A stretch of DNA of 64,000 nt. Origin: Streptomyces rimosus (GTDB taxonomy: Bacteria > Actinomycetota > Actinomycetes > Streptomycetales > Streptomycetaceae). The notes beneath the pieces were generated by a model that saw nothing but the letters and a program-made list of their open reading frames with translations, made no database searches and had not been told where the DNA came from. The DNA is taken from positions 4,402,001-4,466,000 of the forward strand of contig NZ_CP023688.1 in the NCBI RefSeq assembly GCF_008704655.1, given 5' to 3'. Position numbers and translations under genes: made by a program. This document shows positions 1 through 64,000 of this stretch, in pieces (the stretch's first letter is position 1; each line of letters opens with the position of its first letter).

Positions 1-1155
1 CGGGTACGCCGTACCGAGCCCGGACACCCTCGCCGCCAACGTCCGGTTGACCTCCTCCATCCCGAGCAGCTCGTCGAACAGCTTCCGCAGGGCCGCGCCC
101 GGCCGCTGGTACTGCCGTACGAGCGTCAGCTCCGCCAGCAGCGTCTGCACCTCGGTGTTCTCGGTGACCAGTTGCCCGACGGGCCTGCGTTCCGCGTCGT
201 AGCTGTCGAGCAGGCCGGGCGGTGCCCAGCCGTTGATCTCGGCGGCCAGCTTCCAGCCGAGGTTCATCGCGTCCTGGAGGCCGGTGTTCAGGCCCTGGCC
301 CGCGGCGGGGAAGTGGATGTGCGCGGCGTCGCCCGCCAGCAGGACGCGACCGGAGCGGTAGCTCGCGGCGAGCCGGGTGGCGTTGCCGAAGCGGGAGAGC
401 CAGCGGGGGTCGGCAACGCCGCAGTCGGTGCCGCACATCTGGATCAGGGACGTACGGAACTCCTCCAGCGTCACGGGCTCGGCGGCCGGCACCCGCATCC
501 GCTCCGGGTCGATGAGGACCAGCCGTGTCAGGCCGCCCTCCATCGGCGCGACGAGTACGCCGCCCGTGCGGGCGGCGTCGAGCGCGCCGGGGTCGATCGT
601 CGCGAAGTCGCCGAGTACGCCGGTGAGGGTTTCGTCGGTGCCGGGAAAGGCGATGCCGGCGGACTGCCGTACGACGCTGCGCCCGCCGTCGCAGCCGACG
701 ACGTAACCGGTACGGATGGTTTCGACGGCACCGTCTCGGCCGCGCACTTCGACGTCCACCCCGTCGGCGTCCTGGCGCAGCCCGGCGACCTCGGAACCGC
801 GCTCGATCACGACACCCAGTTCGCGGGCCCGTTCGGCCAGCAGTTCCTCGGTGCGGGCCTGGGCGATGAACAGCGTGTAGCCGTGCCGGGAGTCCAGCAC
901 CGAGAAGTCCAGGCGGGTGGGGAGCTGGGCGAAGTGCCAGCCGGGGACGGTGCGGCCGAGCGGGAGGAAACGGTCCAGCAGGCCGCGCTGGTCCATCAGC
1001 TCCACGCTGCGCGGGTGCAGGGTCAGCGCCCGCGAGTCGCGCTGCGGTTCCGTACGGCGCTCCAGAACCCGGGTCCGCACACCGGCCAGCGCGAGTTCGC
1101 TCGCGAGCATCAGGCCGGCCGGTCCGGCGCCCACCACGGTCACATCGACGTTCAT
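1..1155 (-). CDS. FAD-dependent aromatic monooxygenase, C-terminus cut by window edge
   Basis: The reading frame starts at ATG 1155 and runs off the left edge after about 385 codons. The N-terminus has a Rossmann dinucleotide motif (VGAGPAGLMLASELA, residues about 8-22). A second FAD motif, GCDGGRSVVRQ, lies near residue 155, and the ribityl-binding GDAAHIHFPAAGQGLN lies near residue 275. This order is that of the PheA/TfdB-type class A flavoprotein hydroxylases, which use NAD(P)H and oxygen to hydroxylate aromatic rings, polyketides or drugs. The specific substrate cannot be read from the sequence. The gene is divergent from a TetR regulator with a large palindrome between them, so it is probably induced by its own substrate through that repressor. 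The family is certain; the substrate is not. Confidence 0.9.
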   Translation of the reverse strand, partial: MNVDVTVVGAGPAGLMLASELALAGVRTRVLERRTEPQRDSRALTLHPRSVELMDQRGLLDRFLPLGRTVPGWHFAQLPTRLDFSVLDSRHGYTLFIAQARTEELLAERARELGVVIERGSEVAGLRQDADGVDVEVRGRDGAVETIRTGYVVGCDGGRSVVRQSAGIAFPGTDETLTGVLGDFATIDPGALDAARTGGVLVAPMEGGLTRLVLIDPERMRVPAAEPVTLEEFRTSLIQMCGTDCGVADPRWLSRFGNATRLAASYRSGRVLLAGDAAHIHFPAAGQGLNTGLQDAMNLGWKLAAEINGWAPPGLLDSYDAERRPVGQLVTENTEVQTLLAELTLVRQYQRPGAALRKLFDELLGMEEVNRTLAARVSGLGTAYP

Positions 1156-1203
1156 GAAGTTGTCCTCCCAGGTCAGGGATCAGCGCGGCCAGGGACCGCC
1201 AAT

Positions 1204-1237
1204 TAGTGAACACCGTTCACGTGAACGCTGTTCACTA
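1204..1237. promoter_or_regulatory. 34-base palindrome, probable TetR operator
   Basis: Sixteen of seventeen base pairs match across the dyad. The outer arms are TAGTGAACA and TGTTCACTA, and the centre is GTTCACGTGAAC. It sits between the divergent monooxygenase and TetR genes, 11 bases before the TetR start, where a repressor would block both promoters. That the adjacent TetR binds it is an inference from position. Confidence 0.75.
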
Positions 1238-1248
1238 TACTGAGCCCC

Positions 1249-1929
1249 ATGAGCTCACCGTCAACCCCGACCCGCGGCCGCCCCGCCCGACTCGACCGCG
1301 CACGCACCCTGGAAACGGCACTTGACCTGCTGAATCAGTCGGGCCTCGACGCGCTGACCATGCGACGGCTCGCCGACGCGATGGGCGTACAGGCAGGCGC
1401 CCTGTACCGCTACTTCGCCACCAAGCAGGACCTGCTGACCGCCATGGCGGAACGGATGCTGGAGGGCGTCAGCACATCGGCCCAGGCCATAGACGGAGAC
1501 GACTGGAGCGAACGCCTGGCCACCCTCGCCCGCGCCCAGCGCACCGCCCTGCTCGCCCACCGCGACGGCGCACGCGTATTCGCCGGCACCCACGCGACCG
1601 GCCCCAGCGTCCTCGGCTTCGCCGACACATTCGTGGGCGTACTACGGGAGGCCGGCTTCCAGGACGAAGCCGCGGCCCGCGCGCTCTATACGGTCGTCAA
1701 CTACACCGTCGGCCACACCCTGGAGGAGCAGGCGGCACTCCAGGCGGAGGACGGAGACCCCGAGGCCGTCAGCGCCCTGCGCGACGCGGTGACGACAGAC
1801 ACATACCCCCACCTCAACGCCACCCTCCCCACCCTCACCAGCACGGACTTCACCCGGCTCTTCGAGTTCGGACTCGATCTGATCATCGAGGGGTTGCGGG
1901 CGCGGCACGCGCCTTCGTCGGCCAAGTGA
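1249..1929 (+). CDS. TetR family transcriptional regulator
   Basis: A 226-residue protein with an N-terminal TetR helix-turn-helix. Residues about 15-60 include LTMRRLADAMGVQAGALYRYFATKQDLL, which is typical of the TetR/AcrR recognition helix and the following turn. The C-terminal helical ligand-binding part resembles the tetracycline-repressor-like C-terminal family. ATG 1249 was chosen because the helix-turn-helix begins soon after it and the palindrome at 1204-1237 lies directly upstream. It probably represses the divergent flavin monooxygenase and itself until a small aromatic ligand binds. Its last 47 bases overlap tail-to-tail with the methyltransferase gene on the other strand. Confidence 0.92.
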   Translation: MSSPSTPTRGRPARLDRARTLETALDLLNQSGLDALTMRRLADAMGVQAGALYRYFATKQDLLTAMAERMLEGVSTSAQAIDGDDWSERLATLARAQRTALLAHRDGARVFAGTHATGPSVLGFADTFVGVLREAGFQDEAAARALYTVVNYTVGHTLEEQAALQAEDGDPEAVSALRDAVTTDTYPHLNATLPTLTSTDFTRLFEFGLDLIIEGLRARHAPSSAK

Positions 1930-3037
1930 TGTGCTGGCCGCCCGGCCCGACGGTGATACCGAACCGCTCCAGGCCCGGGGAACCGTCGGCCCGCCAGCGC
2001 CGCACGTGTTCCTCCACCGCGTCCCACAACCGCGCCGGGCCTCCCTGGCGTACCAACGAGCGGCCCCTGTCCTGGCGGAGGGCTGCCCATGAGCCGTCCG
2101 CGACGTCCAGCAGCACCTGTTCGACACGGCCGTCCTCGCCCGCCAGGGTGATGTGCTGGGCGCGGGGGGCCGCGAGTTGTGCGACGAAGCGCGCGGTCCA
2201 GTCGTCCAGCGCCTCGTGTGCGGCCAGACGGGTGGGCCGTTCATCGGCGCTCGTCAGGTCGGGCAGGCAGCCGAGTGGGGGCGGCTGATGGGAGCGGGCG
2301 AGCATGAAGGAGATCCGGCCGCCGAGGAAGCGGCCACGCGCGATGCCCTCGCCGACCGTGAGGCAGGCCAGTTCGGAGGCGTACAGCCAGCCGGAGACGG
2401 TGGCCAGGATCCGGCCGCCCGGACGGGTCTGCCCGATCCAGTCGCCGGGGACCTCCAGGATTCCGCAGGAGGCGATCATCCGGTCGTACGGCGCCGAGGG
2501 CGCGTACCCGGCCAGGCCGTCCCCGACGACGAGTTCGGGAGCATGGCCGCACGCGCCGAGAGCGACCCGGGCCCGGGTCGCCACGTCCGGATCGACCTCT
2601 ACGGAGGTGACACGGTCCGCGCCGACCCGATGGCACAGCAACGCGGTGGAGTACCCGGTGCCGGTGCCGATCTCCAGTACCCGGTGGCCATCGGCGACGC
2701 GGAGCTCTTCCAGCATGCGCAGCACCAGCCCCGGCATGGTGCTGGAGGAGGTGGGGGCCCGGCAGACCGCGCCGCGGACATCGGTCGGGACGATGGTGCC
2801 GGCTACCTGCGTGACCAGGGAATCGTCGCGGTAGCAGCGCTCCAGCCAGGTGTCGTCGCCGGGCAGCACGGGCCGCCACCAGGTCGGCGCGGAGCCGGGC
2901 TCCCGCTCGAAGAAGCCGCCGCGCAGGAACTCGTGCCGCGGCACCGCTTCGGCCGCCGCCCGCCACCGATCCGTACGGAGGTGCCCGGCGTCCGTAAGCC
3001 GACGGACCAGGTCCGCCCGCAGCTCGTCTTCCTTCAC
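1883..3037 (-). CDS. tgmC: Graspetide-associated methyltransferase (PCMT-like)
   Basis: A 384-residue protein. An N-terminal region with PRHEFLRGGFF is followed by an AdoMet-binding motif I, VLEIGTGTGYS, at residues about 120-130. The fold resembles protein-L-isoaspartate O-methyltransferase. Methyltransferases of this type accompany ATP-grasp RiPP ligases in many actinomycetes and may methylate side-chain carboxylates, making or opening aspartimide, in the peptide. The start is GTG 3037, which overlaps the stop of the ligase gene by four bases (GTGA), so the two are translationally coupled. A longer open frame upstream only runs into the ligase gene. The gene symbol follows common graspetide usage; activity on this peptide is inferred. 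Confidence 0.85.
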   Translation of the reverse strand: MKEDELRADLVRRLTDAGHLRTDRWRAAAEAVPRHEFLRGGFFEREPGSAPTWWRPVLPGDDTWLERCYRDDSLVTQVAGTIVPTDVRGAVCRAPTSSSTMPGLVLRMLEELRVADGHRVLEIGTGTGYSTALLCHRVGADRVTSVEVDPDVATRARVALGACGHAPELVVGDGLAGYAPSAPYDRMIASCGILEVPGDWIGQTRPGGRILATVSGWLYASELACLTVGEGIARGRFLGGRISFMLARSHQPPPLGCLPDLTSADERPTRLAAHEALDDWTARFVAQLAAPRAQHITLAGEDGRVEQVLLDVADGSWAALRQDRGRSLVRQGGPARLWDAVEEHVRRWRADGSPGLERFGITVGPGGQHITWPTKARAAPATPR

Positions 3038-3987
3038 GCCGCGGCTCCCCTCTCCAGCAGGTCCGCCATGGCCGCCACCATGGGCAGGCCGGTCTCCGGC
3101 TCCAGCCAGGCCCACTGACCGGACGGATTGCATTCCAGGAACCACCATCGCCCCTGCCGGTCGACGGCGAAGTCGAACGCCCCGAAGACCAGCCGGAAGT
3201 GGTCGAGATAGGCGGCCAGAGCCTGCGGGACGCCGGGCGGCGGGGGCACGACGGTGTACGTCAGCGCTTCGTAATCGGTGCGCCAGTCCAGCAGGCCGGA
3301 GTCGATGCGTACGCAGAAGACGTGCTCACCGATGACGGTCACCCGGACGTCCGCCGCCTTGTCGACCCGGCGCTGGAACAGGTGCGCCGTACCGGCCACC
3401 GTGTCGTCGATCTCCTCGGCCGTGACCTCGGCGACTTCCACCGTGCAGGAGACACCGTCGATGCGGTACAGGGGTGTGGACAGGGGCTTGTAGATCACCG
3501 GGCCGTGTTCCTTGATGAACGTCCGTGCCGCCTCGGGATCGGAAGTGATCAGAGTGGGTGGCAGGCGGAAGCCGCACGAGGCCGCGGCGGCCAGGCCGGA
3601 GGGCTTGAACTCCGCGTCCCCGATGCGGTGCGGATGGTTGACGTACAGACATCCCGGCAGGGAAGCCAGCACACCGCCCAGCCCGTACCGGGCCTGCGTC
3701 AGAGCGAACCGGGCGTCCTGCTCCGCCAGGTGCGGGAAGCCGAAGCCGGACGGCCGCCGGTAGTAGAGCGAGCGGACACCGCTCAGGTCCGCGGCTCTGG
3801 AGGGTGTCGTGACCGTTCCGGCGAGCCCGTCGGAAGTGAAGGTGGCCGCGAGGGTCAGGGCGTGGGGGAAGTCCGCGGAATCCAGGCGTACGACGGGTAC
3901 GCCGCGGCGGTACAGCTCCCGGACCACCAGGTCGGCCGTGGGGTCGTCCTTGCTGGTCACGGCCAGGACGGGCCGGGTGTCGCTCAC
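3034..3987 (-). CDS. tgmB: ATP-grasp peptide ligase (graspetide maturase)
   Basis: A 317-residue ATP-grasp enzyme starting at GTG 3987 (SDTRPVLAVTSKDDPTADLVV). The nucleotide-binding stretch includes GPVIYKPLSTPLYR. The metal-binding end is GRWWFLECNPSGQWAWLE near residue 280, with the E-C-N pattern usual for this family. These enzymes activate Asp/Glu side-chain carboxylates with ATP and join them to Thr/Ser hydroxyls or Lys amines of the precursor, making omega-ester or omega-amide rings. The gene overlaps the precursor gene upstream and the methyltransferase gene downstream by four bases each, so all three form one translationally coupled operon. Confidence 0.9.
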   Translation of the reverse strand: MSDTRPVLAVTSKDDPTADLVVRELYRRGVPVVRLDSADFPHALTLAATFTSDGLAGTVTTPSRAADLSGVRSLYYRRPSGFGFPHLAEQDARFALTQARYGLGGVLASLPGCLYVNHPHRIGDAEFKPSGLAAAASCGFRLPPTLITSDPEAARTFIKEHGPVIYKPLSTPLYRIDGVSCTVEVAEVTAEEIDDTVAGTAHLFQRRVDKAADVRVTVIGEHVFCVRIDSGLLDWRTDYEALTYTVVPPPPGVPQALAAYLDHFRLVFGAFDFAVDRQGRWWFLECNPSGQWAWLEPETGLPMVAAMADLLERGAAA

Positions 3988-4295
3988 TGGTCGCTGTCGT
4001 TGCCGGTGTCCTGGTCCCCGCCGCCGTCCCCACCGCCGCCGGCGCCGTCCGACGGGTTGCCGGTGTTGGTCGGCGGATTGGTTCCGGAGCTCGTACCGTG
4101 CCCGGGCATCAGCACCGGCCGCCCTTCGGCGTCGAAATAGCGGGCCGTCTGCGTCTCCGGGTCCAGTTCGGTACGTGCGTAGGCCGGCGCGAACGAGGGG
4201 TAGGGCGCCATGCGCCGCAGCCCCCACGGCGGTGGCGTCGGCGCGCCGGACGGCATCGGACAGCCGGTGGGGAAGCGATCCGCGTGGTGGAACAC
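3984..4295 (-). CDS. tgmA: Graspetide precursor peptide
   Basis: A 103-residue peptide, ending in a GTGA overlap with the ligase gene. I chose GTG 4295 because GAGGAG lies six bases before it; an internal ATG at 4256 has no good ribosome site. The leader contains PWGLRRMAPYP (residues 23-33), the conserved recognition patch of actinobacterial ATP-grasp targets, then YARTELDPETQTARYFD. The C-terminal part carries Thr/Ser donors (T68, T72, T76, T78, T97) and Asp acceptors (D90, D94, D96, D100, D102) around a Gly-rich stretch, which suits side-chain ester cross-links. Which residues are joined cannot be told from the sequence. Confidence 0.85.
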   Translation of the reverse strand: MFHHADRFPTGCPMPSGAPTPPPWGLRRMAPYPSFAPAYARTELDPETQTARYFDAEGRPVLMPGHGTSSGTNPPTNTGNPSDGAGGGGDGGGDQDTGNDSDQ

Positions 4296-4652
4296 AAGGG
4301 TCTCCTCGCATGCGGCCTGTGCGGTGTGGCACCCGCGTGGCAGCACCGTGAGGCAACCGGAAGTGGTGGCGCGGTGTCCGCCGGCGCCGTGAACAGCGTG
4401 GCGGCCCCGGAGGGGGCGGAGGAAGAGCGCATGAGCGCGGAGGGGGGGTGGCAGGTTCACCCCCCTTCCTCCCTTCGCCGCACCCACGGCGCGTTTGGGC
4501 CGCGCCCGCCGCCCTCTCCCCACCCCTTGACCGTTGATCTTGCCAACCTTTTGGATCCCTTTACTTTCTTACCCCCAAGAATCGTTTGCCTTCAGCAACC
4601 AAGTGGTTCTACGGTTGCTCTAGGCAACAAAAGAAGAAGTGCGGAGGTGCCC
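4296..4652. promoter_or_regulatory. Divergent promoter region with two MarR-type inverted repeats
   Basis: This 357-base gap separates the graspetide operon from marR. It is unusually T-rich around 4540-4580. It contains two TTGC-N5-GCAA inverted repeats, at 4586-4598 (TTGCCTTCAGCAA) and 4615-4627 (TTGCTCTAGGCAA), 29 bases apart. The second ends 25 bases before the marR start. They are probable MarR operators overlapping the marR-exporter promoter. Confidence 0.65.
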
Positions 4653-5123
4653 ATGGCCGCTCAGAGTCAGTACGAGGAGCTGGCCCGGCAGCTCAGTGCC
4701 ATCGGTGCCGTCAAGCGGGAGATGGGGCGGATACTGCCGTCCGACTGTCCGCCCGCTTCGGCCGGGGTGCTCACGCTGCTCGACCGGTACGGCGAGATGC
4801 GGATGAGCAAGCTGGCGGAGCTGCTCGCGATCGACATGTCGGTCACGAGCCGGCATGTGGCGCACGTCGCCGAGCGCGGCTGGATCGAGCGGCAGCCCGA
4901 TCCGCAGGACAAGCGCTCGCGCCTGCTGCGGCTGACACCGAGCGGCCGGCTGCTCCTCGCGGAGCTCTCCGAACGTTACACAGCATCACTCGCCCGGTAC
5001 CTGGACGACTGGTCCGACAGCGACGTCGGCCGTCTGAACGAGTTGCTCGCCCGGCTCCGTACGAGCTTCGGCGACTGCCGGACCCGGGCGCACCACGAAA
5101 CGACCCGCACACCCGCGGAATGA
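4653..5123 (+). CDS. MarR family transcriptional regulator
   Basis: A 156-residue winged-helix protein. The helix-turn-helix and wing region runs from GVLTLLDRYGEMRMSKLAELL through DMSVTSRHVAHVAERGWIER to DPQDKRSRLLRLTPSGR, which has the DxRxxxLxLT wing signature of MarR proteins. ATG 4653 follows GGAGG at 4643-4647. It is immediately upstream of and co-directional with an MFS exporter (12-base gap), the usual arrangement of a MarR repressor and the pump it controls. The two TTGC-N5-GCAA repeats just upstream are the likely binding sites, giving autoregulation of both genes. Confidence 0.9.
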   Translation: MAAQSQYEELARQLSAIGAVKREMGRILPSDCPPASAGVLTLLDRYGEMRMSKLAELLAIDMSVTSRHVAHVAERGWIERQPDPQDKRSRLLRLTPSGRLLLAELSERYTASLARYLDDWSDSDVGRLNELLARLRTSFGDCRTRAHHETTRTPAE

Positions 5124-5134
5124 AAAGGAACCAC

Positions 5135-7708
5135 ATGGCTACGACCACACCATCCGGTGTGCGGGGCGGCCACGCCAAGCACGGGGGCCACCCGGCTCCC
5201 GACGGGGCGCCCATGTCGCACCGTCAGATCATGGAGGCGATATCCGGGCTGCTGCTCGGCATGTTCGTCGCCATCCTGTCCTCGACGATCGTCTCGAACG
5301 CGCTGCCCGAGATCATCCATGACCTCAAGGGCGGCCAGAGCGCCTACACCTGGGTCGTGACCGCGTCGCTGCTGGCGATGACCGCGGCCACCCCGCTGTG
5401 GGGCAAGCTCTCCGACCTGTTCAGCAAGAAGCTGCTGGTGCAGGTCGCCCTGGTGATCTACGTGGCGGGTTCGGTGGTGGCCGGTCTGTCGCAGAACGCA
5501 GGCATGCTGATCGCGTGCCGCGTCGTGCAGGGCATCGGCGTGGGCGGTCTGTCCGCGCTGGCCCAGATCGTCATGGCCGCGATGATCTCCCCGCGCGAGC
5601 GCGGCCGGTACAGCGGCTACATCGGCGCGACCTTCGCGGTCGCCACGGTCGGCGGCCCGCTGCTGGGCGGCGTCATCACCGACACCAGCTGGATGGGTTG
5701 GCGCTGGTGCTTCTACGTCGGCGTGCCGTTCGCGGTGATCGCCCTGATCGTGCTGCAGAAGACCCTGAAGCTGCCCGTGGTCAAGCGGGACGTCAAGGTC
5801 GACTGGGCGGGCGCCTTCTTCATCAGCGCGGCGGTCTCGCTGCTGCTGGTGTGGGTGACCCTGGCGGGCGACAAGTACGACTGGATCTCCGGCCAGACCT
5901 TCGCCATGGTCGGCGGCGCGATCGTGCTCGGCGCGATCTTCGTGTTCGTCGAGTCCAGGGCGGCCGAGCCGATCATCCCGCTGCGGCTGTTCCGCAACAA
6001 GACGATCACCCTCGCCTCGCTGGCCTCGCTGTTCGTCGGTATCGCGATGTTCACCGGCACCGTCTTCTTCAGCCAGTACTTCCAGCTGGCGCGCGGCGAG
6101 TCGCCGACGATGTCCGGGATCATGACGATCCCGATGATCGGCGGTCTGTTCATCTCCTCGACCGTTTCCGGTCAGATCATCACCAAGACCGGCAAGTGGA
6201 AGGCGTGGCTGGTCTCCGGCGGCGTGCTGGTGACCGCGGGCCTGGGCCTGCTGGGCACCATCCGCTACGACACCGAGTACTGGCACATCGCGATCTTCAT
6301 GGCGCTGATGGGCCTCGGCATCGGCATGATGATGCAGAACCTGGTGCTGTGCACGCAGAACCAGGTCGCCCCGCAGGACCTCGGCTCCGCCTCCTCCGTC
6401 GTGACCTTCTTCCGCTCCCTCGGTGGTGCGGTGGGCGTCTCGGCGCTCGGCGCGGTGCTCGCCAACCGGGTCACGCACTACGTCAAGGACGGCGTGCAGG
6501 AGCTCGGCCCGCAGGCCGCGGCGAAGTTCGCGCAGGGCGGCGCCGGCTCCGGCGGCGGTGGCATCCCGGACCTGGACGCCCTCCCGGCCCCGTTCCGGAC
6601 GATCATGGAGAGCGCCTACGGGCACGGCGTCGGCGACGTCTTCCTGTACGCGGCTCCGTGCGCGCTGCTCGCCTTCCTGCTGACGCTGTTCATCAAGGAG
6701 GTCGCGCTGAAGACCCAGGGCGGCATGGCGCAGGCCGCGACCCCGGAGGCCGAGCCGGCCGCCGCGGCCGCCCAGGCAGCGGCGCAGCCGCAGCCCGAGC
6801 CCGCCCTGGTGGGCGCGGGTGCCCCGGCGGGCCAGGACGACAACGGTGCGGCGCCCTCCTGGGCGCAGCAGCCGGCGGCGACCACCGCCACGCAGCCGCT
6901 GGCGGCGTACGCCTCGGCGGGCGGCGGTGACGAGGTCCCGGCCGGTCCGGCGATCCACGGCTCCGTACGCAACGCGGAGGGCCACCCGGTCGCGAACTCC
7001 GCGGTCACGCTGATCTCGCTCAGCGGTCGCCAGCTCGGCCGCTCGGTGGTCCAGGCCAACGGCTCGTACGTGCTGAACGCCCCCGGCGCCGGTTCGTACG
7101 TGCTGATCGCGGCGGCCGACGGCCACCAGCCGCAGGCGTCCACGGTCGTCGTCGGCGAGCAGGCGCTGGCCTACGACATCCTGCTCAGCGGCACCAGCGG
7201 CCTGGGCGGCCAGGTCCGCAGCGCGGTCACCGGCGAGCCGGTGGCGGACGCGATGGTCGTGGTCACCGATGTACGCGGTGAGGTGCTGGCCACCGGCAAG
7301 ACCGCGCCGGAGGGGTACTTCTCCTTCGACGAGCTGGCCCCCGGCACGTACACCATCGCCGTCAACGCGGCCGACTTCCGGCCGACGGCGCTGCCGGTCG
7401 AGGTCGGCGGCCAGGGCACGACCCGCATCGAGGTCGAGCTGCTGTCCGGCGCCCGGGTGCAGGGCGTCGTACGGGCGGGAGCCGAGCGGCGGCCGCTGCC
7501 GGACGCGCGGGTCACCCTCGTGGACGCGGCGGGCAACGTCGTGGCCACCTCCACCACCGGTGAGGACGGCGCGTACGCCTTCACCGACCTGGACGCGGGC
7601 GACTACACGGTCATCGCGAGCGGCTACCCGCCGGTCGCCAACGGCCTGACGGTCGACGCGCGCGGGGTCGACGGCTACGACGTCGAGCTCGCCCACCCCG
7701 GCGAGTGA
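5135..7708 (+). CDS. DHA2-type MFS multidrug exporter fused to carboxypeptidase-regulatory-like repeats
   Basis: An 857-residue protein starting at ATG 5135, after AAGGAA. Residues about 30-530 form a 14-helix EmrB/QacA-type transporter, with WVVTASLLAMTAATPLWGKLSDL as the early motif and proton-antiport features. A linker rich in Ala, Pro and Gln (about 535-600) leads to three consecutive carboxypeptidase-regulatory-like (CarboxypepD_reg) beta-sandwich repeats (about 605-857). Each has the pattern GxVRxxxGxPVAxAxVxxxxxxG...GxYxxxxLxxGxYxxxxxA. It is predicted to pump drugs or metabolites out in exchange for protons, with the repeats on one face of the membrane. It follows marR and precedes a YceI gene with the same extra fold, so the three probably act as a unit. 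Confidence 0.9.
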   Translation: MATTTPSGVRGGHAKHGGHPAPDGAPMSHRQIMEAISGLLLGMFVAILSSTIVSNALPEIIHDLKGGQSAYTWVVTASLLAMTAATPLWGKLSDLFSKKLLVQVALVIYVAGSVVAGLSQNAGMLIACRVVQGIGVGGLSALAQIVMAAMISPRERGRYSGYIGATFAVATVGGPLLGGVITDTSWMGWRWCFYVGVPFAVIALIVLQKTLKLPVVKRDVKVDWAGAFFISAAVSLLLVWVTLAGDKYDWISGQTFAMVGGAIVLGAIFVFVESRAAEPIIPLRLFRNKTITLASLASLFVGIAMFTGTVFFSQYFQLARGESPTMSGIMTIPMIGGLFISSTVSGQIITKTGKWKAWLVSGGVLVTAGLGLLGTIRYDTEYWHIAIFMALMGLGIGMMMQNLVLCTQNQVAPQDLGSASSVVTFFRSLGGAVGVSALGAVLANRVTHYVKDGVQELGPQAAAKFAQGGAGSGGGGIPDLDALPAPFRTIMESAYGHGVGDVFLYAAPCALLAFLLTLFIKEVALKTQGGMAQAATPEAEPAAAAAQAAAQPQPEPALVGAGAPAGQDDNGAAPSWAQQPAATTATQPLAAYASAGGGDEVPAGPAIHGSVRNAEGHPVANSAVTLISLSGRQLGRSVVQANGSYVLNAPGAGSYVLIAAADGHQPQASTVVVGEQALAYDILLSGTSGLGGQVRSAVTGEPVADAMVVVTDVRGEVLATGKTAPEGYFSFDELAPGTYTIAVNAADFRPTALPVEVGGQGTTRIEVELLSGARVQGVVRAGAERRPLPDARVTLVDAAGNVVATSTTGEDGAYAFTDLDAGDYTVIASGYPPVANGLTVDARGVDGYDVELAHPGE

Positions 7709-7919
7709 TCCCGGGCCCGGGGACCTGCCGTACGGCGGCGGGCCCCCGGGAGCCCCGGTTCGTTCCGGGGCGCACGAACTCCGGTCCGCTGTCCTTTTGA
7801 GCGGAGAGGCAGCACGGACCGGACCCCAGGGCTCCGGCGGCGGTACGCGCACAGGCAGGGGACGGCCTGCGTGCCGCCGCCCGGAGCCCGACATGTGAGA
7901 GGCAAGAACGGGAGTGGGA

Positions 7920-8780
7920 ATGACTTCGACGGGCGCGGCAGCGGCGGGACCGGCCAAGGGCGCGGGCGTCCGCGCGCAGATCCGTACACGGGACGGCTGG
8001 GCGGTGCAGCACGCGGTGCTGACCGTCACCGACATGACCGGCACCCAGGTGCTGCGCGCGGCGGCCGACGAGGACGGCGTCGTACGGGACGCCCAGCCGC
8101 TGGCCCCCGGCCCGTACACGGTGATCGTGACGGCGGTCGGCTACGCGCCGGTGGCCTCCAGCGCGATCGTGACGGCGAGCGGCCGGATGGACGTCGGCAA
8201 CGTGACACTGGCGCGGCAGGGCGGGGCCGAGCTGCCGCCGCCGGGCGCCTGGACCATCGACCCGATGCACTCGACGGTCGCGGCGACCGCCCAGCACCTG
8301 GGCATCACCAGCGTGCACGGCCGCTTCCTGGACTTCGCCGGGCGCATCGAGATCGCCGAGGACCTGGAGAAGTCGTCGGTCGAGGCGGTCATCAAGACGG
8401 CGTCGATCGACACCGGCAACGGCATGCGCGACGGGCACCTGCGGACCGGGGACTTCCTGGACGTCGAGCAGTACCCGGAGATGACCTACCGCAGCTCCGG
8501 CCTGGAGCCGGCCGGCCCGGACCGCTGGACCGTGCACGGCGAGCTGTCGCTGCGCGGCGTGGTCCGCCCGGTGGACCTGGACCTGAGCTACCTCGGTACG
8601 GGTCCGGACCCGTGGGGCGGCGTGCGGGCGGCCTTCAACGCCACCGCCGAGCTGCGCCGCGAGGACTTCAAGATGAACTACAACCAGGTCGTCGCCGCCG
8701 GTATCGCGGCGATCGGCACGACGCTGCGCGTCGAGCTGGACATCCAGGCCGTACAGGGCGAGACCCTGCCGACGGCCTGA
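7920..8780 (+). CDS. YceI-like lipid-binding protein with N-terminal carboxypeptidase-regulatory-like domain
   Basis: A 286-residue protein. Residues about 10-95 form one CarboxypepD_reg repeat (VRAQIRTRDGWAVQHAVLTVTD ... GPYTVIVTAVGYAP). Residues about 108-285 are a YceI domain, with WTIDPMHSTVAATAQHLGITSVHGRF and the typical TASIDTGNGMRDGHLRTGDFLDVEQYPEMTY block split over several strands. YceI proteins are lipocalin-like barrels that bind polyisoprenoid or lipid-like molecules. There is no signal peptide, so it is probably cytoplasmic. ATG 7920 has GGAG five bases upstream; GTG 7914 is an alternative. The shared repeat links it to the exporter upstream. Confidence 0.88.
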   Translation: MTSTGAAAAGPAKGAGVRAQIRTRDGWAVQHAVLTVTDMTGTQVLRAAADEDGVVRDAQPLAPGPYTVIVTAVGYAPVASSAIVTASGRMDVGNVTLARQGGAELPPPGAWTIDPMHSTVAATAQHLGITSVHGRFLDFAGRIEIAEDLEKSSVEAVIKTASIDTGNGMRDGHLRTGDFLDVEQYPEMTYRSSGLEPAGPDRWTVHGELSLRGVVRPVDLDLSYLGTGPDPWGGVRAAFNATAELRREDFKMNYNQVVAAGIAAIGTTLRVELDIQAVQGETLPTA

Positions 8781-8816
8781 CGACCCGGCCCCTCACCCCC
8801 CGACCGGGGCCGTACG

Positions 8817-8861
8817 CGACGGTGCCCCGCCCTTTGCACTGCAAGGGGCGGGGCACCGTCG
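8817..8861. terminator. Bidirectional hairpin terminator
   Basis: A near-perfect 20-base-pair stem (ACGGTGCCCCGCCC... paired with ...GGGCGGGGCACCGT) lies between the convergent yceI-like and chaplin genes, so it can end transcripts from both sides. Confidence 0.8.
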
Positions 8862-8875
8862 TGCAGGGCAACCCG

Positions 8876-9112
8876 TCAGTTGGTCTTGCACTTGTTGCCC
8901 GTGGCGGGGTTGAGCAGCCCGATGACGTCGATGGTGTTGCCACAGATCGGGATGCCGACGTCGACCGGGACCTGGATGGCGTTGCCGGACAGGAGGCCCG
9001 GCGAGTTGGCGACCTTGGCCCCCGCCCCCGCGTCGGCGGCGGCGGTGCCGACGCTGCCGAGGACGGCGGCGACGGTCAGGACACCCGCGCTGATGGCAGT
9101 ACGAACGCGCAT
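8876..9112 (-). CDS. Short chaplin (surface-active secreted protein)
   Basis: A 78-residue protein with a Sec signal peptide (RTAISAGVLTVAAVLG ... TAAADA, cleavage near residue 26). The mature part is one chaplin domain: NSPGLLSGNAIQVPVDVGIP, then CGNTIDVIGLLNPATGNKC. It has the two cysteines and the GN-x-hydrophobic pattern that form amyloid fibrils at the air-water interface. Short chaplins of this size coat aerial hyphae and spores. ATG 9112 is preceded by TAAGGAG six bases away. It lacks the long-chaplin sorting signal. Which of the short chaplins it matches cannot be decided here. Confidence 0.92.
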   Translation of the reverse strand: MRVRTAISAGVLTVAAVLGSVGTAAADAGAGAKVANSPGLLSGNAIQVPVDVGIPICGNTIDVIGLLNPATGNKCKTN

Positions 9113-9285
9113 ATGGAGCTCCTTACGCTGCGCTGAGAAATGATCAGAAAAGAGGTTCACGCAGCGGCGGTCAGAAAAACCGACACGTCGGCCGATGCCC
9201 ACGTTCGGCGGGACCGCTTCACGCTTCCGGACGCGCGGGGCGCACACAACGGCGTACGGGGTGGTAGGGGCGCCCCGGCCGGCTC

Positions 9286-10131
9286 CTACCGGGCGCCGTC
9301 CTGGTCCTCCTCGGTCTGTGCGCCCTCCGTCTGTGCGCGCTCCGTATCCACGCCCTCCGTCTGTACGCGCTCCCGCTCGCGCATCGCCTCGATGCCCGCG
9401 ATCTGGAGATCGAGGGCGAAGGCGAAGTCGTGCTCCAGCATCTGCTCGGCGGTCAGCCCCTTGCGCGCGTACATCGCCTTGACGGACAGCTCCATCGTCT
9501 CGGCGAACTCCGGGCGATCCTGCACGGCGCCCACGACCTGCCGGAAGTACTCGTCGAGGGTGGAGCCCTCGGCCCGGCAGCGGGCGCGGTGCAGGCCCTG
9601 GATGGTGCAGAAGCCGTAGACGAACTGGAAGACCGCCGCGAGCGCTCCGGACGTCGACTCCTTCGAGAGGCCGCTGCGCGCCATCACCCGCAGGGTCGCG
9701 TTGGAGAAGGCCATCGAGTGCGGCCCGAAGTTGATGTACTCCCCCAGCAACCTCGGTACCCAGGGGTGGGCGAGCAGCATGGTGCGGTACTCGACGGCGA
9801 GGTGGCGCAGCTGGTCGCGCCAGTCGGCCGCCTCGTCGGACTCGTCGGGCAGGTCGATCTCGCCGGCCGCCGCGTCCATGGCCAGCTCCAGCAGGTCGTC
9901 CTTGGTGTCGACGTACCAGTAGACGGACATGGCGGTGACGCCCAGCTCGGCGGCGAGACGGCGCATGGAGAACTTCGCCAGGCCCTCGGCGTCCAGCAGC
10001 CGGACCGTGGCCGCGACGATCTTGTCGAGGTCCAGTCCGGCCGGCTGGTCCGCCTTCCGTTTCACCGGGGGGCGCTCGGCCAGCCACACGCTCTTCGGCT
10101 GTTTCCCGGCGCGGCCCGAAGTCGCGGCCAT
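9286..10131 (-). CDS. TetR/AcrR family regulator of the adjacent MFS exporter
   Basis: A 281-residue protein. The helix-turn-helix is at residues about 35-85 (IVAATVRLLDAEGLAKFSMRRLAAELGVTAMSVYWYVDTKDDLL). A TetR_C-type helical ligand domain follows (about 100-245). The C-terminus has an unusual polar tail in which the unit TEG(V/A)xTE recurs (about 257-275). The ATG is preceded by GGGAGGG. It lies 42 bases downstream of the exporter gene on the same strand, so the pair is probably one operon in which the repressor closes a feedback loop. Inverted CCGTACAG-type repeats at the exporter promoter are candidate binding sites. Confidence 0.9.
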   Translation of the reverse strand: MAATSGRAGKQPKSVWLAERPPVKRKADQPAGLDLDKIVAATVRLLDAEGLAKFSMRRLAAELGVTAMSVYWYVDTKDDLLELAMDAAAGEIDLPDESDEAADWRDQLRHLAVEYRTMLLAHPWVPRLLGEYINFGPHSMAFSNATLRVMARSGLSKESTSGALAAVFQFVYGFCTIQGLHRARCRAEGSTLDEYFRQVVGAVQDRPEFAETMELSVKAMYARKGLTAEQMLEHDFAFALDLQIAGIEAMRERERVQTEGVDTERAQTEGAQTEEDQDGAR

Positions 10132-10173
10132 CTCGCGCCCTCCCTTTCGTTACGCAGTGGTACGCACTCGATG

Positions 10174-11751
10174 CTATTCCGGGCGGGCGGCGGCCGGAGC
10201 CGGGCCCGTACCGTCTTCGTGCACGTCGGCACGGTGCGCGCCGTCGCCCGCCGCGGACCGGTCGCGCTCCGCGCGGCGCAGCAGGAACGCCGCGAGCAGG
10301 CCGCCGAGGAAGACCGCCGCCGCACCCACGAGTTGGCTGGTGCCGATGCCGGAGGCGAACGCGTCGTGCACGGCCGCCCGGTCCGCGTCCGTACGGGCCA
10401 GGGCCAGCGCGGCAGGCAGCGAACCGGCGCCCAGCGCGACCGCCGGGAGCAGTGCGGCGAAACGGGAGTTGAGCACCGCGCCGAGCACCGCGACGCCCAG
10501 GCCCTGGCCGAACTCCATCAGCGTGCCGTTCACGCCCGCGCCCACCCCGGCCTTCTCCACCGGGATCGCGGACATCACCGCGTTGGCCATGGCGGGCATC
10601 GCGAAGGCCACGCCGACGCCCATCACCAGCAGGCCGAGCAGCATGCCGCCATAGCTGTCGCTGCCCAGGGTGGCGATGGCGGTCAGACCGGCGGCGAGCA
10701 GGGTCATGCCGGTCACGATCATGCCCGGGGTGCCGAGCCTGGGCATCAGCTTGGCGCCCAGGCCGCTGAAGTTCAGTACGACGACCATCAGGGCCAGCGG
10801 AGCCATCCGCAGACCGGCCTCCAACGGGCCGTACCCGAGGACCAGTTGCAGATGCTGGGTGAGCAGGAACATCGAGCCGCCCAGGCCGAAGGCCACCAGG
10901 ATGCCGCCGGACACCGCGCCGATGAACCGGCTGTTGCGGAAGAAGTGCATGTCCAGCATCGGGTACGGAACGCGCAGTTCCCACAGCGCGAAGACGGCCA
11001 GGCCCACGATGCCGACGGCGGCGGAGGCCAGCACCCGGCCGGAGAGCCAGCCGCTCCCGGGCCCGGAGATGATCGCGAAGACCACGCCCACCATGCCGAT
11101 CATGGAGAGCAGCGCGCCGACGATGTCGGGGCGGTCGCCGCTGGGGTTCTTCGACTCGGGGACCAGCCGCAGTACTGCGACCAGGCCGATCAGCGCGACC
11201 GGAATGTTGATCAGGAACAGCGCGCCCCACCAGAAGTGGGCCAGCAGCGTGCCGCCGATCAGCGGCCCGGCGGCGAAGCCGAGCGAATTGACCGAGCTCC
11301 AGATGCCGATGGCCTTGGGGCGCTCGGTGTCGTCGAATATCTGCATCACGACGGCGAGCGTGGTCGTCATCAGCAGCGCGCCGCCGACGCCCATCCCGGC
11401 GCGGGCCGCGATCAGCTGGCCGGGCGACTGGGCGAGGGAGGCGGCGAGCGAGGCGACGCCGAACAGCACCAGGCCGAGGGCGAGCATCTTCTTGCGGCCG
11501 TAGCGGTCGGCCGCGTTGCCCGCGGTGAGCAGCAGGCCGGACTGGACGAGGGAGTACGCGTTGAGCATCCACTGCACGTCGGCGGTGGTGGCGCCCATCT
11601 CCTCGGTGAGGGAGGGCACGGCGACGTTCAGGACGGTGTTGTCGAGCAGGACGGTCAGCTGCGCGAGGCAGATGACGGCGAGGATGAGCCAGCGGGCGGG
11701 ATTGCGGGCCGGGCTCAAGGGATCGGTGGCGCTGGGGGCCACGGAGGACAT
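10174..11751 (-). CDS. DHA2-type MFS drug exporter (14 transmembrane helices)
   Basis: A 525-residue membrane protein of the EmrB/QacA type. The first helix carries LAQLTVLLDNTVLNVAVPSL, the DHA2 motif D1. The loop motif GNAADRYGRKKML follows, and motif C appears as GFAAGPLIGG. About 14 hydrophobic helices fill residues 20-500, and the C-terminal tail is polar. It is predicted to export drugs or secondary metabolites by proton antiport; the substrate is unknown. The ATG at 11751 has GGGAG upstream, and that ribosome site lies inside an inverted repeat (see 11756-11813). The TetR gene follows after 42 bases. Confidence 0.93.
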   Translation of the reverse strand: MSSVAPSATDPLSPARNPARWLILAVICLAQLTVLLDNTVLNVAVPSLTEEMGATTADVQWMLNAYSLVQSGLLLTAGNAADRYGRKKMLALGLVLFGVASLAASLAQSPGQLIAARAGMGVGGALLMTTTLAVVMQIFDDTERPKAIGIWSSVNSLGFAAGPLIGGTLLAHFWWGALFLINIPVALIGLVAVLRLVPESKNPSGDRPDIVGALLSMIGMVGVVFAIISGPGSGWLSGRVLASAAVGIVGLAVFALWELRVPYPMLDMHFFRNSRFIGAVSGGILVAFGLGGSMFLLTQHLQLVLGYGPLEAGLRMAPLALMVVVLNFSGLGAKLMPRLGTPGMIVTGMTLLAAGLTAIATLGSDSYGGMLLGLLVMGVGVAFAMPAMANAVMSAIPVEKAGVGAGVNGTLMEFGQGLGVAVLGAVLNSRFAALLPAVALGAGSLPAALALARTDADRAAVHDAFASGIGTSQLVGAAAVFLGGLLAAFLLRRAERDRSAAGDGAHRADVHEDGTGPAPAAARPE

Positions 11752-11755
11752 GCAG

Positions 11756-11830
11756 GCTCCCTGTACGGAGTGATGCGAGCGGAAGAGCGGGACGCATACA
11801 CCGTACAGGGAGCGTTATACGCCGTACAGG
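11756..11830. promoter_or_regulatory. Inverted repeats at exporter promoter, probable TetR operators
   Basis: GCTCCCTGTACGG (11756-11768) and its exact reverse complement CCGTACAGGGAGC (11801-11813) flank the promoter zone. A further CCGTACAGG copy lies at 11822-11830. The first arm overlaps the ribosome-binding site of the exporter. Binding by the operon's own TetR is inferred. Confidence 0.6.
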
Positions 11831-11866
11831 CGATTATTCGGCGTTGGAACGATGGCGATCGCTACG

Positions 11867-13945
11867 TCACGAGACGGGACGCGTCAAGTCATAGAGCGTC
11901 GAGTTCCCGATGGTGACCTTCTTGAAGGCCTTCTCGACCCACTTGGTGATGTCGGACGAGGTGGAGGCAGAGGCAGAGCTGCCGCCCCCCTTCGTGCCGA
12001 AGAAGCCGCCGCCCATTCCGCCGCCGATAAAGTAGTGGATCTTCCCCTGGCGTACGTACTCCTTAAACCGTTCCAGGGTCGGTGACGGGTCGCTGCCGTT
12101 GAAGCCGCCGATGGGCATGACCGGCAGACCGGTGGCCAACTGGTAACTCGCGGCGTTCTGGGAGCCGATCGCGGCGGCGGCCCAGGTGTGGTCGGCGGCG
12201 TTCTTCTTGAGGGCGGCCTTGGCCTTGGCGCTGACCTGTTGGCCGTTGAGGAGGCCGCCGAGGGCGTTGTGGTCCTTGCCGCCGCGTGTGCCGTGGCCCT
12301 GGCCCGGGCCGGGACCCTGGCCGGGCGGCGGTCCGGCCGTACCGCCGTGGTTCCTACCGCCCTTGCCGCCCGGCCCCGGCCCGCGCCCGCCGATGATGAT
12401 CATGCCGCCGTGCCGGCCTCCGGCTCCCCTGACCTCCGGCCCCGCGGTGACGATGGAGCCGGTGTGCGGGGTGTTGACCGTGTTCGCGGCGTACGCGACC
12501 GGGCCGCCCAGCCCCGCGGCGATGCCCAGCCCGGCGGCCACGACGGCCAGCCTGCGCCCCAGCCGTACGGAAAGCAGCAGCCCCAGCGCCGCCACGGCAC
12601 CGACCGCGACGACGGTCCAGCGCAGCCAGGGCATCCATTGCGGTGACCGCGCCAGCAGGACGTACGCCCACCCCGCCGTCACCGCGACCGTGCCCGCCAG
12701 CAGCAGCGCGGCGGCGGTACGGGCGCGCCGTTGCCACAGCAGCGTGGCGCCCATGGCGACGAGGGCCGCGATGTACGGCGCCAGCGCCACGTTGTAGTAC
12801 TGGTGGAAGATCCCGGACATGAAGCTGAACGTCGTGAACGTCATCAGCAGCGCCCCGCCCCACACCAGGAACGCAGCGCGCGCGGCGTCGGTACGGCGGG
12901 CCCGCCGCAGCACCACCAGCCCCGCGACCAGCAGCAGGAACGCGGCGGGCAGCAGCCAGGAGATCTGGCCGCCCATGTCGGAGGTGAACAGCCGGGTGAT
13001 TCCGGTGTCACCCCAGGCACCCCCGCCCCCGCGTCCGCCGCCGCCGGGCGGGCCGCCGCCCACGCTGCCGGCCTCGTCGCCGTTGATACGGCCGAGGCCG
13101 TTGTAGCCGAAGGTCAGCTCCAGAAAGCTGTTGTGCTGCGAGCCTCCGATGTACGGGCGCGAGGCGGCCGGCCACAGTTCCACGATCGCGACCCACCAGC
13201 CGCCGGACACCACCATCGCCAGCCCGCCCAGCAGCAGTTGGACGATGCGGCGACGCAGCGCAGTTGGTGCGCAGACCGCGTACACGACCGCCAGCGGCGG
13301 CAGGATCAGCCACGCCTGCAACGTCTTGGTCAGGAAGGCGAAGCCGAAGCAGACGCCCGCCAGCAGTAGCCACTTCGTACGGGCGTCCTCCAGCGCGCGC
13401 AGCACGCAGTACACGGCGCACACCATGAGCAGGCAGAGCAGCGCGTCGGGATTGTTGAAGCGGAACATCAGCGCGGCGACCGGCGTCAGCGCGAGCAGCG
13501 CGCCCGCGAACAGCCCGGCGCCCGCGCCGAATCGGCGCCGTACGGCCGCGTACAGCACACCGACCGTGGCGACCCCCATCAGCGCCTCGGGCACCAGGAT
13601 CGCCCACGCGCTGAGACCGAAGAGCCGTACGGACAGGGCCATCGGCCACAGGGCGGCCGGGGGCTTGTCGACGGTGATGGAGTTCGCCGCGTCGGACGAC
13701 CCGAAGAAGAACGCCGTCCAGCTCGCGGAGCCGGCCTGGGCTGCCGCCGAGTAGAACTGGTTCGCGTAACCGGACGCGCCCAGATCCCAGAGGTAGAGGG
13801 CGGCGGTGGCCAGGAGGAGGACCAGGAGGGCGGGGCGGTGCCGGCGGGGGTTCGGGGTCGGCTCGTTTTTCTGGGCGGAGGTGGCTGGTGGGGTCGCCTC
13901 AGGAGTGGCGTCCGGTTTCGGGGGGCGGGTGTCGTGCGTGGTCAT
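11867..13945 (-). CDS. GT39-like integral membrane glycosyltransferase (ArnT/PMT type)
   Basis: A 692-residue protein starting at ATG 13945. After a short polar N-terminus come about 12 membrane helices. The first extracytoplasmic loop is of the dolichyl-phosphate-mannose transferase/ArnT type (YANQFYSAAAQAGSASWTAFFFGSSDAANSITVDKPP), whose acidic residues bind the polyprenyl-phosphate sugar. The C-terminal part holds a Gly-rich loop (about residues 500-560) and then a soluble domain (AAIGSQNAASYQLATGLPVMPIGGFNG) found in related actinobacterial proteins. It probably moves a sugar from a lipid carrier to a cell-envelope acceptor. It overlaps the stop of the GT2-GtrA gene, whose product could make that lipid-linked sugar. 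Confidence 0.88.
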   Translation of the reverse strand: MTTHDTRPPKPDATPEATPPATSAQKNEPTPNPRRHRPALLVLLLATAALYLWDLGASGYANQFYSAAAQAGSASWTAFFFGSSDAANSITVDKPPAALWPMALSVRLFGLSAWAILVPEALMGVATVGVLYAAVRRRFGAGAGLFAGALLALTPVAALMFRFNNPDALLCLLMVCAVYCVLRALEDARTKWLLLAGVCFGFAFLTKTLQAWLILPPLAVVYAVCAPTALRRRIVQLLLGGLAMVVSGGWWVAIVELWPAASRPYIGGSQHNSFLELTFGYNGLGRINGDEAGSVGGGPPGGGGRGGGGAWGDTGITRLFTSDMGGQISWLLPAAFLLLVAGLVVLRRARRTDAARAAFLVWGGALLMTFTTFSFMSGIFHQYYNVALAPYIAALVAMGATLLWQRRARTAAALLLAGTVAVTAGWAYVLLARSPQWMPWLRWTVVAVGAVAALGLLLSVRLGRRLAVVAAGLGIAAGLGGPVAYAANTVNTPHTGSIVTAGPEVRGAGGRHGGMIIIGGRGPGPGGKGGRNHGGTAGPPPGQGPGPGQGHGTRGGKDHNALGGLLNGQQVSAKAKAALKKNAADHTWAAAAIGSQNAASYQLATGLPVMPIGGFNGSDPSPTLERFKEYVRQGKIHYFIGGGMGGGFFGTKGGGSSASASTSSDITKWVEKAFKKVTIGNSTLYDLTRPVS

Positions 13946-15351
13946 CAGGCGCTCCTGCCGGGGCGGTTCGGTACGGCGGTGGGGCGGTCCGATACCGCGG
14001 TCGGGCGGCCCGGTACGGCGGTGGGGCGGTCCGATACCGCGGTCGGGCGGCCTGGTACGGCGGTGGGGCGGTCCGGCTGCGGTGCGGCGCTCCTGCCGTC
14101 CCGCTCCCGGTCCGTGAAGACCCACGCCCGGAAGAGCAGGAACCGCAGCAGCGTCGCCGCGAGGTTCGCGGCCACCAGGACGGCCATCTCGGTGCCGTGC
14201 GCGGGGTCGCCGGCCGCGGCGTCCAGGGCGGCCAGTGAGCCGCTGGTCAGGGCCAGGCCGATGCCGAAGACGACGAGCCCCTGGGCCTGGTGGCGTACGG
14301 CGCGGTCCCGGCCCCGTACGCCGAACGTCAGTCGCCGGTTCGCCGCCGTGTTGCCGATCGCCGACAGCAGCAGCGCGGCGGCGTTGGCCGCCTGCGGTCC
14401 TACGCCGAGCCGGAAGAGGGAGTAGAGCCCCAGGTAGAGCAGCGTGCTGAGGGCGCCGACCACGCAGAAGCCCATGACCTGGCGCGCCAGCCCGCGCGGT
14501 ACGCCGCTCAGGTCGCGGTCGCGCGGGTCGTCGCCGAAGGGCCGGGCGAGCCGGTCCAGCGGCAGCGCGCCGGTCGCCAGCGCGCGCCCCACCCGCCACA
14601 CGCCTTTCAGGTCCTCGGTGGCCGTCCGCAGGATGTGCACGGTGCTGTGCGGATCGTCCACCCAGTCCACCGGCACCTCGTGGATGCGCAGCCCGGCCCG
14701 TTCCGCGAGCACCAGCACCTCGGTGTCGAAGAACCAGCCGCTGTCCTCGACCATGGGCAGCAGCCGCTCGGCGACATCGCCCCGTACCGCCTTGAAGCCG
14801 CACTGCGCGTCCGAGAAGCGGGCGGCCAGCGAGCCGCGCAGGATGAGGTTGTACGAGCGGGAGATGAACTCGCGCTTCGGCCCGCGCACCACCCGCGAAC
14901 TGCGCGCCAGCCGCGAGCCGATCGCCAGGTCGGAGTGGCCGGAGATCAGCGGGGCGACCAGCGGCAGCAGCGCGTTCAGGTCGGTGGACAGATCGACGTC
15001 CATGTAGGCGAGCACCGGCGCGTCGGAGAGGGACCACACGGTGCGCAGCGCCCGGCCGCGCCCCTTCTCCTCCAGGCGTACGGCCGTCACCTCGTCGATC
15101 TTCTCGTCCAGCGCCGCGGAGATCTCGGGGGTGCGGTCCGTGCTCGCGTTGTCCGCGATGGTGATCCGGAAGCCGTACGGGAAGGTGCGGGAGAGGTGGT
15201 CGTGGAGCCGCCGTACGCAGGGCTCCAGGTCGGACTCCTCGTTGTAGACGGGGATCACGACATCGAGCACCGTGGTGGTCTGCCCGGGGCGCAGATGCTC
15301 ACGAGGCGGCAGGGAGCCCAGAGGCGTCTGGGCCGGCTGTGTCGTCGTCAT
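13945..15351 (-). CDS. GT2 family glycosyltransferase fused to GtrA-like membrane domain
   Basis: A 468-residue protein. Residues about 30-255 form a dolichol-phosphate-mannose-synthase-like GT2 domain: VIPVYNEESDLEPCV, NASTDRT, and YMDVDLSTDLNALLPL with the DxD metal site. Residues about 300-425 form a four-helix GtrA domain (VMGFCVVGALSTLLYLGLYSLF ... RAWVFTDRE). It probably builds a polyprenyl-phosphate-linked sugar and helps to flip it. The final 50 residues are a repetitive tail of DRPTAVPGRPTAVS units encoded by a DNA minisatellite. The ATG at 15351 has GGTGG upstream. The stop (TGATG) overlaps the start of the GT39 gene, so the two are coupled. Confidence 0.9.
   Translation of the reverse strand: MTTTQPAQTPLGSLPPREHLRPGQTTTVLDVVIPVYNEESDLEPCVRRLHDHLSRTFPYGFRITIADNASTDRTPEISAALDEKIDEVTAVRLEEKGRGRALRTVWSLSDAPVLAYMDVDLSTDLNALLPLVAPLISGHSDLAIGSRLARSSRVVRGPKREFISRSYNLILRGSLAARFSDAQCGFKAVRGDVAERLLPMVEDSGWFFDTEVLVLAERAGLRIHEVPVDWVDDPHSTVHILRTATEDLKGVWRVGRALATGALPLDRLARPFGDDPRDRDLSGVPRGLARQVMGFCVVGALSTLLYLGLYSLFRLGVGPQAANAAALLLSAIGNTAANRRLTFGVRGRDRAVRHQAQGLVVFGIGLALTSGSLAALDAAAGDPAHGTEMAVLVAANLAATLLRFLLFRAWVFTDRERDGRSAAPQPDRPTAVPGRPTAVSDRPTAVPGRPTAVSDRPTAVPNRPGRSA
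13971..14075. repeat. 42-base in-frame minisatellite
   Basis: Two and a half copies of a 42-base unit start at 13971, 14013 and 14055, almost identical to each other. Each unit is itself two related 21-base halves. It encodes the Pro-rich DRPTAVPGRPTAVS tail of the GT2-GtrA protein. Confidence 0.9.
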
Positions 15352-15377
15352 GCCACCGACACTCGCCGGGTGCGCTG

Positions 15378-17501
15378 TCACCCTTGTGTGGTGTCGCTGT
15401 GACCCGCCTGTGAATGGGTGTGCTCCGGGGGCGCTCGGTGAAGCCGAGGGGCGCGTGTGGCGTCGCGCGCCGGTCCGTCGGCGGGCAGCCGGACGCTGAA
15501 GACCGTACGTCCTGGCACGCTCTCCACCCGGGCCGTACCGCCGTGCGCCGCGACCACGGCCTGCACGATGGCCAGCCCGAGCCCCGTGCTCCCACCCTTG
15601 CCGCTGCCCGTGCCCCCGCCCGCCGCTCCGGTTTCCGTACGGGCGCGGGACGCGTCGCCGCGGGCGAAGCGCTCGAAGACGTGCGGCAGCAGGCCGGGCG
15701 GTACGCCGGGGCCGTCGTCCCGCACCTCCAGCCGGACGAAGCGGCCCGTCCCGGGCACCGGGGGCTCGCGCCGGAGGCGGGCGACGACCGTGGTGCCCTC
15801 GGGGGTGTGCGTACGGGCGTTGGCCAGCAGGTTGACCAGAACCTGCTGCAGCCGGTCCGCGTCGGCGCGTACGCACACCGGGTCGTCGGGCAGTTCCAGG
15901 CGCCACTTGTGGCCGGGCCCGGCGGCGCGGGCGTCGCTGACGGCGTCCACGACCAGCGGCGCGAGGTCGGTGCTCTCGTACGACAGCGGGCGGCCGGCGT
16001 CCAGGCGTGCGAGCAGCAGCAGGTCCTCCACCAGGCCGGTCATCCGCTGCGCCTCGGACTCGATGCGGCCCAGGGCGTGCCGGGTGGCGGGGCCGGGCTC
16101 CTCGCGCCCCCGCCGGGTCAGCTCGGCGTAGCCCCGTATCGAGGCCAGCGGCGTGCGCAGCTCATGGCTGGCGTCGGCGACGAATCTGCGGACCCTCGTC
16201 TCGCTCTCCTGGCGGGCGGCGAGCGCCGAACCGACGTGCCCCAGCATCCGGTTGAGTGCCGCGCCGACCTGGCCGACCTCCGTACGGGGATCGGCCTCGG
16301 CGGCCGGGACGCGTTCGTGCAGGGCCACCTCTCCGCGGTGCAGGTGCAGTTCGGAGACGCGGGTGGCCGTGGCGGCGACCCGACGCAGCGGCCACAGCGC
16401 TATCCGGACCGTGGCGGCGCCGGCGAGACCGGCTGCCACCAGGCCCGCGGCCGTGACGCAGACCTCCACGACGATCAGCCGGCCGACGACGTTCTGCACC
16501 TCGCCGGACGGCAGCCCGACCAGCGCGGAGTCGTCCGGCGCGGAGGCGACGCGGTAGTCGCCGAGCCCCGGCAGGGTGACGGTGTGCGGACGCCCGTCCC
16601 GCGGTACGTCGGCCAGCGCGCCCACCTGCTCGTCCGTCAGCGTGACCATGTTCTGCGCGGGCATCGGGTTGCGCGCGTCGATGCTGCGGGCCGCCGCGAT
16701 GATCTCGCCGTCGGAGGAGACGCGCGCGCCGACCGTGCCGATGGGCTGGCCGGGCCCGACGATGAACCCGAGGCCCCGGTGATCGAGAAAACTCCCCTCC
16801 CGGGCACCCGTGTGCTGGGCCGACTCCAGCAGCTTGTCGTCCAGTTGGCCCTGGAGGTAGGAGTGCAGGGCGATGGTGGTGACCGTACCGATCACCGCAC
16901 AGACCACCGCGATCAGCATCACAGCCGAAGCGATCAATCGCGTACGCAACGTCCACCGCCGGGGCCGCAGACGAAGGTGGCGGGGGCGGCGGTGGCGGTG
17001 GGTGGTGGGTTGGCGGCCGGGCGCGGTGGGGCCGGGCGCGTGCGAGGTGGCCGCGTTGGAGCGGGGCGCGCCGGAGTCGGGCGCACCGGAATCGGACGCA
17101 CCGGGTTCGGGGCCGTGGGGGCCGCCGGGCGCGGCGGATTCGGGGCCGTGGAGGCCGGGCGCGGCGGGGCCGAGCGCGTGCGAGGTGGCCGCGTTGGAGC
17201 GGGGCGCGCCGGAACCGGACGCACCGGAGTCGGGGCCGTGGGGGCCGCCGGGCGCGGCGGATTCGGGGCCGTGGAGGCCGGGCGCGGCGGGGCCGGGCGC
17301 GTGCGAGGCGGCCGCGTTGGGGCCCGGCACACAGAAACCGGGGGCGCCGGACTCGGGACCGTGAAGACCGGGCACGCCGGATTCGTGACCGTGAAGGCCG
17401 GGAGCACCGGAACCAGCCGTGCCGGAACCCTCCGCCCCGGAACCACCCACACCAGATTCAGCCGCCCCGGAGCCCCCCACCGCCCCCGCCACCACGGCCA
17501 C
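15378..17501 (-). CDS. Two-component sensor histidine kinase with repetitive N-terminal extension
   Basis: A 707-residue protein. Residues 1-165 are a Pro/Gly/Ala-rich repeat region (units such as APGLHGPESAAPGGPHGP) that is not part of the usual family architecture. A first membrane helix follows at about 187-212 (LIASAVMLIAVVCAVIGTVT), an extracytoplasmic sensor loop, a second helix near 340-365, a HAMP linker, and the DHp box with H446 in ASHELRTPLASIRGYAEL. The ATPase domain has NLLANARTHTPEG (N box), DDGPGVP and GGSTGLGLAIV. GTG 17501 begins three bases after the response regulator stop. The start could lie nearer the first helix, which would remove the repeats; the frame itself is open throughout. 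Confidence 0.88.
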   Translation of the reverse strand: MAVVAGAVGGSGAAESGVGGSGAEGSGTAGSGAPGLHGHESGVPGLHGPESGAPGFCVPGPNAAASHAPGPAAPGLHGPESAAPGGPHGPDSGASGSGAPRSNAATSHALGPAAPGLHGPESAAPGGPHGPEPGASDSGAPDSGAPRSNAATSHAPGPTAPGRQPTTHRHRRPRHLRLRPRRWTLRTRLIASAVMLIAVVCAVIGTVTTIALHSYLQGQLDDKLLESAQHTGAREGSFLDHRGLGFIVGPGQPIGTVGARVSSDGEIIAAARSIDARNPMPAQNMVTLTDEQVGALADVPRDGRPHTVTLPGLGDYRVASAPDDSALVGLPSGEVQNVVGRLIVVEVCVTAAGLVAAGLAGAATVRIALWPLRRVAATATRVSELHLHRGEVALHERVPAAEADPRTEVGQVGAALNRMLGHVGSALAARQESETRVRRFVADASHELRTPLASIRGYAELTRRGREEPGPATRHALGRIESEAQRMTGLVEDLLLLARLDAGRPLSYESTDLAPLVVDAVSDARAAGPGHKWRLELPDDPVCVRADADRLQQVLVNLLANARTHTPEGTTVVARLRREPPVPGTGRFVRLEVRDDGPGVPPGLLPHVFERFARGDASRARTETGAAGGGTGSGKGGSTGLGLAIVQAVVAAHGGTARVESVPGRTVFSVRLPADGPARDATRAPRLHRAPPEHTHSQAGHSDTTQG
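17041..17340. repeat. Long in-frame tandem repeats within the histidine kinase gene
   Basis: A block beginning TGCGAGG recurs at 17041, 17179 and 17302, giving periods of 138 and 123 bases (46 and 41 codons). Both are multiples of three, so the frame is kept. The repeats encode the low-complexity N-terminus of the kinase. Confidence 0.85.
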
Positions 17502-17504
17502 CCA

Positions 17505-18254
17505 CTACCCGCCCGGCTTGATCAGATAGCCCGCCCCCCGGCGCGTGTGGATCATCGGGCTGCGGCCCGCGTCGATCTTCCGGCGCAGGTACGAGATGTA
17601 CAGCTCCACGACGTTGGCCTGGCCGCCGAAGTCGTAGCTCCACACCCGGTCCAGGATCTGCGACTTGCTCAGCACCCGTCGCGGGTTGCGCATCAGATAC
17701 CGCAGCAGCTCGAACTCGGTGGCCGTCAGATGGATCTCCTCGCCGCCGCGCCACACCTCATGGCTCTCCTCGTCCAGCAGCAGGTCACCGACCGAGAGCA
17801 GCGATTCACCGCGCCCCACCGCCGCGCCCGCCCGGCGCAGCAGGCCGCGCAGCCGCGCCACCACCTCCTCCAGGCTGAAGGGCTTGGTCACATAGTCGTC
17901 GGCGCCCGCCGTCAGCCCGGCGATCCGGTCCTCGACCGCGTCCTTCGCGGTCAGGAACAGCACCGGCACCTCCGGCAGTTCGTGGCGCAGCCGGCCCAGG
18001 ACGGTCAGCCCGTCCATGTCCGGCAGCATCACGTCCAGCAGCACCGCGTCCGGGCGCCACTCACGCGCGGCCCGCAGCGCGGCCGTACCGTCGCCCTCGG
18101 CACGGATGTCCCAGCCCTCGTAACGCAGCGCCAGGGAGAGCAGTTCGGCGAGCGACGCCTCGTCGTCGACGACCAGCACCCGTACCGGGCTACCGTCGGG
18201 ACGCAGCAGCTCAGCAGGCTTCTTCGCGGTGGATGTGGACGCTGTCACGGTCAT
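17505..18254 (-). CDS. OmpR/PhoB-family response regulator
   Basis: A 249-residue protein. The receiver domain (about 22-135) has VLVVDDEASLAELL, the phospho-acceptor D74 in AVLLDVMLPDMDG, and the conserved T and K in LFLTAKDAVEDRIAGLTAGADDYVTKPF. The C-terminal winged helix (about 150-247) has LTATEFELLRYLMRNPRRVLSK and VVELYISYLRRKID. It is predicted to be phosphorylated by the kinase encoded three bases downstream and then to activate or repress target promoters. ATG 18254 was preferred because the family usually starts a short distance before the receiver; an upstream ATG at 18338 gives a less typical N-terminus. Confidence 0.92.
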   Translation of the reverse strand: MTVTASTSTAKKPAELLRPDGSPVRVLVVDDEASLAELLSLALRYEGWDIRAEGDGTAALRAAREWRPDAVLLDVMLPDMDGLTVLGRLRHELPEVPVLFLTAKDAVEDRIAGLTAGADDYVTKPFSLEEVVARLRGLLRRAGAAVGRGESLLSVGDLLLDEESHEVWRGGEEIHLTATEFELLRYLMRNPRRVLSKSQILDRVWSYDFGGQANVVELYISYLRRKIDAGRSPMIHTRRGAGYLIKPGG

Positions 18255-18511
18255 GCCGCAAAGGCTGACCACCCCCTCTGAGAGACGTCTTGCGCGTACC
18301 TGTGAATCTCCTGAGAAACACCCGTCACCGCCGGACATGTGTGGTGGAACCGGACTGGGCCGCCCCCCGCGCGGTCCAGCCGGCCACCAACGGGAATCAG
18401 CATGCCACCCACCACTGACAATCGCTCTGACCTGCGGGTTTACCGCTCCCGGCGGCCTCGCCCGTACGCCGCGCTTCCCTTGACGCCGACGTCAATCCGT
18501 ACCGTCACCGC

Positions 18512-19045
18512 ATGAAGATCCTCGCCCTCAACGGCAGCCTGCGCGCCCGCTCCTCCAACGGCGCCGTCCTGCGCTCCGCGCTCGCCCTCACCGACGCCGC
18601 GTCCACCGTCGCCGACCTCGCCGCGCTCCCCCACTTCAACCCCGACCTGGACGGCGTGGACGACGCGCCACCCGCCCCCGTGGCCGCGCTGCGCCGCGCC
18701 GTGGCGGAGGCGGACGCCGTCCTGGTCGTCAGCCCCGAGTACGCCCACGGCGTCCCCGGCGTCCTCAAGAACGCGCTCGACTGGTTGGTCAGCAGCGCCG
18801 AATTCCTGGACAAACCAACCGCCGTGCTGACCGCGTCGCCTTCGCCCACCGGCGCCGCGTACGCACACGAGCAGCTGCGCGAGACCCTGCGCATGATGTC
18901 CGCCGACGTACTCCCGGACGCCTGCCGCAACCTCACCGCCATCGGCCCGAAAACCGACCCGGCCACCGCAACCGTCACCGACCCGGCGACCCTCCAGGAG
19001 CTGCGCACGGCCATGGCGGCGCTGCGCGACGCGCGAAGTGCATGA
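18512..19045 (+). CDS. NADPH-dependent FMN reductase family protein
   Basis: A 177-residue flavodoxin-fold protein. The phosphate-binding loop is GSLRARSSNGAVL (residues 8-20), and the active-site segment is VVSPEYAHGVPGVLKNALDWL (about 73-93), both hallmarks of the NAD(P)H-dependent FMN/azo/chromate reductase family. It is predicted to reduce FMN, quinones or similar compounds in the cytoplasm with NADPH. It is divergent from the response regulator, with about 257 bases between them, and stands alone. No strong ribosome site is evident close to the ATG. Confidence 0.88.
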   Translation: MKILALNGSLRARSSNGAVLRSALALTDAASTVADLAALPHFNPDLDGVDDAPPAPVAALRRAVAEADAVLVVSPEYAHGVPGVLKNALDWLVSSAEFLDKPTAVLTASPSPTGAAYAHEQLRETLRMMSADVLPDACRNLTAIGPKTDPATATVTDPATLQELRTAMAALRDARSA

Positions 19046-19567
19046 GTTGCGACGAGTTCCGCCGGGCGGCCTCGCCCCGGCGGACCTGCGCGCCACGGTC
19101 AGCCGCCGTCAACCGTGATCGGCGGCAACGCCCACTCCGCCGGCGGCCCTTCGCCCACGGCACCCCCATGTCGCCCCCCACGGGGACGAGGAGCGAACCG
19201 CAACAACCCCCGAGCCGACAATCCCGCGATCGCCAGTCACCGTGAGTAGTCGCCCCGCGCTTGCCTTAAGTCAGCCTTAAAACACGAGCTGACAGGCCCC
19301 GCAGAACCCAACACAACACAACACCGCTGGTGAACACGTTATTTGACGTTGAACAACCACTCTTTCCCGTGATCGATGACATGCGCAGGCCATGGTGTAT
19401 GGTTTCGCCCGCTGTCACCGAGAGTGCTGCTTTGGCCAGTGATTCGTTCCCTGGTTGAACGCATTCGCACCCCGGAGGGCAGTGCGCAACTCCCCCACGG
19501 CGGGGCCCGCGTGAACCGGACCTGGTCGGTCAGGCCCGGTCCGCGTGCGCCGCAGAAAGGTTTGCTC
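19046..19567. other. Non-coding stretch upstream of the metalloprotease
   Basis: About 520 bases without a convincing gene. It contains a short direct repeat (GCCTTAA twice within 19263-19279), then A/C-rich sequence around 19310-19370 that is less GC-rich than its neighbours and is probably the promoter zone of the secreted protease. I see no clear operator. Confidence 0.5.
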
Positions 19568-21286
19568 ATGTCCGGAAAACGGGCCCTGAAAAGACGGGTG
19601 CTCAAGCCTGTCCCGCTGATCGCGCTGGCCGGCGCCGGTGCCTGCCTGGCCGTCGCCGTCGTACCGTCCGCGTTCGGTACGGACGCCCCGGCCGACGCGG
19701 CCGCGAAGGCCGGCACGTGCACGATCCGCTCCGCGGACAAGCACTCCGAAGCGCCGCTCAGCTGCCTCGGCGTCACCGCCTCCCTCGACCACCTGCCGGC
19801 TGTCGGCGAGCAGGCCACCCTCACCGTGGACGTCAAGGCGCAGGCCGACGTCAAGAACGCCGGCCTGTCCGTCCAGCTGCCGCCCGCGCTGCGAATAGCC
19901 GACAAGGACGACGGTCTCACCGCGCCCAAGAAGGACGACTTCGGCCAGCGCACCAGCCAGAAGCTCGCCCTGGCCCCCGGCACCCGCACCGTCGAGATCA
20001 AGGTCAAGGCCGTCGCCGCCGGACCCGCCCAGATCCAGGCGGACATCAGCGACATCGACCACCCCGACCCGCGCCGCGCCGGACACGACTCGGTGGAGCT
20101 GACCGTCGGCACCTCCAAGGGCTCCACCGACAAGGGCGTTTCGGTCTCCAAGGGCCGCGCGACCAAGGTCCAGCGCCCCGGGCCCGGCACCCGCGCGCCC
20201 CGCAAGGTCACCCCCAAGACCCCCGCCCCCGCCAAGGCCGCGGACGCCTCGGCTCCGGCCGCGAACGCCCAGACCTGCGTCAACGGCACCTTCCGCAACC
20301 GCTTCCAGTCCGCCGAGGGCGGCAACTGGGAAGCCAAGGCCAACCGTGACGAACCGGTCAGCAACGCCAACGTCACTCTCTGGGGCAAGCCGACCGCGGG
20401 CGGCGCCACGCGGAAGCTCGCCACGGGGATGACCGGCAACGGCAACGGCAAGTTCAACCTCTGCTACACCCCCACCACCTCCACCACCTCCGTCGCATGG
20501 GTGGAGTTCCGCACGCAGGCCGGCCGGATGTGGTCGGTGGTCGACTACAACGGCAACCAGTACGCGACCTCCTCGTACGCGCTGAACAACATCTCCGGCA
20601 CCGCCAACCTGGGCAACGTGTACGCCAACGAGGGGCAGAGCCGCGCCTGGCACGCCCTCGACACGCTCAACAAGCTGTGGTGGAACCGCGGCTCCACGAC
20701 CAACTGCTGGGCCAGCAGTGAGCAGGACGGCCGCTGCACGCCGATCACCGTCCAGTGGTACCCCGGCTCGACCGACGGCACCTACTGGACCACCAACGAG
20801 GACAAGATCCACCTCGCGGACAACGACCCCGACTCCGAGCACACCACCGTCCACGAGGCGGGCCACGCCCTCATGGGCAAGCTCTACCGGGGCTGGTGGC
20901 CGCAGGTGAGCAACTGCTCGCCCCACTACGTCAACCGCGCCTCCTCCGCCAGCTGCGGCTGGACCGAGGGATTCGCCGACGCGGTGTCGTTCCACACGTT
21001 CAACGACACCACGTACTACTGGGGCAACGGCGCCTCCATGAACCTCGCCAATGACCGCTCCACCAGCGGCATCGACCAGGGTGACGCCTGCGAGGCCCGG
21101 GTCGCCACCGCACTGGTCGACCTGTGGTCCCAGGTCGACGGCGGCTGGCTGAAGAGCAACGCCATGATGGCCCGGAACCCGCAGTCCAGCTTCCGCGAGT
21201 ACTTCGTCACCGACCGGCCCGCGTACGGCCTGGACACGGGCTCGAAGGCCCGGGGCATCCTCTGGAAGCACACCATCTGGTACTGA
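19568..21286 (+). CDS. Secreted zinc metalloprotease-like protein
   Basis: A 572-residue protein with a Sec signal peptide ([25 protein letters not shown], cleavage near residue 38). Residues about 40-190 look like an Ig/beta-sandwich domain, followed by a Lys/Pro-rich linker. The C-terminal half has the zinc motif H429EAGH433 ([15 protein letters not shown]) and a downstream acidic ligand candidate E467 in [12 protein letters not shown]. That is the gluzincin-like HExxH...E layout with a spacing of about 34 residues. Several cysteines (for instance TNCW, DGRC, SNCS, ASCGW) suggest disulphides and an extracellular location. ATG 19568 has AAAGG upstream. The target protein is not predictable. 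Confidence 0.85.
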
Positions 21287-21455
21287 CCGGCGCTGACCGG
21301 CGGCGTCCAGTACTGACCGCCGTAGCGCTATCCGTGCTCATGGGCCGGGCCGACTCCGGCCCGGCCCATGGCCGTACCGCCCCCTCCAGCCCCTCCGGTC
21401 TCTCCAGCTCCTCCGGCCTCTCTAGCCCTTCCAGGCCCTCCAGGCCCTCCGCCCG

Positions 21456-22379
21456 CTAAAACAAACTCCCCTGCGCGTCCTCCGTACCGCCTTTCGGCGC
21501 CCGCACCACCGCCGTGGTCACCCCACCCGTCGCCCCCCGCAACACCCACCCCGCCAGCAACCGCGTATCCACCGCGAACACCTCGGCCGCCCCTTCACCC
21601 GGCGCCACCACCCCCCGCACATACAGGTCAGCCCCCACTCCCGCCACCACGTCCCCCACGATCTCGTCCCCGGCCGCCGGCCCCGTGCACTCCCCAACTC
21701 CCGCCCCGGGAATCCGCTCCAGGCCGAACGCCTCCGTGTGGTCGGTCCACGCGAACGCGGCCGGCTCCAGCGCCTCCGGCCACCCGGCCAGGCCGCGCGC
21801 CGCCTCATGCAGCCCGGCCAGGGCCGCCACCCGCTCCGGCACCGGCGGCAGGGCGGCCCGCGCCGCCCGCTTCTCCGCCTTCCCGAACCGGTCCCGTACG
21901 TCCAGGGCGCTCCCCAGCAGCGCTTCCGCGCGCCGCGCCGCCATCAGCGGCCCGTGCCCCAGCCACGCGTACGTGATCGCGCCCTGCTCCACCAGGCGCG
22001 CGGCGCCGCGCTCGGCCGCCGTGATGCCCACCTTCAGCAGGCCGGGTCCGAAGTACGCCAGGTAGACGCCGTACGTACGGGGGTCGTCGGCCATCGTGTC
22101 CGCCGCCACCGACCGCGAACGGTCCAGCCGCGCGCAGTCGGCGCACTGGTCGCGCGCGACACCGGCGTCGATCACGGCCGCGTACGGGCAGGAGGTCCAG
22201 CGCGCACCCCGCCGTACGCCCAGGCAGCGCCGCTCGCCCGTCAGCGCGAACGCCAGCGCCTTGCCGACGGGGAGCGCGCTGCGCCGCCGCTCGCCGCGCC
22301 CGGGGCTGTACCACCCGAGCCCCGGCTCGGTCCCGGCCCAGCTCGGCCCTGTACACCACCAGCCACCCGGCTCACTCAC
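21456..22379 (-). CDS. DUF2797 domain protein
   Basis: A 307-residue protein. It contains GERRCLGVRRGARWTSCPYA ... DQCADCARLD (a probable zinc site with several Cys) and TYGVYLAYFGPGLLKVGITAAERGAARLVEQGA, the conserved core of DUF2797, a family of unknown function. The start is GTG 22379, overlapping the AraC gene stop by four bases (GTGA), so it is translationally coupled to that regulator. Open frame upstream of this start lies inside the AraC gene and is not needed. No enzymatic role can be assigned. Confidence 0.8.
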   Translation of the reverse strand: MSEPGGWWCTGPSWAGTEPGLGWYSPGRGERRRSALPVGKALAFALTGERRCLGVRRGARWTSCPYAAVIDAGVARDQCADCARLDRSRSVAADTMADDPRTYGVYLAYFGPGLLKVGITAAERGAARLVEQGAITYAWLGHGPLMAARRAEALLGSALDVRDRFGKAEKRAARAALPPVPERVAALAGLHEAARGLAGWPEALEPAAFAWTDHTEAFGLERIPGAGVGECTGPAAGDEIVGDVVAGVGADLYVRGVVAPGEGAAEVFAVDTRLLAGWVLRGATGGVTTAVVRAPKGGTEDAQGSLF

Positions 22380-23413
22380 CTCCCGGCACCCACTTCCGTC
22401 ACTCCGGCGGGAGCGACCCTCGCCGGGTCGGCTCCGGCGCCCCTGAAGGTGCTGCGGTACGCGCTCGGGGACACCCCCACCGCGGCCTGGAGGTGCTGCC
22501 GCAACGACGCCGCCGTACCGAAGCCCGCGTCCGCCGCCACCCGGTCCACCGTCAGCTCCGTCTCCTCCAGCAACTGCCGCGCCCGCTCGACCCGCTGCTG
22601 CGTCAGCCACTGCAACGGCGACACCCCGACCTCCTCCCGGAACCGCCGGGTGAAGGTCCGTACGCTCATCGACTCACACGCTGCCAGTTCCCGCAGTGTC
22701 ACCGGCCGGTCCAGGTGCTCCAGCGCCCAGGCGCGGGCCGCGGCCGTCGAGGAGTACTGCGGCTCGGGCACCGGGCGCCTGATGAACTGGGCCTGCCCGC
22801 CCTCCCGGTGCGGCGGCACGACCGTACGCCGCGCCACCTCATTGGCCACCGCCGCCCCGTGATCACACCTGATCATGTGCAGACACAGATCGATCCCCGA
22901 GGCGACACCGGCGGCCGTCAGCACACCGTCCTCGTCCGTATACAGAACATCCGCGTCCAGCTCGATCTCCGGAAACAGCCGCCGGAACTGCTCCGCCGAC
23001 CGCCAGTGCGTGGTCGCCCGCCGCCCCTTCAGCAGCCCGGCCGCCGCCAGCACGAACGAGCCCGTACAGATGGAGGCGACCCGGACCCCCGGACGTATAT
23101 GCGCCACCGCCCGCGCCATCTCCTCGCTCAGGCAGCCGTCCTCCGCCCCGTAGTCCTGCTCCGAGGCCGGCACCACGACGGTGTCGGCCTCCGCCAGGGC
23201 CTCGGGCCCGTAGCGCACGTTGACCGTGAAATCCGCGTCCGTCCCCAGCTCCCCCGGCTCCGGCGCACACGTCACCACCTCGTACAACAGCCGCCCGTCG
23301 GCGGTCTCGGCATAGCCGAAGAGCCGGTGGACGATCCCCAGCTCCATCGGCAGCAGCCCGTCCCGTACCAGTACGGCGACCCGATGCCGCCCGTCCTCCG
23401 CGAAGACACCCAT
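22376..23413 (-). CDS. GlxA-type transcriptional regulator (DJ-1/PfpI plus AraC helix-turn-helix)
   Basis: A 345-residue protein. The N-terminal half is a DJ-1/PfpI-like amidotransferase-fold domain (RHRVAVLVRDGLLPMELGIVHRLFGYAE ... VASICTGSFVLAAAGLLKGRRATTHW, with the nucleophile-elbow-like Cys in SICTGS). The C-terminal half has two AraC helix-turn-helices (RELAACESMSVRTFTRRFREE and VAADAGFGTAASLRQHLQ). ATG 23413 follows AGGA seven bases away; ATG 23440 is an alternative. It is divergent from a quinone oxidoreductase gene that begins at 23534, its probable target. Confidence 0.9.
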   Translation of the reverse strand: MGVFAEDGRHRVAVLVRDGLLPMELGIVHRLFGYAETADGRLLYEVVTCAPEPGELGTDADFTVNVRYGPEALAEADTVVVPASEQDYGAEDGCLSEEMARAVAHIRPGVRVASICTGSFVLAAAGLLKGRRATTHWRSAEQFRRLFPEIELDADVLYTDEDGVLTAAGVASGIDLCLHMIRCDHGAAVANEVARRTVVPPHREGGQAQFIRRPVPEPQYSSTAAARAWALEHLDRPVTLRELAACESMSVRTFTRRFREEVGVSPLQWLTQQRVERARQLLEETELTVDRVAADAGFGTAASLRQHLQAAVGVSPSAYRSTFRGAGADPARVAPAGVTEVGAGR

Positions 23414-23533
23414 GGCCCGATCCTGACACATGCTGGCCATCCGGCCACTCGTCCGCCCGGGACCGCCGGACGCAAGATCTAACCAACGGATCCGTTCAAC
23501 CCTTCCTCGCGTCCCTCCTCTGAAAGGTCCCCC

Positions 23534-24316
23534 ATGAAGGTCCTGTGGCTCGCGGCCCACCCCGAAGAGCGCTCTTTGAACGGCTCCCTCAAGGACGAAG
23601 GCGTGCGCGCCCTGCGCGAGCACGGCCACGAGGTCCAGGTCTCCGACCTCTACGCCATGAAGTGGAACCCGGTAGTCGACGCCGACGACTTCGACCACCC
23701 CTCCGAGGAGCGCCTGCACATCAGCAATGCCGCCGAACGCGCCCTCAGCAACGGCACGTTGAGCCCCGACATCCGCGCCGAGCAGGAGAAGGTCCTCTGG
23801 GCCGACACCCTGATCGTGCAGTTCCCCCTCTGGTGGTACGGCATGCCCGCCATCCTCAAGGGCTGGTTCGACCGCGTCTTCGTCAAGGGCTTCGCGTACG
23901 GCTTCAGCGATCCCGACACCGGGGCCACCCTCCGCTACGGCGACGGCCCGCTGACCGGCAAGCGCGCCATGATCGTGGTCACCGCGGGCGCCCGCCCCGG
24001 CACGCTCGGCCCGCGCGGCGTCAACGGCGACCTCAACGACCTGCTCTTCCCCCTCCACCACGGCACCTTCTGGTACACGGGCATGAGCGCCGTCCCGCCG
24101 TTCCTGGTCTCCTCGGCCGACCGCACGACGCCGGCCGCCTTCGAGGACACCGCCGCCCAGCTCCGCACCCGCCTCCTGGAGCTCCCGACGACCCCACCCC
24201 TCCCCTTCCGCCGCCAGAACTCCCCCGACTACGACCCGGAGACCCTCACCCTCCACCCCGACCTCGCCCCGAACCTCACAGGCCCGGCCATCCACTACAC
24301 AGACGCCCCCCGGTAA
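23534..24316 (+). CDS. NAD(P)H dehydrogenase (quinone), flavodoxin-like fold
   Basis: A 260-residue NQO1/MdaB-like flavoprotein. The N-terminal flavin-phosphate loop is AAHPEERSLNGSLKDE. The active-site strand is DTLIVQFPLWWYGMPAILKGWFDRVFVKGFAYGF, and GARPGTLGPRG completes the isoalloxazine pocket. It is predicted to reduce quinones by two electrons with NAD(P)H. ATG 23534 follows GAAAGG. It is divergent from the AraC/DJ-1 regulator with 120 bases between the starts, a common arrangement for a stress-induced oxidoreductase. A strong hairpin ends the transcript. Confidence 0.92.
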   Translation: MKVLWLAAHPEERSLNGSLKDEGVRALREHGHEVQVSDLYAMKWNPVVDADDFDHPSEERLHISNAAERALSNGTLSPDIRAEQEKVLWADTLIVQFPLWWYGMPAILKGWFDRVFVKGFAYGFSDPDTGATLRYGDGPLTGKRAMIVVTAGARPGTLGPRGVNGDLNDLLFPLHHGTFWYTGMSAVPPFLVSSADRTTPAAFEDTAAQLRTRLLELPTTPPLPFRRQNSPDYDPETLTLHPDLAPNLTGPAIHYTDAPR

Positions 24317-24331
24317 CCCGTGAGCGCAAAA

Positions 24332-24369
24332 AAGACCGGTCCGGCACGTTTCCGTGCCGGACCGGTCTT
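24332..24369 (+). terminator. Hairpin terminator after the quinone oxidoreductase
   Basis: A perfect 17-base-pair stem (AAGACCGGTCCGGCACG with its complement) and a four-base loop. It lies 15 bases after the oxidoreductase stop and just beyond the 3' end of the opposing tRNA, so it may serve both. Confidence 0.85.
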
Positions 24370-24374
24370 CGCAG

Positions 24375-24448
24375 TAGCGGGGACAGGATTTGAACCTGCG
24401 ACCTCTGGGTTATGAGCCCAGCGAGCTACCGAGCTGCTCCACCCCGCG
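24375..24448 (-). tRNA. Initiator tRNA-fMet (anticodon CAT)
   Basis: The minus strand reads CGCGGGGTGGAGCAGCTCGG at the 5' end. The anticodon loop is CTCATAA on a stem with three consecutive G-C pairs, and the T arm is GCAGGTTCAAATCCTGT. Position 1 (C) is not paired with position 72 (T), an initiator hallmark. CCA is not encoded. Confidence 0.93.
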
Positions 24449-24562
24449 TCGGTGAACCCGACTCTACGCCACCCACGCCCCGAAGGGAAATCGTTAAACC
24501 GCCCGCCTCCCAGGGCGACCACGACAAAGCCCCCGCCCGGATCACCCGGCGGGGGCTTTGAT

Positions 24563-24609
24563 TGCTGTGCGCTCGGCAGGATTCGAACCTGCAACCTTCT
24601 GATCCGTAG
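24563..24609. repeat. attL: left copy of the 47-base att repeat
   Basis: Identical to 34623-34669. It contains the last 42 bases of the tRNA-Arg gene, displaced by integration, and does not form a whole tRNA. The chromosomal copy of the tRNA terminator hairpin (about 24526-24559) lies just to its left. Confidence 0.93.
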
Positions 24610-24638
24610 CTCTAACTAGATCGGTCAGAGCGGGTCGT

Positions 24639-24875
24639 TCAGGTCAGCATGAGGCTCGGGCGGGCTGGCCCCGGGCAAGGCCGGTTGCTGTAGTTGCTGT
24701 ACTTCGTTGCTGTACCGCAAGAGATCCACACACCTAGCAGAGCAGCACCTTCAGTGACAGCACCCACCGCTTCCCTAAGAGGTGGGTACACAAGCGTCAC
24801 CACGGCAACCACTGCGATCACCCAAATCTGAATCACTGGGATTGACAGACCCCACCGCGAGCGGGCCACACTCAT
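24639..24875 (-). CDS. Small membrane protein of unknown function
   Basis: A 78-residue product starting at ATG 24875, seven bases after a perfect AAGGAGG. One clear hydrophobic helix is visible (IPVIQIWVIAVVAVVTLVYPPL, residues about 13-34), with a second, weaker hydrophobic stretch (AVTEGAALLGVWISC). The frame stays open upstream to 25181, but the ribosome site argues for the short form. It is the first gene inside attL and ends 30 bases from it. I do not recognise the family; small membrane proteins at this place in AICEs are usually uncharacterised cargo. Confidence 0.6.
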   Translation of the reverse strand: MSVARSRWGLSIPVIQIWVIAVVAVVTLVYPPLREAVGAVTEGAALLGVWISCGTATKYSNYSNRPCPGPARPSLMLT

Positions 24876-26206
24876 ACTTAGCCTCCTTGGCTCACTGAGG
24901 CCGCTCCGCCGTACGCGTCCGCCAGTGATACGGGCGGCCGAGCGGGCCTTCCTTCTCGTAGAGGCATAGTGAGGCGCTCCGACGCTAGCCAGCAACACGG
25001 AACTCGCCTGCCACGAGCCGCTGTTGCCACCAGCCTGATACTTGGTCGACGTGGAAGCGGTGGCGGCCCAAAACAGCTCCGGACCTGCGGATACATTCAC
25101 ATACAGCGCATGTCCTATAGTTTTGGGCAATAAATAACGGGTACTAGCAAACCCACATAAATGGGGCCCAATAACGACCACATGCCGCCCGAATTATTTG
25201 CCTGCTCTTTGCATTCCTATGACGGAATGCACCAATTGCACGGGTCGGTGCCCGCGCTGGGTCGACAGTGGAGATTTGAGCGGAGCGCCCGCGACGGGCA
25301 AAGCCACATCGCGGCAGCAGCTGCTCCCCCTCAGCCATGGGCCAGGGTCGGTCCGCTCACGCTGCCGCATCCGTGACGGTGGCGGTACGGCGCCCAGCCC
25401 CCGCCGGCCGTTGTGTCCGGAGTGCCCGGCGCCCCCAACCCCACCCCTTCCGTAGCCTGCCTGCCTCGACAGGACTACTGCCTATGGGGCGGTCGGCAGC
25501 GCGCCCGTCACGTAAACCGCTCACCGCTTCCGCCTCCACCTTCATCACCCCTCATCTGCACCCTTCCCGCCTCCCGGGGGCTCCCCGCCGGGTCTGCCCT
25601 CTTGGGCCGCGGGCTCTGGTGCTGCCGCTCGGCTCGCCCCAGTGGCGGGCGCCTACGGCCTGGTCATGCGGAGCGGGCGTCGCGGGTGATGGCCTTGGCT
25701 GGCGGGGTGTTTGCTCGTTCCGGCGCTGCTCTTGGGCGGGGCAAAGCGTGTACGAAGCACCCCGTGGCAGCTTCAGATGGCGCGGGGCCGGGGGCCGGGC
25801 GGAGCGGGCCGGAGGCAGGAGCGGCGCCCGAGTCCCCGAGCTCCGCGCCGGCCCGCATTGCGGGCCGGTGGGGTGTGCTTCGTAGCGGCGGCTGCCAAAG
25901 CCGTTGACCCGCGCGCCGGATGCCGAAGGCAAGAGCACCCACAAGGCCAACGCCGTCCCCCGCAGAGCCCGTCCCGGCGACGGCCGGGCCGCTGGGTACT
26001 TGGCCGACGGGAACGAACCCGTTTGCGCGCTCTCACCAGCTCCCCACGGACTTCCATCAGGGCTTCGCGTCCGTACGCGAGCGGCGTCAGGGCGGCCCCG
26101 GCCGGGAATGGCGATCCTGCTGTGGGAGTTCCTGGAGTGCTCTCCCCCTTCCCCCACCCCTCCCCGCCCGCAGGGCGGGGCTTGAACCAGTAGAGAAAGT
26201 TGTAAC
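24876..26206. other. 1.3-kb stretch of the element without a convincing gene
   Basis: Open frames here have no family resemblance or ribosome sites. Around 25100-25210 the sequence is AT-rich, unlike the rest of the window. At 25750-25765 and 25876-25895 there are inverted arms (TACGAAGCAC-CCC and its complement with two extra bases) about 110 bases apart. Between them is a short hairpin (CCGGCCCGC ATT GCGGGCCGG, near 25851-25871). It could hold a replication origin, a single-strand origin or a structured RNA; none is proven. Confidence 0.45.
26162..26180 (-). terminator. Hairpin terminator
   Basis: A perfect 8-base-pair GC stem (CCCCGCCC/GGGCGGGG) with a three-base loop lies 27 bases beyond the stop of the minus-strand gene at 26207. 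Confidence 0.55.
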
Positions 26207-26596
26207 TCAGGCTGGCGGGAGGGGCTTGAAGTCCTCTGTGCAGGCGGGGAGTACGGTGCCCTGCCGGTGGGCGAGGGGCAGGAAGATCACGGGGCGGATC
26301 GTCCAGGTGATGCGGGTGGTGGCCTGGGTGACGGTCACCGTGTAGGGCTGTCGGCGAAGTAGGGCTGCCCTGGCCTTCAGTCGTCCCTCGCAGAGCCAGG
26401 TCCAGGCTTCGTGTGAGGCGTCCGGGGAGAGGGCCGGGGTGATGGTGCGGAGGGCGACTGCTACCCACCTGTCGGCCTGGTGGGCCGAGTAGGCGTCGAA
26501 GGATGCGTGGAGGGCCGGCCTCTCGGTCGGGTTCGCGAGGTCTTGGGTCCAGCATTCGCACCAGTAGCCGCGGCGGGGCTTGTCGGTCTTCAGCAT
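26207..26596 (-). CDS. Hypothetical protein of the element
   Basis: A 129-residue basic protein (YWCECWTQDLANPTERPALHASF near the start; RPVIFLPLAHRQG near the end). It begins at ATG 26596 after AGGAG, and its first 7 bases overlap the 3' end of the ATP-binding protein gene, so the two are co-transcribed. It has no membrane segment and no motif I can name. Position in the accessory left arm of the element suggests cargo or a regulatory partner of the ATP-binding protein. Confidence 0.65.
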   Translation of the reverse strand: MLKTDKPRRGYWCECWTQDLANPTERPALHASFDAYSAHQADRWVAVALRTITPALSPDASHEAWTWLCEGRLKARAALLRRQPYTVTVTQATTRITWTIRPVIFLPLAHRQGTVLPACTEDFKPLPPA

Positions 26597-27018
26597 GGGT
26601 GGGCTCCTGGTCGGTTGCTCGTGAAGAGTTCTGCGGTGACGGTGTGGGCGCCCTGACTGCTGTGGACCACCACTCGGTGGGCGATCGCGTTGACCATGCC
26701 GAGCCCGCGGCCGTGCTCGGCCTCCTCGTCCTGGTCCTCGACCTTCGGGTACGTGCCTGCGCCGCCGTCGTCGGTGACCGACAGGGCGATGACTTGCGGG
26801 GTGACCGAGAGGGACAGGTGGAAGCTGCCGGAGTTTCGCCCGCTGGCGGTGTGCAGGATCGCGTTCGAGCTCAGCTCGCTCACAATCAGCTCGGCGTCCT
26901 CGGCCAGCGGGGAATCGCGCAGTATGTCGCGGGTCCATCGGCGGGCCCGGCTCACCTCTTCTGGGGAACCTGGGCAACTGAGCCCCCAGACCTGGACTCT
27001 ACTCGTATACTCGTGCAT
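26590..27018 (-). CDS. ATP-binding protein, anti-sigma-factor kinase-like (HATPase_c)
   Basis: A 142-residue GHKL ATPase-fold protein. The N box is DAELIVSELSSNAILHTASG, followed by IALSVTDDGGAG and the lid motif HGRGLGMVNAIAHRVVV. Proteins of this size are RsbW/AbaA-like anti-sigma or anti-anti-sigma kinases, very numerous in Streptomyces. ATG 27018 was chosen because AAGGA lies five bases upstream; an ATG ten codons earlier lacks a good site. An ACTCGT-N4-ACAAGT operator-like element (27009-27024) overlaps the start, so the element's GntR regulator may control it. It precedes the hypothetical gene at 26207 with a small overlap. Confidence 0.85.
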   Translation of the reverse strand: MHEYTSRVQVWGLSCPGSPEEVSRARRWTRDILRDSPLAEDAELIVSELSSNAILHTASGRNSGSFHLSLSVTPQVIALSVTDDGGAGTYPKVEDQDEEAEHGRGLGMVNAIAHRVVVHSSQGAHTVTAELFTSNRPGAHPC

Positions 27019-27064
27019 ACAAGTTCCTTCGTGCTGGTAGGCCGCCATGTGCAGCGGGTTCGGG

Positions 27065-27496
27065 CTAGACGAGTTTCACGCCGTCGTGGGCGCGGACGGC
27101 CGGCGGGGTGATGGCGTCGAGCGCGTCCAGGACGCGGATCGCGTAAGCCTCGTCGGCGAGTTCGGTGACTTCTTCGCGGGTGGCCCACCGCAGCGCGCGG
27201 GTTTCGTCCCCGGTGGTGGGGGTGCCGTCGGCGGCCCGACAGCGGAAGACCAGAGAAACGATCAGGCCCGTCATGTTCTTGTAGACACCGGTCAAGGTCG
27301 CCGGAAGCTCGATCTTGATGCCGGTTTCTTCGAGCACCTCGCGCTGAAGAGCTTCCGGGATGGTTTCCTCGCGTTCGAGGACTCCGCCCGGCGGCTCCCA
27401 GTGGCCGTTGTCGCGTCGCTTGATCAGGAGAGCCCGGCCCTGGTCGTCGACGATGACTCCGGCGACGCTCACGGAGTGCGGACGGTCGGTGCTCAC
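27065..27496 (-). CDS. Nudix hydrolase
   Basis: A 143-residue protein with a full Nudix box, GGVLEREETIPEALQREVLEETGI split here as GGVLEREE and REVLEETGI. It matches the GX5EX7REUXEEXGU pattern of Mg-dependent nucleoside-diphosphate-X hydrolases. Its substrate is unknown. Start GTG 27496 (STDRPHSVSVAGVIV) fits the domain; an in-frame ATG at 27553 is possible. Nudix genes beside the GntR regulator are a recurring feature of pSAM2-type elements, where such a protein (Pif) blocks redundant transfer between donor cells. That role here is inferred from position. Confidence 0.85.
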   Translation of the reverse strand: MSTDRPHSVSVAGVIVDDQGRALLIKRRDNGHWEPPGGVLEREETIPEALQREVLEETGIKIELPATLTGVYKNMTGLIVSLVFRCRAADGTPTTGDETRALRWATREEVTELADEAYAIRVLDALDAITPPAVRAHDGVKLV

Positions 27497-27551
27497 GTTC
27501 CTCGGCCCCTTCGGATGGCTAGGCTCTCCACCGTAGCAACAGCACTCGCCC

Positions 27552-27567
27552 ACTCGTCTAGATACCT
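27552..27567. promoter_or_regulatory. Operator half-site before the GntR gene
   Basis: ACTCGTCTAG begins a 16-base element whose left arm matches the ACTCGT-N4-ACGAGT consensus of the element while the right arm does not. It lies 16 bases before the GntR start, suggesting autoregulation. Confidence 0.5.
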
Positions 27568-27582
27568 AAAGGAGTAGTCCAC

Positions 27583-28368
27583 GTGACGTCTCTTCCGAGC
27601 GTTCTTGGCGCTCTCGACCCCACGAGTGATCGTGCGGTTTTCCGGCAGATCGCCGATCAACTGCGTGAGGCCATTGATCGCGGGCGCTTCAAAGAGGGGG
27701 AAAAGCTGCCCTCGGAAGCTGAACTTGTCGAGCACTACGGGGTCTCCCGTATGACGGTGCGGAACTCCTTTTCGGTCCTCCAGGGCGAGGGCCTGGTACA
27801 CGCCGAGCACGGCAAGGGTGTCTTCGTCCGGCCGCGCCCGCCCGTCCGGCGCCTCGCCTCCGACCGTTTCGCCCGGCGCCACCGCGAACAGGGGAAGTCC
27901 GCGTTCATCGTGGAAGCCGATGCCGTCGGCAGCCATCCGAAGGTGGATGGTCTGGAGGTCAAGGAGGAGAAAGCCAGTCAGGACATCTCTGCCCGGCTCG
28001 GCTCCGTGCGGCGCGTGCTCGCCCGGCGGCGCCGCTATCTGCTCGACGGCCGGCCGGTTGAGTTCGCCACCTCCTACCTGCCGCTCGACATCGCCCGCGG
28101 CACTCAGATCGCCGAACCCAACCCTGGCCCCGGCGGCATCTACGCCCGGCTTGAGGAGCTGGGTCACCACCTCGACCACTTCGAGGAGGAGATCCGCGCC
28201 CGGATGCCTTCACCTGCCGAGGTCAAGACGCTGCAACTGGCGTCCGGAGTCCCGGTGATCCACCTGATCCGCACGGCGTACGACACGGAGAAGCGGGCCG
28301 TGGAGGTCTGCGACACGGTGATGGCGGCGGACGCGTACGTCCTCTCCTACCAGCTCCCGGCCACCTGA
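27583..28368 (+). CDS. GntR family regulator, KorSA-like
   Basis: A 261-residue protein starting at GTG 27583 after AAAGGAG. The N-terminal winged helix (about 15-80) has FRQIADQLREAIDRGRFKEGEKLPSE and YGVSRMTVRNSFSVLQGEGLV. The C-terminal domain is of the UTRA type (YLLDGRPVEFATSYLP ... VIHLIRTAYD). In pSAM2 the equivalent regulator KorSA represses transfer and activation genes. The recurring ACTCGT-N4-ACGAGT sites in this element, two of them in the gap before the transfer operon, are its likely targets. Confidence 0.9.
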   Translation: MTSLPSVLGALDPTSDRAVFRQIADQLREAIDRGRFKEGEKLPSEAELVEHYGVSRMTVRNSFSVLQGEGLVHAEHGKGVFVRPRPPVRRLASDRFARRHREQGKSAFIVEADAVGSHPKVDGLEVKEEKASQDISARLGSVRRVLARRRRYLLDGRPVEFATSYLPLDIARGTQIAEPNPGPGGIYARLEELGHHLDHFEEEIRARMPSPAEVKTLQLASGVPVIHLIRTAYDTEKRAVEVCDTVMAADAYVLSYQLPAT

Positions 28369-28418
28369 CCGGCGGTGCGCGAGGCCACTTCTTCGGACTC
28401 GTACGCCCCGACACGCAT

Positions 28419-28434
28419 ACTCGTATAGACGAGT
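28419..28434. promoter_or_regulatory. GntR operator copy 1 (perfect arms)
   Basis: ACTCGTATAGACGAGT: 6-base arms in perfect dyad with a 4-base spacer, in the gap between the GntR gene and the transfer operon. Confidence 0.7.
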
Positions 28435-28493
28435 GGGCAAGTCGTGTGGCAAGGTGGCCCCCGTTCCCGGAAGAGCCGGGCGCGAAGACTGCA

Positions 28494-28509
28494 ACTTGTC
28501 TAGACGAGT
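28494..28509. promoter_or_regulatory. GntR operator copy 2
   Basis: ACTTGTCTAGACGAGT: one mismatch from the perfect dyad, 75 bases after copy 1 and 16 bases before the first transfer-operon start. Repression of the operon is the likely outcome. Confidence 0.7.
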
Positions 28510-28524
28510 AGATGGGAAGAAGCC

Positions 28525-28881
28525 TTGCGCACCATCCGTGTGGAGACCTCGGCCGCGACGATCCTGCTGACCGAGGCGCCCGAGCCCAAGGTCCGCGACC
28601 GCAAGACGGGCGAGATCGCCAAGGACGCCAACAACGGCGAAGCGTTGATGACGATCGGCGTCGTCTACATCGAGGAAGGGGAGTCCTCCCTGATCAAGGT
28701 CACCGTGCCGGAGGGCGGTGTCTCCGAGGGCCTGACGCTCGGCGCTCCGGTCTCGCTGCCCGGCCTGGTTGCCCGGCCGTGGGAGTCGGTGTTCAACGGC
28801 CAGCAGCGGCACGGCATCGCCTACCGGGCCGCCGCCGTCACTCCGGCCGCCTTCCCGGCCGCCATGGGGGACGCGGCCTGA
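28525..28881 (+). CDS. SCO3933-family regulatory/transfer-associated protein
   Basis: A 118-residue protein starting at TTG 28525. It includes KVRDRKTGEIAKDANNGEALMTIGVVYIEEGES and LKVTVPEGGVS-like strands, followed by RPWESVFNGQQRHGIAYRAAAV. This is the small all-beta protein found directly before the FtsK-like translocase in pSAM2-type elements. Its stop overlaps the translocase start (TGATG), so the two are coupled. The molecular role is unknown; a cofactor for transfer or DNA binding is plausible. Confidence 0.8.
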   Translation: MRTIRVETSAATILLTEAPEPKVRDRKTGEIAKDANNGEALMTIGVVYIEEGESSLIKVTVPEGGVSEGLTLGAPVSLPGLVARPWESVFNGQQRHGIAYRAAAVTPAAFPAAMGDAA

Positions 28882-30257
28882 TGACCGACCTGGCAGCGCT
28901 TCTGGAGGTAGGTGGTCCTGTCGCCGCCCTCGGCGGTGGGGCCGCCTACGCCCGGGCACGGCACCCGGGCGTCTACTGGTCCACGGTCGGCCTGCCGGTC
29001 TCAACCGCCCGGCTGCTCGGCTCGTACAGCTCGGTCATGGAAGCCTGCGGCCTGACCGTGGCCCCCTCCCGGCTGCGAGTCCTGGCGGTCAAGGCCACCA
29101 CCCGCCGCGAGGTCCGGCCCGTACCGCCGCGTCGCGGCATCATCCGGCCGACCACGACGGGGTTACGACTTCGGCTCCGCCTCGCCCCCGGGCAAGAACC
29201 AGCCGACGTCGCGGCCTCGGCCGAACGGCTGCGCCATGCCTGGGGCGTGCACGCCGTGTACGTGACACCCGTCAAGCCTGGCGTGATCGACCTGCGGCTG
29301 GTCGGGTTCGACGTGCTGCGGAAGGTCCGCATGCCGCGCAAGCTCCCGGCTGGGCTGCTGAAGGTCCCGGTGGCGCTGCGGGAGGACGCCACGGCCTTCG
29401 TACGGGACTACCGCACCGTTCCGCACGGGCTCACCCTCGGCGCGACGCTGTCGGGCAAGTCCATGTACCTGCGCCACCTCATCACTGGGCTGGCCCGTCA
29501 GCCCGTCGCCCTGGTCGGCATCGACTGCAAACGTGGAGTTGAGCTGGCGCCGTTCGCGGCCCGGCTTTCGGCGCTGGCCACCGATCCTGAGCAGGCTGCG
29601 GCCCTGCTGCCGGTGCTCATCGAGGAGATGGAGGACCGATACGACCTGATCAAGGCCCGGCAGGGCATCGCCCCGGACACACCGGATGAGGAGATCACCT
29701 CGGACATCTGGGGCCTGCCTGAACATGAACGCCCGGTGCCTGTGGTGCTGTTCGTGGACGAGGTGGCGGAACTCTTCCTCGTCGCCACGAAGAAAGACGA
29801 ACAGCGTCGGGACGAGATGGTCACCCAGCTCATCCGTCTTGCCCAGCTCGGCCGGGCCGCCGGCATCTACCTGGAAATCTGCGGCCAGCGCTTCGGTGCC
29901 GAACTGGGCAAGGGGGCGACCATGCTGCGCGCCCAGTTGACCGGCCGCGTCTGCCACCGCGTGAACGATGAAGCCTCCGCGAAGATGGCGTTGGGCGACA
30001 TCGCGCCCGAAGCGGTCGCCGCCGCCTGCGCCATCGCCCCCGAACAGCCCGGACTCGCCGTGATCGGCGACGCATCCGGCGGCTGGTCCCGCGTCCGTAC
30101 GCCGTACCTGTCTCTGGCTGAGGCGGCCGAGACCTGTTCCGCCTCGGCCCACCTGGTACCCCACCTGCCCGCACTCCAGCCGTTCCGGCCTGCTGTGCCG
30201 GTACGGCCGATCAAGTCACCGACCCCGGTCGTTCGGCCGCAACCGACGACCGGCTGA
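28881..30257 (+). CDS. FtsK/SpoIIIE-like conjugative DNA translocase (TraSA-like)
   Basis: A 458-residue protein. The Walker A motif is GATLSGKS at residues 187-194, and Walker B is PVVLFVDEVAELF with D293. Then follow RLAQLGRAAGIYLEICGQRFGAELGKGATMLRAQLTGRVCHRVND, the FtsK-type motif III region. The N-terminus has a short hydrophobic segment near residues 10-25. In Streptomyces such single proteins hexamerise and pump double-stranded plasmid DNA into the recipient hypha after recognising short clt repeats. It is the only large transfer gene here, as expected for this element type. Confidence 0.93.
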   Translation: MTDLAALLEVGGPVAALGGGAAYARARHPGVYWSTVGLPVSTARLLGSYSSVMEACGLTVAPSRLRVLAVKATTRREVRPVPPRRGIIRPTTTGLRLRLRLAPGQEPADVAASAERLRHAWGVHAVYVTPVKPGVIDLRLVGFDVLRKVRMPRKLPAGLLKVPVALREDATAFVRDYRTVPHGLTLGATLSGKSMYLRHLITGLARQPVALVGIDCKRGVELAPFAARLSALATDPEQAAALLPVLIEEMEDRYDLIKARQGIAPDTPDEEITSDIWGLPEHERPVPVVLFVDEVAELFLVATKKDEQRRDEMVTQLIRLAQLGRAAGIYLEICGQRFGAELGKGATMLRAQLTGRVCHRVNDEASAKMALGDIAPEAVAAACAIAPEQPGLAVIGDASGGWSRVRTPYLSLAEAAETCSASAHLVPHLPALQPFRPAVPVRPIKSPTPVVRPQPTTG

Positions 30258-30342
30258 ACTCAGCCTTCCCCATCCGGTTGGCGTGACCGCCTCGCGCCGT
30301 GTCCCTACCCCCGCCATGCCTGAATCCGGAAGGAGCCGCAGT

Positions 30343-30990
30343 ATGCGCGCCCTGCTGGCCCGCGTAGACGCGGTGCTCGTCCAGGCGGTCATCGCCGCCG
30401 CTCTGTCCTTCGCCCACCTGCATGACATCGCTTCGGCGGCCGGTCAGGACGGGTGGAAGGCATGGGCGTACCCCGTCTCCGTCGACCTGCTGCTGGTGGC
30501 TGCCTGGCGGCGGCTGCGAACCAGCGACGAGAAAGCGGCCGGGTGGTGCTGGTTCGTGATCGCGCTGGGCGCCTCCCTGGGCGCCAACGTAGCCACCGCC
30601 GGACTGCTCGACCTGGACGACGTACCGGCCTGGCTGCGCATCCTCGTCGCGGGATGGCCTGCGGTCGCCTTCCTCGGCGGCACGCTGCTCGCTCACTCCG
30701 CAGCGATTCCGGCAGAGGCACCCACCGCCGACGAGGACCAGGAGGAGCCCTCGGCCATCGAGGACCAGGAGGACGCGCCCGCCCCGGCGCCGGTACTCCC
30801 GGCGCCACCGACCCCCGAACCGACCCCCGCGCCCCCTGCGGTCTCCGTCCCGGCCGCCCTGGTCGAACACGCCCGCAAGGTCGCCACCGAGCACCACACC
30901 CGCACCGGCACCGCCATCGACACCCCGACCCTGCGCGCCCGCCTCGGCGTATCCCTGCCGATCGCCGACGCCATCGCTGCCCAGCTCTGA
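30343..30990 (+). CDS. DUF2637 membrane protein (spread-type)
   Basis: A 215-residue protein beginning at ATG 30343 after AAGGAG. The N-terminal half has three or four membrane helices (ALLARVDAVLVQAVIAAALSFAH, WAYPVSVDLLLVAAW, WFVIALGASLGANVATAGLL, ILVAGWPAVAFLGGTLLAHS). The C-terminal half is a Pro/Glu-rich linker and a small helical end (HARKVATEHHTRTG). DUF2637 proteins encoded after the translocase in Streptomyces plasmids and AICEs resemble SpdB, which helps spread the element along the recipient mycelium. The function here rests on that family context. Confidence 0.82.
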   Translation: MRALLARVDAVLVQAVIAAALSFAHLHDIASAAGQDGWKAWAYPVSVDLLLVAAWRRLRTSDEKAAGWCWFVIALGASLGANVATAGLLDLDDVPAWLRILVAGWPAVAFLGGTLLAHSAAIPAEAPTADEDQEEPSAIEDQEDAPAPAPVLPAPPTPEPTPAPPAVSVPAALVEHARKVATEHHTRTGTAIDTPTLRARLGVSLPIADAIAAQL

Positions 30991-31002
30991 GAGGAGATCC
31001 AC

Positions 31003-31194
31003 ATGAGCGCCAACCGCCGCTTCCACTCGGTCACCCGCATCGGTCCCGTCCAGGTCGGCACGTCCTACGACGGACGCGGCCGGGAGAAGCACACCGCCGC
31101 CTGCACGGCTCCGCGCTGCGGCTTCTCCGCCGACTACGACAGCCGCGCCGCCGCCGAACTGGCCGCCCGCACCCACCGCTGCCCCGTCCGCTGA
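31003..31194 (+). CDS. Small mobile-element transfer protein
   Basis: A 63-residue protein, RBS AGAGGAG just before ATG 31003. It has two cysteines and several histidines in CTAPRCGFSADYDSRAAAELAARTHRCPVR, which could bind zinc. Proteins of this type are annotated as mobile element transfer proteins in the spread operon of AICEs. It is 12 bases after the DUF2637 gene and clearly in the same operon. Confidence 0.75.
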   Translation: MSANRRFHSVTRIGPVQVGTSYDGRGREKHTAACTAPRCGFSADYDSRAAAELAARTHRCPVR

Positions 31195-31220
31195 TCCATG
31201 CGCCGAAAGGATTCCGCCCC

Positions 31221-31415
31221 GTGACCGTCAGCCTGCCGCTCGTCGTCGTCCTCGGTCTCTTCGCCTGGGGTGCGGTCAAGTACCTCGGCGTCCGCATCTG
31301 GATCGTCGTGGTGATCGCGCTCTTCGGGTTCTGGCTCTCCCACACCTTCATGGCGCCGGCCATCGAGAACGGCACGCGCTCCGGCGTGAACATCATCAAC
31401 GGCTCACATGACTAG
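31221..31415 (+). CDS. Small Spd-type membrane protein
   Basis: A 64-residue protein starting at GTG 31221. It is nearly all membrane-spanning (LPLVVVLGLFAWGAVKYLGV and WIVVVIALFGFWLSHTFMA, two helices), ending NGTRSGVNIINGSHD. It lies in the spread gene block between the transfer protein and SpdD-like genes. The stop codon is within an ACTCGT-type half operator (31406-31421). Confidence 0.72.
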   Translation: MTVSLPLVVVLGLFAWGAVKYLGVRIWIVVVIALFGFWLSHTFMAPAIENGTRSGVNIINGSHD

Positions 31416-31421
31416 ACGAGT
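31406..31421. promoter_or_regulatory. GntR operator half-site before spdD-like gene
   Basis: The right arm ACGAGT and central CTAG-like bases are kept (ACTAGACGAGT), while the left arm is not. It lies 20 bases before GTG 31441 and may mark a second regulated promoter. Confidence 0.45.
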
Positions 31422-31440
31422 AGGTAAGGAGACCTCTGCC

Positions 31441-31686
31441 GTGTTCCTGCCCAAGTACCCCGACAGTCCGACGCCGCCCACGCACATCACCCCCACCGCG
31501 GCCGACCCGGCCCCCGCCCGGCGGCCCGTCCCTCAGATCTCCGTCAGCACCGGGGCCGTCGCGGTCGTCCTCCTCGGCGGCGTCGTGCTCACCGCGCTCC
31601 TGGCCGCCGTCGCCGTCTCGGCCGTGTCCGTGGCGGTCGCCGCTGTCGTCCTGCGCTCGCTGCTCCGCGATCACCACCGCCGCTGA
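31441..31686 (+). CDS. SpdD-like spread protein
   Basis: An 81-residue protein beginning at GTG 31441 (FLPKYPDSPTPPTHITPTAA) after AAGGAG. This Pro/Thr-rich N-terminus is characteristic of SpdD-like proteins of Streptomyces plasmids. Then come one or two membrane helices (TGAVAVVLLGGVVLTALLAAVAVSAVSVAVAAVV) and a basic tail. It is thought to act in spread of the element within the mycelium. Confidence 0.8.
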   Translation: MFLPKYPDSPTPPTHITPTAADPAPARRPVPQISVSTGAVAVVLLGGVVLTALLAAVAVSAVSVAVAAVVLRSLLRDHHRR

Positions 31687-31789
31687 CTGACCAGCAGTAC
31701 ACCGAACCCCCGGGTCGGCCTCGATACCGCCAAGCATCCGCCGCCCCGGGGGCCTCCCCCTTCCAGCCGAAGCCAGAAGGAGAAAGGCC

Positions 31790-33111
31790 ATCATCACCCC
31801 CGCCACCCTGCCCCCGCTCACCGAACTCGGAGAACTGGCCGCCCTCGGCACCATGCCCGCACTCCTGCGCCAGCTCTCCGGCCTCGGCGGCTGCACCCAC
31901 CCGATCCGCCTCGACGGTCACCGCACCGAACACGCCCTGAACACCCACACCGGCGAGATCGGCAACGTCCTCCACCACCTCGACTCCTCCACCCTCCCGG
32001 CCGGTCACCTCCTGGTCCGCTGCAACAACCGCCGCACCACCCGCTGCGCGGCCTGCTCCCAGGTCTACCGTCGCGACACCTTCCAACTGATCACCTCCGG
32101 CCTGCGCGGCGGCAAAGGCGTCCCGGAACGCGTCGCCGCCCACCCCCGCGTCTTCGCCACCTTCACCGCGCCCGGCTTCGGCCCGGTCCACAACCGCCCT
32201 ACCGGGCCGACCGGTTCGGTCCGCCGCTGCCGCTGCGGTGCCCTCCACGACCAGGAGGACGCCACCCTCGGCACCGCACTCGACCCCGACACCTACGACT
32301 ACGAAGCCGCCGTCCTCTGGAACGCGCACGCCGGTGCCCTCTGGCGGCGCTTCTCCATCTACCTGCGACGGGAGGTCGCCAAGCGCGCCGGCCTCACTCA
32401 GCGCGCGTTCCGGCAGTACGCCCGGGTGTCCTTCGCCAAGGTCGCCGAGTACCAGAAGCGCGGCGCCGTCCACTTCCACGCGGTCATCCGCCTCGACGGC
32501 CCGACCGGCAGCGACACCCCGCCGCCCGCGTGGACGGCCCCGTCATCGGCGGCCGGGCACACGTCTTCACCTTCGGCCGCCAGCTCGACGTACGTACCAT
32601 CCGCTCGGCCGACTTCGACGGCGGCCAGGAGCTGACCGAACGGGCCGTAGCCGCGTACATCGCCAAGTACGCCACCAAGGGCGCCGAAACCGCGACCGGA
32701 GCCCTCGACCGCCCGCTGAAGTTCCTCGCCGAACTCGCCCAGCTCGACATCAGCGACCACGCCCGCCGCATGATCCGAACCGCCTGGACCCTCGGCGCCC
32801 GCAAAGACCTGGAAGACCTCCGGCTCCGCGCCTGGGCCCACATGCTCGGCTTCCGCGGCCACTTCTCCACCAAGTCCCGCCGTTACTCCACCACCCTCGG
32901 CGCCCTCCGCGACGCCCGCGCCGAATGGCGCCGCGCCCAGGCCGCAGCAGAGGCCGAGACCGCTTCGGACACCACCCTCGTCCTCGCCCACTGGGTCTAC
33001 GCCGGTACCGGCCTCACCGACGCCGAAACCTGGCTCGCCGAATCCCTCGCCCGTGACACCGCCCGCGAACACCGCGCTGCGCTCGACGCTGAAGGAGACG
33101 ACCTGTCATGA
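31790..33111 (+). pseudogene. RepSA-like rolling-circle replication initiator, interrupted
   Basis: The first frame encodes TELGELAALGTMPALLRQLSGLGGCTHP through CNNRRTTRCAACSQVYRRDTF, FATFTAPGFGPVHNRP, and the HUH-type VHFHAVIRLDG (H codons from 32471). It then loses the frame near 32525. The remainder (VFTFGRQLDVRTIRSADF ... YIAKYATKGAETATG ... EGDDLS) continues in the -1 frame to 33111. About 35 residues usually present between the two blocks seem missing, so a deletion not divisible by three is likely. The ribosome site AAGGAGA is followed at normal distance by ATC ATC ACC, not by ATG/GTG; the first ATG is at 31853. Both lesions suggest a defective gene, unless either is a sequencing error. 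Confidence 0.75.
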
Positions 33112-33314
33112 CCACCACCGTCATCGAGAGGAAGTGGCACACCACCGCCGAAGTCGCCGAAATGCTCGGCTTCGGGCTGTCCAAGACCAAGCTGCTCGTG
33201 CTCACCGGCGAGATCCGTTCGGTGAAGATCGGGCGTAACCGGCGCATCCTTCCGGCTTGGGTCGACGAGTACGTCAACCGCTGCGCTACTGCGGCCGAGG
33301 AGTGGTCCGCATGA
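33108..33314 (+). CDS. xis: Excisionase (MerR-like helix-turn-helix)
   Basis: A 68-residue protein with an excisionase-type winged helix (WHTTAEVAEMLGFGLSKTKLLVLTGEIRSVKIGRNRRILPAWVDEYV, given here only in outline: TTAEVAEML, TGEIRSVKIGRNRRI). It directs the integrase toward excision by bending att DNA. ATG 33108 overlaps the rep stop and its own stop overlaps the int start, each by four bases (ATGA), so rep, xis and int form one coupled unit as in pSAM2. Confidence 0.9.
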   Translation: MTTTVIERKWHTTAEVAEMLGFGLSKTKLLVLTGEIRSVKIGRNRRILPAWVDEYVNRCATAAEEWSA

Positions 33315-34549
33315 GCGGCAAGCGCGGTAACGGTGAGGGGTCCATCTACCCGTACAAGAACAGCTTCGCCGCGTACGTCTGGGTGACCACGCCGGACGGC
33401 AAGAAGAAGCGCAAGTACGTCTACGGCAAGACGCGCGAAGAGGTCCACGACAAGTGGATCAAGTTGCACGCCGACGCGAAGAAGGGGCCGGTGGCCACGC
33501 GACACCGCACCGTCGCCGCGTTCCTGGCGTACTGGCTTGAGTCGATCGTGAAGCCGAACCTGGCGCCGCTGACGTACGTGTCGTACGAGGGGTCCGTCCG
33601 GCTCTACATCGCGCCCCACCTGGGTGCGAAGCGGCTGGACAAGCTCACCGTGCGGGACGTGCGCGAGTGGCTGACCAAGCTCGCGTCCGAGTGCCAGTGC
33701 TGTGCCCAGGGGAAGGACGCGAAACGGGCGCCCGCTCGTCGCCGCTGCTGCACTGCTGGGGAGTGCTGTGAGGCGTTCACGTCCCGGCGGGTGATTCAGG
33801 CGGCTCGGGACGCTCTCAGGGCCGCTCTGACCCATGCGGTGGTTGAGGAAGAGATCGGGAAGAACGTCGCCTCCCTGGTGAAGGTGCCGAAGCCGCGTCG
33901 TCGCCGGATCAAGCCCTGGTCCGTGGCCGAAGCGGGCCGGTTCCTTGCCGACGGGGTTGCTCGGGAAGATCCACTGTTCGCGGCCTGGGTGCTCGTGCTG
34001 TGCCTGGGACTGCGTCGAGGTGAGGTGCTGGGCCTTACCTGGAAGTCCATCGACTTCGAAGCGGGAGAGCTGTACGTGGATCACCAGATCCAGCGCGCCG
34101 GGCGGCAGATCTTGCACCGGGAGACGAAGACCGAAGAGTCGGACGACTTCCTGCCGCTGCCGGCGTTGTGCCTCAAGGCGCTCAGGATGCGTCGGGCTCA
34201 GCAGACCGGTGACCGGAAGGCGGCCGGTGATCTCTGGCAGGACGATCGCGGTCTGGTCTTCACGACGAAGTACGGCACCCCGATCGAGCCTGGCAACCTG
34301 ACGCGCATGTTCGCCCTGCGGGCCCGCCGGGCCGGACTGCGGGTGATTCCGCTGCGGAACACGCGGCACACGTGCAGCTCGCTACTGGTGGCCTTGAAGG
34401 TGCACCCAAAGGTGGCCCAGCGCATCCTTCGCCACTCGCAGATCGCGATGACGATGGAGGTCTACGCGGAAGCGAGTGAGGAAGAGGTCCGCGCGGCTCT
34501 GGGACAGCTTTCCGAAGCGATGGGCGGTGCAGGCGGTACCGGCGGCTGA
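33311..34549 (+). CDS. int: Tyrosine-type site-specific integrase
   Basis: A 412-residue phage-integrase family recombinase. The N-terminal SAM-like core-binding domain (about 60-130) is followed by a Cys-rich insert (CQCCAQGK...RRCCTAGECC), typical of actinobacterial element integrases. The catalytic domain has the first Arg in CLGLRRGEVLGL, the box II segment LR349NTR352HTCSSLL, the later His in RILRHSQIAMTMEVY and the nucleophile Y385. Box II normally reads HxxR; here the first position is Arg. It inserts the element into tRNA-Arg at the adjacent att site. The gene ends 73 bases before attR. Confidence 0.93.
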   Translation: MSGKRGNGEGSIYPYKNSFAAYVWVTTPDGKKKRKYVYGKTREEVHDKWIKLHADAKKGPVATRHRTVAAFLAYWLESIVKPNLAPLTYVSYEGSVRLYIAPHLGAKRLDKLTVRDVREWLTKLASECQCCAQGKDAKRAPARRRCCTAGECCEAFTSRRVIQAARDALRAALTHAVVEEEIGKNVASLVKVPKPRRRRIKPWSVAEAGRFLADGVAREDPLFAAWVLVLCLGLRRGEVLGLTWKSIDFEAGELYVDHQIQRAGRQILHRETKTEESDDFLPLPALCLKALRMRRAQQTGDRKAAGDLWQDDRGLVFTTKYGTPIEPGNLTRMFALRARRAGLRVIPLRNTRHTCSSLLVALKVHPKVAQRILRHSQIAMTMEVYAEASEEEVRAALGQLSEAMGGAGGTGG

Positions 34550-34584
34550 CCCGGTTGCTGTATTTCGCTGCTGTACGGCACGAC

Positions 34585-34618
34585 AAAGCCCCCGTCCGGA
34601 TTACCCGGCGGGGGCTTT
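34585..34618. terminator. Hairpin terminator, element copy
   Basis: AAAGCCCCCG pairs with CGGGGGCTTT. It lies between int and tRNA-Arg and can serve both. A near-identical hairpin sits at 24526-24559, to the left of attL. Confidence 0.85.
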
Positions 34619-34622
34619 GACC

Positions 34623-34669
34623 TGCTGTGCGCTCGGCAGGATTCGAACCTGCAACCTTCTGATCCGTAG
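34623..34669. repeat. attR: right copy of the 47-base att repeat
   Basis: Identical to 24563-24609; forms the 3' end of the intact tRNA-Arg gene, restored by the element's own attP copy. Confidence 0.93.
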
Positions 34670-34700
34670 TCAGATGCTCTATCCGTTAAGCTACGAGCGC
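34628..34700 (-). tRNA. tRNA-Arg (anticodon ACG)
   Basis: A 73-base cloverleaf on the minus strand. The acceptor is GCGCTCG/CGAGCGC, the anticodon loop CTACGGA, and the T arm GCAGGTTCGAATCCTGC. CCA is not encoded. It is the integration target of the element and remains intact after insertion. Confidence 0.95.
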
Positions 34701-34832
34701 TTGGCTTTCCGGCGGTTTTTCTTGCCGGTCGGCGTTGCAGAAAGAACATTACACGAACCTCGCCGTGAGGCGAAATCCGATAGGTCCACCCCCTCTGACC
34801 TGCGGAAACGTCTTGGCGGTGGCGGGTGGGGG

Positions 34833-35771
34833 CTACTCGGGCCAGGCGGAGGACTCGATGATCCGTACGAAGTTCGGGCGGGTGTAGTCCGGGTCGAAGC
34901 GGGCCAGGACGTCGGCCTTGACGTTGCCGAAGGTGGTTTCCGGGCGGTGGGTGATGCCCTGGTGGAAGGCGCGGAGGATGCGGCGCTTGAAGTCGGGGCG
35001 GGGGTGGGCCGTGAGGATCTCGTCGCGGGTCTCCGGCGGGAGGGTGTCGTAGCCGATGCCGAGGACGTCGAGTTCGACGCCGGTGGTGACGAGGGCGATC
35101 TCCGGGGCCATGTGGTGCGGGATCTCCGGTGTGGTGTGCAGGGCGATGGCTTCCCAGGCGAGGCGGGCGCGGTCGGCCGGGACGCCGTGGGCGGTCAGGA
35201 AGCGGCGGGCCTCGTCGGCGCCGTCCAGCTCGAAGCGCTGGTGGGAGGCGCGGAAGCGTTCGGTCAGGCCGAGGTCGTGGAAGAGGGCGCCTACGTAGAG
35301 CAGCTCCGCGTCGAAGGACAGGTCCCGCTCGCGGCCGTGCCGGGCGCCGAAGAGGTAGACCCGGCGGGAGTGGTGGTAGATCAGCTCGTCGGTGGTGTCC
35401 CGGATCAGCTCGGTGGCCTCCTGGGCCAGCTTGCTGTCGGGGATGGGGATGCCGGCGATGTGGGTGTGGGTGGTGTGCGCGGTGTGGGTGGCGCGGCGGG
35501 TGGGGGTGGGGTCCGGGGTGGTGAGGGTGGGGTCCGAAGCGCCGGGGGTGGGGGCCGTACCGGCCGGGGTCGTGAGGTCCGAGGCGGTGGGGGCGGAGCC
35601 CGGGGTGGTGGGGCCCAAGGCGGCGGGGGTGAGGTCCGAGGCGGTGGGGGTGGGGTCGGGGCCCGTATCGGCGGGGCTGGGGTCCGGATCTTGGCGGGAC
35701 GGGGCGGGAGACCGGCCCGGATCGCGAGACCGCCCCGGATCAGAAGGCATCTGGTCACGATTGCTCGTCAT
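34833..35771 (-). CDS. HD domain phosphohydrolase-like protein
   Basis: A 312-residue protein. The first 95 residues are a Pro/Thr/Asp-rich repetitive stretch (units like ASDLTPAALGPTTPG). The C-terminal 215 residues form an HD domain with HHSRRVYLFG (first metal His), GALFHDLGLTERF (the HD pair), LHTTPEIPHHMAPE and VELDVLGIGYD. It resembles the cyanamide-hydratase/DUF-type HD proteins of actinomycetes, metal-dependent hydrolases of unknown substrate. The start is ATG 35771; the true start could be nearer residue 95, since the N-terminal repeats are not part of the family fold. Confidence 0.82.
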   Translation of the reverse strand: MTSNRDQMPSDPGRSRDPGRSPAPSRQDPDPSPADTGPDPTPTASDLTPAALGPTTPGSAPTASDLTTPAGTAPTPGASDPTLTTPDPTPTRRATHTAHTTHTHIAGIPIPDSKLAQEATELIRDTTDELIYHHSRRVYLFGARHGRERDLSFDAELLYVGALFHDLGLTERFRASHQRFELDGADEARRFLTAHGVPADRARLAWEAIALHTTPEIPHHMAPEIALVTTGVELDVLGIGYDTLPPETRDEILTAHPRPDFKRRILRAFHQGITHRPETTFGNVKADVLARFDPDYTRPNFVRIIESSAWPE

Positions 35772-35916
35772 AGCACCAGAGTGGCGGCGATACCGGTGCC
35801 TGCGCCTGTGGTGTTCCGGTCAGGTGCGGTGCGGGTGGGCGGTGGCGCCGTCGGTGCGTACGGCGGATTTCGTGGGGCGTCTACGGCGGATTCCGGGCGC
35901 CGTACGGGCGGGAAAG

Positions 35917-35953
35917 CGTTCGGGCCCCGGTCGTGATGACCGGGGCCCGAACG
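35917..35953. terminator. Hairpin terminator downstream of tRNA-Ser
   Basis: A perfect 16-base-pair stem (CGTTCGGGCCCCGGTC and its complement) with a five-base loop, eight bases beyond the tRNA 3' end. Confidence 0.85.
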
Positions 35954-35961
35954 AAAAAGAG

Positions 35962-36052
35962 CGGAGGCGGAGGGATTTGAACCCTCGATGGGCTTTAAAA
36001 CCCAAACCGCATTAGCAGTGCGGCGCCATAGACCGGACTAGGCGACGCCTCC
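35962..36052 (-). tRNA. tRNA-Ser (anticodon GCT)
   Basis: A 91-base class II tRNA. The acceptor is GGAGGCG/CGCCTCC, the anticodon segment GCACTGCTAATGC, a long variable arm follows, and the T arm is GAGGGTTCAAATCCCTC. CCA is not encoded. Confidence 0.95.
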
Positions 36053-36417
36053 ACACACCCCAGACCGCGCGTGAGCGCGATGTGGCGTGACCAGATGATG
36101 GCACAGCACCGTGTGCTGTCACCAATCGACCCCTACGGTACTCGGCCCACGGGCCGCCCCGCAAAGGACTTCCCGGGGCGGTTCGGGCGCATCGCGTGCC
36201 CGGGCCGGCGTCCCGGGGACGGGAGCGCGCCCCTGCCCGCCACACGGCGAGACGCCCCCGCGGCGAATCGAACGGCTCTCAAACATCGGGCCGTGCGGGC
36301 GGTGCCGCGCAACGTCGTGCCCGGGGCCGCGTTAGACGCTGCGGGGACGGGACGGGTCCCGGCGGAAACGCTTCCGTACCGCCCCCGGACCTGTCCCCAC
36401 ACCCCCAGGAGTCCGCG
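36053..36417. other. Non-coding gap between tRNA-Ser and SSI gene
   Basis: About 365 bases with no supported gene. It must hold the promoters of the tRNA (minus) and the inhibitor gene (plus). I see no clear palindrome. Confidence 0.5.
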
Positions 36418-36939
36418 ATGCCGCACCCCCGGCTGTCCCGCTTCGCCACGGCTGCCACCACCGCCACCATCACCGCCACCGCCGCCCTCGCCCTGACCGG
36501 CCCGATCGCCGCTGCGACCCCGGCCGCCACCGCCACCCCGGCCGCCCCCGCCGACGTCGCCATCGGCTCCCCCTCCGTCACGGCGCCGATCCCGCTGCTG
36601 CCCCGCCCCTCCGACCACCTCACGGTCACCGTCAGCGACTCCGGCAAGGCGGCCAAGGACGGTACGTACGAGCTGTACTGCCACCCGGCCCGCGGCACCC
36701 ACACCGACGCGCGCGGTGCCTGCGACAAGCTCGACAGCCTGACCCGTTGGGGCAAGGACGCGTTCGCGGGCGTACCGAAGGACAGCAAGTGCACGATGCA
36801 GTACGGCGGGCCCATCACCGCGCGCGTTACCGGTACGTGGGCGGGACGCCCGGTGAACGCCCAGTTCAAGCGCACCAACGGATGTGAGATCGGCCGCTGG
36901 GACCGGTTCGTACCGGTGCTGCCCGCGGTCACTTCGTGA
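36418..36939 (+). CDS. Subtilisin inhibitor-like (SSI family) secreted protease inhibitor
   Basis: A 173-residue protein with a Sec signal peptide (ATAATTATITATAALALTGPIAAA). The mature part follows the SSI fold. It has DHLTVTVSDSG, ELYCHPARGTHTDARGACDKLDSL (first disulphide), KCTMQYGGPITARVTGTWAGRPV (reactive-site loop) and FKRTNGCEIGRWDRF (last Cys). By alignment with SSI the P1 residue is the Met of CTMQY, which suits subtilisin-like enzymes. Such inhibitors are exported in large amounts and control extracellular proteases during development. ATG 36418 follows AGGAG. Confidence 0.88.
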   Translation: MPHPRLSRFATAATTATITATAALALTGPIAAATPAATATPAAPADVAIGSPSVTAPIPLLPRPSDHLTVTVSDSGKAAKDGTYELYCHPARGTHTDARGACDKLDSLTRWGKDAFAGVPKDSKCTMQYGGPITARVTGTWAGRPVNAQFKRTNGCEIGRWDRFVPVLPAVTS

Positions 36940-37132
36940 CGGAGAAGCGGGCCAGTTCAGGACGCGGGGCACATGTCGGGCGTGCGACGAGTCGCACAAT
37001 CCCGTGGCACTACCTCCTCGTCATCCGTCTCCGCGTCCTCAGCCGCTGCCCGTAGACTCCCTTCCAGTGACCCGCCACGGATGTGACGGCAAACTCGGCA
37101 AGGTGCGGTAACTGCAGGGAGGAAGCGTCGTC

Positions 37133-40100
37133 GTGAGCAGCAGGCCATCCCGAGGCGCTGCTCGCCTCGCAGCCATACTCGACGCCTTGCCGGACGCGTT
37201 GCTGCTGGTCAACTGCAACGGCACGGTCGTCAACGCGAACGCCATCGCCCTGGAGACCTTCGAGGCCCCGGGCACCGCCCTGGTGGGCCGGGGCCTGCTC
37301 GACCTGCTGCCGACCTTCGACTCCAAGCGCATCCCCGGCTCCATGCGGCGCCGGGACGAGGAGGAGCAGGGCCCGCGTACGAAGCCCACCCGGATGGTCG
37401 CCCGGCGCACCGACGGCAGCGAGCTGCTGGTCGAGGTGACGAGCGCGAACCTGGAGGACGGCCGTACGCCGTACGAGTCCGCCTTCGAGGCCGCGTACGC
37501 CGACCATCGCAACGGCTACACCGGCGACGAGCTGCTGATGCTCGTCGTACGGGACCTGACCGGCACGCTGGACACCGAGACCGAGCTGGCCCGCCAGCAG
37601 CGGCAGACCGAGATGATCCTGCGCGCGGCGGCCGAGGGCGTGGTCGGCGTCGACTCCGAGGGCAAGGTCGTCCTCGTCAATCCGTCCGCCGCGCAGATCC
37701 TCGGCTACCGGGCGAGCGAGCTGGGCGGCAAGGAGCTGCACCCGCTCATCCACCACTCGCGGGCCGACGGCACGCCGCTGCCCTGGGAGGAGACGCCGCT
37801 CGCCGACTCCCTGCGCTCCGGGCGCAAGCACCGGGTGCGGGGGCAGGCGCTGTGGGCCAAGGACGGCCGCTCGGTCCCGGTGGACCTGACGACCGCGCCG
37901 GTGCGCGACGGCGACCAGCTCGTCGGCGCGGTGATGACGTTCACCGACCGGCGTCCGTACGACGCGCTGGCGGCGCGCCACGCGCAGCTGCTGGCCGTAC
38001 TGGACCAGTCGCTGCGCGGCCCGCTGGAGGAGCTGAAGGCGGAGCTGGGCACGCTGGCGTCCGACCCGGCCGGCCAGCTGTGGCCGGAGGCAAACCAGAT
38101 CCTCCACCACCTCGCCGCCGGGTACGCGCGGATGACGACGCTGGTCGACAACGTGCTGAGCTACCAGCGGCTGGACGCGGGCGGCGAGCGCCTCGAACGG
38201 GACAAGGTCTCGCTCGACGCGGTCGTGGCGGCCGGTGTCGAGGGCGCGATCGAGCTGATCGGTCCCGGCCGCGCCCAGTTCGCGGTGCACGCGCCGCCGA
38301 TCGACGCCGAGGTGGACGCGACCCGGCTCGCACAGGCGCTCTCCCACCTGATCGCGGATGTCGCGGGCGTGGACGCCACGGGCAAGGCCGGTGGCGACGG
38401 CTCCGAGGCCGCTTCCGGGGACTCGACGATCGTGGTGGCGGCCGCGCAGCGCGGTGAGGTCGTACGGATCGAGGTGCGCGGCCCGTACGGCGGCGGCAAC
38501 CCGGTCCACGCGCCGATCGTGCGCGGCATCGTGCGGCAGCACGGCGGCGTCCTGCAGACCCACAAGGTGCCGGGCGCGGGCGGCAGCGCGTACGTACTGG
38601 AAGTGCCGGTGTCGGCCAGTGGCGCGCCGGTGTCCGGCGCGGGCACGCGCGAGGCCACCGGCAACGAGACGACCGTGATGCCGGTGCCCGCGGAGCGGGC
38701 GCGGGGCACGCAGCAGCAGGGGGAGAAGGCGCAGGCGCCCGGCGGGGCTGCTGCTGGGCTGCGGCCGGTGAGCGGCCCCGGTGGTGGTTCTGCCGCACCG
38801 GGTGCCGGTACGGGCCGTACGGACAGCGAGGTCGAGGACACGCCCACCGGGCGGCGGCGTGCGCGGCGCGGCGACGTACCCGTGCAACAGCAGCACGGCG
38901 ATGTACCTGTACAGCAGCAGCACGGCGACGTACCCGTACAGCAGCAGCCGGGCGGCGGCACGGCGGCGGCAGGGAGCGGTCAGGGCAGCGGCAACGGCCC
39001 GGTGCCCCGCGCGCGCAGCGGGGCCGACGCGGCCGGGCCGCGGGGGCCGGTGCCCGGTGGCGACGGTACGGGCGTCGTCGGCGACGGGCGTACGGGCGCT
39101 CAGCCGGGTGTGCCCGGGATGCCGCAGGGCATGGCCGGGGCCGAGGTCGTCCCGCCGGGCGGTCGGCGCCGGGTTCAGGACGCGCCTGAGGACTCAGCGC
39201 GGACCGCGCTCCCGGCGGGCGCGGGAAGCCCGCAGGGACCGGGCCAGGCGGCCCAGGGCGGCCAGGCCCAGCCGACCGGGCGCCGGGCGCGCAGAGCGCT
39301 GGCCGACACGGCCGAGCGGCCGATCCCGAACCAGCCGCAGGCCCCGCAGGCCGTGGCCCGTAACCAGAACCCGGCGTTCGCGCTGCCGCCCGCCGCCGCC
39401 GACCAGCTTCCGCAGTCCCCCCTGCCCTCGCTGCCGGTCCTGCCCGGTCAGTCCGCAGGGCCGCAGGGCAGCGGCGGTGCGGGTACAGGTACAGGTACAG
39501 GTACAGCTACGAGTACGGGAGCGAGTCCGGGTACGGGCCGCCGCCGCGCCCGTACGGCCGGCCCCGAGGTCGTCGGCGAGCAGGCCAGGGTCGTGACCGA
39601 CTCGGGTGTGCCCGAGGGCGATTGGGGCACCGAGCCGACCGGTCGGCGCCGTGCCCGGCGGGCCGCCGCCGAGGAGCGGGCGGCTGCCGCGATGGCCGAT
39701 TCGGAGTCGACGGGCACGTTTGTCGCGGGTCCTGAGGGCCTGGTCGCGCACCCCCTGGAGGACGGGCCGGTGACCGGCCCCGTAGGCGCTCCGGCGGCCG
39801 GGGAGGGCCAGCCCGCGCCCACCGGGCGGCGGCGCGGACGCCCCAGCCCGGCGGAGGCCGAGGCGGGAGAGCGCGGTCAGGGGCAGGACCTGGGACTTGG
39901 GCAGGATCTGGGACACGGCCTGGGCCAGGACCTGGGACAGGACCTCGGACAGGTTCAGCAGGGCCCGGGACAGCAGGTTCAGGGGCCGGGTCAGCCGGTG
40001 CAAGGCCCTGCCCAGCAGGTTCCTGGGCAGCCGGGCCAGCTCGGACAGCCCGGCCAGCCCGGTCAGCCGGGGAAGCCGCAGGCCCAGCCCGGCCGACCCG

Positions 40101-41425
40101 TACAGCCCAGCCACCCCAACCCCACCGACACCCCCAGCGCAACCCAGCACCCCGCCTCGGACCCGGCCACACCCCAGCAGCCGATGCCCGCGCCCGCTTC
40201 CCCGGAGGCGGCCGAGGGTGACGACGCGGCGGGCGGGCCCGCCGCGGGCCACTCGCACGGGCGGGCGTTCAACGTGCGGACGCTGGGGCAGGGCGTGCCG
40301 TTCTCGCAGCAGATCGCCGATCAGCAGCGTCCGGCCGCGCCCGGCGCCCCCGCGGCCGGCTCGGGGCGCCGCCGCAAGCTGGCCCAGCCGCCGCAGGAGG
40401 CGGAGGGCGCGGCCGACGCCGCCGAGGCCCGGCCGCACCCGCAGCCCGGCGCCCACGCTCCGGGCCAGGCCCAGCCGCACCCGGCGCCGCAGGCTCAGCA
40501 GCAGCCCCAGCAGCGCTCGCAGAACCCGCAGCGCTCGCAGAACCCGCAGCACCCGCAGCAGCACCTGCTGAACTCCTCCGAAGGCCGCGCCTTCGCCGTC
40601 TCCGCGCCCGACGAGGGCAGCGAGGGGCCGGAGCCGCTGGACGGACCGAACGGCGCTGTCGAGGTCACCGAGCCGCAACCGCAGCCGATGGACGACGAGT
40701 TGCCGCCGGAGCCGCTGGACAACCCGCGCCGGCTGCTGGTCTGGCCGGCGCCGGACGTCTCCACCCAGCAGGCGCTGAGCGACCGCGGCTACCGCCCGGT
40801 CATCGTCAACTCCCGCGAGGAGGTGGACGCGCAGATCGCCGCATACCCGGCGGCGCTGTTCGTCGACCCGCTGACCGGGCCGATCACCCGTACCGCCCTG
40901 CAGTCGCTGCGTATGGCGGCGGTGGCGGCCGAGGTGCCGGTGCTGGTGACGGCCGGTCTGGGCCAGGCGACGCGGGAGGCCGCGTACGGTGCCGACCCGG
41001 CCGTACTCCTGAAGGCGCTCGCGCCGCGCGACAGCGAGCAGCACCCGCCGCGGGTCCTGCTGACCGAGGAGAACGACGCGGTCGCCGGGGCGCTGACCAC
41101 CTCGCTGGAGCGGCGCGGCATGCAGGTCGCGCGGGCGGCGACGGACGCGGACGCGGTGAACCTGGCGGCCCAGATGCGGCCGAACCTGGTCGTGATGGAC
41201 CTGATGCAGGTACGCCGCCGCCGGGCCGGAATTGTCGACTGGCTGCGCTCGAACGGCCTGCTCAACCGCACCCCGCTGGTCGTCTACACCTCCGCCGACC
41301 TGGACCCGGCCCAGCTCCCGCGCCTCGCGGCGGGCGAGACCGTCCTCTTCCTGGCCGAGCGCTCGACCAGCGCGGAGGTCCAGGCCCGGATCGTGGACCT
41401 GCTCGCGAAGATCGGTACGAACTGA
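37133..41425 (+). CDS. Very large PAS/degenerate-kinase/receiver-like signalling protein
   Basis: A 1430-residue protein starting at GTG 37133 after GGGAGGA. Two PAS domains (about 10-135 and 160-275: ILDALPDALLLVNCNGTVVNANA; ILRAAAEGVVGVDSEGKVVLVN) are followed by a DHp-like helix pair. There the usual HxLRTPL is LDQSLRGPLEEL, with no phospho-accepting His. A weak HATPase-like region ends near 490. Residues about 495-1180 are low complexity, with recurring TGRRRAR boxes, GDVPVQQQ repeats and GQ-rich runs. The last 190 residues include a receiver-like domain (RVLLTEENDAVAGAL ... NLVVMDLMQ with D1356). It probably integrates PAS signals without its own phosphotransfer. The partner is unknown. 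Confidence 0.85.
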   Translation: MSSRPSRGAARLAAILDALPDALLLVNCNGTVVNANAIALETFEAPGTALVGRGLLDLLPTFDSKRIPGSMRRRDEEEQGPRTKPTRMVARRTDGSELLVEVTSANLEDGRTPYESAFEAAYADHRNGYTGDELLMLVVRDLTGTLDTETELARQQRQTEMILRAAAEGVVGVDSEGKVVLVNPSAAQILGYRASELGGKELHPLIHHSRADGTPLPWEETPLADSLRSGRKHRVRGQALWAKDGRSVPVDLTTAPVRDGDQLVGAVMTFTDRRPYDALAARHAQLLAVLDQSLRGPLEELKAELGTLASDPAGQLWPEANQILHHLAAGYARMTTLVDNVLSYQRLDAGGERLERDKVSLDAVVAAGVEGAIELIGPGRAQFAVHAPPIDAEVDATRLAQALSHLIADVAGVDATGKAGGDGSEAASGDSTIVVAAAQRGEVVRIEVRGPYGGGNPVHAPIVRGIVRQHGGVLQTHKVPGAGGSAYVLEVPVSASGAPVSGAGTREATGNETTVMPVPAERARGTQQQGEKAQAPGGAAAGLRPVSGPGGGSAAPGAGTGRTDSEVEDTPTGRRRARRGDVPVQQQHGDVPVQQQHGDVPVQQQPGGGTAAAGSGQGSGNGPVPRARSGADAAGPRGPVPGGDGTGVVGDGRTGAQPGVPGMPQGMAGAEVVPPGGRRRVQDAPEDSARTALPAGAGSPQGPGQAAQGGQAQPTGRRARRALADTAERPIPNQPQAPQAVARNQNPAFALPPAAADQLPQSPLPSLPVLPGQSAGPQGSGGAGTGTGTGTATSTGASPGTGRRRARTAGPEVVGEQARVVTDSGVPEGDWGTEPTGRRRARRAAAEERAAAAMADSESTGTFVAGPEGLVAHPLEDGPVTGPVGAPAAGEGQPAPTGRRRGRPSPAEAEAGERGQGQDLGLGQDLGHGLGQDLGQDLGQVQQGPGQQVQGPGQPVQGPAQQVPGQPGQLGQPGQPGQPGKPQAQPGRPVQPSHPNPTDTPSATQHPASDPATPQQPMPAPASPEAAEGDDAAGGPAAGHSHGRAFNVRTLGQGVPFSQQIADQQRPAAPGAPAAGSGRRRKLAQPPQEAEGAADAAEARPHPQPGAHAPGQAQPHPAPQAQQQPQQRSQNPQRSQNPQHPQQHLLNSSEGRAFAVSAPDEGSEGPEPLDGPNGAVEVTEPQPQPMDDELPPEPLDNPRRLLVWPAPDVSTQQALSDRGYRPVIVNSREEVDAQIAAYPAALFVDPLTGPITRTALQSLRMAAVAAEVPVLVTAGLGQATREAAYGADPAVLLKALAPRDSEQHPPRVLLTEENDAVAGALTTSLERRGMQVARAATDADAVNLAAQMRPNLVVMDLMQVRRRRAGIVDWLRSNGLLNRTPLVVYTSADLDPAQLPRLAAGETVLFLAERSTSAEVQARIVDLLAKIGTN

Positions 41426-41514
41426 GCGGTACGAAACAAGCGGGGCGGGCCGGCGGTACGTACCAAGCGGCTCGCCCTGAGCGGTACGAGTCGATCGAGC
41501 TCGCAGCGAGGGGT

Positions 41515-41639
41515 GGCGCGCCACCCCTGCGCCGGCAATCTCATAGACGGCGCGCCACCCCCGTGCCGGGCATCTCATGGGCGGCGCGCCACCCCCACGC
41601 CGGGCATCTCATGGGCGGCGCGCCACCCACGAATTCGGG
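41515..41639. repeat. 34-base tandem repeat with GGCGCGCC palindromes
   Basis: Copies start at 41515, 41549, 41583 and 41617 (three full, one partial). Each opens with the palindrome GGCGCGCC followed by ACCCC and, in the full copies, a variant of GCCGGGCATCTCAT. It lies in the gap before the DUF6886-like gene. It is a minisatellite or a multi-copy binding site. Confidence 0.9.
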
Positions 41640-41682
41640 AATCCCCTGGCGGCGCACCGCCCCCCTCCAGTAGAAACACCGC

Positions 41683-42336
41683 ATGCGCCCCGCCCCCGGT
41701 GAAGTCCTGCACTTCTCCGAAGACCCCACGATCACGCGGTTCGTGCCGCACGTCGCCCCGACCGCGCGGCAGCCCGAGGCGTACGTCTGGGCCGTCGGCA
41801 GCGACCGCGCGCCGGACTACTGGTTTCCGCGCCAGTGCCCGCGGGCCATGGCCTGGACGGTGCCGGGCACGACCGCGGAGGACCGCGCCCGCGTTCTCGG
41901 GCCGGGCGGCGGCGAGCGGGTACACGCGATCGAGTACGACTGGCTGGACCGCCTGCGTACCACCGAACTGTTCGCCTACCGGCTCCCGGCCGCGGCCTTC
42001 CGCCCGTTCGGCGAACCGGTGCCGAGCGCGGTCGTGGCGACGGAGCCCGTCGTACCGCTGGCACCGCCCGAGCCGGTGGGAGACCTGCTGAAGCTGCACC
42101 GGGATGCCGGAATCCAGCTGCGGGTGCTCGACAACCTGTGGGGCTTCTGGGACGAGGTGATCACCAGCACGCTCGGCTTCAGCGGCATCCGGCTGCGCAA
42201 CGCGAAGCCGGCTCGGGAGCCGGGTCCAGGGCAGCCCACCCGGACGGCGCCGAGCCCGGTCCTGCGAAAGCCGGTACGCCGCCGTCTCACCCCACCGCCC
42301 GCGGAAACGTCAGCTCCTCTCACCCCACCCGCGTAA
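41683..42336 (+). CDS. DUF6886-like protein of unknown function
   Basis: A 217-residue protein. The N-terminal part (LHFSEDPTITRFVPHVAPTARQPEAYVWAVGSDRAPDYWFPRQCPR, given in fragments: HFSEDPTITRFVPH, YVWAVGSDRAPDYWFPR) is a conserved family of roughly 170 residues seen in many bacteria, annotated as DUF6886. The C-terminal 40 residues are Pro/Arg-rich and probably disordered. Its last 17 bases overlap the acyl-CoA ligase gene tail-to-tail. The 34-base repeat array lies immediately upstream. No function is known. Confidence 0.75.
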   Translation: MRPAPGEVLHFSEDPTITRFVPHVAPTARQPEAYVWAVGSDRAPDYWFPRQCPRAMAWTVPGTTAEDRARVLGPGGGERVHAIEYDWLDRLRTTELFAYRLPAAAFRPFGEPVPSAVVATEPVVPLAPPEPVGDLLKLHRDAGIQLRVLDNLWGFWDEVITSTLGFSGIRLRNAKPAREPGPGQPTRTAPSPVLRKPVRRRLTPPPAETSAPLTPPA

Positions 42337-43972
42337 TCGTCAACTCCCCGTCCGCGTACTGCTTGCGCAGTACCTTCTTGTCGAACTTGCCGACACTCGT
42401 CTTCGGTACGGAAGTCACCACCGTCCACCGTTCCGGCAGCTGCCAGCGCGCCACCCGCTCGCCGAGGAAGGCCCGCAGTTCCTCGAAGGCCGCGTTCGCG
42501 CCCTCCCGCAGCACCACGGCGGCCAGCGGGCGCTCGCCCCACTTGTCGTCCGGTACGGCCACCACGGCGGCCTCCGCGATCTCCGGGTGGGCCATCAGGT
42601 GGTTCTCCAGCTCGACGGAGGAGATCCACTCGCCGCCGGACTTGATCACGTCCTTGGCCCGGTCGGTCAGCGTCAGATAGCCGTCCGGCGTGATCGTGCC
42701 GACGTCACCGGTGCGCAGCCAGCCGTCGGGGCTGAACTTGTCGCCGGGCCGCTGGTCGGCGCCCTCCGTACCGCCGTAGTACGCGCCCGCGATCCACGGC
42801 CCGCGCACCTCCAGCTCGCCCGCCGACTCCCCGTCCCACGGCAGGTGCACCCCGTCCGGGCCGACGAGCCGGGCTTCCACCGAGGCGGGGAAGCGGCCCT
42901 GCATGCCGCGGTAGGCCCATTCCTCATCGCCGCTGACGCCGGCGGGCGGGTGCGAGACCGTGCCGAGGGGCGAGGTCTCGGTCATGCCCCAGGCGTGCAC
43001 CACGCGCAGTCCGTGCCGCTCCTCGAAGGCGCGCATCAGGGACGGGGGACACGCGGAGCCGCCGATGACGACGTTGCGCAGCGAGGTGACGTCCCGCTTC
43101 GTGGCGTCCAACTCTCCGAGCAGACCCTGCCAGATGGTGGGTACGGCGGCGGCGATGGTCGGCCGTACGGTCTCGATCATCTCGGCCAGCGGCGCGGGCT
43201 GGAGGAAGCGGTCCGGCATCAGCAGCGAGGCACCCGCCATGAAGGAGGCGTGCGGCAGGCCCCAGGCGTTGACGTGAAACATCGGCACTACGGGCAACGC
43301 GATGTCCTGGCCGCCCAGCGCGAACGCCTCCGCGTTGTTGACCTGCATGGAGTGCAGGTACAGGGAGCGGTGGCTGTAGGCGACACCCTTAGGGTCGCCG
43401 GTCGTGCCGGAGGTGTAGCAGAGCGCGGCGGCCTCCCGTTCGTCCAGCTCCGGCCAGTCGAAGTGCTGCGCGTGTCCTGCGATCAGCTCCTCGTACTCGT
43501 GGACGTGCGGCCGTACGCCTTCCAGTACGGAGCGGTCGCCGGGCCCCGCCACGACGACGTGCTCGACGGTCGGCAGGTGCGGCAGCAGCGGCGCCAGCAG
43601 CGGCAGCAGCGAGCCGTTGACGAGGACGACGCGGTCGGCGGCGTGGTTGACGATCCACACCAACTGCTCGACGGGCAGGCGGAGGTTGAGCGTGTGGAGT
43701 ACGGCGCCCATGGAGGGAATCGCGAGATACGCCTCCAAATGTTCCGAATTGTTCCACATGAGAGTGGCCACCCGCTCATCGCCGCGGACCCCCAGCTCGT
43801 CGTGGAGCGCATGGGCGAGCTGCGCGGAGCGGGCGCCGATCTCCGCGTAACTGCGGCGGTGCGGTTCGCCCTCACCGGTCCAGGTGATCGCCTCGGCCTT
43901 TCCGTGGATCGTCGCGCCATGCGTCAAGATCCTCGAAACGAGCAGGGGTACGTCTTGCATCGTGCTCTGCAC
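42320..43972 (-). CDS. Long-chain fatty-acid (acyl-)CoA ligase
   Basis: A 550-residue adenylate-forming enzyme. The P-loop-like motif is CYTSGTTGDPKGVAYSHRS; then come VVHAWGMTETSPLGTVS (A5), DGWLRTGDVGTITPDGYLTLTDRAKDVIKSGGEWIS (A7-A8) and the catalytic Lys in PKTSVGKFDKKVLRKQY. It converts a carboxylic acid, ATP and CoA to an acyl-CoA. It is close to medium/long-chain ligases of beta-oxidation. GTG 43972 has GGGGAGG six bases upstream; ATG 43987 or 43960 are alternatives. The neighbouring prophage remnant begins 38 bases upstream. Confidence 0.92.
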   Translation of the reverse strand: MQSTMQDVPLLVSRILTHGATIHGKAEAITWTGEGEPHRRSYAEIGARSAQLAHALHDELGVRGDERVATLMWNNSEHLEAYLAIPSMGAVLHTLNLRLPVEQLVWIVNHAADRVVLVNGSLLPLLAPLLPHLPTVEHVVVAGPGDRSVLEGVRPHVHEYEELIAGHAQHFDWPELDEREAAALCYTSGTTGDPKGVAYSHRSLYLHSMQVNNAEAFALGGQDIALPVVPMFHVNAWGLPHASFMAGASLLMPDRFLQPAPLAEMIETVRPTIAAAVPTIWQGLLGELDATKRDVTSLRNVVIGGSACPPSLMRAFEERHGLRVVHAWGMTETSPLGTVSHPPAGVSGDEEWAYRGMQGRFPASVEARLVGPDGVHLPWDGESAGELEVRGPWIAGAYYGGTEGADQRPGDKFSPDGWLRTGDVGTITPDGYLTLTDRAKDVIKSGGEWISSVELENHLMAHPEIAEAAVVAVPDDKWGERPLAAVVLREGANAAFEELRAFLGERVARWQLPERWTVVTSVPKTSVGKFDKKVLRKQYADGELTITRVG

Positions 43973-44009
43973 CGGGAGCCTCCCCATAGGGTGCGCCTGT
44001 TACGCGCGG

Positions 44010-44062
44010 GTAAGTTCCTGGCGATTGTGCTGGTGTTCCTCGCGGTATGTCACTACCCGGCC
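44010..44062. repeat. 53-base direct repeat, left copy (probable att/prophage boundary)
   Basis: Identical base for base to 47549-47601. The stop codon of the serine-integrase-like fragment falls inside it, as expected for an attachment site lying beside an integrase gene. Confidence 0.85.
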
Positions 44063-44466
44063 GGCAGCAATTCAGCCGCTGACGTGGTGGCCGATACCTC
44101 TGTGGCGCCGTCGGCAAGCGGTGCATCCAACGGCGCCCACGGGTCCGGCTCCCACACCGGGTGAATCCCGATCAGTCCGTCTTCGCCAAGTTCGCCATTA
44201 CGGATGAGCGCCACCCGTCGGACGAGTTGCCGAATGATCGCGTTGCGCTCGGCCGTGAGGAGCGTGTCCCACTCTTCGATCAGCCCTACGGCCGGCGGCC
44301 GGAACTCTTCGGCGCTGGGCAGTTCCTCGACCACGGCGATCTTGTCCAGTTCGCGCCTGATGGCATCCCGTTGCGCCACAAGGGTGTCCGGCCGGTCGAA
44401 GCCAACGATCACTCCGTTGACGCGCTGCGGTACGCGGTGCACAGCACAGCTCACGAGTGGCGCCAC
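44053..44466 (-). pseudogene. Large serine recombinase, C-terminal fragment
   Basis: A 137-codon open frame whose central part reads LVAQRDAIRRELDKIAVVEELPSAEEF ... EEWDTLLTAERNAIIRQLVRRVALIRNG ... IHPVWEPDPWAPL. This resembles the coiled-coil and C-terminal end of actinophage large serine integrases. The catalytic resolvase domain and zinc domain (about 350 residues) are absent upstream, where a different gene begins. It is therefore a truncated integrase, ending inside the 53-base repeat. The frame could still be translated, but it cannot be a working recombinase. Confidence 0.65.
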
Positions 44467-44470
44467 CTGC

Positions 44471-44926
44471 TCACCGGGACCACGGAGTACGCGGCGGAAT
44501 CTTGATGGGCTTGCCCGCCTCCGCCCTCTTGATGACCCATGTGGAAAAGGCGAGGCTGTACAGGCCCAAGGCGCACACGGGCAATCCGAACAGCCCCCAC
44601 CTTCCTTGCCAACCGGACAGTATCCATCCGTGCGCCGACAGCATCACGACGCCAGGAATCGCAAACGGAAGCATGATGACGGCCGCCCGTCGTCCCCAGC
44701 GAAGCCGCTTCAGGTACTGCTCGCATCTGCGCTCGATTTCAGCAGCTTGGGCATCCTCCGCGTCCAAGATCCGCCGCTGCCGCTGCTCCAAACGACGCTG
44801 TAGCTCCTCTGACTCCGGGCTGGTGGGTGCCCCAAACACAACGTCACCGTGGATAGCACCCGCCTGTATGGCGTTCCCATTCACGGTGCCGCTCAACTCG
44901 TTGCGCACACGCTGCGGTTCACTCAT
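44471..44926 (-). CDS. Two-helix membrane protein with NELSGTVNGNAIQAG motif
   Basis: A 151-residue protein. Residues about 7-33 read NELSGTVNGNAIQAGAIHGDV followed by VFG. This motif (N-x-(F/L)SG ... QAG-x-(V/I)HGD(V/I)xF) introduces many Streptomyces proteins of unknown or conflict-related role. A coiled coil follows (EELQRRLEQRQRRILDAEDAQAAEIERRCE in pieces), then two membrane helices (AAVIMLPFAIPGVVMLSAHGW, LFGLPVCALGLYSLAFSTWVI). ATG 44926 is the first good start. It lies inside the prophage remnant on the strand of the integrase fragment and may be morphon-type cargo. Confidence 0.7.
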   Translation of the reverse strand: MSEPQRVRNELSGTVNGNAIQAGAIHGDVVFGAPTSPESEELQRRLEQRQRRILDAEDAQAAEIERRCEQYLKRLRWGRRAAVIMLPFAIPGVVMLSAHGWILSGWQGRWGLFGLPVCALGLYSLAFSTWVIKRAEAGKPIKIPPRTPWSR

Positions 44927-44974
44927 GTACGCAACCTACGCATCAGGTAGTCGTGATCACCATTTGGAGGCGAG

Positions 44975-45847
44975 TTGTCCCTGCCGGAGCCCGGCGCAGC
45001 ATGGCCGCCGCGGGACATCGCGCCCCTGTACGCCGATATCCGCGTTGATGACGCGTGGTACTCCGGCGACCGTAAGAAGCTGACCAACGTCTACCGGCAC
45101 GCTCCGCAGCAGCGCCACGACGGCCGCCGCCGTCTGTGGGGCCGCCACCGCCCGCCGAGCCAGCGCGAGCACCGGCTGCACATACCGCTCGCCGGAGAGA
45201 TCGCGCAGACCTCCGCCGATCTGCTGTTCGCCGACACCCCCGTGATCACCGTGGGGGACACGGCGACGCAGGATCGCCTCGGCGACCTGCTCGACGCGGG
45301 CGGCGATTCACGCGGAGACCGGGCAGGCCGCCCCCGACCCGGTCGGGAGTTTCCCGCTCGCTGCCTGATCGGGGTGCACATGCCCGTGTCCCCCGATCAG
45401 GTCGAGTACCTCGCCGCGGTGACCGCGGACCTGTACGCCGGTGTCGAGCGGCAGCTGCTCGAACTGTGCGCGCGGCAGCTCGCCGCAGGGCTGGACGCGC
45501 CCGGCTGGGCCGTGGCCAAACTCGCCGCCGTATCCCCGATGCGGCGCGCGGCCAACGAGATCAGGAAGTGCGGCACGCAGGTGCACCTCCGCGGGCGCAT
45601 CCTGCGCACCGCCGGACTCATCCCCGCCGACGGGCAACCCCTGCCGGGTCCGACCCTGCCGCAGACGTACTGGCCCACGCAGTCCCCCACCTCGTACGCC
45701 GAGGTATCGTTCGGATGCGAGGTCAGTGCGACCTCTCCGGCCGGCACCGTCCGCGGCGAGATCAGCGGCCGAGTCAAGATCACCGCCGCCTTTCAGCGCG
45801 CGTCGTCCTCGTGGCTGGCGTTCGGATACACCTGGTGGACCGACTAA
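44975..45847 (+). pseudogene. Chimeric phage structural remnant (portal / capsid / other)
   Basis: One open frame of 290 codons, from TTG 44975 with GGAGG upstream, joins pieces of what look like different phage genes. Residues 1-110 (DIAPLYADIRVDDAWYSGDRKKLTNVYRH ... HIPLAGEIAQTSADLLFADTPVI in pieces) match the N-terminus of SPP1 gp6-like portal proteins. Residues about 135-190 (MPVSPDQVEYLAAVTADLYAGVERQLLEL in part) match the start of a minor capsid protein. The final 90 residues (TYWPTQSPTSYAEVSFGCEV) are of unknown origin. Internal in-frame deletions probably fused them, and none would be functional. Confidence 0.65.
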
Positions 45848-45874
45848 CAAATGCAGCAGCGGGACCGCTGTCGG

Positions 45875-46060
45875 TCAATGATGGTTCTGCCACCACAACA
45901 GCAGCGATGTCACGCCTGCACTTCCCAACCCGTAGGCCGCACCCCGTGCGATCTGGGCAAGCAGCAGCCGTACCCAGCGGAACCACGCAGGTAACCGACG
46001 CTTGCGAGCCGTGGCGGCGGGCTTGGGCTGGTCCTTGCCGGGGTCCGTAGACTTGCTCAT
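45875..46060 (-). CDS. Small single-span membrane protein
   Basis: A 61-residue protein: a Lys/Pro-rich polar N-terminus (MSKSTDPGKDQPKPAATARK), then a hydrophobic helix (IARGAAYGLGSAGVTSLLLWW). ATG 46060 follows GGAAGGA. It is within the prophage remnant, so a phage accessory or holin-like role is possible, but length and sequence do not decide it. Confidence 0.5.
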   Translation of the reverse strand: MSKSTDPGKDQPKPAATARKRRLPAWFRWVRLLLAQIARGAAYGLGSAGVTSLLLWWQNHH

Positions 46061-46454
46061 AGGAGTTGCTTCCTTCCGCAGGAGAGCGTTCCGGAACGAG
46101 CCCCACCGGGCCGAAGGTTGGGAGCCAAGAGGCCCGGTGTGGGCTCTTTCTCATGCTCTCAGATCGCCACCTGGGCACGTCATGAGCCTGATGTGTACAA
46201 AATCGCCTGGCGAACTTTCATGACTGGGCCAAAAGTCCGCCTACAGCGCACGGTTGGCCGTCGGGTATAGCCCGGTTTGGCCGTCGGGTATAGACCGGTA
46301 ACCCTGCCTTCCTCTTCCTTCACGAGCGCTTTCTGTATCCGCGGTCTTGGGTGTCCTCCGAGAGGCACCACTCATGAAGCGCCAGGTCACAGGGGCCATT
46401 CGAGCAGAAGTTCCGTTCGGAGAACCGCGTTAGAGGAACGCAGTACGGGTCCGG
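46061..46454. other. Prophage-remnant sequence without a supported gene
   Basis: About 390 bases. It contains a 23-base imperfect tandem duplication (TTGGCCGTCGGGTATAG units from 46254 and 46277). A 19-codon frame starting at 46375 has no support. Confidence 0.5.
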
Positions 46455-46892
46455 GTGCGCGACCCACCGGTCATTACCACGGGGATGTCGTGCAAGAGCG
46501 TGCCGTCCCAGTCCCAGACCGCGTGTACGAGTGACCCGGGAGTGATCACGGCGGCCCCCTACCGAACCTTGTTCTGTGACCTGCGCACCGATCAGATCAT
46601 CGACGCACTTCCCGTTCAGGGTGTGCGCCTGGACGACTGGTCTGCATCCGCCCGAAAAGCCGCTCGTAGGAGTGCGGCTGCGCGGAAGGCACGTCCAGCT
46701 GTGCGACCCACCGGCTTAGAGCACGGCGATGTCGTGCAAGAGCGCGCCGGTGACCCGGGGGTGATCATGGCGGACCCCTACCGGGCCCTGTTCTGCGACC
46801 TGCGCACCGACCAGGTCATCGACGCCCTGCCCATACAGGGGGTGTCCCTTGGTGACTGGATCGGCAAGAGCGGGTCGCTCGGCGCCACCATC
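46455..46892 (+). repeat. 219-base imperfect tandem duplication in phage tail gene
   Basis: Two diverged copies run about 219 bases apart. For example, the GTGACCCGGG segment occurs at 46531 and 46750, followed in both by a frame reading [25 protein letters not shown]. The first copy is a partial duplicate of the 5' end of the tail gene. Confidence 0.8.
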
Positions 46893-47548
46893 CCCATACC
46901 GAACGCCGCTCTTGCGGGCCGTGTGGGTCGAGCGGGGCCGCGAGATTTGGTGGGTCGGCATCCTGTGGACCGCCAACGTCAGCAGCAACCGCGGGCTTCT
47001 GTCCATGCAGATCCAGGCCGCCACCTGGGATTCGTACCTCAATCACCGGCTGCTGTACGACACGATGACCGCGGCCGGTGTCAATCAGTTCGACATCGCG
47101 AGGCAGTTGGTCGACTACGCGCAGCAGGCCGCCGGCGGAGACATCGGCATCGATTACGACCTCCACCTGCCCGGAATGGTGCGCGACCATATGTACAGCC
47201 GGTACGACCTGCCCACGATCCGCGACCTGCTCGCAAAGCTCGGCGCGGTCGAGGGCGGGTTCGAGTGGCGCATCGCGTCATACCGCGATCCGGAGTCCGG
47301 CCGACGTGTCAAGCGCCTGCGGCTGGGGACCCCGACGCTGCGCAGCGGTACCGCCGACATCGTCCTCGACCACCCGGGCCCCGTTCCGACGTACTCGTGG
47401 CCGGTGGACGCGACCGGGCAGGCGAACGTCTGGCAGTCGCGCGGTGCGTCCGACAACAGCAACCAGGCCGCCAACGGTGTCCTGATGCTGTCGCGGCTTC
47501 TGGTCGCTGAGGAAGACACCTCGGCCGGCTGGCCGCGGCTGGACGGGA
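46767..47548 (+). pseudogene. Siphovirus tail protein (Gp37-like), frameshifted and truncated
   Basis: From ATG 46767 the frame reads [20 protein letters not shown] ... [19 protein letters not shown], typical of the N-terminus of ReqiPepy6 Gp37-like tail proteins. Near 46915 the frame shifts by one. The rest ([20 protein letters not shown] ... [17 protein letters not shown] ... [11 protein letters not shown] ... [31 protein letters not shown]) continues in another frame to 47548. There the 53-base repeat replaces the C-terminal half. Frameshift and truncation both mark it as dead. Confidence 0.75.
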
Positions 47549-47601
47549 GTAAGTTCCTGGCGATTGTGCTGGTGTTCCTCGCGGTATGTCACTACCCGGC
47601 C
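47549..47601. repeat. 53-base direct repeat, right copy
   Basis: Identical to 44010-44062. It cuts the tail gene remnant short, and the host sequence with the lasso gene begins beyond it. Confidence 0.85.
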
Positions 47602-47857
47602 AGTGCGTATTCGGCCGTTGTCCCGGCGCGGGGCGGCTCCGCGACACCGCCGGTGAGCGGTACGGGGAGGGGGCGGAGCCCTCGTGGGGCCGACCGGGAT
47701 CAGGCCATCTTCGCCATGTCGGGCGGGGGGCGCGGTGGCCGTACTCACGCCGGGCCGTACGCCCCGCGCACCCCCGACCACCCCAAAGGGTGGGCACCGC
47801 GACCGTTGTACCCGGGAAGCCTCTTGGCACGTACGCGTTCCGTATGGAGGTCGGATC

Positions 47858-47989
47858 ATGCAGGAGAACTGGGAAGAGGCCGACTACGAAGCCCCCGAGC
47901 TTGCCGAGGTCGGCGACTTCGGGGAAGTTACGCACGGCTATTCCGGTCTCTACTGGGACGGGTACTCGGCGTTCTTCGGGCTGGCGTAG
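47858..47989 (+). CDS. Orphan lasso peptide precursor
   Basis: A 43-residue peptide, ATG 47858 seven bases after GGAGG. The leader has the complete RRE-recognition pattern YxxPxLxxxGxF (Y10, P13, L15, G19, F21) and Thr at position -2 (T25-H26). The predicted core is residues 27-43, [17 protein letters not shown]. Gly1 and Asp8 are spaced for an eight-residue macrolactam ring, and bulky Tyr10, Phe13 and Phe14 could lock the tail (class II lasso). No lasso cyclase (asparagine-synthetase-like), leader peptidase or RRE gene is within the window, so maturation would need genes elsewhere or the cluster is a relic. The prophage boundary is 256 bases upstream. Confidence 0.85.
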
Positions 47990-48051
47990 GTGCGTGGCCG
48001 CCGTGGGGCGTGTGATTCCCATCGGCGGCCCGGGGTGCGTAAATTGAGCGA

Positions 48052-48531
48052 ATGTTCGAGAAGGTGGGCGCGGAAGAGTCCGCGCGCCTGGAGGCCCTGG
48101 CGGCGAAGGTGCGCGATGAGCTGCCCGCCGCCGGTCTCCCCGTGCTTGCGCCCGGCTTGCATCACGCCCTGGCCGGTGGAGCCGAGGTGGAAGTGGACGA
48201 TGGGGCCGACGCCGCCGGTGGCGTGTATGTGGACTGGGAGGCCAGCCCGCGCCTACGAGAGTGCGCGGTCCGCGCTCTCCGCCTCCGATTGATGGACGAT
48301 CCCGTTCTGCGGCGCCCCGGCCAGATATCGGCCGCGATGATGCACGCGATGGCCGCGATCCTGACGTCCGCCGGCTTCACCGTCGAGGACCCGGACGACG
48401 AGTACCGTCCGTTCCACCTGCGGGTGCTCGCCGGCCCCGCCCCAGACGTAGCGTCCGGGTGGGAGCCGCGCGAGGAGGAAATGGACATGTCCGCCTGGCA
48501 GACAGCCGATGAAGGCGCCGACGCCGACTGA
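48052..48531 (+). CDS. Conserved hypothetical protein
   Basis: A 159-residue acidic protein (LEALAAKVRDELPAAGLPVLAPG, then ECAVRALRLRLMDDPVLRRPGQIS, and an Asp/Glu-rich end). It begins 62 bases after the lasso precursor with only a weak ribosome site (GAGCGA). It shows no membrane segment or enzyme motif. Codon use is normal for the genome. It could share a transcript with the lasso gene, but the family does not suggest a maturation role. Confidence 0.65.
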   Translation: MFEKVGAEESARLEALAAKVRDELPAAGLPVLAPGLHHALAGGAEVEVDDGADAAGGVYVDWEASPRLRECAVRALRLRLMDDPVLRRPGQISAAMMHAMAAILTSAGFTVEDPDDEYRPFHLRVLAGPAPDVASGWEPREEEMDMSAWQTADEGADAD

Positions 48532-48581
48532 CTTCGGCTGCGTACGGCTGGCTGCGGCTGCCTGCCCACGGACGTGCGGGG

Positions 48582-49034
48582 TTACGGAGCGCCGCTCCCG
48601 CCCCGGTCGAGCGCGAACCACACCCCCTTGCGCCGACGGGTGTTGATGTTGGGCCGGTAGACGCCCCACCGGGACGCCAGGGCCTCGACCAGGAGCAGGC
48701 CGCGCCCCGATCCGTCATCGGGCAGGGCGGGCAGGCTCAGGAGGCGGCTGCCGGGTGCGTCGTCCCATACGGCCACGCGTACGGACGCGGGGTGTACGGC
48801 CACGTCGAGGCGTACGACGGCCGTGTCAGTGTGCAGGTGTACGTTCGTTACGAGCTCGCTGACCAACAGCCGTGCGTCGTCGACGAGTTCGGCGTTGCCG
48901 GTCAGGTTCATCAGGTCGGCCACGACGGTCCGGGCGATCTCCGGCGCGGCCACGCCGCTGACCAGGTCGAACCGGAACGAGTGGGGGTGCGCTTCGGGGA
49001 GTGCGGGGGGTCGTTTCAGGGATGCGAGAGTCAT
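48582..49034 (-). CDS. ATP-binding protein, anti-sigma-factor kinase-like
   Basis: A 150-residue GHKL ATPase-fold protein. The N box is DDARLLVSELVTNVHLHTD; then follow VRVAVWDDAPGSRL and GSGRGLLLVEALASRWGVY. ATG 49034 has GGGAG eight bases upstream. It is divergent from the XRE/DUF5753 gene at 49282. The trio of this ATPase, a WhiJ-like regulator and a DUF397 protein recurs in Streptomyces (the abaA and whiJ loci), where it modulates development and antibiotic production. The ligand and partner are unknown. Confidence 0.88.
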   Translation of the reverse strand: MTLASLKRPPALPEAHPHSFRFDLVSGVAAPEIARTVVADLMNLTGNAELVDDARLLVSELVTNVHLHTDTAVVRLDVAVHPASVRVAVWDDAPGSRLLSLPALPDDGSGRGLLLVEALASRWGVYRPNINTRRRKGVWFALDRGGSGAP

Positions 49035-49281
49035 GGCTACGTCTCCCAACGCGGTGATGCGCGTTACGCGTTGCCGTGTCCCTGGCCACTCCCCAAGGAA
49101 CGCCCGCCCGAAGGCGCACGCGAGCGGCTGCACTTCGGCATTTCGGCGTGCGGCGCGGTGCTGCCAGCGACCATAGGGTGAAACACTGCACCGGTACAAC
49201 CCTGTACCCCGAACGAGCGTCGGCAGGTAGACCGGTGAGGCCGTTCCCGGCACACTCAGGGGTGACAAGGGAAAGGGACAC

Positions 49282-50136
49282 ATGCCACCGAGGGACAATC
49301 CGACCGCCCGACAGATTCGGCTCGGTGTCGAGCTTCGGAAGCTACGCGAGCGTGCCGGGCGGACAGCACGCGAGGCCGGCGGATTGCTGTCCACCGATGC
49401 GGCCCGCATCAGCAACATCGAGGCCGGCCGCCTCGGAATCAGCGAAGAGCGCATTCGCCGCCTGACGACCTTTTACCAGTGCGACAACGAACCACTCATC
49501 AACGCCCTGTGCGAGATCGCCGCCGAGCGCAGGGGAACGCACTGGTTCGACGATTACCGGGGCATCCTGGCGCCCGGCTGGCTGGACATCGCCGAGCTGG
49601 AGCTGCACGCAACTGCGGTTCGCTCGTTGCAGTCAACCACTATGCCCGGCCCGTTCCAGACCGAGGCGTACGCGCGCACTTTGTTCGAAGGAGTCACACC
49701 AGCCCTTCCGCGTAACGCGGTCGAGACGCGCATCGAGCATCGGCTCAAGAGGAGGGCCATCTTCGTGGGCCCAACGGCGACTCCCTACTCCGCGATTCTC
49801 CACGAGGCCGCCCTGCGGATGCGATTCGGCGGACGCAAGGCCACGCGCGAGCAGCTCGAGTACCTTGTCGAGGTTTCACACATGCCCACCGTGTCCGTGC
49901 GGGTGATTCCGTTCACGAACGAAAGGTTCATCGAGGTCACGCAGCCGGTCATGTACGCGCATGGAACGGTTGAGCAGCTGGACACCGTACAGATCGATGC
50001 GGCTTTTGGTGGACGGTTCCTCGACTCGGAGGCCGACCTGAAGAAGTACAACAGCCTGCTCAATATCGCCGAGCACGCGTCTCTGAACGAAACCGAGTCG
50101 CGGCAGTTCGTACACAACATCGCAAAGGAAATGTGA
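49282..50136 (+). CDS. XRE-family regulator with DUF5753 domain (WhiJ-like)
   Basis: A 284-residue protein. The N-terminal helix-turn-helix (about 15-70) reads LRKLRERAGRTAREAGGLLSTDAARISNIE in outline, with the Xre pattern. The C-terminal 180 residues form DUF5753 (LELHATAVRSLQSTTMPGPFQTEAYAR ... VSVRVIPF). These WhiJ-type proteins act with a small DUF397 protein encoded next to them, here beginning nine bases downstream. In S. coelicolor the WhiJ repressor is relieved by its DUF397 partner. The same mode is likely here. Confidence 0.92.
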   Translation: MPPRDNPTARQIRLGVELRKLRERAGRTAREAGGLLSTDAARISNIEAGRLGISEERIRRLTTFYQCDNEPLINALCEIAAERRGTHWFDDYRGILAPGWLDIAELELHATAVRSLQSTTMPGPFQTEAYARTLFEGVTPALPRNAVETRIEHRLKRRAIFVGPTATPYSAILHEAALRMRFGGRKATREQLEYLVEVSHMPTVSVRVIPFTNERFIEVTQPVMYAHGTVEQLDTVQIDAAFGGRFLDSEADLKKYNSLLNIAEHASLNETESRQFVHNIAKEM

Positions 50137-50145
50137 GCCTAGAGC

Positions 50146-50352
50146 ATGAGCGCGATCAACCCGATCAACTGGCAGAAATCTTCCTTCTCGGGGGGCGGCG
50201 GAGAAAACTGCATCGAGGTCGCAACGCACGAAGGAAGCATCGTGATGCGTGAGAGCGACGACCCCAGCAGCACCATAACGACTAGTCGCGCGAAGATGGC
50301 CGCGTTCATTGCGGGCATGAAGAACGGGGAGTTCGACCACCTCGTCAACTAG
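50146..50352 (+). CDS. DUF397 protein, partner of the WhiJ-like regulator
   Basis: A 68-residue protein with the family core NWQKSSFSGGGGENCIEVAT, VMRESDDPSST and an end of FIAGMKNGEFD. DUF397 proteins are small cognate antagonists of WhiJ/DUF5753 regulators. It follows the regulator by nine bases in the same operon and is closed by a strong terminator. Confidence 0.92.
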   Translation: MSAINPINWQKSSFSGGGGENCIEVATHEGSIVMRESDDPSSTITTSRAKMAAFIAGMKNGEFDHLVN

Positions 50353-50388
50353 TACGAATTACCGGACATTCGTTCGCCGCAGGGGCGC

Positions 50389-50420
50389 AGCCCCCGCCCT
50401 GACTTGGGCGGGGGCTTTTT
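50389..50420 (+). terminator. Rho-independent terminator
   Basis: An 11-base-pair GC stem (AGCCCCCGCCC/GGGCGGGGGCT) runs into five T residues, 37 bases after the DUF397 stop. Confidence 0.92.
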
Positions 50421-50795
50421 GCATATGCCACCTTGCATGGTTGTACCGGTCCACACTTGCACCACTGCCGAGCATGGCGCTACGTTCATTGCACGCGCCG
50501 TTCCGCAGCCGAAACCGCAAGGGCATGGCATGGCCCGGCGCGCACCTCTCATAGCCACCGGCATGAGGGTTCCGTAAATCCCCTCCCCGTCGATTTCTCC
50601 TAAAATTATGCGGGGAGGGGGCCATCAATTACCTCGACGCAGCAGGTCTACGCATGCCCGTAAAGGGGCTGAGCCGTAGGGGAAGAAAGACGCTGCGGCG
50701 ACATTTGCGCACCGGGCTCCGAGGAACGGTCATTCCCCGGTGGGCGGCACGCCCTGCGCCGAAGCCCTCGCCAACGAACCGCAAGGAGTGGCGCC
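50421..50795. other. Non-coding gap before the frameshifted methyltransferase
   Basis: About 375 bases. It holds an imperfect hairpin near 50581-50622 (CCCTCCCCG and CGGGGAGGG arms around AT-rich sequence) and an A/T-rich patch that may be a promoter. No gene is supported. Confidence 0.5.
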
Positions 50796-51994
50796 GTGAA
50801 CGCAACCCTCACCCACGACGTAAGGCCCCGGCTGGCCGCGCTCGTCACCGCGCTCGAAGAGGGCGGCGCGCTCCGTAGCCCCGAGTGGGCGCGGGTTTTC
50901 GCCGCCGTACCCCGCCACGTCTTCGTGCCGCGCTGGTACGAGCAGGAGACCACGGACAACGGCGTCACCGCGTGGCGCCTGCGGGACGCCTGCGACAGGG
51001 CCGGGACGCGTGGTTCAGCGCCGCCTACAGTGACCGCACCCTCGTCACCGCCCTCGACCCGGCCACCGCCGAACCGGTCGGCGACCGTACCTGGACCGGC
51101 CTGCCCACCTCGTCCGGCACCGCGCCGCACCTCGTGGCCGGCATGCTGGAAGAGCTCGACGTCCGCGACGGCCACCGGGTCTGGGACATCGGCACCGGAA
51201 CCGGGTACCTCACCGCCCTCCTGTGCACCCGCCTCGGCTCCCGCCTGGTCCACTCCAGCGACATCGCCCCCGCGCTCTCGGAGGCCGCCCGTACCCGCCT
51301 GGCGAGCCTCGGCCTCACCCCGCATCTCAGCGTCCACGACGCCCGGTACGCCCACTCCGAACATCCCGGCCGTCCCGGCCGCCCCGGCTTCGACCGCGTC
51401 ATCGCCACCTGTTCCGTACGGTCCATCCCCGACGCATGGCTCCGCAGGACGCGCACCGGTGGGGCCGTACTGACCGACCTCGACCTCGGTATCGAGGGCG
51501 GCCTCGTCCGCGTCACCGTCGACGGCCGGCACGCCGCCGGACGCTTCACCCGGACCACCGCCCGCTTCATGGCGGCCCGCGGCGACGCCCACACGTACTT
51601 CCGCGAGCGCCGGCCCCCGTACGCACCGGAAGCCGCCACTCGCCCCACCACGGTCACCGCGGCCGACCTGCGGACCCACTACCCCTTCCGGCTGCTCCTG
51701 GCCTTCCACCTGCCGTACGCCGAACTCGTCTACCACTGCGCCGCCGATGGCGCCCTGTCGCTCCAGATCCAGCGCGACGGGACGTGGGCCCGGTCGCCGA
51801 TCACCGGGGAACGCCCCGGCTCCGTCACCTACGGCGGCGCACGCGATCTCTGGGCGACCGTGGAAGCCGCCTGGCGGTGGTGGAACGAGCACGGCCGTCC
51901 GGCGCAGGATCGGTTCGGTTACGCCTGCGAGCCGGACGGGCGGCATCACGTATGGCACATTCCGGACGGGCGGCGGTGGGATCTCACGCCGTAG
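50796..51994 (+). pseudogene. PCMT-like methyltransferase, frameshifted
   Basis: GTG 50796 with AAGGAG upstream opens a frame (VRPRLAALVTALEEGGALRS ... VPRHVFVPRWYEQ) that becomes nonsense near 50997. From there the family sequence continues in the next frame: DAWFSAAYSDRTLVTALD, SGTAPHLVAGMLEELDV, motif I RVWDIGTGTGYLTALL, to WHIPDGRRWDLTP. The break is at the GGCCGGGAC run. Adding one G there would restore a single 400-residue protein. It belongs to the same family as the graspetide methyltransferase at 1883-3037. Loss of one G in a run could also be a sequencing error. Confidence 0.8.
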
Positions 51995-52141
51995 CCCGTG
52001 CGCGCCGGGTGCAGCGCGCCCCGTAGCTCACGGTCCCCGGCGGCACAGTCCCGGCCACGCTGTCCCCCTATCACGCGGTATGTGACCCGCGCACCGAGAA
52101 ATCAGGAGTCTCGGACACTACGGTCATGGCAGCCTGGGGGT

Positions 52142-52981
52142 ATGGGGACGATGGTGGGAACGGTGACCACGCTGTGGCGTTATCCGGTGAAATCGCTGCT
52201 CGGTGAGGAGGTTCCGGACATCGCGGCGGACGCCCGCGGGCTGACGGGGGACCGCGCGCTGGCGCTGGTGCACGAGACGACCGGCCAGGTCGCCAGTGCC
52301 AAGAATCCACGGTTGTGGCGCGACTTGCTGAAGTTGCGGGCGGAGATCATCGACGGCGCCGTACGGATCACGCTCCCCTCCGGCCGGACCGTACGCTCCA
52401 CCGACGCGCACGTCGACAAGACCCTCTCCGCCCACCTCGGGCAGCCCGTCACCCTGACCGACACCCCGCCCGAGAAGGCCACCCTGGAACGCTCGCAGCC
52501 CGAAGAGGTGCTGGCCGCCGGAGAAGCGGCCGAGGTCGGGAACGAGACCCTGGAGATCGCCTCGCAGGCGCCGCCCGGCACCTTCTTCGACTACGCGCCG
52601 CTGCACCTGATCACCCGCGCCACCCTCGACCGGATCACCGAACTGGGGCCGCGCGCCACCACCGTCGAGGCCGAGCGCTACCGTCCCAACATCGTCATCC
52701 GTACCGAGGCCGCCGGGTTCGTCGAGAACGACTGGCCCGGCCATGAGCTGCGCATCGGCGACGAGCTCACCCTGCGCATCGTGGCCCGTACGCCGCGGTG
52801 CGCCGTACCGACGCTGGAACACGGCAGGCTGCCGCGCGACCCGGACGCGCTGCGCGTACCCGCGCGGCACAACCGGGTGGTGCCGCTGGAGGGCATGGGG
52901 CCGCAGCCCTGCGCGGGGGTGTATGCCCAGGTCGTCCGGCCGGGGCGGATCCGGCAGGGGGATGCGGTACGGGTGGTGTGA
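52142..52981 (+). CDS. MOSC domain protein
   Basis: A 279-residue protein. The N-terminal beta-barrel domain has TTLWRYPVKSLLGEEVPDI and GLTGDRALALVHETTG; the C-terminal MOSC domain has ERYRPNIVIRTEAAGFVENDW ... RTPRCAVPTLEH, with the conserved Cys that binds molybdenum cofactor sulphur. MOSC proteins transfer sulphur or reduce N-hydroxylated compounds with the molybdenum cofactor. ATG 52142 or 52151 are both possible starts. It stands alone between the broken methyltransferase and the sigma factor. Confidence 0.9.
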   Translation: MGTMVGTVTTLWRYPVKSLLGEEVPDIAADARGLTGDRALALVHETTGQVASAKNPRLWRDLLKLRAEIIDGAVRITLPSGRTVRSTDAHVDKTLSAHLGQPVTLTDTPPEKATLERSQPEEVLAAGEAAEVGNETLEIASQAPPGTFFDYAPLHLITRATLDRITELGPRATTVEAERYRPNIVIRTEAAGFVENDWPGHELRIGDELTLRIVARTPRCAVPTLEHGRLPRDPDALRVPARHNRVVPLEGMGPQPCAGVYAQVVRPGRIRQGDAVRVV

Positions 52982-53005
52982 GGGGGCGCGGAGGGGGGCG
53001 TACGG

Positions 53006-53539
53006 CTACGCCGCGACCGCCAGCTCAGGGTCCTCGCGAAGCTTGGCCAGGGCCCGGGAGACGGCGCTCTTGACCGTACCGACGGAGACCCCGAGCACCT
53101 CCGCGGTCTGCGCCTCGCTCAGGTCCTCGTAATACCGCAGCACCACCATGGCCCGCTGCCGCGCCGGCAGCCGCAGCACCGCCCGCCACATCGCGTCGCG
53201 CAGCACCTGGGCCTCGGCCGGGTCGGGGGCCGGTACCGGGTCGGGCTCGGGTATCTCCTCGCAGGCGAACTCGTCGACCTTGCGCTTGCGCCACTGCGAG
53301 GTGCGGGTGTTCAGCAGGGCGCGGCGCACATAGCCGTCCAGCGCGCGGTGGTCCTCGATCCGCTCCCACGCCACGAACGTCTTGGTCAGCGCGGTCTGCA
53401 GCAGGTCCTCGGCGTCGCTCGGGTTGGCGGTGAGCGAGCGGGCGGTCCGCAGCAGCACCGGCCCGCGGGCCCGTACGTACGACGAGAACGACGGGAACAC
53501 AGCGGCGCTGGAAGCGCTGGTGCACACTGGCGTGGTCAT
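53006..53539 (-). CDS. SigE-family ECF RNA polymerase sigma factor
   Basis: A 177-residue sigma-70 factor. Region 2 reads LLRTARSLTANPSDAEDLLQTALTKTFVAW; region 4 reads LPARQRAMVVLRYYEDLSEAQTAEVLGVSVGTVKSAVSRALAKLRED in outline. The short size and the xSxEDxLQ pattern place it in the SigE family of actinobacterial ECF factors. No anti-sigma gene is adjacent, as is usual for this group. It converges with the MOSC gene 24 bases away. Confidence 0.92.
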   Translation of the reverse strand: MTTPVCTSASSAAVFPSFSSYVRARGPVLLRTARSLTANPSDAEDLLQTALTKTFVAWERIEDHRALDGYVRRALLNTRTSQWRKRKVDEFACEEIPEPDPVPAPDPAEAQVLRDAMWRAVLRLPARQRAMVVLRYYEDLSEAQTAEVLGVSVGTVKSAVSRALAKLREDPELAVAA

Positions 53540-53710
53540 GCTCCAACGCTAGAAGCGCGGGACGCCGCGACGGATCGCCCCCAGGTGCCGAAGCCCTCTC
53601 CCTCTCAAGTTGTACAGGTGGTGCTGGCCCCACCTCCTAAAGGCGGACAGCCACTCGTCCCCCGTCAGGGTGCCGTTCCCACTTTGGTCAGACCACTCGA
53701 CCACTTTCGA

Positions 53711-53742
53711 CAGGGCCCCGGCCCCCGTGTGCCGGGGCCCTG
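53711..53742. terminator. Hairpin terminator between sigma factor and DUF1906 gene
   Basis: A perfect 12-base-pair stem (CAGGGCCCCGGC with its complement) and an eight-base loop. It lies downstream of the DUF1906 gene on the minus strand. Confidence 0.8.
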
Positions 53743-53800
53743 CCCGTGGTCGGCCGGTATGCCGGGCTACTGGACTGCCGGCCAGCCGGGCTGTCAGGCT

Positions 53801-53848
53801 GCCGGGCTGCCGGGCTGCCGGGCTGCCGGGCTGCCGGGCTGCCGGGCT
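53801..53848. repeat. 8-base microsatellite abutting a stop codon
   Basis: Six exact copies of GCCGGGCT in a row. The last copy supplies two bases of the DUF1906 gene stop codon (53847-53849). The pre-repeat CCGGGCTACTGGA also occurs at about 53762. Confidence 0.9.
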
Positions 53849-54710
53849 ACTGGATCACGGCGACCGGGGCGTCCACCTGGTTGCGGTCGATGATCAGCCG
53901 GCGCCCGCCGTGCGACTCCGCCACGTTGCCCGCGTACTGGTGGATACGCAGGTGCGGACGCCACGCCTGGCGGGACAGCTCGGGCTCGCCGTACAGATTC
54001 GGCTTGCTGTGCCAGCGCGCGAACCACATCACCGACGGCAGGTCCCGGGCGCCCGCCTGCCGCGCGCGCTCCATGTGTCGTACGCCGGAGTCGGCGCTGC
54101 TGTAGAAGCCGGGCACGTAACCCATGCGGCGGGTCTCGCGGTTCCAGGCCCTGATGTAACCGAGCGTCTTACTGGTGCAGGACGTGTTCCGCAGGCTGTA
54201 CGCCTCCATGTCGAGGTACAGCGCGCTGCCCGGCGCGATGCCCAGCGCCTTGGCGCGCTGCACGGCGTCCTGGCCCTCGCTCGCGCCCACCTGTTCCGCA
54301 TTGCCGCGGATGGTGACCTTGCGCTTGTTCTTGTTGACGACGCACGGCGCCTGCGAGCCGACGTACAGCGGCAGCATCCGCCAGCCCGCGCGGTCGGCGG
54401 AGCGCACCCAGTCGGCGCTGAGGTTCGGCTGGGTGGGGCAGGCACGGCCGCGGCCGCCGAAGTAGATGCCGATGCCCCGGTACTTGGTCTCCTTCCAGGC
54501 TTGCAGGGTGCTCAGCGGCGGCGCCTTGCAGGTGTCGAACGCCCAGCCCTGGAAGACGTTCGGGCCGCGCGGCCAGCTCCGTTCGGGCTCCGCTCCGGCG
54601 GCCGGGGCGAGGAGGGTGGCCAGCAGGCCGAGCAGGGCCGTGAGCAGGACGGTGGGGAACAGCAGACTCCGTCGGATGATCCGTTTTGTTGATCCCATAC
54701 CGGGAGTCAA
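53847..54710 (-). CDS. Secreted DUF1906 (Rv2525c-like) glycoside-hydrolase-like protein
   Basis: A 287-residue protein with a Sec signal peptide (LLFPTVLLTALLGLLATLLAPAAGA). The mature domain has GWAFDTCKAPPLSTLQAW, KYRGIGIYFGGRGRACP, WRMLPLYVGSQAPC, YLDMEAY and HQYAGNVAE. This is the TIM-barrel-like fold of DUF1906, related to GH25-type and Rv2525c proteins. Asp/Glu residues at the barrel mouth (IYFGG, LYLDME) could act on cell-wall glycans. ATG 54710 is the longest start; 54698 is an alternative. The gene has no obvious operon partner. Confidence 0.88.
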   Translation of the reverse strand: MTPGMGSTKRIIRRSLLFPTVLLTALLGLLATLLAPAAGAEPERSWPRGPNVFQGWAFDTCKAPPLSTLQAWKETKYRGIGIYFGGRGRACPTQPNLSADWVRSADRAGWRMLPLYVGSQAPCVVNKNKRKVTIRGNAEQVGASEGQDAVQRAKALGIAPGSALYLDMEAYSLRNTSCTSKTLGYIRAWNRETRRMGYVPGFYSSADSGVRHMERARQAGARDLPSVMWFARWHSKPNLYGEPELSRQAWRPHLRIHQYAGNVAESHGGRRLIIDRNQVDAPVAVIQ

Positions 54711-54854
54711 AGTGCGGGTACGGGGAGCGGCCCGCCGGACACGCCAATGGGAGCGCGCATTCAGCCTTACGGGTGCCTGGTGCGTTGCCGGGGGCGGGGG
54801 TGACTGCGGCTTGGTACGTCGCCGGGGCCGGGGGCCGCCGCGGTTCGGTGCTTC

Positions 54855-56021
54855 TCAGCCGTCCGCGCCCAGCACCAGCCCCGACGTCGGTACGCCCGTG
54901 CCGGCGGTGACCAGGACGCGGGCCGCGCCCGGCACCTGGTTGACGGAGGTGCCGCGGAGCTGCCGTACCGCCTCGGCGATGCCGTTCATGCCGTGCAGAT
55001 ACGCCTCGCCCAGCTGCCCGCCGTGCGTGTTGAGCGGCAGCCCGCCCGCGGCGACGAAATCGGCCGCCTCGCCCGGCGCGCAGAACCCGAACTCCTCCAG
55101 CTGCATCAGCACGAACGGGGTGAAGTGGTCGTAAAGGATGCCGACGTCGATGTCCGCCGGGCGCAGCCCGCTCGTCCGCCACAGCTGCCGCGCCACGACC
55201 GCCGACTCGGGCAGCCCGGTCAGACCGTCCCGGTAGTAGCTGGTCATCTGCTCCTGGGCGCGGCCCGCGCCCTGCGCGGCGGCCCGGATCACGGCGGGCG
55301 GGTGCGGCAGGTCGCGGGCCCGTTCGGCCGTGGTGACGACGAGGGCCTGGCCGCCGTCCGTCTCCTGACAGCAGTCGAGCAGCCGCAGCGGTTCGACGAT
55401 CCAGCGGGACGCGGCGTGGTCGGCGAGGGTGATCGGCTTCCCGTAGAAGTACGCGGCCGGGTTGCGCGCGGCATGGCGCCGGCCGACGACCGCGACCTGC
55501 CCGAACGCTTCCGGCGTGAGCCCGTACCCGTACAGGTAGCGCTGCGCCGCCATGGCGACCCAGGAGGCGGGCGTCAGCAGTCCGGCGGGCAGGTTCCAGC
55601 CGAGCGCCGCGCCCTCGGCGGACGGCTCGCGCCGCTGCACCCCGGCCCCGAAGCGTCGGCCCGAACGCTCGTTGAACGCCCGGTAGCAGACGACGACTTC
55701 GGCGATTCCCGCGGCGACCGCGAGGGCCGCCTGCTGGACGGTGGCGCAGGCCGCGCCGCCCCCGTAGTGCACGCGGGAGAAGAACGACAGCTCGCCGATC
55801 CCGGCCGCCTGGGCGACGGTGATCTCGGGGCTGGTGTCCATCGTGAAGGTGACCATGCCGTCCACGTCGCCGGGGCCGAGCCCCGCGTCGTCCAGGGCGG
55901 CCCGTACGGCTTCCACGGCCAGCTTCAGTTCGCTGCGGCCGGAATCCTTGGAGAACTCGGTCGCGCCGATGCCGACGACGGCGGCCCGGCCGCCCAGGGT
56001 GTCCGCGCGGTGGAGAGTCAT
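54855..56021 (-). CDS. Ltp2-like thiolase-superfamily aldolase
   Basis: A 388-residue protein of the lipid-transfer-protein/thiolase type (AAVVGIGATEFSKDSGRSELKLAVEAVRAALDDAGL in pieces; VHYGGGAACATVQQAALAVAAG; ILYDHFTPFVLMQLEEFGFC; PLNTHGGQLGEAYLHGMNG). Known relatives (Ltp2) with a DUF35 partner perform the retro-aldol cleavage that ends steroid side-chain degradation. It is the last gene of a four-gene operon; its ATG overlaps the MaoC gene stop (ATGA). Which steroid or polyketide-like substrate is used is unknown. Confidence 0.85.
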   Translation of the reverse strand: MTLHRADTLGGRAAVVGIGATEFSKDSGRSELKLAVEAVRAALDDAGLGPGDVDGMVTFTMDTSPEITVAQAAGIGELSFFSRVHYGGGAACATVQQAALAVAAGIAEVVVCYRAFNERSGRRFGAGVQRREPSAEGAALGWNLPAGLLTPASWVAMAAQRYLYGYGLTPEAFGQVAVVGRRHAARNPAAYFYGKPITLADHAASRWIVEPLRLLDCCQETDGGQALVVTTAERARDLPHPPAVIRAAAQGAGRAQEQMTSYYRDGLTGLPESAVVARQLWRTSGLRPADIDVGILYDHFTPFVLMQLEEFGFCAPGEAADFVAAGGLPLNTHGGQLGEAYLHGMNGIAEAVRQLRGTSVNQVPGAARVLVTAGTGVPTSGLVLGADG

Positions 56022-56431
56022 GGGGTGGGCTCCGGGACGGCCGGGGGGTGGGCGGGGACCGTCACCGTCACGGTGCCGGTGACGTGGTGGCCGAGGCGGT
56101 TGGAGCCCACGACCCGTATCTCCGCCGTGTCACCGTCCAGGGAGGTGACCGTTCCCCGTAGCACCAGCTCATCGCCCGGATAGTTGGGCACGCCGAGGCG
56201 GATCGCGACCTTGCGGAGGACGGCGTGCGGGCCGAAGTGGTCGGTGATGTAGCGGCCGACGAGGCCGTTCGTGGTCAGGATGTTCATGAAGATGTCGGGG
56301 GAGCCCTTGGCTCTGGCCGCTTCGGTGTCGTGGTGCACGTCCTGGTAGTCGCGGGAGGCGATGGCCCCGGCGATGATGAGGGTGCGGGTGACGGGGATGG
56401 TCAGCGGGGGGAGTTCGTCACCGGCTTTCAC
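56018..56431 (-). CDS. MaoC-like (R)-hydratase subunit (ChsH1-like)
   Basis: A 137-residue hot-dog-fold protein starting at GTG 56431. The hydratase motif is ASRDYQDVHHDTEAARAKGSPDIFMNILTTNGLVGRYITD in pieces, with the catalytic D and H of DxxxxH (D-V-H-H). In mycobacteria ChsH1 pairs with ChsH2 to hydrate the steroid side-chain enoyl-CoA. Four-base overlaps with both neighbours show tight coupling. Confidence 0.85.
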   Translation of the reverse strand: MKAGDELPPLTIPVTRTLIIAGAIASRDYQDVHHDTEAARAKGSPDIFMNILTTNGLVGRYITDHFGPHAVLRKVAIRLGVPNYPGDELVLRGTVTSLDGDTAEIRVVGSNRLGHHVTGTVTVTVPAHPPAVPEPTP

Positions 56432-56970
56432 GACTGCCTCCCGTTGAGGAGGTCTCCTGCCTGGTCCCCATGGGTGGGGCCTTCTGCCTGGCCTCCGTGG
56501 ATGGGGTCTCCTGCCTGGTCCCCATGGGTGGGGTCTCCTGCCTGGCCCCCGTGGATGGAGTCTTCTGCCTGGCCCCCGTGGATGGGGTCTTCTGCCTGGC
56601 CCCCGTGGAAGACGGGTAGCACCAGGTCCTCCTCCACGGTCCGGAATTCCAGCCGTACGGGCATGCCGATGCGTACCTTCTCGGGCGGCACCCCGACCAC
56701 CCCGGCCACCATCCGCACGCCCTCCGCCAGCTCGATCAGCCCGACGGCGTAGGGCGGGTCGAAGGCCGGGAAGGGCGGGTGGTGCATGACGACGTACGAG
56801 AAGACCGTGCCGTGGCCAGTCGCCTCGACGGTGTCCCAGCCGTCGCCGCCGCAGTGGTTGCAGCCCGGCAGCCAGGGGAAACGCAGGGTCGCGCAATGCG
56901 TGCAGCGCTGGATGAGCAGCTTGCGGTCGGCCACTCCGGCCCAGAAGCCCGCGTTGTCTCGGTTGATCAC
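56428..56970 (-). CDS. DUF35 OB-fold zinc protein with repetitive tail
   Basis: A 180-residue protein starting at GTG 56970. The rubredoxin-like zinc knuckle is LLIQRCTHCATLRFPWLPGCNHC (two CxxC pairs), and the OB domain is TVEATGHGTVFSYVVMHHPP ... PYAVGLIELAEGVRM. DUF35 proteins are partners of Ltp2-type thiolases; in mycobacteria this domain is the C-terminal half of ChsH2. The tail is six 9-residue repeats (HGGQAEDPI variants) not found in the family. It overlaps both neighbours by four bases. Confidence 0.88.
   Translation of the reverse strand: MINRDNAGFWAGVADRKLLIQRCTHCATLRFPWLPGCNHCGGDGWDTVEATGHGTVFSYVVMHHPPFPAFDPPYAVGLIELAEGVRMVAGVVGVPPEKVRIGMPVRLEFRTVEEDLVLPVFHGGQAEDPIHGGQAEDSIHGGQAGDPTHGDQAGDPIHGGQAEGPTHGDQAGDLLNGRQS
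56458..56619. repeat. 27-base in-frame minisatellite in the DUF35 gene
   Basis: Six units starting at 56458, 56485, 56512, 56539, 56566 and 56593 encode the HGGQAEDPI-type repeats of the DUF35 protein tail. The period is exactly nine codons. Confidence 0.93.
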
Positions 56971-57620
56971 GGGGCGGGGGTGGGAGGGGGTTGAGTGCGG
57001 GGGTGGGGTTGGGGTTGGGGTCGGGAGCAGGGTACGGAACGGGTACTGGCCGGCGCGTACTTGAGGATGCGGAAGCGGTGCGTACCGGCGAGTTCGCCAT
57101 CCGTCCGTACGTCCATCCGCGTCGTGACGAAGTACCCCGTACCCAGCTTCGTCGTCTTGCGCGGGGACACCGACTCGATGACCGCGTCGAAGGTGATCCG
57201 GTCGCCGGGGCGCAGCGGCCGCAGGTACTCCTGCTCGCAGTCGGTCGCGACGACCGAGGTGCACCCTGCCTGGTCCAGCAGAGCGAAGAGCGCGTCGTAC
57301 GCGGGCGAGCGGCCCGGGTGCCCGGAGAGGCCGCCCATCGTCCACGCTTGCAGCATGGTGGGCGGCGCGACGGCGTCGGGGCCTTCGTAGGCGGGGTTGC
57401 CGTCGCCCATGGCCTCGCACCAGTGGCGGATCATGGGCGCGTTGACGGGGTCCTTGCCGGTGCCGCCGGTGACGGCGGGCTGCCCTTCGAATGCCTTCAG
57501 GCGGGCGTGCAGGTCGTCGAGGTCGGATCGGCCCTCGGGGGCGGGCCGGCCCGGGGCGCCGCTTTCCCGGCGCGAGGACGCCTCTTCTGCCACGCCCATC
57601 GGCCCCTCCTCCACGCCCAT
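56967..57620 (-). CDS. MaoC-like dehydratase N-terminal-type subunit (ChsH2 N-half-like)
   Basis: A 217-residue protein: a disordered start, then a FAS1-type dehydratase hot-dog domain (VNAPMIRHWCEAMGDGNPAYEG ... VVATDCEQEYLRPLRPGDRITFDAVIESVSPRKTTKLGTGYFVTTR in pieces), ending in a Pro-rich tail. This corresponds to the N-terminal half of mycobacterial ChsH2, here encoded separately from the DUF35 half. ATG 57620 and 57599 are both preceded by GGAGGAGGGG; the longer is given. It is the first gene of the operon and overlaps the DUF35 gene by four bases. Confidence 0.82.
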   Translation of the reverse strand: MGVEEGPMGVAEEASSRRESGAPGRPAPEGRSDLDDLHARLKAFEGQPAVTGGTGKDPVNAPMIRHWCEAMGDGNPAYEGPDAVAPPTMLQAWTMGGLSGHPGRSPAYDALFALLDQAGCTSVVATDCEQEYLRPLRPGDRITFDAVIESVSPRKTTKLGTGYFVTTRMDVRTDGELAGTHRFRILKYAPASTRSVPCSRPQPQPHPRTQPPPTPAP

Positions 57621-57760
57621 TAGCCCCTCCTCCCGACCTCGGTACCGCGCTCACGCCGAAGGGTTCCTGACTGTCCGTCAGGAACCCTTCACTGTCAAGA
57701 CCACCGCGGCGCGGTTCGGGCGGCGTCACCGGTTACGCCGGCCGGGCCACGCGTCCCGGC

Positions 57761-58075
57761 TCACCAGAGGTTGGTGAAGTTCACCGTTGCGTTGGTCTGG
57801 TCGATGTGGGTCAGTCCGTGACCGATCACGCTCGCGTTGTTGTTCTGGTTGGACGCTCCGGGGCCGTTCGCGACCTGCTGCGTGGTGGTCGAGTTGCCGT
57901 TGTTGTTGTGGCCGACGCCGCTGCCGACCAGGCTCGTGGCCGCAGCGCTCGACCCGTTGCCCGCGAGCGCGCCGTTGTCGGCGTGGGCCACACCGGTCAG
58001 GAGGGCGGTCGCCAGGGGCAGGGCGGCGAGGGCGGCGACGGTACGGGCAGTGCGGGCGGTACGGATCCTTGCCAT
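57761..58075 (-). CDS. Small secreted Asn/Gly/Thr-rich protein
   Basis: A 104-residue protein: a Sec signal peptide (TVAALAALPLATALLTGVAHA, cleavage near residue 32), then a low-complexity mature part without Cys (GVGHNNNGNSTTTQQVANG, GASNQNNNASVIGHGL), ending QTNATVNFTNLW. ATG 58075 follows GAGGAG. The polar, Asn-rich, short secreted form recalls surface or fibril-forming proteins, but it is neither a chaplin nor a rodlin by its motifs. I do not recognise the family. Confidence 0.75.
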   Translation of the reverse strand: MARIRTARTARTVAALAALPLATALLTGVAHADNGALAGNGSSAAATSLVGSGVGHNNNGNSTTTQQVANGPGASNQNNNASVIGHGLTHIDQTNATVNFTNLW

Positions 58076-58537
58076 GACGTTTCTCCTCTTACGGGACACG
58101 GCCCAAGTGGTCCGGCACGGGACCGATGGGCGCTGCACGCTTGCTGGGGACGTAAGACGCTGGGACTGCGTAACGCGATCACGGGACGGGACTGGGGACA
58201 GAGCGGGTACGGGCGAACCGAAACCCACCCACCCCGCCCAACTACGCGCTCCACAAGGGCAGTTGGCTGCCGCCCTCGTGGAGTTCACGACGTCGCGGTG
58301 ATCAGACTTGCCCAACGAACCCCCGGCGAACCAGCCCGGAACACCCACTTCCCTCTCAAGCATGAAGAACCCCGGGTAAACCTCGCGCGCCCCCTCCAAA
58401 GCCTCACCGCGCCCACCCGCGCCCCCGGCGCCCCTTCCCCCGATTGCGCCGAAACGTTCCCGCACAATTTCGGCCCCTCCCGTGGTGAATCCCTCGTTCC
58501 CCTTTCCTTACTCGAACGTACATACGAAAATAAATCC
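58076..58537. other. Divergent non-coding gap
   Basis: About 460 bases between the secreted protein and the primase-polymerase gene. The last 50 bases are AT-rich (ACATACGAAAATAAATCC), unlike the surroundings, and probably contain the promoter of the plus-strand gene. No clear operator is visible. Confidence 0.5.
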
Positions 58538-59539
58538 ATGGCCTCTCCCCACTCTCCCGCCATGGACACGACCACCGGAAGCCATCCCTCCACTCCCGTC
58601 GACGGGCCTGCACACCGGTCCGCCGGTGCCTCCATCGACCGCTTCACCCGCCGTAGCCCCCGCCCCGGCCACCCCTACCGCCGCGAAGATCACCACACCA
58701 CCGCCCTCACCCACGCCCTCGTGGCCGCCGGCCGCGGCTACGCGGTCATCCCGCTGACCCGCGCCAAACTCCCCGCCGTGGCCTCCCCGCACCACGCCGA
58801 CCAGGCCACCGCCCCGTGCCGCGGCGCCTGCGGCCAACTCGGACACGGCATCCACGACGCCACCGCCGACCCGCTCGCCGTACGCCGCCTCTTCGCGGCC
58901 GCGCCCTGGGCCACCGCGTACGGCATCGCCTGCGGCGTCCCCCCGTACCACCTCATCGGCATCGACCTGGACACCAAACACGGCGCCGACGGCCTCACCG
59001 CCCTGCGCCTGCTGGCCGAGGAACACCACGTGGCCCTGCCGCCCACCGTCACGGTCCGCACCCCGAGCGGCGGCCACCACCTGTACTTCTCCGGCCCGCC
59101 GTCCCCGCCCGTCCCCAACTCCGCGGGCCGCCTGGCCCCCGGCATCGACATCCGCGGCACCGGCGGCTACCTGGTCGGCCCCGGCTCCCACACATCCCGC
59201 GGCGCCTACACCCTCACCCCCGGCACCCCCCGAACCCCAACCCCCGCCCCACCCGCCTTACTCCACCTCCTGACCCACCTCCCCCACACCACTCACCCCC
59301 ACAACACTCGGCCCCGCCCGACCCCCCACACCCCCTCCACCCCCGCCCCCGCTCTCCTACGCTTCGTCCGCACCGCCCCAAACGGCCAACGAAACGCCCG
59401 CCTCTTCTGGGCCGCCTGCCGCGCCCACGAATCGGGCCTGGGCCAGGAGATGTCCACGGCACTCACCACAGCGGCCCTGCACACGGGGCTGAGCGAGCGG
59501 GAGGCACGGGCGACCATCGCTTCGGCGGGACGGCAGTGA
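58538..59539 (+). CDS. Bifunctional DNA primase/polymerase-like protein
   Basis: A 333-residue protein with an archaeo-eukaryotic primase-type Prim-Pol domain (about 60-240). It has YAVIPLTRAKLPA, the metal motif LIGIDLDTKHGADG (D143, D145), the SGGHHLYF motif with H180, and GIDIRGTGGYLVGPGS. Such proteins start or extend DNA in plasmids and phages and are common as isolated genes in Streptomyces. A Pro/Thr-rich linker precedes a small helical end (RNARLFWAACRAHESGL). ATG 58538 lies just after AT-rich sequence; there is no clear ribosome site. Confidence 0.88.
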   Translation: MASPHSPAMDTTTGSHPSTPVDGPAHRSAGASIDRFTRRSPRPGHPYRREDHHTTALTHALVAAGRGYAVIPLTRAKLPAVASPHHADQATAPCRGACGQLGHGIHDATADPLAVRRLFAAAPWATAYGIACGVPPYHLIGIDLDTKHGADGLTALRLLAEEHHVALPPTVTVRTPSGGHHLYFSGPPSPPVPNSAGRLAPGIDIRGTGGYLVGPGSHTSRGAYTLTPGTPRTPTPAPPALLHLLTHLPHTTHPHNTRPRPTPHTPSTPAPALLRFVRTAPNGQRNARLFWAACRAHESGLGQEMSTALTTAALHTGLSEREARATIASAGRQ

Positions 59540-60027
59540 CGCGATGTCTTCGGAGCTCATCAGGATCTGGGTGGCCGGCTGGGCCGACTCACGCCACGCG
59601 CCCCGGCCGATCGAGCTGCCGTGGGACCTCTACGCCGAGGTGCCTGCCCAACCAGGCGGGCGGGCGGGCGAGCCGTCATGTACTACCGGTTCCCAAAGGT
59701 CCCTCGATACGCGCGGTAGCCACCTCCAGTAACCGCCCCCGCGCCTGGAGCAAGGCACCAGAGGGCCCGGACACCATCACACCGTGCCCCCCCCCAGGGC
59801 CGAGCGATGGACCACGAAGAATCCGGCAACCTGTTGGCCACCGACCTCTGCCCCACGCCCCGGCCCCCTCGGCGGCTACACCCTCGAAACCCGCGACGGT
59901 GTGAGACGCGTGCGTTCTGAAAATGCCAAAGTTCTATGACTTACAGGTGCCTCAGGTCACAAGAGCTGACTTACCATCAACCCACGCTGCACGAACATCA
60001 CGCGCACTGAGTGACCTTGGGGGCATC
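59540..60027. other. Non-coding gap before the HEPN-STAND gene
   Basis: About 490 bases without a supported gene. Composition changes here from very GC-rich to markedly less so beyond about 59,920, which marks the left edge of a probable horizontally acquired segment. Confidence 0.55.
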
Positions 60028-62583
60028 ATGAGCTCGTCCGCAACCCGTCTCACTTGCTTCGCTCTCCTCTCCGCGATTGAGGAGGACTTACGGGCTGCGA
60101 TCCTCGGGGTGTGCGACGCTGCGGACGACGCGCGATCGATTCTGAGCAGCAAGCGATACGAGAAGGTCATCCTGCGGCAGCCCAAAGAGGCCAACGCCTC
60201 CTCGACGAGTGTCGCCTCACTAGTTCAACTCCTCGACTTCGCCGATGCCTACGAAGTGCTGAGCAGGCTCAAGAGCCGCCTCCCAGAGGATCACCAGGCT
60301 ACGGTCAGCCGATTCGCTCCCCATCTGAGCGCGCTTACCCAGGTGCGCAACCGAGTCGCACACACGCGCCCTATGGAGATTGACGACCTGCCAACTGTCC
60401 ACGATGTTGCCAAGGAAATATGCGCATCGTCGAAGTCTCACTGGTCGAATGTCTGTGAAGTTCTACGTAAGCTCGAAGATGATCCATCCTACGTTCTCGG
60501 GCTAACCATCAGCCTGGTCGCCGACCCTGACAATGCCCCTCAACACAACCTCCCTGCCCCCGAATTTGACGAAACGGGATTCTTTGGTCGCCGCAAGGAA
60601 CTGGACCGAATAAAGAAGGTGATAAAAGGCGCCTATCCCGTTGTCTCGGTCCTCGGAGACGGAGGAATAGGAAAGACGTCAATCGCACTCAAGGCCGCTT
60701 ACGAGCTTCTCGACGACCCGAAAGTCGACTTCGACGCCTTCGTGTGGGTAACCGCTAAGGCCACCTCCCTGACAGTGAACGAGATCCAAAGAATAAGCGG
60801 GGCTATCGAGACTTCGCTTGGCCTGTTCACTTCGGCGGCGGAGCAACTGGGAGGCAAAACCGCCGCCAGGGCAAGCGACCCAATCGAAGAAGTCCTCTCC
60901 TATCTGGAACACTTTCGCGTCCTCCTGATCCTGGACAATCTGGAAACCGTTCTAGATCAGAGGCTGCGCGATTTTCTCCTCGACATCCCCACGGGCAGCA
61001 AGGTCATCGTCACAAGCCGGATAGGGCTTGGCATTGAGAACCCTGTAGCACTTTCCCCGCTTTCAGACGACGACTCCACTCGACTTTTGTACACCTTGAC
61101 TCGCGTGCGCGATGTGAGGGCGCTACAAGGGCTGCCATCGACGAACATCTCCAGCATGGTTCGCGCGATGAAGGGACACCCGCTCTACATTCGCTGGTTC
61201 GTTGCCGGCGTACAGGCAGGAAAACGCCCCGAGGAGCTATTCAACGGCAATAAGCTACTGCTCGATTTCTGTATGTCGAACGTATATCAGTACCTCAACG
61301 ACGAGGCGCGTTCCGTACTTCGCTCCATGCAGGTCCTACCCGGCCGAAGAAGCCAGGGTGAGCTGGCCTTCCTGAACAGCTACTCGGCTAGTTCCATACA
61401 ATCCAGCCTGCTGGAGCTGATGAAAACCAACTTCGTGCAGATGCAGGGCGCCTCGGGGGGTGAGACGTCGGTAACCACCTATCGTCTCACCGAATTCGGG
61501 AAACAGTACCTGGACAAGCATCATGCAGTGAAGGCGACAGACAGGACGCAGTTTGAGAGCCGCAGCAACGAGTTGACGGAACTCGGGACGGCTCTACAGG
61601 CGGAAAGTACAGCATCTCCGTACGACCCCAAGACGATCGACATCCAAGGTTCCGGAGACTACAGCGTAGCTCAGATACTACGGAAGGCACTGCGCGAATA
61701 CGATCGCAGTGAATTCGACAAGGCGTTGGCGAGTTGCCGAGAAGCACAAACGCTGGCACCTACCTACCACGAAGCCTGGAGGGCCGAAGCGTTCATTCAT
61801 GTCGGCAGGAAAGATCTCGCCGACGCCCGCGCCGCCTATGAACAAGCTTACGAACTAGCGCCTGATTCAGCCACATTGAACTACTTCTACGGCTCATTCC
61901 TGGTCGATGAATCCGTGGATTACCAACAAGGTCTTGAACTACTACAGAGAGCGGCCGTCCTGGCAGAGGTACCTCCTGCGGTAATCAACCAGATCACTTG
62001 GGCGCACATACAACTGCGCGACTATGCCGCAGCTGTAGTCAGCACATCGCATGCCCTCTCTCTGAAACCCACTAGGGACGACGGATCCGTAGCCGTAACC
62101 ATGGGCGCACGTGCTGCCGTGTACGGGACACAGCAACACCTGGAACACCTGCGCACCGGTGAAGCTGTCGAGACCATCGAAGCGGCTGTGGAAATCGCAG
62201 AATCGGCCAGATTGGAGATATTGCACGGGGAAACTTCCGATCGACTCGTGCAGTTGATCGACCTTGCCGAAGACATCGGCGAGAATTCTGACGAAGAATT
62301 CATGGCGGTAAGCTGCCGAAACTTTGCCGCACGACTCAGGGACCGCCTACGCGCTCTCGACGCCGAACTGCTTACGAGAAGAGTAGGAAATTTGAAAGCA
62401 GTGCGGGACGACAGGAAGTTCGGCTTTGTCCGTTCGTGGGGGAGGGAGTATTTCTTCCACCTCAGTGACCTGCAAGCAGAGTCTGACTGGTCGTACCTGC
62501 TGGAAGGTGTTCCTGTAGCGTTCACACCGGACGAGGAGAACGAACGGGGGCCACGCGCCACCCAGCTTCGTTGGTTGGGTTAG
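60028..62583 (+). CDS. HEPN-STAND NTPase-TPR-cold-shock-domain protein, candidate antiphage defence
   Basis: An 851-residue protein. Residues about 5-150 are an all-helical HEPN (Swt1-like) domain with the RNase motif R107NRVAH112. An NB-ARC-type STAND ATPase follows: P-loop GDGGIGKTSIAL (about 210-221), LLILDNLE (D303), GSKVIVTSR, then a winged-helix part near 430-520. TPR-like helices lie at about 555-660 (FDKALASCREAQTLAPTYHEAWR). The last 65 residues form a cold-shock-like beta-barrel (GNLKAVRDDRKFGFVR, YFFHLSDL, DWSYLLEG, GPRATQLRW). ATG 60028 was chosen for GGGGG upstream; ATG 59923 is possible. Codon use is clearly less GC-biased than that of neighbours, indicating transfer. The architecture suggests a sensor-switch-nuclease protein. 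Confidence 0.85.
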   Translation: MSSSATRLTCFALLSAIEEDLRAAILGVCDAADDARSILSSKRYEKVILRQPKEANASSTSVASLVQLLDFADAYEVLSRLKSRLPEDHQATVSRFAPHLSALTQVRNRVAHTRPMEIDDLPTVHDVAKEICASSKSHWSNVCEVLRKLEDDPSYVLGLTISLVADPDNAPQHNLPAPEFDETGFFGRRKELDRIKKVIKGAYPVVSVLGDGGIGKTSIALKAAYELLDDPKVDFDAFVWVTAKATSLTVNEIQRISGAIETSLGLFTSAAEQLGGKTAARASDPIEEVLSYLEHFRVLLILDNLETVLDQRLRDFLLDIPTGSKVIVTSRIGLGIENPVALSPLSDDDSTRLLYTLTRVRDVRALQGLPSTNISSMVRAMKGHPLYIRWFVAGVQAGKRPEELFNGNKLLLDFCMSNVYQYLNDEARSVLRSMQVLPGRRSQGELAFLNSYSASSIQSSLLELMKTNFVQMQGASGGETSVTTYRLTEFGKQYLDKHHAVKATDRTQFESRSNELTELGTALQAESTASPYDPKTIDIQGSGDYSVAQILRKALREYDRSEFDKALASCREAQTLAPTYHEAWRAEAFIHVGRKDLADARAAYEQAYELAPDSATLNYFYGSFLVDESVDYQQGLELLQRAAVLAEVPPAVINQITWAHIQLRDYAAAVVSTSHALSLKPTRDDGSVAVTMGARAAVYGTQQHLEHLRTGEAVETIEAAVEIAESARLEILHGETSDRLVQLIDLAEDIGENSDEEFMAVSCRNFAARLRDRLRALDAELLTRRVGNLKAVRDDRKFGFVRSWGREYFFHLSDLQAESDWSYLLEGVPVAFTPDEENERGPRATQLRWLG

Positions 62584-63083
62584 TTCAAGCGATCCCGGTC
62601 CCGTACTGGAACGGCTCTCATGGGCCGGACATACTTACCAAGCCGCGGTGAGACTCACCCGTGCCTGCTGTCCGAGCGCAAACGGAGCAAAAATCCGGTT
62701 ACCGGTCATTCGACTCTGCGGCAGGTGCTGGCACGACTGCCCCTCAGAGCGACTGATCCGGCTCACGGGCGTAATTCCTACAGGGGCGTCGGGGGAAGTG
62801 AGCATCGAACGTTGGCTTATGGCGGTCGGCCTTATGGAGCATCCGGTGGTCCGGAGGCTCCGGCGCAGCTCCTGACGGGTGCGACAGCGCGAGCAGACTG
62901 GAAGCCTGATCCGTGAGGGCGCGACTGCTGCCGCGACGGGGTCAAGCCCGTCATAAGCGCTCCGCTAGGCGCACGACTAGGGAGATGGATGGCCAACCCG
63001 CCGCACCGGCGCCTATACCCCTGCTATGCCTGAGCGGGCGGGAAACGGCGAACGGCGGGCCTCGGCAGACAGCAGGAAAGCAA
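62584..63083. other. Non-coding gap after the HEPN-STAND gene
   Basis: About 500 bases with no supported gene. Short frames occur (for example one ending near 62875), but none has a good ribosome site or family resemblance. Confidence 0.5.
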
Positions 63084-63117
63084 ACGGCCCCCGACCGAAT
63101 ACCAGGTCAGGGGCCGT
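63084..63117. terminator. Hairpin terminator of the tRNA-Ser(TGA)
   Basis: ACGGCCCCCGACC pairs with GGTCAGGGGCCGT (one mismatch). It lies eight bases beyond the tRNA 3' end and reads into a T-containing stretch on the minus strand. Confidence 0.8.
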
Positions 63118-63124
63118 CTTGGTG

Positions 63125-63210
63125 CGGAGGCTGTGGGATTTGAACCCACGGTGGCGTTGCCGCCACGACAGTTTTCAAGACCATGCCCGGTGAAGCGGCG
63201 CCATGCCTCC
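63125..63210 (-). tRNA. tRNA-Ser (anticodon TGA), somewhat atypical
   Basis: An 86-base class II tRNA. The 5' end is GGAGGCATGG, the anticodon loop CTTGAAA, a long variable arm with GTGGCGGCAACGCCAC follows, and the T arm is GTGGGTTCAAATCCCAC. The seventh acceptor pair is A-A, the anticodon stem has two G-T pairs, and the D arm is hard to fold. Length and terminator favour a real gene, but a degenerate copy is possible. Confidence 0.75.
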
Positions 63211-63354
63211 TGGCCTGCTTAGTCAGTCCGATTCGGCGGCTCCTGCCTGGTTCTCGTCCACGCCTCGTCCACAGACCGCCCCACAGGGGGCGTTGAAGGT
63301 TCGGTGCCGGCCGGAGGACGATGGAGGCACGGCCGACGAGTGGAGGCGGGCGCC

Positions 63355-63465
63355 ATGGCTGGAGGCGAGAGGGAGATCAACAACTATGACTTGGTGAACG
63401 AGGAGACCGTCAGCGCGCCGGAACCCGAACCGGACGATGACGACACTGAGGAAGACGACGAATGA
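63355..63465 (+). CDS. 36-residue acidic peptide
   Basis: Starts at ATG 63355, eight bases after GGAGG. The product begins MAGGEREINNYDLVNEE and ends in a run of Asp and Glu (PEPDDDDTEEDDE). It has no Cys and no membrane segment. The stop overlaps the next start (ATGA), so the two small genes are coupled. It could be a precursor-like or regulatory peptide; nothing decides this. Confidence 0.55.
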   Translation: MAGGEREINNYDLVNEETVSAPEPEPDDDDTEEDDE

Positions 63466-63647
63466 TCGAACGCGACCCGACGGGCGCGCGCTGGTTCGCG
63501 TCCTACGTCCGCCAGCCGCACAAGCCGGGGCAGCCGGTGGAACTGTACTGCCTCGACCATCCGGAGACGCGGCTCATGCGTGTCCTTGGGCGCGCATGGA
63601 CATGCCCGGAGTGCGTCCGCGCCCGCAGCAAGACGGGCGACCCGTAG
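63462..63647 (+). CDS. Small zinc-finger-like protein
   Basis: A 61-residue basic protein with YCLDHPETRL and AWTCPECVRARSK, i.e. C-x2-H plus C-x2-C that could bind one zinc ion. The start (ATG 63462) overlaps the stop of the acidic 36-residue gene. It is probably a nucleic-acid or protein-binding adaptor. The family is not recognised. Confidence 0.6.
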   Translation: MIERDPTGARWFASYVRQPHKPGQPVELYCLDHPETRLMRVLGRAWTCPECVRARSKTGDP

Positions 63648-63834
63648 AGGCAGGTGGCCTTACTACATCAGGTTTCAAGAGCGTTCCGCCGCACGCAGGT
63701 ATAGGGCCCGTGACCTGCATGTTCTATCGAAAATGACGCTCAGGAGGCGTCCGTGGCCCGTGTAGGCCCATGGCGAGGCGAATACGGCCCGCAACGACGG
63801 TCTAGCCCTGCACCCGATCGGGCCGCCGGCCGCT

Positions 63835-63987
63835 CTATCGGCTGCCTTCGGCTTGACCGTTGTCCTCGTTGTCGGCATAGGTAGGCAGCTCGCCCGTTCC
63901 TTGGCACGCGTCGCACTGAACCGTGGTCTCGTGGCCGTCCGCGTCCCGGATCGTCGTCTGCCCGCCCGTGCAGGTGCACTTCGGCAC
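63835..63987 (-). CDS. 50-residue DnaJ-type zinc-finger protein
   Basis: GTG 63987 with AGGAG seven bases upstream encodes PKCTCTGGQTTIRDADGHE, then TTVQCDACQGTGELP, and a polar end. The CxCxGG and CxxCxGxG motifs form a zinc centre like those of DnaJ. Such tiny proteins are scattered in Streptomyces near mobile regions. The function is unknown. Confidence 0.6.
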   Translation of the reverse strand: MPKCTCTGGQTTIRDADGHETTVQCDACQGTGELPTYADNEDNGQAEGSR

Positions 63988-64000
63988 CGGCCGCTCCTGC

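Follow-up and report, generated by a model that had tools for sequence, protein, structure and literature searches.

The gene described here lies on the forward strand of the window (the whole 64,000-nt stretch of DNA that was analysed) and encodes an 851-residue protein in which a HEPN domain, an NB-ARC/STAND module, a TPR solenoid and a cold-shock domain (CSD) follow one another (Table 1). The listed open reading frame is longer (59923-62583, 886 aa) and holds the ATG at 60028, which is the likely gene start given that homologs begin there (MS[SF]SATRLTC) and that a GGGGG-type ribosome site precedes it; G-rich ribosome sites are found upstream of most of the homolog starts shown. GC content is 0.570 in the gene and 0.708 in the rest of the window, and homolog genes are GC-poorer than their flanks in all 16 loci measured out of 18 (mean difference 0.131), in agreement with the foreign composition claimed in the original prediction. 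A search of the single 9.36-Mb contig of this genome returned one full-length copy. The NB-ARC part alone is matched by three other large proteins of the same genome (L002, L003 and L004, E 9.2e-8 to 2.0e-9).

Table 1. Features of the HEPN gene and its surroundings, in window coordinates
Feature	Coordinates	Strand	Basis
Chromosomal Prim-Pol gene, flanking, not part of the system	58505..59539	+	Pfam Prim-Pol, E 2.6e-35
HEPN - NB-ARC/STAND - TPR - cold-shock-domain protein, 851 aa	60028..62583 (stop codon included)	+	ORF list, Pfam, family alignment
HEPN (Swt1/Abi2-like) domain, residues 1-158	60028..60501	+	Structure model; Pfam HEPN_Swt1 below cut-off
Catalytic-type motif R107-N-R-V-A-H112 (Rx4H)	60346..60363	+	Family alignment
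NB-ARC nucleotide-binding core, residues 180-345	60565..61062	+	Pfam NB-ARC, conservation
P-loop GDGGIGKT, residues 210-217	60655..60678	+	Family alignment
Helical/winged-helix part of the STAND module, residues 346-500	61063..61527	+	Model secondary structure
TPR and helical solenoid, residues 542-783	61651..62376	+	Pfam TPR_2, structure model
C-terminal cold-shock OB-fold, residues 785-849	62380..62574	+	Profile match to Csp structures
58-bp tRNA-Ser core, inferred attachment site, context only	63124..63181	-	Exact copy in intact tRNA-Ser

Genomic setting

The Prim-Pol gene upstream has a DNA match at E below 1e-40 in 30 out of 36 same-genus relatives, and a tRNA-Ser(TGA) is close to it in 19 of 20 intervals taken from relatives, ARAGORN having called no tRNA in the twentieth. 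Since the gap between Prim-Pol and tRNA ranges among the relatives (L048-L067) from 55 bp (G003) through 248 bp (G036) to about 14 kb (G009), with 3,584 bp here, the interval looks like an insertion hotspot. Ten cargo ORFs taken from six relatives include one of conflict type (nSTAND1-WD40, in G009) and three without a match. With the closest empty site (G036), the window aligns as far as 59545 and then from 63123 onwards.

The gene had been described as adjacent to a tRNA and to small unknown genes. The two small downstream ORFs searched are without a Pfam match at E up to 1 and may not be genes. The tRNA-Ser-like sequence at 63124-63210 has 58 bp in exact agreement with an intact tRNA-Ser located 22,943 bp to the right (G000:C1:4488067-4488124) and differs in its 5' half; the best reading is that it is a copy of an attachment site. 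From the two 58-bp cores we infer an integrated element of about 22.9 kb, running from window 63124 to window-equivalent 86124. An ORF of 474 aa, judged integrase-like by eye, lies beside the right-hand tRNA-Ser copy (L068:4570-5994), and a short Prim-Pol-like stretch occurs at 4484190, inside the apparent element. The HEPN gene can be rejected as cargo of that element: it sits outside both cores, on the chromosomal side, 540 bp from the attachment core. At the 18 named homolog loci, some of them spanning only 5-8 kb, tblastn (E up to 1e-10) shows no Prim-Pol gene, and therefore the HEPN gene sits in other places elsewhere.

Domains of the protein

At the N-terminus, R107-N-R-V-A-H112 fits the Rx4-6H motif of the HEPN superfamily and does not vary across the 50 homologs aligned, with R107 and H112 at the very positions where a HEPN motif had been predicted; R114-P-M-E117 is equally invariant in the 50. 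The pattern R[NDH]xxxHxRP is present in 113 of the 120 listed proteins (query included). One of the remaining seven is annotated from inside the NTPase, and six have their annotated start exactly at M116, just past the motif (P0031, P0071, P0072, P0100, P0107 and P0120). These M116 starts reflect either mistaken start calls or the loss of HEPN on repeated occasions; a HEPN-less case was sought among 392 Streptomyces genomes and only uninterrupted copies were found.

A HEPN helical fold in residues 1-158 is supported by a model of this part alone (pLDDT 87.3), for which HEPN/KEN RNases make up eight of the 15 best PDB rows, with modest Z. For the single protein, Pfam HEPN_Swt1 scores below its cut-off (E 5.6e-3, 17.4 bits vs 27.5), a cut-off passed by one of five relatives scanned (P0032, 33.1 bits); this relative and P0078 (see below) were both among the rows for which precomputed annotation already included HEPN_Swt1 or CSD, respectively. 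Against PDB sequences, a HEPN profile returned no credible relative (the best hit, E 0.053, is an unrelated phosphoprotein), and a whole-family profile returned TPR and cold-shock chains, with no HEPN chain by name among the best 60 of 124.

The STAND NTPase is recognised by Pfam above cut-off (NB-ARC, E 4.9e-9, 36.2 bits vs 23.5). Residues 184-345 are the best conserved among the segments compared, 56% of their positions being at least 90% identical. P-loop residues G210, G212, G213, G215 and K216 are invariant in 50/50, and the P-loop pattern occurs in 119 of the 120 listed proteins. D303-N304, T329-S330-R331 and G383-x-P385, which we take to be the downstream STAND motifs, are likewise invariant in all 50, and residues 346-500 presumably correspond to the ARC/winged-helix part. 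The solenoid that follows is recognised by Pfam TPR_2 above cut-off (E 2.6e-7) and has pLDDT mostly >90 in the whole model. This whole model resembles the STAND-TPR protein PH0952, and its Foldseek matches are STAND switches, among them 6mfv, the plant resistosomes 9fp6 and 6j5t, CED-4 and, from human, SAMD9; VIA rows for the same model are dominated by TPR proteins and are uninformative on the other domains. Over the 50 aligned sequences, mean entropy is 1.85 for TPR and 2.39 for the linker, both more variable than the NTPase at 0.80, and HEPN (1.74) and CSD (1.99) are variable too.

The tail is, judging from sequence profiles, an OB-fold of canonical Csp type. A CSD profile (A7) matches Csp structures (2kcm at E 2.2e-9, the best, and 1csp at 2.4e-8), while Pfam CSD for the single protein stays below cut-off (E 3.3e-4) and passes it in one of five relatives scanned (P0078). 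PADLOC models returned CSD_V (1.1e-4) and a weak PD-T4-2_B, and nothing else at E up to 1; NCBIfam gave no match above cut-off. F800, F809 and H811, aromatics that we presume to belong to RNP1/RNP2, are invariant in 50/50. A simple RNP1-RNP2 pattern is found in 116 of 120 listed proteins, and the four misses are variant CSDs, not absent ones. Taken together, conservation, profiles and the two structure models support the predicted effector-switch-sensor anatomy within one gene.

Family, distribution and neighbours

Of 7,999 candidates scored in the homolog search, 300 proteins had E up to 1e-3. Most of the 120 that were listed, the query among them, span the full length; rows other than the query are 46-84% identical to it, and every row named by organism is actinobacterial; the family as a whole is chiefly actinobacterial and nearly fixed in length at about 850 aa. 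Exchange of effector or sensor was considered and rejected, as separate searches with the N-terminal and C-terminal regions returned one same architecture, the exceptions being three weak TPR-type matches and a few short proteins. More distant relatives occur on plasmids of Rhizobium etli (29% identity) and Planococcus (25% identity). Both keep RNxVxHxRP; the first has the same domain order, although Pfam lists no CSD and an OB tail is suggested by alignment only, and the second has the same domains, with CSD at E 1.1e-4. No phage match was found and no relative was confirmed in IMG/VR; with only these distant plasmid relatives, a phage, plasmid or viral origin was discarded.

The HEPN-STAND-CSD gene is rare in Streptomyces, at about 1% of genomes. 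Matches to the 851-residue protein (P0001) are found in 4 of 295 Streptomyces genomes at 1e-150, own genome counted, and the homolog P0031 as query gave 4 of 392 at 1e-100 (own included, in a sample overlapping the 295). At family level, 5 of 394 genomes match at 1e-100, own included, and in the phylum-wide sample the single match among 396 at 1e-60 is the window's own genome; at these limits two or three candidates per genome were scored. A 21-row tree places the window protein within a fully supported Streptomycetaceae clade. Inside the actinobacterial rows of the same tree groups a 53%-identical homolog (L011) whose short contig carries an Acidobacteria MAG label, a placement that may be transfer or a binning error.

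Association with defence islands had been expected. Around 18 homologs, an ad hoc GC-frame rule called 137 ORFs that are 90 aa or longer and no more than 5 kb away; they were analysed in batches of 67 and 70, and several loci stop at contig ends. The control, which is not taxon-matched, is a random draw of 137 from the 195 ORFs of 18 stretches, mostly of Streptomyces, chosen at round coordinates. PADLOC matches at E<=1e-8 concern at most 11 of the 137 neighbours (at most 4/67 and at most 7/70), vs at least three, probably at least eight, of the 137 control ORFs, which is no clear excess, these counts being bounds from lists of families rather than members, with solitary genes and generic models further weakening the comparison. 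In the second batch, 12 of 18 PADLOC family names come from one large ATPase (L020). The control ORFs account for 30 family names; among the 25 of them listed, mad3 is in three members and eight other kinds are in one to three each.

No Pfam family reaches three members in either batch (E up to 1e-8, 137 ORFs), and hence an obligate partner gene was ruled out. Among the 67 first-batch neighbours (L005-L013), EAD2 was seen in two and VMAP domains in one, in a Pfam scan without control, and two transposase families in one each. This hints in the other direction, towards defence, as EAD2 and VMAP are described as families of conflict systems (PMC7159879).

A proposed RNase switch and its alternatives

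A defence role is plausible because the gene is rare, AT-rich and in shifting locations. The reading that we favour, and hold to be somewhat probable, is a single-protein NLR-like abortive-infection RNase switch with its back half laid out like that of SAMD9. Its observed basis consists of the domains, the intact catalytic-type and P-loop motifs, the conserved CSD aromatics, the rarity of the gene, its foreign composition and its changing location, to which every dynamic step is added as a proposal. In the resting state, the NB-ARC module would keep the switch closed. Detection of an infection cue would fall to the TPR solenoid, alone or together with the C-terminal CSD; the cue could be a protein of the phage, or else RNA, single-stranded or aberrant, that binds to the conserved CSD aromatics. 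Nucleotide exchange would then let the STAND core open and oligomerise, and in the oligomer the HEPN domains at the N-termini would pair to form a composite RNase site. The RNA cut would most likely be tRNA or bulk mRNA, with growth arrest and abortive infection as the presumed outcome. For the CSD, a role as sensor of RNA or ssDNA is only slightly favoured over one of presenting substrate to HEPN. The nearly fixed layout across 300 homologs makes for a clean single-gene system, and the family lets one ask whether a STAND switch can read RNA through an OB-fold, which is equally at issue for the OB-fold predicted to bind RNA in SAMD9.

A related and rather unlikely reading is a bacterial SAMD9 counterpart with the RNase exchanged, that is, a solitary NLR-like receptor whose CSD would directly read foreign or aberrant single-stranded RNA and whose STAND assembly would activate a HEPN tRNase. 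If true, this would be a one-gene RNA-sensing immune receptor working outside defence islands and therefore missed by island-based searches. We consider it unlikely that the protein is instead a host stress or RNA-quality switch with no phage role, in which CSD and TPR would respond to translation stress or unstructured RNA and HEPN would trim RNA. The canonical Csp type of the CSD, the fixed architecture and the lack of a clear defence-island signal are all in keeping with such a switch, but a housekeeping switch should not be so rare (about 1% of Streptomyces genomes), nor AT-rich, nor found outside the Prim-Pol setting at the 18 named homolog loci.

Position suggests another candidate role, in defence against plasmids or integrative elements, or as an addiction-like stabiliser left by an older tRNA-Ser element, rather than against phages. 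Proximity to the inferred attachment core of the ~22.9-kb element and the varying interval content among relatives point that way; the gene nevertheless lies outside the element's two cores, the Prim-Pol setting recurs in 0 of 18 named homolog loci and an antitoxin-like partner does not recur, which leaves this quite improbable. That the protein is a STAND transcription or signalling regulator, its HEPN being merely a dimerisation module, seems to us very improbable: one source does name several homologs 'LuxR family glucitol operon activator', and the 6/120 annotations from M116 read as though HEPN were dispensable, yet an R/H motif invariant in 50/50 is unexpected in a merely structural module and Pfam finds no DNA-binding HTH in the protein at E up to 1.

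The protein shares the effector-STAND-repeat logic of the AVAST (Avs) systems. It is unlike them in profile: no PADLOC Avs model matches at E up to 1, and NCBIfam Avs4 (E 0.1, 9.7 bits vs a cut-off of 1500) is far below threshold. Printed precedents, by analogy, can be found in a TIR-STAND-TPR protein, in Tha and in retron-Kva2. The first, from P4-like phage-satellite defence hotspots, is also a single protein with N-terminal effector, central STAND and C-terminal TPR, but its effector is TIR and the passages that describe it do not mention a CSD (PMC9122126). Tha is a HEPN RNase (RNSIMH motif) switched on by phage minor tail proteins and differs in being 301 aa long, without a discernible N-terminal domain and without STAND (PMC11087260). 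Retron-Kva2 is described with a HEPN tRNase, and cold-shock proteins are listed as one class of retron effector (PMC13405049). The reverse transcriptase expected beside the CSD gene of a type V (Se72) retron was looked for with Pfam among 12 flanking ORFs here and none matches, one further ORF having been left out.

The CSD had been considered unusual for a defence STAND; it is not unique, OB-fold or CSD parts being also described in CoCoNuTs (PMC11090510) and SAMD9 (PMC5445408). CoCoNuT type IV restriction systems likewise bring HEPN RNases and CSD-like OB-folds into one system type with predicted RNA targeting, but are multi-gene McrBC-type GTPase systems (PMC11090510). In the SAMD9/SAMD9L family, for which bacterial members are reported in actinomycetes, STAND is followed by TPR and then by an OB-fold most like cold-shock proteins, predicted in SAMD9 to bind RNA (PMC5445408). 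Pfam, models and profile find this STAND-TPR-OB order in our protein, and SAMD9 structure 9zjs is among the whole-model Foldseek matches (E 4.3e-7). The likeness is one of layout; membership fails on AlbA_2 and Sir2, the N-terminal AlbA_2 and Sir2-like domains of SAMD9 being absent here (Pfam, E up to 1) and the N-terminus being HEPN.

Searches of openly licensed full text found no experimental test of a HEPN-STAND protein with a cold-shock-like tail. The closest description comes from sequence analysis by Anantharaman et al. 2013, who reported proteins of HEPN-STAND-TPR-S1 layout and others in which a cold-shock-like tail follows HEPN-STAND, giving as examples Npun_F6454, MED222_16016, Desac_1927 and a Bacillus cereus protein (PMC3710099). 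As here, the described proteins have an N-terminal HEPN ('mostly active' in the tabulated case), STAND and a C-terminal S1 or cold-shock-like OB-fold, and the tabulated case also has TPR (PMC3710099). We liken the present family to these examples by description, and it is chiefly actinobacterial and nearly fixed at ~850 aa. The original prediction had proposed a candidate new system; a similar layout having been predicted from sequence in 2013 (PMC3710099), the protein is a member of a predicted kind rather than a new kind.
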